Translations under genes and position numbers: made by a program
Notes under the pieces: model-generated
What the model was told of the DNA's origin: nothing
The model's database searches: none
What the model saw: only the letters and a program-made list of their open reading frames with translations
Source of the DNA: a virus
Reading direction: 5' to 3' (one strand)
DNA: 31,293 nt
IMG/VR virus record: IMGVR_UViG_3300042445_001246
Location: 1 to 31,293 of that record
In this document: one piece after another, positions 1 to 31,293 of the stretch
Layout: each line of letters begins with the position of its first letter
Numbering within the stretch: position 1 is the first letter of the stretch

Positions 1-1715
1 CACATAGTGGCAGTATTGTGTCGGTATCGGGCAGTTTAACTGTAACAGGCAGTTTAAATGTAACCGGCGGAATGACAGGATCGTTTCAGGGTGTAGCAAC
101 AACCGCATCCTACGTATTGAATGCGGTTAGTGCATCATTCGCTACTACAGCATCATATGCTGTATCAGCATCTGTAGCAACTAATGCTGTTACTGCATCC
201 TACGTATTGAATGCGGTTAGTGCATCGTTTGCAACAACCGCCGTAACATCATCGTTTGCAAATGCATTTACAGTAGCAGGTACATTAACAGCGCAAACGC
301 TAGTAGTACAAACGATTACTTCGTCCGTGCTGTATAGTAGTGGATCTAACATATTTGGAAATTCATTAAGCAATACACAGACGTTTACTGGTAGTGTTGG
401 GATAACTGGTAGCGTTGCTATTATACCTTCTGCATTTACAGTTGGTTCTGCTACCGCTGTAGATGCAAATTCATTAACTATACAATCTGCTAATAGTAAC
501 TATTTATTAAGATTTAAAAGTGCTGCTAATGTAAGTTTAGGTGGATTCTATTATGATGGAACAAACTTCATAGCAGATGGTCCAAGTTGGAAATTTGGCA
601 ATGCTGCAATATTTAATAGTAGTGTGAGTATAGGAGGGTATTTAACAGGAACAGGGGTTAACCCAGGAGGACTTGGTGGAAGTAGATACCTTATTGACTT
701 TTCAGGTAATACTTCAAGGATTTTTTCTTATGGTATTAATAATGCTACAAATGGTGCATTTTTATTTAATTCTCAAAGAAGCGATGGTACAAATAGTATA
801 GATTTTTTAACTATAGCCTCTACAGGAGCAGCTACATTTAATACTTCAGCAACTACTGCATTATCAGTTATAAGTTCAGGAACTGCAAGTGGATTAGAAT
901 TAAAAAATACAGGTAGTACTGCCTCAAATTGGATTATTCAAAGTGATGGTGGAGCAGTAGCAGGTCAAGCTGCATTAAGGTTTTATTCATTAACTGCATC
1001 TGCTTATAGAATGTCAATAGATGGTTCAGGCAATGTAGGAATAGGAACTACAAGTCCAAGTAGTTTAGCTTCAGCAACTAATTTAATTGTAAGAGGAATA
1101 TCAGGTGGTACTACTGCGTTAATACAATCTTTATCTCTTGATGCAGGTTCTTCAGTTTCATTATATTCAGGAGCATCATCCGCAGATAACCCTGCTATTT
1201 TATTTCAAAAAGATTTAAGATTTGGCAGTGTAAGTGATGTTGGATTAGGAAGTTTTGCAGAAAGAATGCGTATTACAAGTGGTGGATATGTAATTTTAAA
1301 TAGTGTTGTATATGGTAATACTATTTCATCTTCACCTAGAACTGTATATATTGATGGTGCAGGAGGTTTGGGTGGCATTTCATCAATAAGAGAATCTAAA
1401 AAGAATATCGAAAATGTATCAAATGTAGATTGGTTATATAAATTAAACCCTGTTACTTTTAATTATCGAAAAAAAGATTCCACAGGTAATTTTACTGAAA
1501 ATATTTATAAAGATTTAAACTATGGTTTAATTGCTGAAGATACTGCACCAATAGCCGACTTTTTAATTAATTATAATGATAAAGAGGACGGTTCAAAAGA
1601 AATGGTTGGTATTGAATATTCAAGACTAATTACACCAATGTTAAAAGCAATACAAGAACTATCAGCTAAAAACGAAGCATTAGAATCACGCATAACACAA
1701 TTAGAAAACAAATAA
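1..1715 (+). CDS. Tail fibre protein with C-terminal S74-type chaperone domain (5' end outside window)
   Basis: Receptor-binding fibre. The frame is open from position 3 to the window edge and already encodes fibre repeats there, so the GTG at 18 is probably internal and the true start lies outside. The N-terminal part is a run of GSLTVTGSLNVTG and ATTASY-type repeats, expected to form a trimeric beta-rich stem. A GTLTAQTLVVQTITSSV module (about residues 90-125 from the GTG) recurs in the next two fibres. A GNVGIGTTSP repeat is near residue 340. The last 110 residues (IRESKKNI, then LNPVTFNYRKKD, YGLIAED, IEYSRLITPMLKAIQEL) match the peptidase S74 intramolecular chaperone, which trimerises the fibre and then cleaves itself off. 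A short Leu-zipper-like coil ends the protein. The SSIRESKKN segment differs from the commoner SDxRxKxNI form, so whether it self-cleaves is uncertain. The next fibre gene starts 3 bases after the stop. Confidence 0.88.
   Translation, partial: HSGSIVSVSGSLTVTGSLNVTGGMTGSFQGVATTASYVLNAVSASFATTASYAVSASVATNAVTASYVLNAVSASFATTAVTSSFANAFTVAGTLTAQTLVVQTITSSVLYSSGSNIFGNSLSNTQTFTGSVGITGSVAIIPSAFTVGSATAVDANSLTIQSANSNYLLRFKSAANVSLGGFYYDGTNFIADGPSWKFGNAAIFNSSVSIGGYLTGTGVNPGGLGGSRYLIDFSGNTSRIFSYGINNATNGAFLFNSQRSDGTNSIDFLTIASTGAATFNTSATTALSVISSGTASGLELKNTGSTASNWIIQSDGGAVAGQAALRFYSLTASAYRMSIDGSGNVGIGTTSPSSLASATNLIVRGISGGTTALIQSLSLDAGSSVSLYSGASSADNPAILFQKDLRFGSVSDVGLGSFAERMRITSGGYVILNSVVYGNTISSSPRTVYIDGAGGLGGISSIRESKKNIENVSNVDWLYKLNPVTFNYRKKDSTGNFTENIYKDLNYGLIAEDTAPIADFLINYNDKEDGSKEMVGIEYSRLITPMLKAIQELSAKNEALESRITQLENK
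105..136 (+). repeat. 32-bp direct repeat in fibre gene, copy 1
   Basis: Identical to 195-226, offset by exactly 90 bases (30 codons). Both copies encode ASYVLNAVSAS. The exact DNA identity suggests a recent in-frame duplication of a stem unit. Confidence 0.9.
195..226 (+). repeat. 32-bp direct repeat in fibre gene, copy 2
   Basis: Second copy of the repeat at 105-136, with the same bases in the same reading frame. Confidence 0.9.
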
Positions 1716-1718
1716 TAT

Positions 1719-4586
1719 ATGGGCAAAACATTCTCAACAGGACTTTTAACCGATGGCATCTCCCAAGATTCATCCAACAACATAGGAATTGGTGTCGCTC
1801 CTAGCGGCACAAATAAATTTGAAGTGTCCGGCTCAACAAAACTAAATGGCAATACTGCTATTACAGGCTCACTTAGTGTAACTGCTGGTATAACTGGATC
1901 ACTTCAAGGTACAGCATCATTCGCAACAACCGCATCTTATCTTACAGGATATATATCTCCCTTCCCCTATACAGGAAGTGCAGTTATATCGGGTAGTTTA
2001 ACTGTAACCGGATCCCTCAATACAACAGGATCATTAGGTGTGAATGGAGCTACTACAATTAATCTTGCTAATACTAATTACACTAATACCGGTGGAACCG
2101 GTTCTCATTTAATAATTAATAATCCTTCAACAACTGGTCAAAACGTAATTTCATCTTTAGTAAATGGCTCTGTAGTAGCCAAATGGAGAACGGATTATGT
2201 AGGTAATATTAGTTGGGTGGCTGGAGGTTCAGGAACTCATGATTTTTACACTGGAGGAGATTTCGGCACAGGCACTACAAAAATGTCCATTAAAAATAAT
2301 GGCAATACTCAAATAGGAGCTGCTGCTCTTAATACTACTTTAGTAGATAATGGATTTCGTTTAGAAGTGTTAGGCACAATGAAAGTAAGTGGTTCTACTA
2401 CTATTACAGGTTCACTTAATGTATTAGGTAGTGTAACATCTACTGGTACATTAACGGCACAAACGTTAGTAGTACAAACTATTACATCATCCGTGCTATA
2501 TAGTAGTGGATCGAATGTGTTTGGAAATTCATTATCGAATACACAAGTAATGACTGGGTCGGTTGGAATAACTGGGTCATTGGCTGTGGCAGGTACGGGT
2601 ACATTCTCTGGACAAATTAATTCAACAGTTGGAAATAATGGTGCTTTATTAAGTGCAACTACTGCAACAACAGGTTATCAATACATTGATATCATAACTA
2701 CAAGTGGTAGAACACAATTAATACAAGAATCAAGTGTAGCAGGAACTACTGTTACTAACTCAACTGCTTATGCTTCAATGTTTGGAAGTGCAGTTGCTAA
2801 AGATTTAATATTATTTACTAATGGAGCTGCAAGGATAACTATTAGTGGTAGTAATGGTAATGTAGGTATAGGAACTACTAGTAGTGCAGCAATATTAAGA
2901 CCATTAAGCATTAAACCTGCTTCTGACATACCACAATTATATTTAGTACAAAATAATAATGATGCAGGTGGATGGATGATGAGAGCAGGATTAGATGGGC
3001 ATTATCATTTAATTTCATATCAAGGAAGCGAATCTGAAAAATTTACAATAAGATATGATAATGGTAATGTAGGTATAGGTACTACAAGTCCTGATTGGTT
3101 ATTTAAAATAGAAAAAAATACTGCATCGGCAGGTGGAGGCCAATATCCAGCAATGGTAATTAATAATCCTAATGCAGCAGGTTATAGTGCAATGTATTTC
3201 TTTAATAATACAACAAATTGTGGTGGATTGGAATATAGCAATGCTTCAACAAATTTACTTTTAAATTCATTCGGTGCTTTAATATTTCAAACGACAAGTA
3301 GTATAGAAAGAATGCGTATTACAGGTGCTGGAAATGTAGGTATAGGTACTACAAGTCCAAGTGCATCTTTACATGTTCAAGGAGTAAATGCAACTAATAG
3401 AGGTCAGTTATCAATACAATCAAGTAATGCCTCAAACGCAGCAAGAGCAACTTGGTATTATGATACAACTTTACAAGGAGAAATAGGAACAACGAGTGGG
3501 AATTTTTATGCTTTAGCAGTAAATACTTTTTTATTCTATACAGGTGGCTCAGAAAGAATGAAAATTAGTTCTGATGGCAATTTTGATTATGGTGGATATG
3601 CTGTTCTAAGCACTAATAACGCAACATATAGACAAGCATTTTATGGTGGTATAGCCATTATGTGGAGAAATGCAGAAGATGCTTATATTGATTCTAATCA
3701 TACTTATGGCTCATCAAATACAAATGTCGCTTCTTATACATCTGCAAATGGAATTGGTAGATTTACTTTTGCGGGTGGAAATTTAACTTGGGATGCATAT
3801 AATGGTTCTGTAACAGCAGGTACTGCATACTCAATGACAAATGTATTTAATATATCTAAAGCAGGATATACTTACCTTGGTGATGGATTTAACGTAACAT
3901 CCCATAGAATAAATTTAAAAGTTGCTCAAGGATCAACTATATTAGTTATTAGTGGATATAGTACAGCAGCTAATGATACTGCTTTTTTCTATTCATCAGA
4001 TGGAACAAGTCCAAATGGTGCTGCAACTTCTATGGGGGTTACAAGAAATTCATCTACAAGTCGTTCAATAAATGCTAGTGGAACTATTAATGCATCAGGT
4101 GCGGATTACGCTGAATATATGACTAAAATAGTAGATGACGTTATTAATAAAGGAGATATTGTTGGAGTAAATACCAACGGTAAATTAACAAACATATTTA
4201 ATGATGCTAAATCATTTGTTGTTAAATCAACAGATCCATCGTATGTTGGAGGTGATATATGGGGTAATGAAGATACAATTGGTAAAAAACCTCAACAAAC
4301 TACAGACCAAACAGATGAAGAATTTGCACCAATACAAGCAGCATTTGAAGCTAAACTAGAAACTGCAAGAGCAAAAGTAGATCGTATATCATTCTCAGGT
4401 CAGGTACCTTGTAATGTAACAGGAGCAACTGTAGGAGACTACATCATCCCAATACAATTAGAAAACGGAAAAATAGGCGGACAAGCAGTAACCAACCCTA
4501 CATTTGAACAATACCAAATATCAGTTGGTAAAGTTTGGAAGATAATGGGAGATGGCAGAGCTTGGATCGCAGTAAAAATAGGATAA
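1719..4586 (+). CDS. Tail fibre protein with GADYAEY-type C-terminal domain
   Basis: A 955-residue fibre starting MGKTFSTGLL, three bases after the preceding stop. The stem carries the same GSLTVTGSLNTTGS and GTLTAQTLVVQTITSSVLYSSGSN modules as its neighbours, plus three GNVGIGTTS repeats in the middle, a repeat common in phage fibres. Unlike the fibres on each side, it has no S74 domain. From about residue 794 to the end it has GADYAEYMTKIVDDVINKGDIVGV, then KSTDPSYVGGDIWG. This resembles the C-terminal domain of fibre and appendage proteins of the peptidase G2 (autoproteolytic) type; that assignment is from memory of the motif and is moderate. The ending GDYIIPI...ISVGKVWKIMGDGRAWIAVKIG looks like a complete domain, so the gene seems intact. 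Role: trimeric fibre, probably a second receptor specificity or an alternative part of the same fibre. Confidence 0.82.
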   Translation: MGKTFSTGLLTDGISQDSSNNIGIGVAPSGTNKFEVSGSTKLNGNTAITGSLSVTAGITGSLQGTASFATTASYLTGYISPFPYTGSAVISGSLTVTGSLNTTGSLGVNGATTINLANTNYTNTGGTGSHLIINNPSTTGQNVISSLVNGSVVAKWRTDYVGNISWVAGGSGTHDFYTGGDFGTGTTKMSIKNNGNTQIGAAALNTTLVDNGFRLEVLGTMKVSGSTTITGSLNVLGSVTSTGTLTAQTLVVQTITSSVLYSSGSNVFGNSLSNTQVMTGSVGITGSLAVAGTGTFSGQINSTVGNNGALLSATTATTGYQYIDIITTSGRTQLIQESSVAGTTVTNSTAYASMFGSAVAKDLILFTNGAARITISGSNGNVGIGTTSSAAILRPLSIKPASDIPQLYLVQNNNDAGGWMMRAGLDGHYHLISYQGSESEKFTIRYDNGNVGIGTTSPDWLFKIEKNTASAGGGQYPAMVINNPNAAGYSAMYFFNNTTNCGGLEYSNASTNLLLNSFGALIFQTTSSIERMRITGAGNVGIGTTSPSASLHVQGVNATNRGQLSIQSSNASNAARATWYYDTTLQGEIGTTSGNFYALAVNTFLFYTGGSERMKISSDGNFDYGGYAVLSTNNATYRQAFYGGIAIMWRNAEDAYIDSNHTYGSSNTNVASYTSANGIGRFTFAGGNLTWDAYNGSVTAGTAYSMTNVFNISKAGYTYLGDGFNVTSHRINLKVAQGSTILVISGYSTAANDTAFFYSSDGTSPNGAATSMGVTRNSSTSRSINASGTINASGADYAEYMTKIVDDVINKGDIVGVNTNGKLTNIFNDAKSFVVKSTDPSYVGGDIWGNEDTIGKKPQQTTDQTDEEFAPIQAAFEAKLETARAKVDRISFSGQVPCNVTGATVGDYIIPIQLENGKIGGQAVTNPTFEQYQISVGKVWKIMGDGRAWIAVKIG
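1938..2024 (+). repeat. 87-bp exact repeat shared by two fibre genes, copy 1
   Basis: Identical base for base to 6112-6198. It encodes YLTGYISPFPYTGSAVISG followed by the SLTVTGSLNT stem. Synonymous positions are also unchanged, so this is a recent duplication or gene conversion and not protein-level conservation alone. Confidence 0.92.
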
Positions 4587-4615
4587 ACAAATAAACGAAC
4601 TAAAAAACAAATAAT

Positions 4616-4801
4616 ATGTATCAAGTACAAATGCAATTTATTCCTTTAAATGACAGTATCTGGGTTGCTCGCTTAACACCAGAAGATCCAATCTACCAAT
4701 ACGATAACGAAGCCGAAGCGCAAGCGAAAGCAGAAGAACTGCAGGCAGCGGACGAAACAGGTAGAAAATATCGTGTTCAACAGATCGCAATAGAAGCATA
4801 A
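4616..4801 (+). CDS. Small conserved-looking hypothetical protein
   Basis: A 61-residue protein (MYQVQMQFIPLNDSIWVARL...) that I do not recognise. It begins 29 bases after the fibre gene and ends one base before the next ATG, so it is probably translated with its neighbours. The middle (YDNEAEAQAKAEELQAAD) is rich in Ala, Glu and Gln and probably helical. The start looks like a short beta hairpin. Its place between a fibre gene and a LamG-like protein suggests a fibre accessory role, but nothing in the sequence proves it. It has no signal peptide or membrane segment. Confidence 0.65.
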   Translation: MYQVQMQFIPLNDSIWVARLTPEDPIYQYDNEAEAQAKAEELQAADETGRKYRVQQIAIEA

Positions 4802-4802
4802 T

Positions 4803-5657
4803 ATGGCAATCAAAATTTACGGATATACTAGATTCGGACCGATGTCTATAGATGTACCAACAACGACAACTACGTCGACTACAACTAGTACAACGACAGC
4901 GGCACCTACAACAACAACTACGTCGACTACAACTAGTACGACAACGGCAGCATCTCCAATAATAGCAGAGGGATTAGTACTAAATTTAGATGCTAGTATT
5001 CCATCATCGTACCCAGGTAGCGGTACAACTTGGTATGACATAAGCGGAAATGGATTTAATGCTACTTTAACAAATGGCCCTACATATAGTGGTAGCAATG
5101 GTGGAGTAATAGTATTAGATGGTACAAATGATTGGGTATCAATTCCTGGTAATACAACAATATACAGCAGTAACTTTACATGGCAAACCTGGCATTATTT
5201 TAGAACAGGTGGTGATTATAATCTAGACGGGTTATTCTGGTCTGAAGCTGGAGTAAAGAATTTACTAACAGGATATCGATTTGCAGATACAATAAATCAA
5301 TTCTTCCGAATTGATACACAATCCGGATTATATCAATCTCCTTTAGTAGGAACCCAATACAATAATTTCTATACACCAGGAACAACACCATTAGTAGGTA
5401 GATGGGCTCTTACTACATTAGTAAAAAGTGGTACTAGTTTTACCTTATATTGGGATAATTCAATTAAATTATGGGATGTCACTATTACTGATTGGTCAAT
5501 AAGTAACACATCTCAAGCCATAGCATATGGTGCTAAAAATGATTCATCTTTTGCAAGTACACTGAATGCTGGAAGTATATTCATGTATAATAGAGCACTT
5601 TCAGAAGCAGAAATAACATCAAACTATAACTTAACTAAAACACGCTTCGGCTTATAA
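4803..5657 (+). CDS. LamG/concanavalin-like virion protein with poly-Thr linker
   Basis: A 284-residue protein in three parts. Residues 1-19 are a short N-terminal segment (GYTRFGPMSIDVP). Residues 20-51 are an almost pure Thr/Ser linker, made of two 16-residue units ending in AAP and AAS. Residues 54-284 form a LamG/concanavalin-like lectin domain (GLVLNLDASIPSSYPGSGTTWYDISG; later LDGTNDWVSIPG; ending SIFMYNRALSEAEITSNYN). The ending is typical of the LamG-like family in phage structural proteins. Probable role: carbohydrate binding at the tip or surface of the virion, with the Thr-rich segment as an extended, possibly glycosylated spacer (inference). It sits between two fibre genes and shares its Thr-linker DNA with the gene at 8399, which suggests exchange of domains through this linker. 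Confidence 0.8.
   Translation: MAIKIYGYTRFGPMSIDVPTTTTTSTTTSTTTAAPTTTTTSTTTSTTTAASPIIAEGLVLNLDASIPSSYPGSGTTWYDISGNGFNATLTNGPTYSGSNGGVIVLDGTNDWVSIPGNTTIYSSNFTWQTWHYFRTGGDYNLDGLFWSEAGVKNLLTGYRFADTINQFFRIDTQSGLYQSPLVGTQYNNFYTPGTTPLVGRWALTTLVKSGTSFTLYWDNSIKLWDVTITDWSISNTSQAIAYGAKNDSSFASTLNAGSIFMYNRALSEAEITSNYNLTKTRFGL
4860..4955 (+). repeat. Two 48-bp tandem units coding a Thr/Ser linker
   Basis: Units 4860-4907 and 4908-4955 differ at only a few bases and each encode 16 residues: mostly Thr, with Ser at positions 6 and 10 of the unit and AAP or AAS at the end. The codons vary among ACA, ACG and ACT but the array as a whole is duplicated. Confidence 0.88.
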
Positions 5658-5661
5658 CATT

Positions 5662-5928
5662 ATGGAACTACAAGACTACGAACATAGAGAATTTATGATA
5701 TTTAATGTATCAGAATTAGATCAAATCGATTTCACTAAGGTACACGAAACATCAATCGATACAGTACGCAAATCAGTAGACGGAACTAAAACATTCGTTA
5801 AATGGGATGGCGTTATTCCAAAATGCGTAGCAGACCTTACTACGAAGGAAGGACCATATACATACGAGGAAATATTGGTTATATTAGCGACGGAAGAATG
5901 GACAATACCGTTGCCTCCACTTTCTTAA
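5662..5928 (+). CDS. Small hypothetical protein in fibre region
   Basis: An 88-residue protein (MELQDYEHREFMIFNVSELDQIDF...) starting four bases after the LamG-like gene. I do not recognise the family. It looks soluble and acidic, with mixed alpha/beta character, and has no Cys pair, signal or membrane segment. FVKWDGVIPKCVADLTTKEGPYTYEEILVILATEEW suggests a compact domain. The stop codon overlaps the start of the next promoter-like element, so it closes this transcription unit. It may be a fibre accessory or chaperone by position only. Confidence 0.65.
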   Translation: MELQDYEHREFMIFNVSELDQIDFTKVHETSIDTVRKSVDGTKTFVKWDGVIPKCVADLTTKEGPYTYEEILVILATEEWTIPLPPLS

Positions 5929-5936
5929 TATTTATA
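5927..5936 (+). promoter_or_regulatory. ATATTTAT promoter-like element before third fibre gene
   Basis: The core ATATTTAT at 5928-5935 is the same 8-mer found before nine other genes. It lies 44 bases before the ATG at 5980, one of the two longest spacings. Probable phage promoter (-10-like) element; function is inferred from recurrence. Confidence 0.55.
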
Positions 5937-5944
5937 TGAAACCC

Positions 5945-5970
5945 TCACTCTGTGGACAGTGAAACAGAGT
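5945..5970 (+). promoter_or_regulatory. Leader with two mutually exclusive hairpins
   Basis: ACTCTGT (5947-5953) can pair with ACAGAGT (5964-5970), a 7-bp stem with a 10-base loop. Alternatively TCACT (5945-5949) can pair with AGTGA (5958-5962). The two share bases and cannot form together. The structure ends 9 bases before the ATG of the third fibre, so it could affect translation. It has no T-run and so is not a standard terminator. Confidence 0.4.
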
Positions 5971-5979
5971 ACAATATAA

Positions 5980-8391
5980 ATGCCAAATGAATTCTTAGCT
6001 AGAAACGGGCTTATCGCCCAGAACAACTCTACAATAACAGGATCGCTTAACGTAACCGGTGGTATAACTGGCTCATTACTAGGAACTGCATCATTCGCAG
6101 CAACAGCATCATATCTTACAGGATATATATCTCCCTTCCCCTATACAGGAAGTGCAGTTATATCGGGTAGTTTAACTGTAACCGGATCCCTCAATACATT
6201 AGGTAGTATTACATCTACAGGTACATTAACAGCACAAACGCTGGTAGTACAGACAGTAACATCATCTGTTAGCTTTATAACTGGATCTACACGTTTTGGA
6301 TCGTTAGTTGCTAACACGCACGTGTTTACAGGCAGTATGAGCGTTACAGGTTCTGTAACTGCAACTTCATTTGCAGGTAGCGGAGCTAATTTAACATCTA
6401 TTCCAAATGCCGCTTTATCTAACAGTACAATCTCAGGAATTGCTTTAGGTAGCAATTTAGCTACATTAACTATAAGTACTGGATTAAGTGGAACTTCATA
6501 TAATGGTTCTGGAGCTGTAACTATTGCTAATACAGGTGTAACTTCAAATGTTGCTGGCACTGGTATTTCAGTATCAGGAGCAACAGGTGCTGTTACTATC
6601 ACAAATAGTGGTGTAACTTCAATAGTAGCAGGAACTAATATTTCAATAAGTGGTGCAACAGGCGCAGTAACAATTACAAATGGTATTACAAATAATAACC
6701 AGTTAACGAATGGTGCTGGGTATATTACTAGCTATACAGAAACAGATACATTAGGATCTGTGACAAATAGAGGTAGTAGCACATCACAAAATATTACTTT
6801 TAGTAATGGAAGAAAAGGATTAATAGGTGTTTATGATGCTGCACAAACCCAAGCTATATTTGCTATGGGTATTGATTATATTTTAACAAATGGTGGGGCA
6901 TCAAGTACTATAGGTCCTCTATATGGTTTGGCCTGGTCTTATAATCCAGACTATGGAGGTGCTGGAAATAATCCTCAATCAAAAGCAGGATTAAACCATC
7001 AGCTATTACATATGCAAAATGGTGTTACTACTACAGCAATTGGTTCAGGAATATGGACAAGTGGAGCTATTTCAGCAGGTGGAACTATAACAGCAGTAGG
7101 AGGAGCAAGTGGTGGTTTCTTAAGTGCAACATATGCTTCAGGGTATAATAGAATTTGGGCATTTGGTAACGCAACACCTTATGGATTAGGTTATTATCAA
7201 GGAGGTACAGATTATATTGGTTTTCATTTTGGCAATACTGCGTCACCAGTATTTACTGTTAATTCAAGTGGAAATGGAAGTTTTACAGGTACTATTGGAG
7301 CATCTAACTTCAGTGGTACACATAGTGGCGCTTCATCAGGAACAAACACAGGAGACCAAACGAATATTAGTGGCTATTCAAATAGCACATATAATATAAA
7401 TTATAATGGTGGTCAAGCAGGTGGAATTACATTAAATGTAGGAACAAGTGGAGTGTATAGAACTGAAGGTGGCTCAGGCGGTACCAAAAGTTATGCACCA
7501 TTATTACATCTTGCTGCCTCAGATACTATGTGGCAAATACAAGCTGACTATGCTGGTGGTACTGACATTCAATGGAGAAGTGGCTATGCAGGAACTTGGT
7601 ATACTTGGTGGCATTTCTTACATAGTGGTAACTATACGTCATATTCTCCTTCTCTTACAGGTTCTGGTGCAAGTGGAACTTGGGGAATAAGTGTAACAGG
7701 TACAGCTAGTAACATCACAGCATACAGTATTAACCAAAATCTAGCAACTACTAGTAGTCCTACATTTGATTATGTAAATCTTTCTGTATTAGCAGGAAGT
7801 GCTTATGGTGCTTTAATGTACGCAAATAATGGAACATCATATTGTCAATGGAGATATGCAGGTAGTAAAAATGGATGGGCTGGATTTTCGTGTGGCTATA
7901 GTAATGTTAATGGAGTGATGTATGATTCTAGTGGTAATGGTGGTGTATATAAAGAAAGTGCAGGAAGATGGTATTTTTATTATAGTATAGGTAATGTTTG
8001 TTTCGGAATTAATGACTCTGCAACATCTTCAGCATATGGATTATATGTAACAGGATCAATATACACGACAGGTACTCTTACTCAAGCATCCGATATTCGT
8101 AAAAAAACAAATATAGCAACTATAGATAATGCTCTTGAAAAAATAATACAAATGAGAGGAGTATTCTTTACTAAGATTGGTGAAGAAGAAAAAGGTAGAC
8201 AAACAGGTGTTATTGCTCAAGAAATAAATGAAATATTACCTGAAGTTGTAATTCATGCTGCTGATGTTGATGAATATAGTGTGGCTTATGGGAATGTAGT
8301 TGGTATATTGATTGAAGGTATGAAAGAACTTAACGCAAAATTAGAGGCAGCAAACACACAAATTGAAAATTTAAAACAATTAATAAAATAA
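5980..8391 (+). CDS. Tail fibre protein with canonical S74 chaperone domain
   Basis: An 803-residue fibre starting MPNEFLARNGLIAQNNS. The stem holds TGSLNVTGGITGSL, then the 87-bp module identical to the second fibre gene, then GTLTAQTLVVQTVTSSV. Around residues 180-240 a unit of the form GVTSxVAGTxISxSGATGAVTI occurs twice. The last 100 residues are a standard peptidase S74 domain: SDIRKKTNIATIDNALEKI, then GRQTGVIAQEINEILPEVV, then VAYGNVVGILIEGMKELNAKL and a coiled-coil end. The Ser of SDIRKK and the following Lys match the expected self-cleavage residues. Trp- and Gly-rich segments in the middle (near residues 515-545) may be receptor-binding knobs. It has its own promoter-like element and structured leader, unlike the second fibre, so it may be expressed separately. 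Confidence 0.9.
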   Translation: MPNEFLARNGLIAQNNSTITGSLNVTGGITGSLLGTASFAATASYLTGYISPFPYTGSAVISGSLTVTGSLNTLGSITSTGTLTAQTLVVQTVTSSVSFITGSTRFGSLVANTHVFTGSMSVTGSVTATSFAGSGANLTSIPNAALSNSTISGIALGSNLATLTISTGLSGTSYNGSGAVTIANTGVTSNVAGTGISVSGATGAVTITNSGVTSIVAGTNISISGATGAVTITNGITNNNQLTNGAGYITSYTETDTLGSVTNRGSSTSQNITFSNGRKGLIGVYDAAQTQAIFAMGIDYILTNGGASSTIGPLYGLAWSYNPDYGGAGNNPQSKAGLNHQLLHMQNGVTTTAIGSGIWTSGAISAGGTITAVGGASGGFLSATYASGYNRIWAFGNATPYGLGYYQGGTDYIGFHFGNTASPVFTVNSSGNGSFTGTIGASNFSGTHSGASSGTNTGDQTNISGYSNSTYNINYNGGQAGGITLNVGTSGVYRTEGGSGGTKSYAPLLHLAASDTMWQIQADYAGGTDIQWRSGYAGTWYTWWHFLHSGNYTSYSPSLTGSGASGTWGISVTGTASNITAYSINQNLATTSSPTFDYVNLSVLAGSAYGALMYANNGTSYCQWRYAGSKNGWAGFSCGYSNVNGVMYDSSGNGGVYKESAGRWYFYYSIGNVCFGINDSATSSAYGLYVTGSIYTTGTLTQASDIRKKTNIATIDNALEKIIQMRGVFFTKIGEEEKGRQTGVIAQEINEILPEVVIHAADVDEYSVAYGNVVGILIEGMKELNAKLEAANTQIENLKQLIK
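6112..6198 (+). repeat. 87-bp exact repeat shared by two fibre genes, copy 2
   Basis: Second copy of 1938-2024, about 4.2 kb away in direct orientation. Homologous recombination between them would delete or swap everything from the second fibre stem to the third fibre stem. Confidence 0.92.
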
Positions 8392-8398
8392 ATAACAA

Positions 8399-8773
8399 AT
8401 GGAAATCAATTACAATTGGACAATTAACCCACTAGAAGCATACCCAACAGCTTCAAGTGAAACAGACGTAGTATTCTTAGCACATTGGCAGTTTCATGCT
8501 ACTACTGGTTCATATTCTGCATTATTAATAGGTGCACAATCGTTAATCTACTCTTCAGGATCCGCATTTACATCATTTAATGATTTAACGTTAGAGCAAG
8601 TAACGGGATGGGTTACTGAATCTATGGGTAGTGGTAGTGTAGGTAGAATGAAAGAAAATCTAGCTGCACAGATTGCAAACCAAATCCAACCACCATCAAT
8701 AACATTAACCTCACCATGGTTAAATACAACTACAACTAGTACGACAACTACAACTACTACTTTAGAAGGGTAA
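8399..8773 (+). CDS. Small virion-associated candidate with Thr-rich C-terminal tail
   Basis: A 124-residue protein starting seven bases after the third fibre gene. The first 100 residues (MEINYNWTINPLEAYPTASSETDVVFLAHWQFHATTG...) form a domain seen as a small accessory in phage fibre regions; I cannot give it a function. The segment VTGWVTESMGSGSVGRMKENLAAQIANQIQPP is probably helical. The protein ends in a 14-residue tail of nearly pure Thr with one Ser, then LEG. The DNA of that tail shares a 20-base exact match with the Thr linker of the LamG-like gene. A LamG-like or other display domain may have been lost or swapped after the Thr tract, leaving a bare tail. It is the last gene of the fibre module. 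Confidence 0.7.
   Translation: MEINYNWTINPLEAYPTASSETDVVFLAHWQFHATTGSYSALLIGAQSLIYSSGSAFTSFNDLTLEQVTGWVTESMGSGSVGRMKENLAAQIANQIQPPSITLTSPWLNTTTTSTTTTTTTLEG
8729..8748 (+). repeat. 20-bp match to the poly-Thr linker of the LamG-like gene
   Basis: Identical to 4926-4945 and in the same reading role (Thr-Thr-Ser-Thr). Flanking bases diverge, so the shared piece is limited to the Thr tract. Confidence 0.8.
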
Positions 8774-8803
8774 GAAAAATTTGGTTGGCTCCTAGATCTT
8801 GTA

Positions 8804-8813
8804 TATATTTATA
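8804..8813 (+). promoter_or_regulatory. ATATTTAT promoter-like element
   Basis: Core at 8805-8812, 22 bases before the ATG at 8835. The sequence from the core through TATCAAACAA (17 bases) is identical to that before the gene at 15869. A TTTG at 8780-8783 lies 20 bases before TATATTT, the arrangement of Bacteroidota -33/-7 promoters. Confidence 0.6.
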
Positions 8814-8834
8814 TCAAACAAAACAATATAAAAT

Positions 8835-9101
8835 ATGTTACTTATTATCTTAGTAGCCGTGATAATTATCGGCGCCATTATCGCTAATTATAAGAAAATT
8901 AAAGCGATTGTATCTTCAGTTGAAGCAAAAGTAGAACAGGTATCAGAAACCGTATCTCCAGTATTGCAAGATGTTGAGAAAATGATTGATCAAGCTGCAG
9001 CCGCTGCTCCTAAAAACGAAGTAATTGCTAAAGCAAAAAAGACAACAACTCAAGTAAAACAAGCAGTTCCTAAAATGAAAGCAAATAAAAAATCAAAATA
9101 A
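8835..9101 (+). CDS. Small membrane-anchored protein
   Basis: An 88-residue protein with one clear N-terminal membrane segment (LLIILVAVIIIGAIIA, residues 2-17), directly followed by Lys-rich sequence. A long helical region comes next (AIVSSVEAKVEQVSETVSPVLQDVEKMIDQAAAA), and then a basic tail (KAKKTTTQVKQAVPKMKANKKSK). By the positive-inside rule the tail should face the cytoplasm. I do not recognise a family. The leader starts a new transcription unit after the fibre genes. Possible roles include holin-like, membrane-attached assembly or superinfection functions, but a holin usually has more hydrophobic segments, and no lysis gene is adjacent. The basic tail could also bind nucleic acid. 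Confidence 0.7.
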   Translation: MLLIILVAVIIIGAIIANYKKIKAIVSSVEAKVEQVSETVSPVLQDVEKMIDQAAAAAPKNEVIAKAKKTTTQVKQAVPKMKANKKSK

Positions 9102-9106
9102 TAAAG

Positions 9107-9565
9107 ATGAAAACAGTTACATTATCATTAGGTAAAGTATTAGACCTAGACGCAGAATTAAATGGCGTTAAAAATCAACAAACAGGTGAACAATTGGTAG
9201 AGGGATTATTATTTCAAGAATTACCACTTATTATTAAGTATCACCTAGAAAAAGTAGTAAAACAAACAACCGAGCAAAAGACTCTCGTAGATAAACTACG
9301 TGAAGATCTTATTAAAAAGCACGGAGTACAAGACGGCGAAAACTTCAGTATTCCCTTATACACTAATGAAGTGAAGGATGCAGATGGCAAACTTATATCA
9401 GCCGATATGAATCCAGCATATATTACATTTAATGATGAATTTATTAAATTATTAGAACAATCAGTAGATATTAAAGTTAAAGAATTCACAATTGAAGACT
9501 TTAAAGATATTAAATCTAAAGATTATCCAAAAGTATTACTTTCATTATTGGACGACGAAGCATAA
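9107..9565 (+). CDS. Hypothetical protein, possible tail-region assembly factor
   Basis: A 152-residue soluble protein (MKTVTLSLGKVLDLDAELNG...) starting five bases after the previous stop. I do not recognise it by name. It is rich in Lys, Glu and Asp, with probable helices (LLFQELPLIIKYHLEKVVKQ; KTLVDKLREDLIKKHG). The C-terminal half holds MNPAYITFNDEFIKLLEQSVDIKVKEFTIEDFKDI, a segment that looks like a small binding domain. Proteins of this size and composition are common just before the tail sheath gene in T4-like phages of environmental origin; that is recollection, not proof. The stop is directly followed by the ATG of the next gene. Confidence 0.65.
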   Translation: MKTVTLSLGKVLDLDAELNGVKNQQTGEQLVEGLLFQELPLIIKYHLEKVVKQTTEQKTLVDKLREDLIKKHGVQDGENFSIPLYTNEVKDADGKLISADMNPAYITFNDEFIKLLEQSVDIKVKEFTIEDFKDIKSKDYPKVLLSLLDDEA

Positions 9566-9808
9566 ATGTTAAAAATAGTAGAAATAGCTAAAGCATGGAT
9601 TGCGGCTGCAAATCCAACACCCGAACAAAAAGCACTAGCTGAAGAGCGTGCTGCTATATGTGGGGAATGTCCCCATAGAAACAATAGTTGGTATGTTAAA
9701 GACAATAAAGACATATGGACTTGCGGATTATGTGGATGTCCACTTAGCAAGAAATTGTTTACCCCTGCTGGTCCCGATGCATGTCCCGATAAAAGATGGA
9801 AGAAATAA
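9566..9808 (+). CDS. Cys-rich putative zinc-binding protein
   Basis: An 80-residue protein whose ATG directly follows the preceding TAA, so the two are probably coupled. The N-terminal helix (LKIVEIAKAWIAAANPTPEQKALAEERAA) is followed by a Cys-rich half: ICGECPHR, then WTCGLCGCPLSKK, then DACPDKRW. Cys-x2-Cys plus Cys-x2-Cys-x-Cys plus a final Cys give enough ligands for one or two zinc ions, in a rubredoxin- or zinc-ribbon-like knuckle. The role is unknown; a structural zinc domain or a nucleic-acid or protein adaptor are the options. Position just before the tail sheath is the only context. Confidence 0.7.
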   Translation: MLKIVEIAKAWIAAANPTPEQKALAEERAAICGECPHRNNSWYVKDNKDIWTCGLCGCPLSKKLFTPAGPDACPDKRWKK

Positions 9809-9823
9809 AATAAAATAAAGACT

Positions 9824-10099
9824 ATGTCAGAATCAATAAAACAGCTAACAGCTGAAGAACTACAAAGCATTAAAGATCTACAACAACAATACAATAAATT
9901 TGTATTTGAATTGGGTAGCATTGAAGCACAACTACAAGCGTTACTAGCTCAAAAGACACGTATCGAAACCGAAAAAGACAATATCGTTAGCGATATTACT
10001 AAATTAGGTGATAGAGAAAGAGAAGTAGTAACAGCACTACAAGAAAAATATGGCGTAGGGAACATTAATCCCGAGAGTGGTGAAATTACAGCATTTTAA
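9824..10099 (+). CDS. Small coiled-coil protein
   Basis: A 91-residue protein that is almost entirely helical. Heptads run from LTAEELQSIKDLQQQYNKFVFELG through IEAQLQALLAQKTRIETEKDNIVSDITKL to DREREVVTALQEKYG. It ends with VGNINPESGEITAF. Two helices with a short turn near residue 31 (a GSIE segment) suggest a prefoldin-like hairpin. I recall similar short coiled coils next to T4-like tail genes, with no settled function. Last gene before the sheath unit. It has no Cys, signal peptide or membrane segment. Confidence 0.68.
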   Translation: MSESIKQLTAEELQSIKDLQQQYNKFVFELGSIEAQLQALLAQKTRIETEKDNIVSDITKLGDREREVVTALQEKYGVGNINPESGEITAF

Positions 10100-10132
10100 T
10101 TAAAGGATCTCTGCGTTTTGTATGGTTTTATG

Positions 10133-10142
10133 GATATTTATT
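10133..10142 (+). promoter_or_regulatory. ATATTTAT promoter-like element before sheath gene
   Basis: Core at 10134-10141, 43 bases before the sheath ATG. The base before the core is G, the only non-A/T flank of the ten copies. The leader to the ATG is AT-rich without a Shine-Dalgarno. Confidence 0.55.
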
Positions 10143-10184
10143 GCTAGGTAATCCTAATAATAAAAATTTAAACAATTATACACA

Positions 10185-11885
10185 ATGTCAGAGATCATTC
10201 TTTCTCCTGGAGTATTCCAGATCGAATCAGACCAAAGTCTATACACACAAGCACCACAAGTACTTGGAGCTGCTATAGTAGGTCCAACTGTAAGTGGTCG
10301 TCCATTCGTACCAACTTACGTTACTACATACAGTCAATACTTATCACTATTTGGTGATGTATTTAAAAGTGGTAGTTACTATTACGAATATTTCACATCA
10401 CAAGCAGCAAGAGAATACTTTGCTAATGGTGGTCAAACATTGTTAGTTACTAGAATCGTTAGCGGTTCAGCTAATATTGGTACTTATGCGTCTTCTCCTG
10501 TATCAGCTAGTGTAAATACTTCATTTGAACTTGAAACATTAGCTTGGGGTAACCAAATGAATAGTGTAAGTGCGGAAGTTAGTGGCGCTTTAGCTAGTGG
10601 ATCAGCATATAATGTACGTTGGGAAGTAACTAACGTAAATACTGGCAGCAATGGTGGTACATTTACAATCGTAGTACGTCGTGGTGATGATAATCAAGCA
10701 CAAAAAAATATCTTAGAAACATGGGCAAACGTAAGTTTAGATCCAATGTTACCTAACTATATCTCTCGCGTTATTGGTGATTTAAAACCAGTATATGATG
10801 TTACTAATCAATTTGTAAATTTTTCAGGAAGTTTCTCAAACGCATCACAATACGTTCGTGTAAAATCAGTTACTACACCAAATGCAGATTCAATTGATAA
10901 TAATGGTAATTTCAAATCAGCTTCATATGCTCTTACTTTACCGTTAGTAGCAAGTGGTTCATTTAGTGGAGGAGTAGCTGACACATCAGCAACTAAACTA
11001 ATGAATGAAGATATTACAATTACAAACATTCAAGGTTTCCATCCAGATGACTATAATTTAGCATTTAATTTATTAACAAATAAAGATGAATATCAATTTA
11101 ATGTATTAATGGCACCAGGTGTTGGTTTAGATACAGCAGCGGCCGATAATATGATTTCAGTATGTGAAGGTAGAGGAGATGCAATTGCAATTACAGATGC
11201 TGGTAAATACAGTACTTCAATTGCAGGCGCAACTACAAACGCATCAGGTTTATCAAGCAACTACGCCGCAACTTACTACCCTTGGATTCAATTATTTTCT
11301 AATAACTTAGGTAGAGTAATATGGTGTCCTCCATCAACAGTAATTGGTGGTGTATTAGCATTCAACGACCAAGTAGGTGCTGAATGGTTTGCCCCAGCAG
11401 GTTTAAACAGAGGTGGTGTTCCATCAGTAATACGTGCAGAACGTAGATTACAACAAACAGACAGAGATACATTATACACAGGAAACGTTAACCCATTAGC
11501 TACATTCCCAGGAACTGGAGTTTGTGTTTGGGGTCAGAAAACATTACAACGTAAACCAACAGCATTAGATCGCGTAAACGTTCGTCGTTTATTGATTGCG
11601 TTGAAAGAATACATTGGTGGTGTTTCACGTAACTTGGTATTTGAACAAAATACAACTGTAACAAGAAATAGTTTCTTAGCTAGAGTTAATCCATACTTAG
11701 AATCAGTAGTACAACGTCAAGGTTTGTATGCTTACAAAGTAGTAATGGATGATACAAATAACACAGCTGATGTAGTAGATCGTAACCAATTGGTAGGTCA
11801 AATCTATATTCAACCAACAAAAACTGCTGAGTTTATTATCTTGAATTTCAACATATTACCAACTGGCGCTACATTCCCTGCATAG
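10185..11885 (+). CDS. Contractile tail sheath protein (gp18-like)
   Basis: A 566-residue protein matching the tail sheath family of myoviruses, somewhat shorter than T4 gp18 (about 660). The N-terminus ILSPGVFQIESDQSLYTQAP followed by GAAIVGPTVSGRPFVPTYVTTY is the usual sheath start. REYFANGGQTLLVTRIV follows. The conserved C-terminal part, which carries the contraction machinery, is present: RRLLIALKEYIGGVSRNLVFEQN, RNSFLARVNPYLESVVQRQGLYAYKVV, then VGQIYIQPTKTAEFIILNFNI. Shortening relative to T4 is probably in the outer, protease-exposed domains (inference). The protein polymerises around the tube and contracts on infection. The tube gene follows after a separate promoter-like element, consistent with high expression of both. 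Confidence 0.95.
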   Translation: MSEIILSPGVFQIESDQSLYTQAPQVLGAAIVGPTVSGRPFVPTYVTTYSQYLSLFGDVFKSGSYYYEYFTSQAAREYFANGGQTLLVTRIVSGSANIGTYASSPVSASVNTSFELETLAWGNQMNSVSAEVSGALASGSAYNVRWEVTNVNTGSNGGTFTIVVRRGDDNQAQKNILETWANVSLDPMLPNYISRVIGDLKPVYDVTNQFVNFSGSFSNASQYVRVKSVTTPNADSIDNNGNFKSASYALTLPLVASGSFSGGVADTSATKLMNEDITITNIQGFHPDDYNLAFNLLTNKDEYQFNVLMAPGVGLDTAAADNMISVCEGRGDAIAITDAGKYSTSIAGATTNASGLSSNYAATYYPWIQLFSNNLGRVIWCPPSTVIGGVLAFNDQVGAEWFAPAGLNRGGVPSVIRAERRLQQTDRDTLYTGNVNPLATFPGTGVCVWGQKTLQRKPTALDRVNVRRLLIALKEYIGGVSRNLVFEQNTTVTRNSFLARVNPYLESVVQRQGLYAYKVVMDDTNNTADVVDRNQLVGQIYIQPTKTAEFIILNFNILPTGATFPA

Positions 11886-11900
11886 GGGATGTAGTTCTTT

Positions 11901-11910
11901 AATATTTATT
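11901..11910 (+). promoter_or_regulatory. ATATTTAT promoter-like element before tube gene
   Basis: Core at 11902-11909, 25 bases before the ATG at 11935. The leader is A-rich (GATAAAAAACACAACATAAA) and lacks a Shine-Dalgarno. Confidence 0.58.
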
Positions 11911-11934
11911 AATAGATAAAAAACACAACATAAA

Positions 11935-12423
11935 ATGGCAGTATTAAATCCAAATGAAATCATGTTTACAGCGTTTGAACCTAAGGTTGCAAATCGCTTT
12001 ATCATGTATATAGACGGTATTCCCGCATACTTAATTAAGAAAGCTAATGCTCCTGGATTTGATGCCGGTGAGATCACATTAGATCACATCAACGTTTACC
12101 GTAAAATTAAGGGTAAAGTTAAATGGAACGACATAACAATGGAATTATATGATCCAATCACTCCAAGTGGTGCACAATCTGTAATGGAATGGGCTCGTTT
12201 GGCACATGAATCAGTAACAGGTCGTGATGGTTATTCTGATTTCTACAAGAAAGATCTTACATTAAACGTTTTAGGACCAGTAGGCGATATCGTTGGAGAG
12301 TGGATTATCAAAGGAGCTTATGTTAAAACAGCTACATTTGGTGATTATGATTGGGCTTCTGGTGATGCAGCTATTTCACTTAGTGTAACAGTTGCTATGG
12401 ATTATTGCGTATTGAATTTCTAG
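11935..12423 (+). CDS. Tail tube protein (gp19-like)
   Basis: A 162-residue protein, the same length as T4 gp19 within one residue. It fits the T4-type tube family: FEPKVANRFIMYIDGIPAYLIKKANAPGFDAGEITLDHINVYRKIKG, then KWNDITMELYDPITPSGAQSVMEWARLAHESVTGRDGYSDFYKKDLTL, and a final VTVAMDYCVLNF strand. It forms stacked hexameric rings inside the sheath, through which DNA passes. It is followed by a strong terminator, so the tube message probably ends here and is abundant, as expected for the second most numerous tail protein. Confidence 0.93.
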   Translation: MAVLNPNEIMFTAFEPKVANRFIMYIDGIPAYLIKKANAPGFDAGEITLDHINVYRKIKGKVKWNDITMELYDPITPSGAQSVMEWARLAHESVTGRDGYSDFYKKDLTLNVLGPVGDIVGEWIIKGAYVKTATFGDYDWASGDAAISLSVTVAMDYCVLNF

Positions 12424-12443
12424 AATCTTATACAATTTTAAGA

Positions 12444-12477
12444 AAAGCGTTTACCTATTTGGTAAGCGCTTTCTTTC
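12444..12477 (+). terminator. Rho-independent terminator after tube gene
   Basis: AAAGCGTTTACC (12444-12455) pairs with GGTAAGCGCTTT (12461-12472) through 12 bp with one G-U pair and a TATTT loop. TCTTTCT follows. It starts 20 bases after the tube stop and ends just before the next promoter-like element. Confidence 0.85.
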
Positions 12478-12481
12478 TGCA

Positions 12482-12491
12482 TATATTTATA
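12482..12491 (+). promoter_or_regulatory. ATATTTAT promoter-like element directly behind a terminator
   Basis: Core at 12483-12490, 25 bases before the ATG at 12516. A TTTG at 12458-12461 is 20 bases before TATATTT, matching Bacteroidota -33/-7 spacing, but it lies inside the terminator, so this may be chance. Confidence 0.65.
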
Positions 12492-12515
12492 TACGAACAA
12501 AAATAAAATAAGTTT

Positions 12516-13274
12516 ATGGCTGAATTGAATTTACCAACAGAAATAGTTACATTACCATCAAAAGGTTTATTGTATCCTAAAGAATCACCACTTTCCAAAG
12601 GTGAAATTTCTATGAAATATATGACGGCTAAGGAAGAAGATATCCTTACCAACAGTAATTTCATTCGTCAAGGTACAGTAATAGATAAACTATTGCAAGC
12701 ACTAATCGTTACAAAAATCAACTACGATGAATTATTAATCGGCGATAAAAATGCTATACTTATCGCAGCTCGCATACTTGGATATGGTGCTGATTATTCG
12801 TTTAAATATACCAACGAACGCGGACAAGAAACAGAAATAAGTGTTGATTTATCAACATTAGATGAAAAACCAATAGACGAATCTTTATTTACAGCTGGTG
12901 TAAATGATTTTACTTTTAGTTTACCTAAATCAAGTAATACTATTACGTTTAAGTTATTAACACATGGTGATGAAAAGAAAATTGAAGCTGAAATTAAAGG
13001 ATTACAAAAAATTAATCCAAACAGTTCATCCGATGTAACAACTCGTATGAAATATATGATTACATCTATTAATGGTGATAGAGAAGCAAAAGCAGTACGC
13101 GATTTTGTAGATAATTACCTATTAGCACCAGACGCTAGAGCATTACGCGAATATTATAGCAAAGTACAACCAGATATTAACCTTAAGTTTATGCCTGACG
13201 ATGAAAATTATACAGGGGAGGGTATAGCGATTCCAATTTCGCTTAACTTTTTTTGGCCTGACTCCGGAGTATAG
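12516..13274 (+). CDS. gp26-family tail/baseplate assembly chaperone, zero-frame product
   Basis: A 252-residue protein of the T4 gp26-type baseplate family: LPSKGLLYPKESPLSKGEISMKYMTAKEEDILTN, then VIDKLLQALI, then LLIGDKNAILIAARILGYGADY. It is close to T4 gp26 (about 208 residues) plus a C-terminal domain ending ISLNFFWPDSGV. It lies between tube and tape measure, the place of the tail assembly chaperone in lambda-, P2- and Mu-like phages. As in those, its end overlaps a second open frame read by frameshift (see the 12516-13524 entry). This zero-frame form would be the abundant product. It is not expected in the finished virion if it acts as a chaperone. There is no Shine-Dalgarno; the start follows an A-rich leader behind its own promoter-like element. 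Confidence 0.88.
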   Translation: MAELNLPTEIVTLPSKGLLYPKESPLSKGEISMKYMTAKEEDILTNSNFIRQGTVIDKLLQALIVTKINYDELLIGDKNAILIAARILGYGADYSFKYTNERGQETEISVDLSTLDEKPIDESLFTAGVNDFTFSLPKSSNTITFKLLTHGDEKKIEAEIKGLQKINPNSSSDVTTRMKYMITSINGDREAKAVRDFVDNYLLAPDARALREYYSKVQPDINLKFMPDDENYTGEGIAIPISLNFFWPDSGV

Positions 13275-13524
13275 ACCACATCTATTCAAACAAATACATG
13301 AAATTGTATTTCATGGTGGTGGAGGTTATGATTGGGAAACCGTTTATAATATGCCACTATGGTTGCGTCGTACTACATTTAATCTGTTAAATGAACATTT
13401 CACTAAACAGAATGAAGATGCTGAAAAGCAACAAAATATGCTAAAAAATAATAAATCTAGCAAAGATATAGTACGTCCCAACATTGCTAATCCAACATAT
13501 ACCGCGAAGGTCCCACGAAAGTAG
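12516..13524 (+). CDS. gp26-like chaperone +1 frameshift fusion
   Basis: Predicted second product of about 335 residues. The first 246 residues come from the zero frame through Phe-Phe, then 89 residues from the +1 frame (13255-13524). The extension is GLTPEYRPHLFKQIHEIVFH, a GGGGYDWETVYNMPLWLRRTTFNLLNEHF segment, a charged helical tail, and VPRK. The +1 frame is closed upstream by TAG at 13225-13227 and has no ATG, GTG or TTG until Met at 13351, inside the NMPLWLRR segment, so separate initiation would lose the best part of the domain. At CTTTTTTTGG (13247-13256) both Phe codons can re-pair one base forward. The alternative is a one-base sequencing or assembly error in the T-run. The layout is the lambda G/GT arrangement with a different direction of slip. 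Confidence 0.78.
13247..13256 (+). other. Predicted +1 ribosomal frameshift site
   Basis: The zero frame reads AAC TTT TTT TGG. The seven T's (13248-13254) let P- and A-site tRNA-Phe move one base forward with full pairing. A -1 slip would hit TGA at 13259-13261, so only +1 (or -2) gives the long product. The next zero-frame codon is TGG, a single-tRNA codon that could cause a pause. A purine block GGGGAGGG at 13215-13222 is 25 bases upstream, farther than in the known RF2 example. No strong downstream hairpin was seen. Confidence 0.7.
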
Positions 13525-13534
13525 GACCTTCCTT
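13507..13534 (+). terminator. Hairpin terminator overlapping the frameshift stop
   Basis: AAGGTCC (13507-13513) pairs with GGACCTT (13524-13530). Inside the stem, AC and GT close a GAAA loop with one C-A mismatch between. CCTTTAT follows. The stem contains the fusion stop codon at 13522-13524. The T-run is short, so strength is uncertain. Confidence 0.68.
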
Positions 13535-13544
13535 TATATTTATA
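13535..13544 (+). promoter_or_regulatory. ATATTTAT promoter-like element before tape measure gene
   Basis: Core at 13536-13543, immediately after the terminator and 18 bases before the ATG at 13562. This is the second terminator-then-element junction in 1.1 kb. Confidence 0.62.
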
Positions 13545-13561
13545 CTATATACTAATACAAT

Positions 13562-15829
13562 ATGCCCGATCAATTAACACCCGAAGAAGAACAGAAACGA
13601 CTTGATATCATCCAAAAACAGGGTGTTGCTGTTAAAGACTTAGCTAGTACATACGAAAAATTAGAAAAAACTTTAGGAAGATTAACAGCAGAAGAAAAGG
13701 AGTCGTTAGATGTTGCAAAAGAATTACAAAGAGCATCAGTTAATCTTGAAAAAAGTGTACAAAATAGACTAGACAGATCAGGTTCAATTAAAAGTTTAGA
13801 AACATCTTTAAATCAATTAATAAAAGATCAAACACAAACATTAGCTACTCAAGCAAGTGTTACTGCTAAATTAGATAGTGATAGAGCTAAAGCAAATGCT
13901 TTATCTGCACAAGCCGCTGAAGCTGAAATTCGACAAAAAACCTCATTAAATACATTATTAGGAAAAACAGATGCCGCAATAAGACGAAGAAATAAAGCCG
14001 AAGATGAGGGTAATTCTAATCTTGTTGAACAACTAGAAACAGAAATTAGAGAAAATCAAAATATAATAGATCAAAACCAAAAAGATTTAAAATTAATAAT
14101 TCAAAAAAAAGATGCACAAGAGGCCTTAGTTAAGCAAATTGATCTAGCTAAACAAGCTCATGAAAATTTAATAGAACAACAAAAAGAAGAAATAGCTTTA
14201 GCAAAACAGGAATTAAAAATAAGAAATGGTATTGCTATGTTGGATTATGTAAATGAAAAATTCAGCACAAAGAAGATAGCTGAAATGTTTACTTTAGTAG
14301 GTCTATTTAAATTAATACTAGATTCAGCTTTACGTTTCAATGAAGTATCAGTAAAAACAAGTAAAAGTTTAGGGTATGGAGCCGATAATGCTGATAGAGT
14401 AACATCTAATTTAGTAGAAATAGCTCAAAACTCAAATAATATAAATGTTACCCTAAAAAGTGCAGGAGAGGCAATGAGCCAATTGAATGAGGCAACAGGA
14501 GGAGTAGCAGAATATTCAGCAGATGTCTTAAAGACACAAATAATGTTAACTAAGCAGTTAGGATTATCTGGAGAGGAAGCAGCCGGTATTTATAAATTCT
14601 CAGTATTAACGGGTAAATCATCGGAAAAAGTTAATGACGAGATGGTAGCTGCTTTTGTTAATACTAGAAATGCAGTTAAAGGGTCAGCAGATTTTAAAAC
14701 AACAATGGCCGCCGCTTCTAAAGTGTCAGGTCAGTTATCAGCAAACTTACAAAATAATCCCGGATTAATAACTAAAGCAGTTGTACAAGCACAAGCATTA
14801 GGTACTTCATTAGAACAAACAGCTGCTCAAGGTGCTTCTCTTTTAAATTTTGAATCATCTATTAGTAAAGAATTAGATGCTGAATTATTAACTGGTAAGC
14901 AGTTAAATCTTGAAAAAGCAAGAGCAGCCGCATTATCGGGTGACCAAATAACATTAGCAGAAGAATTAAATAAGAATGTAGGTACGTTATCTGACTACCA
15001 AAAAATGAATGTACTACAGCAAAATGCATTGGCGGATGCTGTAGGTTTAACTGCAGATCAATTATCAGATCAATTAAGAAAACAAAAAATAGCAACAGAA
15101 CAAGGTAAATCATTAGCACAAATTACTAAAGAAGAAGCACTTGAAGCTGAAAATAGGCAAGCAATACAAGATAAATTTAATGCCGCTATAGAAAAATTAC
15201 AAGACTTTATTGGGAATTTAGTAGCAGGTCCTCTTGGAAAAATGTTAGAAATAATAAGTAATATATTACCTCTTGTAACAAGTATAGGAGCAGTATTCTT
15301 AGCAATTACAGCGGCTCAAAAGTTAGGAGCAATGTATGAATCTCTTAAATTAGGATTTTTAGTAGCGGGAGAAGCAGCACTTGCTGGACAATTAACAACA
15401 CAAGGAGCTCTTAACATAGCAAAAGGAAAAGATTTAGCAACATCAATAGGTATAGCAGCCGCATGGGTAGTTGCTAATCCTTTTAAAGCAATATTAGGAT
15501 TAGCTTTAGCCGCTGGAGTAGGAGCATTAATATATAGCCAAATGGATGATGGTATGATAGGTCCAGGTGGAGAAACAATAGTATCTGGTCCAAAAGGTTC
15601 TATTCAATTAAATAAAGAGGATTCAATAGTAGCAGGTACTGATTTATTTGGTGGAAATAAAGGCGGCGAATCAATGCAAGGTCCATCAATAGATCTAACA
15701 CCAATGATAATGGCTATAAACGCCGTTAAAACATCAATAGATCGCCTATACGGTAAAGATTCATCAGTTCACATGGATGGTAAAAAAGTAGGTACCACAT
15801 TAGCTCAAGGTTCACATAAAGTAGCATAA
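13562..15829 (+). CDS. Tail tape measure protein
   Basis: A 755-residue protein downstream of tube and chaperone, the standard place for the tape measure. Residues 1-225 are long coiled coil (VKDLASTYEKLEKTLGRLTAEEKESLDVAKEL...; EQLETEIRENQNIIDQNQKDLKLI). The middle (about 270-540) is Ala/Ser-rich helix with AAQGASLLNFESSISKELDAELLTGKQLNLEKARAAALSGD, a pattern common in tape measures. Two hydrophobic segments (about 561-585 and 630-660) may insert in the host membrane during DNA delivery. The C-terminal part (GPGGETIVSGPKGSIQLNKEDSIVAGTD) is a short Gly-rich domain seen at the end of many tape measures. At 1.5 angstrom per residue it would span roughly 110 nm, a rough estimate assuming full helical extension. 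No lytic domain was recognised within it. Confidence 0.88.
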   Translation: MPDQLTPEEEQKRLDIIQKQGVAVKDLASTYEKLEKTLGRLTAEEKESLDVAKELQRASVNLEKSVQNRLDRSGSIKSLETSLNQLIKDQTQTLATQASVTAKLDSDRAKANALSAQAAEAEIRQKTSLNTLLGKTDAAIRRRNKAEDEGNSNLVEQLETEIRENQNIIDQNQKDLKLIIQKKDAQEALVKQIDLAKQAHENLIEQQKEEIALAKQELKIRNGIAMLDYVNEKFSTKKIAEMFTLVGLFKLILDSALRFNEVSVKTSKSLGYGADNADRVTSNLVEIAQNSNNINVTLKSAGEAMSQLNEATGGVAEYSADVLKTQIMLTKQLGLSGEEAAGIYKFSVLTGKSSEKVNDEMVAAFVNTRNAVKGSADFKTTMAAASKVSGQLSANLQNNPGLITKAVVQAQALGTSLEQTAAQGASLLNFESSISKELDAELLTGKQLNLEKARAAALSGDQITLAEELNKNVGTLSDYQKMNVLQQNALADAVGLTADQLSDQLRKQKIATEQGKSLAQITKEEALEAENRQAIQDKFNAAIEKLQDFIGNLVAGPLGKMLEIISNILPLVTSIGAVFLAITAAQKLGAMYESLKLGFLVAGEAALAGQLTTQGALNIAKGKDLATSIGIAAAWVVANPFKAILGLALAAGVGALIYSQMDDGMIGPGGETIVSGPKGSIQLNKEDSIVAGTDLFGGNKGGESMQGPSIDLTPMIMAINAVKTSIDRLYGKDSSVHMDGKKVGTTLAQGSHKVA

Positions 15830-15835
15830 TACTTT

Positions 15836-15845
15836 AATATTTATA
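15836..15845 (+). promoter_or_regulatory. ATATTTAT promoter-like element
   Basis: Core at 15837-15844, 24 bases before the ATG at 15869. It begins 7 bases after the tape measure stop. Its leader is nearly the same as that of the gene at 8835, including CAAACAA and ACAATATAA. Confidence 0.62.
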
Positions 15846-15868
15846 TCAAACAATAAAACAATATAATC

Positions 15869-16210
15869 ATGCCAATAATTGACCAATTATCAAAAAGCAC
15901 TTTAAGCTTAGTAGGTAACGGATTTAACGCACAACCAAATAGTGCTGCTTGGGGATACATAGATGCCTCATCAAATTTAGACCCAGCTGCTAGTAACTTA
16001 CAAAATACATACTCTGTAGATAGTATACCTAACGTTAGATTAAAAGATTTCAACAAAAACGGCGTAACTACAGTTAAAGCTGAATCTAGATTAGACGAAT
16101 TAGATCCTAACGCTCCAAAATTACAACCAAGAGGAGTAGTATCTCAAGCATACAAATCAAAAACAGGTCTTACATATAAAGACTTAGGACCAGCAGGCGG
16201 ACGTTACTAA
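15869..16210 (+). CDS. Hypothetical protein, probable tail or baseplate component
   Basis: A 113-residue protein (MPIIDQLSKSTLSLVGNGFN...) that I cannot assign by name. It reads as a small, mostly extended structural protein: SAAWGYIDASSNLDPAASNLQNTYSVDSIPNVRLKDFNKNG, then basic LQPRGVVSQAYKSKTGLTYKDLGPAGGRY. It has no Cys, membrane segment or signal. It starts a new unit after the tape measure and is followed 10 bases later by a large baseplate gene. A minor tail or baseplate role is inferred from position only. Confidence 0.65.
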   Translation: MPIIDQLSKSTLSLVGNGFNAQPNSAAWGYIDASSNLDPAASNLQNTYSVDSIPNVRLKDFNKNGVTTVKAESRLDELDPNAPKLQPRGVVSQAYKSKTGLTYKDLGPAGGRY

Positions 16211-16220
16211 TACTATATAA

Positions 16221-18602
16221 ATGGGTTCGTTATTAAAACTAAAAACAGATCTTAAATCCATTAAGTACGGTCACGATCGTGCTGATGGAGGAAGTAGTGG
16301 GCAACCATATATTAAAACTGACATCAACACTGTTGATAGAGGTATTAATAGGCTGAGATTTGGTAACTTCGACGAGGGATTAGTTAGAGGTGGAGTTATA
16401 GGCATGTTAAATTCATCAATTACTGATACGCTTCGTATTGGTAAATTTCTAACTGATACTCCAAAAGGTCCGTTATTCATTGTAAAGCAAGTTGGCTTAC
16501 AATTATCTAATCCACGTTTAGAATCAAAAGAAGTAAAAACAAATCGTTCTACTACTGGTGGAGGATTCATTACTAATGCTATTAACTTTGTAGCTAACGT
16601 AGCAGGTAAAATAGAAAATGCAGTAGGACCTACCCGCATTTACAACCTTGGTATTAATACATTAGCACAAGTACCTCTTAATGGTATTGGTGGTCATATT
16701 GTAAGACATGGTTTCTTACCTACGTCTGATCCAAATAAATACTACTCAGCCGTAGTTACACACAACAATGAAAATGGTACTAACAGATTAGAATTATTAG
16801 CTACTAAATTTCAACTTGGAGATAAAAAGACTAACCTTACTATAAGTAAAGATAAGATTAAATTACTTAATACTATTACAGATATTATAGGTAAATTTAC
16901 TGGAATTACTATTCCTGCTTTAAAACCTACTCAACTTACTATATCTAACTATATAGGAGGTCCTGGTTCGGTTTATGGTATTGGTAATACTCTTATTAGT
17001 AGAACTACTTTTACTGAAGATAAGTTTAAAGTTGACTTAGCCTTAAAACAAAGTAAGGCATTTTCCGGAAAAACAAGGGATAATAAAGGAGATCCTCAAG
17101 AAATAAAACAAATAGATAGATTCTTTGGAGTATCTAATATAGTTTCCTCCTCTTTATCAACATATTCCTTTGATCCATCAACTAAAAAAGGACCTATATC
17201 TAATAATGATAATAATATCCCAACAACGTTAAATGATAATCTAGCTAAGGAAAAGGATAAATTTATATTCCATCAACGCCCAGCGGATTTACCTACAGTA
17301 TCCAATGTTAGAGATATATCACTAAATGGTCCTTCAACATTTCCTGGAGCTTATACTAGAGAGGGTGATAAAACAAGTAATGTTCAAGTTTCATCTCCTA
17401 CATTAGTTTATGGTAGAGATTATAATAATATTAATACAAAGGTAGAAAATTTATCTTCTTCTTCACCTAATTTAGGAATATACACAAAAATAATTCATAA
17501 AACAGAAGATAATATAGGCAACCAACTTTTATATCCAACATCCCTTAAATCTCCAAAATACAAGAATAGCTACGGCCAGACTATTACTTTAAAAGGTAAA
17601 TGGACGACACTAACGCGTGAAACTAGAGTTGGTGCTGGAAGAAAAGATGAAGCTACTTTAACACCTATATTTGAAGATGAAATGGGAAGTCTTGAGGATG
17701 ATACTCCAATTCTAGTTACCGATTCTTCATATCCATATCAAAAGAAACTAGCAACTATAAGAGATTTAGTTAAATTTAGAATACAAGCTATAGATACTCA
17801 CAATCCTATGGGTAAAGCCATGTGGATGATATTTAGAGCATACTTAACTGCCTTTTCAGATGGTGTAGATGCAACATGGAGTCCAATTAAATATGCTGGT
17901 AGAGGAGATCAATTCTATATATATGATGGATTTACTAGAAAAATGAGTGTTAGCTTTAAAGTAGCAGCATTATCGGCTGAAGAAATGGAGCCAATGTATC
18001 AAAAATTAAATTATTTAATGAGTAACTTAATGCCTGATTACTCAGACCAAGGAGGTACATTGGGGGTATTAATGAAAGGACCACTTGTTAGAATGACCAT
18101 AGGTAACTATATTGATGGCCAATTATGTAAATTAGATTCAGTATCATATACAATACCACAAGATTCACCTTGGGAAATATCATTAGCAAGTCAAGATGGA
18201 AAACCTCTTGAATTAAATTTACCACATATTATAGAAGTACAATTAAGCTTTACTCCTATTGGTTCTCAAACTAGAGATAAAAATAGATTGTCAAGAAAAA
18301 CAGATGGTACATCTCATATAGCTCAAAACTGGAATTCTACTGGGCCAAATAAAAATATTGGAGGAGCTGAAAGAGAATATATTTACAAAGAAGAAATTCC
18401 TTCTCCTGTACCTCCTTCTCCTGTGCCACCAACACCAGAACCAGCACCAGATCCCGATCCAGTAATAGTTCCACCTCCGCTTCCTATAGTAACGTCAGAT
18501 TTTACTGGAAGAGGAGCTACATTTGAACGTTCTCAAAACAAAGAATCTCGACTTAAATCAGCAGATGATATATCATTAGAACTCCAAAATAGATATAAAT
18601 AA
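16221..18602 (+). CDS. Large baseplate structural protein
   Basis: A 793-residue protein in the baseplate region. The N-terminal 400 residues are Asn/Thr/Lys-rich and unlike anything I can name. A compact C-terminal domain (about residues 510-690) contains KFRIQAIDTHNPMGKAMWMIFRAYLTAFSDG, ATWSPIKYAGRGDQFYIYDGFTRKMSVSFKVAA, a helical EEMEPMYQKLNYLMSNLMP, and a strand-rich end PLVRMTIGNYIDGQLCKLDSVSYTI...IIEVQLSFTPIG. That pattern resembles tube-initiating and tube-cap baseplate proteins of T4 (gp48/gp54 type); this is a moderate inference. Next comes a Pro-rich stretch (about 727-757, PVPPSPVPPTPEPAPDPDP) and a short tail. The Pro-rich spacer suggests a flexible link. The stop is directly followed by the ATG of the next gene. 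Confidence 0.72.
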   Translation: MGSLLKLKTDLKSIKYGHDRADGGSSGQPYIKTDINTVDRGINRLRFGNFDEGLVRGGVIGMLNSSITDTLRIGKFLTDTPKGPLFIVKQVGLQLSNPRLESKEVKTNRSTTGGGFITNAINFVANVAGKIENAVGPTRIYNLGINTLAQVPLNGIGGHIVRHGFLPTSDPNKYYSAVVTHNNENGTNRLELLATKFQLGDKKTNLTISKDKIKLLNTITDIIGKFTGITIPALKPTQLTISNYIGGPGSVYGIGNTLISRTTFTEDKFKVDLALKQSKAFSGKTRDNKGDPQEIKQIDRFFGVSNIVSSSLSTYSFDPSTKKGPISNNDNNIPTTLNDNLAKEKDKFIFHQRPADLPTVSNVRDISLNGPSTFPGAYTREGDKTSNVQVSSPTLVYGRDYNNINTKVENLSSSSPNLGIYTKIIHKTEDNIGNQLLYPTSLKSPKYKNSYGQTITLKGKWTTLTRETRVGAGRKDEATLTPIFEDEMGSLEDDTPILVTDSSYPYQKKLATIRDLVKFRIQAIDTHNPMGKAMWMIFRAYLTAFSDGVDATWSPIKYAGRGDQFYIYDGFTRKMSVSFKVAALSAEEMEPMYQKLNYLMSNLMPDYSDQGGTLGVLMKGPLVRMTIGNYIDGQLCKLDSVSYTIPQDSPWEISLASQDGKPLELNLPHIIEVQLSFTPIGSQTRDKNRLSRKTDGTSHIAQNWNSTGPNKNIGGAEREYIYKEEIPSPVPPSPVPPTPEPAPDPDPVIVPPPLPIVTSDFTGRGATFERSQNKESRLKSADDISLELQNRYK

Positions 18603-18908
18603 ATGACACGCTACGACAATACTACAATATTAAAAACATCGGATAATAAACCGTATTACAAGAGTAAAATTTACCCTACAATACCTTTATCTGAAAGTGA
18701 TGTGTATGTTATTACAACAATAGGAGACAGACTTGATTATATGGCTTATACTTATTATCGTGACTCGGAATTATATTGGATTATATCAATAGCAAACAAT
18801 AATGTAACTAAAGGTTCATTATTCCCAATACCCGGAACACAAATGAGGATACCATCTAATGTATCAAGTGTATTAAGTTTATTTAATAAATTCAATAAGG
18901 TGAAATAA
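18603..18908 (+). CDS. LysM-like/gp53-like small baseplate protein
   Basis: A 101-residue protein whose ATG directly follows the preceding stop. Residues 35-90 (VITTIGDRLDYMAYTYYRDSELYWIISIANN, then LFPIPGTQMRIPS) are the GD-x-LD-x-IA, W-x-I, N, P-G-x-x-x-IP pattern of LysM-like domains found in T4 gp53 and in P2 gpX or XkdP-type tail proteins. In those systems the domain joins baseplate parts to the tube or hub. The protein is short, so only this domain plus an N-terminal arm is present. Baseplate location is supported by neighbours on both sides. Confidence 0.75.
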   Translation: MTRYDNTTILKTSDNKPYYKSKIYPTIPLSESDVYVITTIGDRLDYMAYTYYRDSELYWIISIANNNVTKGSLFPIPGTQMRIPSNVSSVLSLFNKFNKVK

Positions 18909-18912
18909 TGTT

Positions 18913-21900
18913 ATGTCAATATTTAAAGGAACATTCAATAAAAGTATTAAAGATCAGTTAGAGATACGTCAAAAAGCAATAAACGACCGTACACCTCAGA
19001 ACCTATCATATATGAATTCACGTAACGCGTGGATTAGATTATCATCATCTGTAAATACATTCACTGGAGGTATTACTGATAAAACAACATTAGAAGAATT
19101 AAATGATGATGGAAAATATGATAACAAATTAGCTAAACAATACGTTTTACAAGGTGGAATCTTAAATGATAATAAATTACGAGCAGGATTAGGTGATTTC
19201 TCAAATGCATATAGCAATAAAGCATCAGATGGAACAGCGTATCGCTTAGGTATTCGCCCTATGCCTGGTATTACTAACATAGATGTTAAGTCTAAAGGTG
19301 CATATGGCTCACTACGAGAAGCAACAGTAAACTTTCAATGTTGGGACATTAAACAATTAGAAGAATTAGAATTACTCTATATGCGCCCTGGATATAGTGT
19401 ACTATTAGAATGGGGATGGACTCCATTTTTAGATAATAATAATAAGTATAATACTCGTGTAGAATATACAGATATTATAGATACAGCTCATAATAAAGAA
19501 GAATTATTTAGATTACAATATGCTAAGTCAGCAGATGGTAATTATGTGAATGAAAAGGGTGAAAAACAAACAACAAAAGGATACCAAGGCAACTACGATG
19601 CTATGTATGGTACCATTAAAAACTATGGTTGGACTGCTAGAATGGATGGTGGATATGATTGTCATACCTCAATTATATCTATGGGAGAAATCATGGAATC
19701 CTTAAAAATAAATTATTCTCCTCTAGACAATAAAACTCAAATTTCAACTAAAGGATTAATAACTAAAAATGTAGTCTCAGACCCCCCCTCTGCTATATCT
19801 ACTGCTTTTATGCCTTACCTATCTGAAGCATATAACCAGAATATATTAGCAGGATTATTCTATGAATTATGGGAAATAGGACAACAACTTGGAGGAACTA
19901 CAGGGTTTGCTCAATTCTCAGACAAAACAGGTAACTCATATAGTTTAACAGATACTTCTAAAACTACAGGAAATAAATATGAACTTTTTCGTTTATCTCT
20001 TAATATAAAAGGAGGTGCAAGTGAAGCTGATAATAGAGGAAATATAGGAAAAACAGATGAACAAATATATATTACTTTAGAATCCTTAGTTAATGTACTT
20101 AACAATTATGTTCTATTACAAGACACTGATAAAAAAACCCCAATATCATCACTATCAGTATTAGAATCAGATATTACTAATGTTGGGGTAACACCTGATA
20201 ACGTCACAGGAGAAGGGTATTTACTAGCATTAGCTCACCCATTACAGATATCAGTTGACCCAACAGTATGTCTTATTAAAAACCAACTATGGGCAGATGG
20301 AATTGATATTAAATTATTGACTCCGGGAGCTGTAGATCCTAATATAGGAGATGTAGTGATAAAATACGGTAAACAACTAAATAATGATTATGATGCAGCT
20401 TGGTGGAAAGAATTAGCTAAAAGAATAAATGCTGCTGATACAAATGCAAACTCCGATAGTATACAAAAATTAATAGATTATGTTCAAGAATCAGTAGGAA
20501 CCGGACCCTCTAGTACAGAAGAATTAAAAGAAATACAAAGAAGATTTATAGAAATTAAAGCTAATCCTAGAACAGAACCAGGCAAATATGTAGTAAGTAC
20601 TTTAGCTGCGGGAATTATACCATTTACAATAACATTAGCAGAATATGATAGTTTTTATGATTTATTAGATGAAGGATTAAACTCAGCAGTAGATATAGGA
20701 AGAGCTATAGGAAGTAGAGATAAACAAGGAAAAAAGGTAGTAGGATCTGATTTTGCTATTGAAGCTGCATCAAAAGATCCTAAATTAGTTACTGATAAGC
20801 AATTAGCCGCTAAATCAAAACAACTACAAAATCAAAAAGATAAAGGATCAGCAGGTACTAAAATTCTACAACATCTTAAATTACCATATTTTACAAATAA
20901 TAAATGGCAGGATGAATTAGGTATAATAGGAAATATATATATTAATCTAAATATGTTATATAATCTTATTGTAAGTAAAGATTTAGCAGCTCAAGATCCT
21001 AAAGAAAAAAACGATGTTGCCTTATATGATTTTATAAAAAATATTTTAAAGAAAATTTCTTCTGCAACGGGTGATGTAAATAATTTAGAACTATTTATAG
21101 ATCCTGTAGATGGTATAGCTAGAATAATTGATATAAATTATGCTGATAGAAAAGATAATCCAAATTCAAAGTATGAAAATATAGTTGAAATTCAAGTTCA
21201 AAACTTAAACTCAGTAGTAAGATCATACAAAATAGAATCACAAATATTTCCAGACCAAACTGCGACAATAGCTATTGGTTCACAAGTAAAAGGAGGAGCA
21301 TTAGGACAAGATAATAATACATTAGTAGATTTTAATAGAGGGATAATAGATAGAATTGTACCTAGAAAAGATACTCCTACTTCACCACCAAAATTAGATA
21401 CTCCTCAATCTAATCTTACAACATTATTAGAATCTTTAGGAGTAATATTTACTTTCTTTACAGATCTAGATCCGGAAGCTCATAAAACCGGTTTATTAAA
21501 TGATGGAGATTATGATGTAGATGAAGCAGGTAAATACCAAAACTCATTAAAAGATTTGATAAATTTCTTTAAAGCAATAAGTACATCCCGTACAAAAAAT
21601 AAAGCAATTATACCTACTAAAGTATCATTAGTAATGGATGGTATAGGAGGAATAGTAATAGGAAATCTATTTAGACTTCCTTCAGATGTATTACCTAAAG
21701 GATATAGAGGAAGAGAAAATGAAGGAGGAAATAAAATAGGGTATGCAGTTACTGGTTTAGGACATTCAATACAAAATAACGATTGGATAACTAATATAGA
21801 TGCTCAATTTATGATACTAGATGATCCAAAAAAAGGAATTGATGGTATCCCTATTGATTTTGGTAATATAACAATAGTTACTACTGGTCAAGAAGCTAGT

Positions 21901-22398
21901 TTATCTCCTACCACCCAAGGCATTACCTCTCCAACAGGGGGAACAACAAAGATAATTAATGGAGTAGCAAGAAAAAATGGAGACATAGAGGATTTACTAG
22001 TACCAATGAGATCAGATATATATATCAGACATTGGAGTTCAGTATGTCAAAGTGATAAAAAACGTATAAGACTTCAAGCAGCAGCGATGCAAAATTTAGA
22101 AAAAATGCTAACAGACGCTTATACAGCGGGGATATATATTAAAGTAAATTCATCATACAGAACATATGAGGACCAAGTAAGAATAAAAAATCTGGCTGCT
22201 GGAATACCAGCTGCTGAACCTGGTAATTCAAATCATGGATTTGGATTAGCTGTAGATTTATCAAATTCGGATGGTGGTAGAATTAATCCAATATCTACTC
22301 CAAAAGAATGGAAATGGATTCAAGATAATAAAGCAAAATATGGCTTTGAAAATATCAATACCACCACAGAATCACATCATTATAATTATATAAAATAA
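18913..22398 (+). CDS. Giant baseplate hub-type protein with C-terminal M15 peptidase
   Basis: A 1161-residue protein starting four bases after the LysM-like gene. The N-terminal part (YRLGIRPMPGITNIDVKSKGAYGSLREATVNFQCWDIKQLEELELLYMRPGYSVLLEWGWTPFL) looks like a hub or tube-end domain. The middle is long and alpha/beta with no family I can name. Residues about 1015-1161 form a VanY/D-Ala-D-Ala carboxypeptidase-like (M15) domain: SSYRT near 1076, then SNHGFGLAVDL with His1108 and Asp1115, and ESHHYNY with Glu1153 and His1156. These are the expected zinc ligands and catalytic Glu. It should cut peptide cross-links of peptidoglycan during tail penetration, the job lysozyme does in T4 gp5. A Thr/Gly-rich linker (about 990-1015) joins the two parts. 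Fusion of hub and peptidase in one chain is the notable feature. Confidence 0.82.
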   Translation: MSIFKGTFNKSIKDQLEIRQKAINDRTPQNLSYMNSRNAWIRLSSSVNTFTGGITDKTTLEELNDDGKYDNKLAKQYVLQGGILNDNKLRAGLGDFSNAYSNKASDGTAYRLGIRPMPGITNIDVKSKGAYGSLREATVNFQCWDIKQLEELELLYMRPGYSVLLEWGWTPFLDNNNKYNTRVEYTDIIDTAHNKEELFRLQYAKSADGNYVNEKGEKQTTKGYQGNYDAMYGTIKNYGWTARMDGGYDCHTSIISMGEIMESLKINYSPLDNKTQISTKGLITKNVVSDPPSAISTAFMPYLSEAYNQNILAGLFYELWEIGQQLGGTTGFAQFSDKTGNSYSLTDTSKTTGNKYELFRLSLNIKGGASEADNRGNIGKTDEQIYITLESLVNVLNNYVLLQDTDKKTPISSLSVLESDITNVGVTPDNVTGEGYLLALAHPLQISVDPTVCLIKNQLWADGIDIKLLTPGAVDPNIGDVVIKYGKQLNNDYDAAWWKELAKRINAADTNANSDSIQKLIDYVQESVGTGPSSTEELKEIQRRFIEIKANPRTEPGKYVVSTLAAGIIPFTITLAEYDSFYDLLDEGLNSAVDIGRAIGSRDKQGKKVVGSDFAIEAASKDPKLVTDKQLAAKSKQLQNQKDKGSAGTKILQHLKLPYFTNNKWQDELGIIGNIYINLNMLYNLIVSKDLAAQDPKEKNDVALYDFIKNILKKISSATGDVNNLELFIDPVDGIARIIDINYADRKDNPNSKYENIVEIQVQNLNSVVRSYKIESQIFPDQTATIAIGSQVKGGALGQDNNTLVDFNRGIIDRIVPRKDTPTSPPKLDTPQSNLTTLLESLGVIFTFFTDLDPEAHKTGLLNDGDYDVDEAGKYQNSLKDLINFFKAISTSRTKNKAIIPTKVSLVMDGIGGIVIGNLFRLPSDVLPKGYRGRENEGGNKIGYAVTGLGHSIQNNDWITNIDAQFMILDDPKKGIDGIPIDFGNITIVTTGQEASLSPTTQGITSPTGGTTKIINGVARKNGDIEDLLVPMRSDIYIRHWSSVCQSDKKRIRLQAAAMQNLEKMLTDAYTAGIYIKVNSSYRTYEDQVRIKNLAAGIPAAEPGNSNHGFGLAVDLSNSDGGRINPISTPKEWKWIQDNKAKYGFENINTTTESHHYNYIK

Positions 22399-22919
22399 TG
22401 TCACTAAGAATACCAGCTAACCAAATTGTAAAAAGTAAATATACTATCGGAAAAGAGTATATGTTTGAAAATACTTATAGAGAGTATCAAGGATATTATT
22501 ATGAAACAAAGGGTAAATTATTTGCAGGTAAAGAATTTAATATTAATGCTCCCGTATTAGTAAAAATAAATTTTCTTAATACCACTCCTTTACGAACAAA
22601 TCCCGCTACATTTGTGTATGGAATAATATCTGGAATAAAATTAAATAGTGCTGTTCCACCTTCTTTTATATTTCAATATAATTCTAATACTAGATATTTT
22701 TCATATCAACTTACTAAAAAATTAATTAAAGAAATAGATAAAGATACTTTTACTAATTTTCAATCTAATCCTTTATATGTTATAGTATCGTTAAGTTATG
22801 CTGGAAAATTTAAAGATAGTGAATTAAAAGAAGCAGAGAAGAAAATTCCAGGTATAACTACTTATGTAAATACTTCTTATACAAATCCTTCTATAGAAGA
22901 AAGTGGTTTGATAGGCTAA
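22398..22919 (+). CDS. Conserved hypothetical tail-region protein
   Basis: A 173-residue protein overlapping the hub gene by one base (TAATG), so translation is probably coupled. Motifs: LRIPANQIVKSKYTIGKEYMFENTYREYQGYYYETKGKLFAGKEF. I recall a similar (G)GEY...Y-x-GYYH-x-x-x-GK-x-x-TGK pattern in small proteins near the baseplate genes of environmental T4-like phages, with no known function. The rest is basic and strand-rich, with no membrane segment. It ends the tail module and is followed by a 41-base gap without the promoter-like element. Confidence 0.68.
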   Translation: MSLRIPANQIVKSKYTIGKEYMFENTYREYQGYYYETKGKLFAGKEFNINAPVLVKINFLNTTPLRTNPATFVYGIISGIKLNSAVPPSFIFQYNSNTRYFSYQLTKKLIKEIDKDTFTNFQSNPLYVIVSLSYAGKFKDSELKEAEKKIPGITTYVNTSYTNPSIEESGLIG

Positions 22920-22960
22920 ATTTCCTTTCATATCTTAAAGCAAACAAAAGGTTATGAAAT

Positions 22961-24256
22961 ATGTTCTACATTATTGAAAGAAAAGACCAACTAGACCAAT
23001 TAGGTCCGTTCAAAGATTGCTTTGTAAAGTTTATTCAAGGGAATGACAACTACCACCCTAAATTAAGTCCATTAAGTTTAATTTATGTTAGAGATACATC
23101 TGAACATAAAGGATACATTCTATGCTTAAACCACAATGAATCCTTTTCATTAGAAACTAAAGACGTATTTGATTGGTTATTGAATAAAACCGAACGCTTA
23201 TTCGTATTGAATAAGAAAGAAGCATTATATTCGTTTCCACACGAACACAAATTATTCGATATTGAATTCCTTAAACTTCCGGACCTAACAGCGTCACACC
23301 GCGTACCAGCAATTACATACTACTACAAAAATCACACTAACTTACCGAATGTTAATTGCTTAATTCCAATTAGTAAACATTACGAAGAAAACGAAAACGT
23401 ATTTAATGTAATACTACCTATAATTCGTAGTTACCGAGCAAATAACGCCGTTTATGCGTTTAATAACGGCCCTTTAACGCGCGTATTTCACGAAATAGAA
23501 TCACAAGGTATACAAGTAGATAAAAAATGCTTCGTGGATTGCTATGGTGAGGAATTAAAATACCCTCAATTTAACCTTAGCAAAAGCAAAATATACAGCC
23601 AATACAATTTACAAACACTAACAGGCAGACCTTCAAACACATACAACAGTATTAACTTCGCAGCATTAAATAAAACAAGCGGCGAACGTTTATGCTATAA
23701 GCCCGCAAATGATACGTTTGTAGAATTCGATATGCAAGGATATCATCCACGCTTAATAGCTGAATTGATTGGATTTGAATTTAATGATAAAAACACATAC
23801 GAGACATTAGGAGAATTATTAGGTGTCAGTACTCAAGAAGCTAAGGAACTAACATTCAAACAATTGTATGGAGGTGTATGGGATGAATATAGAAACAAAC
23901 CATTCTTCAAAGATATCGTAGCGTTAACCGATGGTATATGGGAAGAATACCAATATGGGGGGCGATATTCGACAGAAAATCGAATATTTATATCTGACCG
24001 TGAGATGACGCAATCCAAATTGCTGAATTACATCGTTCAAAGTATGGAAACGTCAACTAACGTTAAGATGTTGATAGGTATATTGGATTATTTAAAAGAT
24101 AAACAAACAAAAATAGTACTGTATACTTATGATGCATTCTTATTCGATTATGCTGAATCAGACGGAAAACAAACGCTAATAGATATAAAACAGTTAATTA
24201 AATACCCAGTGAACATTAAAATGGGTAAATCTTATCACGAACTAAACAAAATATAA
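22961..24256 (+). CDS. Short, divergent family A DNA polymerase-like protein
   Basis: A 431-residue protein with the family A polymerase motifs in order. TGRPSNTYNSINFAAL (221-236) matches the TGRLSS...LQNIP region. Motif A is FVEFDMQGYHPRLIAEL, with catalytic Asp257. Motif B is AKELTFKQLYGG, with Lys295, Phe299 and Tyr303 at the Klenow spacing of K758, F762 and Y766. LLNYIVQSMETS (354-365) follows, and motif C is LYTYDAFLFDY, with Asp391. Differences from Klenow: the Glu of SQIE is His262, the motif B Arg754 position is Thr291, and HDE is YDA. The first 190 residues show no DEDD exonuclease motif and are much shorter than usual. It could be the replicative polymerase, half of a split polymerase, or a repair/translesion enzyme. 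The ATG at 22961 is right; the earlier ATG at 22954 is out of frame and soon stops. Confidence 0.82.
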   Translation: MFYIIERKDQLDQLGPFKDCFVKFIQGNDNYHPKLSPLSLIYVRDTSEHKGYILCLNHNESFSLETKDVFDWLLNKTERLFVLNKKEALYSFPHEHKLFDIEFLKLPDLTASHRVPAITYYYKNHTNLPNVNCLIPISKHYEENENVFNVILPIIRSYRANNAVYAFNNGPLTRVFHEIESQGIQVDKKCFVDCYGEELKYPQFNLSKSKIYSQYNLQTLTGRPSNTYNSINFAALNKTSGERLCYKPANDTFVEFDMQGYHPRLIAELIGFEFNDKNTYETLGELLGVSTQEAKELTFKQLYGGVWDEYRNKPFFKDIVALTDGIWEEYQYGGRYSTENRIFISDREMTQSKLLNYIVQSMETSTNVKMLIGILDYLKDKQTKIVLYTYDAFLFDYAESDGKQTLIDIKQLIKYPVNIKMGKSYHELNKI

Positions 24257-24723
24257 TGGACAGTAAGATATCATTAGTAAACAATCCTAACATATTTATG
24301 GGTAATGAATGGTCACCCAACACAGACTTAATGAACAAATTATTTTGTACTTTTACATTACTGATTGATTTAGAGGAAACAGTAACAACAATTAATCGCA
24401 GATACTCAATATTATTCGGTAAAATATTTATACTTGAATCACCTCAAAGTGATGAATTGATATGCACATACAATATTGATACCAATAATGTATCAGCAGA
24501 ACCAATGCCTAATACTATCTTATTACATCGTAAGAAAGAATCTAATACATTATATACTATCAATGCCCTCAATACATTGATTATGTCATTGAATGAAGGT
24601 AGATTAGATAAAAACTATATGGTGAATTGGCAGGATTATAAGAATAGTATATTACTAACTAATGGCCCTGATTTAAGAAAATTAGATACAGCAATACATA
24701 AGATAATAGATTTCAATAAATAA
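24256..24723 (+). CDS. Hypothetical protein coupled to the polymerase gene
   Basis: A 155-residue protein that I do not recognise. Its ATG shares a base with the polymerase stop (TAATG), so it is probably made with it. Features: LMNKLFCTFTLLIDLEETVTTINRRYSILFGKIFILESP, then MPNTILLHRKKESNTLYTINALNTLIMSLNEG, then YMVNWQDYKNSILLTNGPDLRKLDTAIHKIIDF. It looks soluble and alpha/beta, with no signal peptide. T4 has small transcription regulators (gene 33, dsbA) near gene 32, but I see no sequence feature that supports either. A polymerase accessory protein is an equally plausible, unproven idea. Confidence 0.65.
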   Translation: MDSKISLVNNPNIFMGNEWSPNTDLMNKLFCTFTLLIDLEETVTTINRRYSILFGKIFILESPQSDELICTYNIDTNNVSAEPMPNTILLHRKKESNTLYTINALNTLIMSLNEGRLDKNYMVNWQDYKNSILLTNGPDLRKLDTAIHKIIDFNK

Positions 24724-24816
24724 TCTTCGTAAGAAGAGTTTTGAAAATCAAAATAAGAATCATAGATTCAACCTATATTGTGTTCATAGAACACCTAACA
24801 ATTAAACCCAATTAAC
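24724..24816 (+). promoter_or_regulatory. Structured leader of the gp32-like gene
   Basis: A 93-base gap holding two small hairpins. TCTTC (24724-24728) pairs with GAAGA (24733-24737) around a GTAA loop and is followed by GTTTTG. GTGTTC (24780-24785) pairs with GAACAC (24789-24794) around ATA. The second ends 22 bases before the ATG. T4 gene 32 is autoregulated by protein binding to a leader structure, so a similar role is possible. The ATATTTAT element is absent here, suggesting a different promoter class. Confidence 0.45.
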
Positions 24817-25653
24817 ATGGACTTAAGTCTCATCAAGCAGAAGTTGACCGCTTCTCAAAATAAAGGTCAAAAGAAAACATACGAAAAGATCGATTACTCA
24901 AAGATCTTCTGGAAACCAAAACCAGGTAAACATCAAGTTCGTATTCTACCTTCAAAATTCAACAAAGCCGATCCATTCCGCGAAGTGTATTTCCACTATG
25001 GTTTCTCTAAAGGACCTATCTTGGCATTAACTAACTGGGATGAAAAAGATCCAATCGCTGAATTTGCAAAATCACTACGCAAATCATCAGACAAAGAAGA
25101 TTGGCAGTTAGCATCAAAAATCAGTCCTAAATTACGTTATTTCGTTCCTGTAGTAGTACGTGGCGAAGAAGCAGCAGGTGCTCGTTTATGGGAATTTGGT
25201 AAATTGATCTATGACCAACTCTTAGGTATTGCTAATGACGAAGATTATGGTGATTTTACAGACATTACAGACGGTCGTGACTTTACAGTTGAAGCTGTTG
25301 AAGAAGCAGTAATGGGTAGAAAAGGTATTAAATGCACACTCCGCGTTAAACCTAAAACAACTACAATTTCAGATGACGCCGCATTCGTAACTAATGTATT
25401 AGAAAATCAACCCGATATTCTTAGCATTAACAAACGTTACACATTTGATGAATTGAAAGATTTATTAGATAAGTGGTTAAATCCTGAAGATGAAGAAACA
25501 ACTGAGACTCCAATCGCTTCTAAAACAGAAGATGAAGAGGAAGAAGATGATTTCTTAAAGGAAATGAACAAGCCGGTAGAACAAACCTACAAACTTGATA
25601 CCAACGCAGCAAAAACGTCCAACGCTGACAAATTCGACGATTTATTTAACTAG
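24817..25653 (+). CDS. Single-stranded DNA-binding protein (gp32-like)
   Basis: A 278-residue protein matching the T4 gp32 family (T4: 301). Residues 26-88 (IDYSKIFWKPKPGKHQVRILPSKFNKADPFREVYFHYGF...WDEKDPIAEF) hold the conserved OB-core start. KLRYFVPVVVRGEEAAGARLWEFGKLIYDQLLGI and DYGDFTDITDGRDFTVE follow. The C-terminal region is strongly acidic (EDEEEEDDFLKEMNK, about 237-252) and ends DKFDDLFN, as expected for the tail that recruits other replication proteins. The zinc-knuckle Cys and His residues of T4 gp32 are missing: this protein has a single Cys. It coats single strands during replication and recombination and works with UvsX encoded next. Its long leader suggests its own regulation. 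Confidence 0.93.
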   Translation: MDLSLIKQKLTASQNKGQKKTYEKIDYSKIFWKPKPGKHQVRILPSKFNKADPFREVYFHYGFSKGPILALTNWDEKDPIAEFAKSLRKSSDKEDWQLASKISPKLRYFVPVVVRGEEAAGARLWEFGKLIYDQLLGIANDEDYGDFTDITDGRDFTVEAVEEAVMGRKGIKCTLRVKPKTTTISDDAAFVTNVLENQPDILSINKRYTFDELKDLLDKWLNPEDEETTETPIASKTEDEEEEDDFLKEMNKPVEQTYKLDTNAAKTSNADKFDDLFN

Positions 25654-25665
25654 TAAAATCAAGTT

Positions 25666-26769
25666 ATGGCCAAAGCAAAAACGGGAGAGACACTCTCAAG
25701 TGTAATATCCAAATCAATTAACTCTAAGGATGGCTTTAATTTAGATAATTTTAAAAAATCTAAATTTCTAGACCAATCCGTTAAGTTTAAAAAACAAAGA
25801 TGGGTTCCATTCTCTCCTGCATTACAGGAAGCATTAGGAATCCCAGGAATACCATTAGGTGGAGTAACATTACTTCGTGGCCATTCAAACACAGGAAAAT
25901 CTACAACATTATCTGAAATAGCAGCTAATGCTCAACAGATGGGAGTACTACCTGTATACATTATCACTGAGATGAAACATGATTGGGATTTCCCAAGAAA
26001 GTTAGGATTTCAGATGGAAGAGGTAGTAGATGAAGAAACTGGAGAAGTTACCAACTATAAAGGATTCTTCATGTACGTAGATAGAGGTTCCTTAAATAGC
26101 ATTGAGGATATGGCTGGATTTATAGCTGATCTTCTAAACGAACAAGCACAGGGTAAATTACCATACGATTTATTATTCTTAATTGATAGTATTGGTTCCA
26201 TCCCATGTAAAATGAGTATAGAAGCTAACAACAATAATCCTCAATGGAATGCAGGCGCGTATAGTCAACAATTTGGTAATTTCATTAACCAAAGAATTAC
26301 ACTATCACGTAAAGAAACACAACCTTACACTAATTCTATAGTAGCAGTAAATAAAGTATGGGTATCACCAGCCGAAACTAGGTTCTCGCAACCTAAAATG
26401 AGAAATAAAGGTGGAGATACAATGTTCTATGATGCTTCATTAGTATTAACATTTGGTAATATTACCAACTCAGGTGTAAGCAAAATCAAAGCTACTAAGA
26501 ACGGAAAAGAAGTAGAATTCGCAACCCGAACTAAAGTAAGCTGCGACAAGAATCACGTTACTGGAATCACTACTAAGTCAACTATAGTAATGACACCTCA
26601 TGGATTTATAGAAGATGAACCTAAAGCTATTGACAAATACAAAAAAGAGCATAGCAATGAATGGTCAGCAATTCTAGGAACTACAGGTGAAATTAAAATT
26701 GTAGAAGATAACTCAGAATGGGAAGAAGATAACAAAAACATTCCCGTAATAGGAGTAGAGGAAAACTAG
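25666..26769 (+). CDS. uvsX: UvsX-type RecA-family recombinase
   Basis: A 367-residue protein, close to T4 UvsX (about 390). Walker A is GHSNTGKS (residues 72-79) after GGVTLLR. Walker B is YDLLFLIDSIG with Asp174. VYIITEMKHDWDFPRKLG is the segment after the first helix, with a catalytic-type Glu at 102. The DNA-binding loop region includes RNKGGDTMFYDASLVLTFGN. It forms filaments on gp32-coated DNA and drives strand exchange for recombination-dependent replication. It starts 12 bases after gp32 and ends one base before the nuclease gene, so the three are probably one operon. Confidence 0.93.
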   Translation: MAKAKTGETLSSVISKSINSKDGFNLDNFKKSKFLDQSVKFKKQRWVPFSPALQEALGIPGIPLGGVTLLRGHSNTGKSTTLSEIAANAQQMGVLPVYIITEMKHDWDFPRKLGFQMEEVVDEETGEVTNYKGFFMYVDRGSLNSIEDMAGFIADLLNEQAQGKLPYDLLFLIDSIGSIPCKMSIEANNNNPQWNAGAYSQQFGNFINQRITLSRKETQPYTNSIVAVNKVWVSPAETRFSQPKMRNKGGDTMFYDASLVLTFGNITNSGVSKIKATKNGKEVEFATRTKVSCDKNHVTGITTKSTIVMTPHGFIEDEPKAIDKYKKEHSNEWSAILGTTGEIKIVEDNSEWEEDNKNIPVIGVEEN

Positions 26770-26770
26770 T

Positions 26771-27796
26771 ATGAAAAACAAATATGCCAATATGTTGGCT
26801 AAGGTAAATAATGATCAACGCGGAGTCCAAGACTCCGTTTTGATTCTGGATGGCTTAAATACATTCTTAAGAGCATTTACTATGATCAATCACATTAACC
26901 CTGAAGGCCATCATGTCGGTGGTCTGACGGGTTTCTTAAAATCTTTAGGCTACGCTATCAAAATGATAGACCCCACAAAGGTGATTATAGTATTTGATGG
27001 TGTTGGAGGTTCCAACAGTAGACGAAATTTATTCCCTAATTATAAAGCTAATAGGAATACAAGCCGAATGACTAATTATGCTATCTTCTCTAGTAAAGAA
27101 GACGAGAGAGAAGCAATAAATAATCAAATGGCAAGATTAATAAATTATCTTCAATGTCTACCAGTATCTATGATCTGTGTAGATGGAATTGAAGCGGATG
27201 ACACAATAGGATATCTAGTAGGTAAATTTGAGAAATTTGAATCTACTAAAGAAGTAGTAATAATGTCTGCTGATAAAGATTTCCTTCAATTAGTAAGTGA
27301 TAAAGTAAAAGTATATTCACCTACTAAAAAGAAAATGTATAAACCATCCGATGTATTAGAAGAATATAAAGTCAGCAGCATCAATTTCATCAACTATAAA
27401 GTATTAATGGGAGATGTCTCAGATAATATACCAGGTATAAATGGATTAGGACCTAAAAAACTATTCAAAATGTTTCCTGAATTAGCAACCGACACTCCAT
27501 TAACAGTAGAAGGTATAATAAATAAAGCTACTGAGAAAATAGGTGAACATGACTTATACGCTCGCATAGTAGAAAGAAAACGCCAATTAGAAATTAACAA
27601 TCAATTGATGAATCTAAAGACAGTTCCTATATCGCAAGGTAACGAGGAACAAATTAAAGACAGCTTCAACTCACAGTATAAATTGAATTCACATGCTTTT
27701 ATGAGTATGTATACTGCTGATAAGTTAGGCGAAAGCATACCGAATACACCTACTTGGTTAAATCAAGTATTTGGTTCTCTAGATTCTTCTAAATAA
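26771..27796 (+). CDS. rnh: 5'-3' exonuclease / flap nuclease (T4 Rnh-like)
   Basis: A 341-residue protein of the FEN/PIN 5' nuclease family, close to T4 RNase H (305). Metal-binding acids are in place: Asp27 (LILDGLN), Asp76 (IIVFDG), Glu141/Asp143/Asp144 (IEADDTIG), Asp168/Asp170 (SADKDF) and Asp215/Asp218 (GDVSDNIPG). The helix-3-turn-helix DNA-binding motif is GINGLGPKKLFKMFPE (222-237). A basic segment RRNLFPNYKANRN follows the second motif. It removes RNA primers and 5' flaps. After this gene a homing endonuclease is inserted before the helicase. Confidence 0.93.
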   Translation: MKNKYANMLAKVNNDQRGVQDSVLILDGLNTFLRAFTMINHINPEGHHVGGLTGFLKSLGYAIKMIDPTKVIIVFDGVGGSNSRRNLFPNYKANRNTSRMTNYAIFSSKEDEREAINNQMARLINYLQCLPVSMICVDGIEADDTIGYLVGKFEKFESTKEVVIMSADKDFLQLVSDKVKVYSPTKKKMYKPSDVLEEYKVSSINFINYKVLMGDVSDNIPGINGLGPKKLFKMFPELATDTPLTVEGIINKATEKIGEHDLYARIVERKRQLEINNQLMNLKTVPISQGNEEQIKDSFNSQYKLNSHAFMSMYTADKLGESIPNTPTWLNQVFGSLDSSK

Positions 27797-27832
27797 ATTT
27801 AAACGACTAATTTAATTTATCTAGTATGATCA

Positions 27833-27842
27833 TATATTTATT
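27833..27842 (+). promoter_or_regulatory. ATATTTAT promoter-like element before homing endonuclease
   Basis: Core at 27834-27841, only 13 bases before the ATG at 27855. It forms the left arm of a perfect inverted repeat, TATTTAT-T-ATAAATA (27835-27849), so the element occurs on both strands here. Confidence 0.5.
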
Positions 27843-27854
27843 ATAAATAATATT

Positions 27855-28544
27855 ATGGTAATATATCAAACTATAAATCTTATTACTAATATAAAGTATA
27901 TAGGTAAAGATAAAAATGATAATCCCAATTATATTGGATCTGGTACTAATTTAAAAATAGCTATTAAAAAATATGGTAAATATAACTTTAAAAAAGAAAT
28001 AATAGAATATTGTAACAGTATTGATCATCTTATAGAACGAGAAACATATTGGTTAAATTATTATGACGTAGAAAATAATCCTAACTTCTACAATAAAACA
28101 AACAAACCATTCGGCAACTCAGGACTATCAGAGGAAACAAAACAAAAAATCAAAGAATCAGCTAAAAAACGTATATGGAATCCTGAGTGGGGTAAATTAA
28201 GTGGACAAGCTAGAATAGGATTAAAACGAGATACTAAAAATGGAAATGAACATGGTAATTACGGTAAAGTAAAATCACAAGAACATATAACTAATATGTC
28301 TTTATCTAAGCTAGGTAAAACTCATACTCCTGAATGGTGTTTAAAAATTAAAAATAATAGACAAAAATGTATAGAAGTTAAATCTAGACCTATACAGCAA
28401 TTAGATAGAAACAACAATATTATTCAAGAATTTAAATCTATATCTGAAGCAAAAAAAATAACAGGTATCAGTGGTATTTCAGATGTAGTAAGAGGAGCTA
28501 CAAAAACAGCAGGAAATTTTAAATGGAAATATATTAATAAATAG
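27855..28544 (+). CDS. Free-standing GIY-YIG homing endonuclease
   Basis: A 229-residue protein. The GIY-YIG nuclease core is VIYQTINLITNIKYIGKD, then NYIGSGTNLKIAIKKYGKYNFKKEIIEYC and a catalytic-type Glu in LIERETYWLNYY. NUMOD3-like DNA-binding repeats follow (GLSEETKQKIKESAKKR; SQEHITNMSLSKLGKTHTPEW). A NUMOD1-like helix-turn-helix closes it (PIQQLDRNNNIIQEFKSISEAKKITGI...VRGATKTAGNFKWKYI). This is the SegA-type arrangement of mobile genes in T4-like phages. It cuts a related phage's DNA between the nuclease and helicase genes so that repair copies the gene in. No intron structure flanks it that I can see. Its Lys/Asn-rich, very AT-rich composition differs somewhat from its neighbours. Its insertion may have replaced the start region of the helicase gene. 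Confidence 0.9.
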   Translation: MVIYQTINLITNIKYIGKDKNDNPNYIGSGTNLKIAIKKYGKYNFKKEIIEYCNSIDHLIERETYWLNYYDVENNPNFYNKTNKPFGNSGLSEETKQKIKESAKKRIWNPEWGKLSGQARIGLKRDTKNGNEHGNYGKVKSQEHITNMSLSKLGKTHTPEWCLKIKNNRQKCIEVKSRPIQQLDRNNNIIQEFKSISEAKKITGISGISDVVRGATKTAGNFKWKYINK

Positions 28545-28555
28545 GTTTTAAAATA

Positions 28556-28563
28556 AAGGAGGT
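28556..28563 (+). promoter_or_regulatory. Strong Shine-Dalgarno before helicase gene
   Basis: AAGGAGGT is the only full-length Shine-Dalgarno I saw upstream of a gene in this window. It is 5 bases before an in-frame ATC (28568) and 14 before an in-frame TTG (28577). It begins 12 bases after the endonuclease stop, so it may have arrived with that element. Confidence 0.65.
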
Positions 28564-28576
28564 AACTATCGCAACA

Positions 28577-29944
28577 TTGAACAAATTGAATGCATATGGT
28601 AATGCATTCCAAATTAAAGTATTAGGTGCATTATTAACACAACGAGATTTCCTATTAAATATAGCAGATTCATTAGACAGTGAGTACTTTGAATCACAAG
28701 CACACAAATGGGTGATAGAATATATTATTAAATACTTCAGCCAATACCATACTTATCCTACAATAGAAACATTAGCAATTGAAATTAAAAAGATCGATAA
28801 TGAAGTACTAAGAATATCACTTACAGATTCAATACGTGAAGCATATAAAATGTCTGATGTAAGTGATTTAGAATGGGTAGAGAAGGAATTTAGTGATTTC
28901 TGTAAGAACCAGCAAATGAAAAAAGCGATTATGACATCAGTAGACCTACTAAACTTAGGCGACTATGATGGAATTAGAGGCTTAATTAACGATGCTATGA
29001 AAGCGGGTGAAGAAAAAAACATAGGTCACATATACGAAACCGATGTTGAATCTAGATATAGAAAAGACGATAGAAACGTCATTCCATTCCCTTGGAAAAC
29101 ATTTAATGAACTAACACAAGGTGGATACGGTAAAGGAGATCTAGTATTACTATTCGGTAATCCAGGTGGAGGTAAATCATGGGGTGTAATTGCAATGGGA
29201 GCGTATGCCGCCGCATTAGGATTTAACGTAGTGCATTACACATTAGAATTATCAGAAGGATATGTAGGTAAACGTTATGATGCAGTATTCTCAGGTGTAG
29301 ATGTAGATAAATTAGACAATCATCGCAACGATGTAAACGAAGCAATCGCTAAAATAAAAGGTAAAATCGTTATTAAAGAGTATGCACCAAAACGTGCATC
29401 ATTAGATACAATCGAAGCACATCTACAACAACTAGAACATCAAAACGAATTTAAACCCGATATGATCATTATTGACTACTTAGATCTATTAAGAACTAAA
29501 GGTAGAAAAGAACGTAAAGACGAAATTGATGACGTTTATACTGATGCTAAAGGAATGGCTAAAGAATTAGGAATACCTGTAGTATCACCATCACAAGCAA
29601 ATAGAACAGGCGCAGATAAGGATATACTTCAAGCGGAAAATGCTGCTGGCTCATATGATAAAATAATGATTGGAGATATCATTATATCGCTTGCACGTGG
29701 CAGAAAAGATAAGGTAAACGGTACTGGTAATTGGCATTTCATTAAAAATAGATACGGCGCTGATGGATTAACATTCGGCTCTCACATCAACACAGCTAAC
29801 GGCTATATAGATATAAATGAACAACCTAGAGATGATGAAGAACATGATGCTAAACAAACTAAAGCATCTAGTTATTCAGACGTAGGAGTAGAAGATCGTT
29901 ACGTTCTTCGAAGTAAGTTCATGAAATTAGAAAATGAAGCATAG
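28577..29944 (+). CDS. Replicative DNA helicase (gp41/DnaB-like)
   Basis: A 455-residue protein close in size to T4 gp41 (475). The N-terminal helical domain (LNAYGNAFQIKVLGALLTQRDFLLNIADSLDSEYFES) matches the gp41/DnaB start. The RecA-like motor has Walker A GNPGGGKS (194-201) in DLVLLFGNPGGGKSWG, YTLELSEGYVGKRYDA (221-236), and Walker B PDMIIIDYLDLL with Asp300. PVVSPSQANRTGADKD and IISLARGRKDK carry later motifs. It unwinds DNA 5'-3' as a hexamer ahead of the fork. No ATG is available: the frame is open from 28541 and the only usual start is TTG at 28577. ATC at 28568 has the better Shine-Dalgarno spacing and would add ATC-GCA-ACA. The next in-frame ATG is far inside the conserved domain, so the start is truly non-ATG or altered. 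Confidence 0.92.
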   Translation: MNKLNAYGNAFQIKVLGALLTQRDFLLNIADSLDSEYFESQAHKWVIEYIIKYFSQYHTYPTIETLAIEIKKIDNEVLRISLTDSIREAYKMSDVSDLEWVEKEFSDFCKNQQMKKAIMTSVDLLNLGDYDGIRGLINDAMKAGEEKNIGHIYETDVESRYRKDDRNVIPFPWKTFNELTQGGYGKGDLVLLFGNPGGGKSWGVIAMGAYAAALGFNVVHYTLELSEGYVGKRYDAVFSGVDVDKLDNHRNDVNEAIAKIKGKIVIKEYAPKRASLDTIEAHLQQLEHQNEFKPDMIIIDYLDLLRTKGRKERKDEIDDVYTDAKGMAKELGIPVVSPSQANRTGADKDILQAENAAGSYDKIMIGDIIISLARGRKDKVNGTGNWHFIKNRYGADGLTFGSHINTANGYIDINEQPRDDEEHDAKQTKASSYSDVGVEDRYVLRSKFMKLENEA

Positions 29945-29951
29945 TATATAC

Positions 29952-29961
29952 TATATTTATA
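29952..29961 (+). promoter_or_regulatory. ATATTTAT promoter-like element before nrd genes
   Basis: Core at 29953-29960, 19 bases before the thioredoxin ATG at 29980. It lies eight bases after the helicase stop. The leader ACTACAACAATTAAATTT has no Shine-Dalgarno. Confidence 0.6.
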
Positions 29962-29979
29962 ACTACAACAATTAAATTT

Positions 29980-30237
29980 ATGATAACAGTTAAAAGATTT
30001 ACGGCCGCTTGGTGCAGTCCGTGTAAGCAGCTTGCTCCAATTATGGGACAAGTACAATCCGAGATGTCAAATATCGATTTTCAAACCATAGACGTAGATG
30101 CTAGTCCTGACTTAGCAGTGAAATATAATGTATCTTCTATCCCAGCTTTAATATTTGAGAAGGATGGGCAAGAAGTAAAGCGTATCTTAGGCGTACAATC
30201 AAAATCAACATTAATTTCAATTTTAAACTCACTTTAA
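29980..30237 (+). CDS. Thioredoxin/glutaredoxin-like protein
   Basis: An 85-residue thioredoxin-fold protein with WCSPC at residues 11-15 (KRFTAAWCSPCKQLAPIM) in place of the common WCGPC, and a cis-Pro segment VSSIPALIFEKDG near residue 55. It is shorter than a typical thioredoxin (about 105), mainly at the N-terminus. Its stop overlaps the next ATG (TAATG), coupling it to ribonucleotide reductase beta, so it is the probable reductant that recycles the reductase disulfide. The Ser between the active-site Cys residues should alter redox potential; that is an inference. Confidence 0.9.
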   Translation: MITVKRFTAAWCSPCKQLAPIMGQVQSEMSNIDFQTIDVDASPDLAVKYNVSSIPALIFEKDGQEVKRILGVQSKSTLISILNSL

Positions 30238-31187
30238 TGATCACTGAACCACGTTTATTCTACAAACCATTTGAATATCAAGAAGCATTTAATTTCTATA
30301 AAGACCAACATAGAGTACATTGGTTAGCTGATGAAGTTCCATTAGCATCTGATCTTAATGATTGGAAACAAAAACTAACCGAATCTGAAAAGAACTTAAT
30401 CGGTAATATTTTAAAATCATTTGCTCAAACAGAAGTACACGTAAACGATTACTGGTCTACTAAAGTATCATTATGGTTTCCAAAACCAGAGATACAAGCA
30501 ATGGCTCGTGTATTTGCTGACTTTGAAAGTATACATGCTGAAGCATATGCCCGTTTAAATGAAGAATTAGGGTTAGATGATTTTGAAGCATTTATGGAAG
30601 ACGAATCATCAAAAGCAAAAATTGACCGTTTACTAGAAGTACCAGGAGATAATATAGCAGAAAAAGCACTATCATTAGCTATCTTCTCAGCGTTTACTGA
30701 AGGTGTAAATTTATTCTCTTCATTCGCTATATTAATGTCTTTCCAATTAAGAAACTTAATGAAAGGAACAGGACAAATAGTAGAGTGGAGTGTTAGAGAT
30801 GAGTCATTACATTCAAGAGCAGGATGTTGGTTATTTAATAAACTATTAGAAGAACAACCTGAACTTAATACACCCGAAATGAGAGATAATGTTATTGAAG
30901 CATGTAACATATCAGTTAAATTAGAATTTGACTTTATTGATAAAGCATTTGAAATGGGTGCTGTTGAAGGATTAAATGTAGATCAATTAAAGAACTTCAT
31001 TAAAGCTAGAGCAAACGAAAAAATGATTGAATTAGGTTATAATGCAATATACAACGACATTGACCCTAACCTATTAAAACAAATGGATTGGTTCGGTCAC
31101 TTAACAAGTGGTAAAACACATCAAGACTTCTTCGCGGGTCGCGTAACAAATTATTCTAAATCAGCCGCTGATTGGTCTGACCTTTAA
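30237..31187 (+). CDS. nrdB: Class I ribonucleotide reductase, beta subunit
   Basis: A 316-residue R2 subunit, which makes the radical used to reduce ribonucleotides to dNTPs. By position relative to E. coli NrdB, metal ligands are Glu66 (AQTEVHVNDYW), Glu97 and His100 (FESIHAEAY), Glu155 (FTEGVNLFSSF), and Glu189 and His192 (RDESLH). The radical Tyr is Tyr104, seven residues after Glu97, as in E. coli (E115, Y122). The first ligand is Glu where E. coli has Asp84, a substitution also seen in class Ic-type proteins, which, however, lack the Tyr. The end NYSKSAADWSDL matches the tail that docks to the alpha subunit. The alpha subunit (nrdA) is not in the window and is expected beyond it. It is shorter than T4 NrdB (388). 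Confidence 0.93.
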   Translation: MITEPRLFYKPFEYQEAFNFYKDQHRVHWLADEVPLASDLNDWKQKLTESEKNLIGNILKSFAQTEVHVNDYWSTKVSLWFPKPEIQAMARVFADFESIHAEAYARLNEELGLDDFEAFMEDESSKAKIDRLLEVPGDNIAEKALSLAIFSAFTEGVNLFSSFAILMSFQLRNLMKGTGQIVEWSVRDESLHSRAGCWLFNKLLEEQPELNTPEMRDNVIEACNISVKLEFDFIDKAFEMGAVEGLNVDQLKNFIKARANEKMIELGYNAIYNDIDPNLLKQMDWFGHLTSGKTHQDFFAGRVTNYSKSAADWSDL

Positions 31188-31215
31188 AAAGTATCCAATG
31201 GGGACAATATTCTTA

Positions 31216-31225
31216 TATATTTATT
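31216..31225 (+). promoter_or_regulatory. ATATTTAT promoter-like element before last gene
   Basis: Core at 31217-31224, 14 bases before the ATG at 31239. As before the GIY-YIG gene, the spacing is short, so both endonuclease genes have the tightest element-to-start distance. Confidence 0.55.
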
Positions 31226-31238
31226 GCAAATAACATAT

Positions 31239-31293
31239 ATGAAAAAATGCAATAAATGTTTAAAGGAATATCCATTAGATGGTTTTAGTAAAT
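31239..31293 (+). CDS. Probable HNH-type homing endonuclease, N-terminus only
   Basis: Only 18 codons are visible: MKKCNKCLKEYPLDGFSK. The pattern K-x-C-x-x-C-x(5)-P-x-x-x-F-x-K is the usual zinc-knuckle start of small phage HNH endonucleases. The gene runs off the window. It lies between nrdB and whatever follows, and nrd genes are frequent targets of homing endonucleases. Identity rests on the short N-terminal motif alone. Confidence 0.5.
   Translation, partial: MKKCNKCLKEYPLDGFSK

Follow-up and report, generated by a model that had tools for sequence, protein, structure and literature searches.

The threonine-rich tract of the LamG-like protein encoded at position 4803 is probably a linker at a module seam, and the tract of the protein encoded at 8399 probably the tail of a complete DUF7936 protein. 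Both genes lie in the window, by which we mean the whole stretch of tailed-phage DNA analysed here (31,293 nucleotides, IMG/VR record IMGVR_UViG_3300042445_001246). Phage virion proteins are known mosaics, and the site and manner of module joining are rarely visible. A preliminary description of this DNA had proposed that the Thr tract is a domain-swapping seam shared by the two proteins. The proposal held for the 4803 protein, because an anchor of the same type and a like tract precede another module in contig 3300046028_003364, and it failed for the 8399 protein. The features discussed below are collected in Table 1.

Table 1 Features of the window around the two threonine tracts
Feature	Position	Strand	Basis
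61-aa gene, conserved marker directly upstream of the variable display-protein locus	4616..4801	+	relatives at 48 loci
19-residue N-terminal peptide MAIKIYGYTRFGPMSIDVP, probable anchor	4803..4859	+	like anchor at the same place in L005/L199
Thr/Ser/Ala linker, residues 20-50, module seam	4860..4952	+	duplicated 48-bp unit; L005 homology ends within
LamG-like (ConA-like lectin) C-terminal domain and stop	4953..5657	+	PF13385 matches of relatives; Foldseek
88-aa gene accompanying LamG genes	5662..5928	+	adjoins LamG in L005, L206 and L240
Tail-fibre-like protein of 803 aa, Peptidase_S74 chaperone domain at its C-terminus; its gene directly precedes that of DUF7936	5980..8391	+	PF13884, E 2.4e-15
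DUF7936 (PF25590) globular body, residues 1-107, with invariant Pro-Trp end	8399..8719	+	E 7e-22
Low-confidence C-terminal Thr tail LNTTTTSTTTTTTTLEG and stop, with the 20-bp match 8729-8748	8720..8773	+	pLDDT; homologue ends

Results

Architecture of the LamG-like protein

In the 4803 protein, 19 N-terminal residues lead into a Thr/Ser/Ala tract of 31 residues, behind which lies a C-terminal domain of ~235. The duplicated 48-bp Thr/Ser unit of the preliminary description was confirmed; the unit at 4856-4903 is followed by a second copy at 4904-4951 with 88% identity. Because the protein itself matched no Pfam family at E 0.001, PF13385 (Laminin_G_3) included, the name LamG-like is given on the basis of its relatives and its fold. 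PF13385 was matched by 35 of the 39 sequences aligned along the domain (alignment A3). A Foldseek search with the predicted model, which contains low-confidence stretches, returned trans-sialidase chains with ConA-like lectin domains as the best matches (E 5.2e-10) and also the cyanopodophage tailspike 9vyh_p (E 3.5e-07). Judged from this model, the C-terminal domain has a ConA-like beta-sandwich fold, and it may bind glycans. The anchor and the tract were modelled with pLDDT values of 41-51 per block of ten residues, and the anchor peptide probably docks on the virion particle. The same domain occurs in a structural protein of Flavobacterium phage immuto (Laminin_G_3/ConA-like; 37% identity over residues 53-284), but in L011, the immuto-like LamG protein, only 7 residues form the N-terminus, and there is no Thr tract. 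No source for the LamG DNA was identified; along most of the domain the best relative is 36-38% identical.

The module behind the tract differs in a syntenic relative

The gene that follows the 61-aa gene is highly variable, as seen at the 47 of 48 loci with a next ORF. These 47 loci, which were not de-replicated and whose next ORFs were classed via phmmer or a sequence motif, contained 13 LamG genes without a tract, one LamG gene with a Thr tract (on the contig carrying the window's genes), 21 tail-fibre-like genes, one other Thr-tract gene and 11 others. The other Thr-tract case is contig 3300046028_003364 (L005, L088 and L199), whose protein combines the anchor MAIKITGRTRFGPLSVSAP with several Thr units and another module, of 120 residues. 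When the window was compared with L005/L199, the 61-aa gene and the anchor aligned at the DNA level, the homology stopped 84-99 bases inside the tract, and the downstream modules were unrelated. The tracts of the window and L199 have a 32-bp exact block in common (P=0.004, 1000 codon simulations). Contig 3300046028_003364 also encodes LamG elsewhere, in a gene of its own whose product has another N-terminus; the next gene is homologous to the window's 88-aa gene. Not only does the module behind the tract differ, then, but LamG units also sit on different carriers. The recurrence of the 88-aa gene beside LamG genes (Table 1) looks as if the two were travelling together.

Neither Pfam nor PHROG gave a match to the replacement module of L005. 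Apart from its own contig, the module turned up only in 3300046006_002393, where the start of the contig cuts the copy before the anchor. An exact DNA pattern for the MAIKI anchor matched only the two contigs already known. A looser pattern, unable to match the window's own spacing, matched L088 and L307 and gave no further carrier, as the frame of the L307 match stops after 5 residues. The anchor was seen with another module in only one syntenic relative, and because the anchor of this relative has already diverged, the module swap of the window is not recent. The reading of the tract as a seam is sound for the LamG-like protein, and we infer that recombination, not slow fusion, was the route by which the window's own protein arose.

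Among the 102 LamG ORFs in the examined loci, the N-terminus before the domain was short (median 8 residues). A Thr tract directly before LamG was present in only 2 of the 102, the window's protein (as L003) and L054:3554-4894, so the Thr joint is one of several ways of attaching LamG and, as far as these ORFs indicate, is not the usual one. The latter protein has Thr-separated segments and an N-terminus that differs from the window's. The search for other carriers joined to LamG, following the idea that such domains can be moved between carriers, yielded one different carrier, L054, with LamG behind a Thr tract.

The DUF7936 protein ends soon after its body, as do its homologues

The 124-aa protein at 8399 is a member of DUF7936 (PF25590; phrog_7802), with 78.5 bits over residues 3-107 against a Pfam gathering cut-off of 27, and its Thr tail lies beyond the family model. 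Its C-terminus reads TTTTTTTLEG-stop, so that, as described previously, the protein stops right after the tract, three residues later. P106 and W107 are invariant across 39 aligned DUF7936 sequences. In the predicted model the body has a mean pLDDT of 85.6 and the tail 58-61; tails of this kind are presumably disordered.

A search with the DUF7936 body alone retrieved 56 loci (not de-replicated), 54 with a complete end and two cut. All 54 full-length homologues ended 1-31 residues after the Pro-Trp: 21 had Thr tails, 7 had Pro/Thr tails and 26 had short ends of at most 11 residues. A further domain after the body, which the earlier proposal of a carrier that had lost its domain led one to look for, was present in 0 of the 54. 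In named phages the DUF7936 CDS measured 96-127 aa in the 13 usable among 14 records examined, out of 22 with matches; in one of the 14 the annotated gene was on the other strand. We also compared codons by counting synonymous differences at residues identical to the window's. Of 15 distant homologues, 11 had a tail that differed at least as much as the body. Examples of the values among distant homologues are 0.41 (body) and 0.64 (tail) for L250 and 0.55 (body) and 0.50 (tail) for L292. For the closest different relatives (L274, L276, L279 and L303) the values were 0-0.06 for the tail vs 0.09-0.14 for the body, with 16 codons each. Both the common end and Thr codons that vary as freely as those of the body among distant homologues refute the earlier proposal for this protein, on the terms that the preliminary description itself had set.

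No significant match came from a fold search with the predicted DUF7936 structure (best E 0.54), the best match in a profile search of solved structures reached only E 0.055, and a homologue search of the genome_contigs collection returned no relatives. In several named phages, as in the window, the gene immediately before that of DUF7936 encodes a tail fibre or an endosialidase chaperone. In the DUF7936 protein at L008:2592-3017 the Thr tail is itself duplicated (VEEPTTSTTTTTTTVEG). Two DUF7936 genes are probably misannotated: L246:1483-1791 of cyanophage S-EIVl, annotated as 'lysozyme', and L321:380-676 of cyanophage WH11-B, where a hypothetical gene overlaps it from the other strand.

The 20 bases common to the two genes

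The 20-mer ACTACAACTAGTACGACAAC occurs exactly at both 4926-4945 and 8729-8748, as had been described, and is the longest block common to the tract of the LamG-like protein and the 8399 tail. Its 16-base core is present twice in the window record, and the full 20 bases were placed at the two positions on the longer contig 3300042889_001673, which carries the window's genes at identical coordinates. The match exceeds chance under dinucleotide shuffles of the window. A fair null, however, keeps both Thr/Ser peptides fixed and redraws the codons; with 2000 draws per codon-usage set, the probability of a longest match of at least 20 was 0.018 when codons followed the usage of the genome and 0.019 when they followed that of the tracts. 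In addition, DUF7936 Thr tails of other phages have up to 17 bp in common with the window's LamG tract. The match is real, yet it is only mildly unusual given both peptides and no strong sign of shared DNA. The earlier view of one tract DNA shared by two virion proteins is not supported, as the 20 bp neither connect the two genes nor prove a common DNA history. They would mainly reflect the small set of codons that both genes use for their Thr/Ser runs.

Module changes at Thr tracts in other uncultured phages

Among the matches listed in the examined loci there were at least 188 distinct Thr-tract proteins, many of which came from a scan for tract DNA, so that the sample is biased to tracts. 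In one anchor family, D0 (23 proteins among the matches listed), the tract is followed by 12 different first-module clusters; three stubs ending at the tract and a few short ends were also found, and two of the three stubs have another D0-type gene directly after them. The D0 family had no match in the phages collection. Between the loci L167 and L181, identity is 91% along 488 bases to the left and 93% along 594 bases to the right, and the last 108 bases leading up to the junction all match (108/108); what distinguishes the two is the presence or absence of a whole domain between two Thr tracts. L118 and L184 show two differences in the ~119 bases up to the tract and are unrelated beyond it. 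When breakpoints into non-homologous sequence were counted more strictly, 16 of 20 fell in tracts, 14 of these being from one family; counted by family, 3 of 5 fell in tracts and 2 of 5 elsewhere (hand-worked binomial tail ~0.05, with tracts ±20 bases making up 19.5% of gene length). The breakpoint excess in Thr tracts is suggestive, not conclusive, and from these sequences seams at Thr tracts appear to be more widespread among uncultured phages.

The window's phage has a third Thr-tract protein, at L319:2765-3460 (~44264-44959 of 3300042889_001673). It is 232 aa long, with the anchor MGSLKVGTTLRD..., a long tract and another C-terminal module. Compared with a relative that is 97% identical around it, the differences in its tract are an indel of 6 bases and substitutions in clusters, whereas the flanks on both sides agree, a pattern consistent with fast turnover of the Thr tract.

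Other observations on neighbouring genes

The N-terminal parts of fibre-like genes in the window resemble one another: 1850-2029 and 6024-6203 are 88% identical over 180 nt, and the repeats at 279-409, 2445-2575 and 6220-6350 share 81% and 66% over 131 nt. Such N-terminal DNA repeats in three neighbouring genes suggest duplication or conversion among fibre genes. The ORFs at 27855-28544 of the window, L004:3686-4264 and L005:7400-8128 look, from a motif, like GIY-YIG homing endonucleases; such ORFs stand at different places in close relatives, and the one that precedes the 91-aa gene in L004, L005 and L009 is absent from the window. The tail sheath protein at L007:2603-4603, a core tail protein, has 667 aa vs 566-570 aa in relatives, with ~97 extra residues.

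Discussion

We propose that the Thr/Ser/Ala tract of the 4803 protein acts as a flexible linker from a short N-terminal peptide to a displayed ConA-like (LamG) domain and that it grows via duplication of its unit; it is the point at which the window's lineage and its relative differ in the attached module. The tract of the 8399 protein would be a disordered C-terminal extension on a complete DUF7936 domain, of a kind that varies among relatives.

One serious contender, against which we lean slightly, is that Thr tracts are structural linkers or tails only; domain boundaries would always sit at linkers, which would place module differences at tracts, and the tract DNA would have no part in exchange. 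Consistent with this, 100 of the 102 LamG ORFs lack a tract directly before the domain, yet the locus varies, and two of the five breakpoint families lie outside tracts. In the pairs L167/L181 and L118/L184, however, the DNA is 98-100% identical right into the tract before it changes, and at the L167/L181 junction two copies of the tract meet, the outcome expected if repeated tract DNA recombines. The 8399 protein as a display carrier whose domain was lost at the Thr tract is a reading that we find scarcely credible and have rejected. True stubs do exist elsewhere, as three D0 proteins stop at the tract and their relatives continue into modules, and the 20 bp common to the two genes would fit such a history; but none of the full-length DUF7936 homologues has a following domain, 26 of them have a short end and no tract, and the CDS in named phages are near body length. 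Gene conversion or copying of tract DNA between the two genes in this genome would explain the 20 identical bases, with P ~0.02 under codon redraw. We nevertheless consider it very unlikely, because DUF7936 tails of other phages share 17 bp with the window's LamG tract, and the equivalent pair in L199 shares 18 bp while the window and the L199 counterpart of the LamG tract share 32 bp; this possibility was rejected on the codon-redraw, L199 and codon-divergence comparisons.

Domain mosaicism is established for phage receptor-binding proteins (Smug et al. 2023, PMC10684548). As in that study, we see common fragments in otherwise different proteins and shuffling in host-contact proteins, which is recent in their case; a term search of its main text gave no linker, low complexity or threonine, whereas the seam described here is a Thr-rich repeat. 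The tandem BACON repeats of crAss-like phages (PMC6949934) are likewise part of modular near-tail proteins with domain duplication and transfer, but as described there the repeat unit is a folded domain, and that of the window is a Thr linker between different modules. Under the terms tried, we found no paper in the open-access literature that describes Thr tracts of phage proteins as seams.

Beyond the window, we raise only tentatively, and without favouring it, the idea that Thr tract DNA serves many uncultured tailed phages as a common cloning site, with few anchors and a large pool of interchangeable modules. Recombination inside similar, self-duplicating Thr repeats would join anchoring peptides or domains to displayed modules. 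The same repeat at the end of a protein, as in DUF7936, need not be a remnant, and this calls for caution. A low-complexity repeat that marks, and maybe promotes, the joints would be a practical finder of displayed domains in uncultured phages, and a recognisable Thr repeat makes recombination at linkers directly testable. If the idea of a shared site is true, phages would re-arm their surface without disturbing assembly, and the LamG-like protein of the window would be one product.
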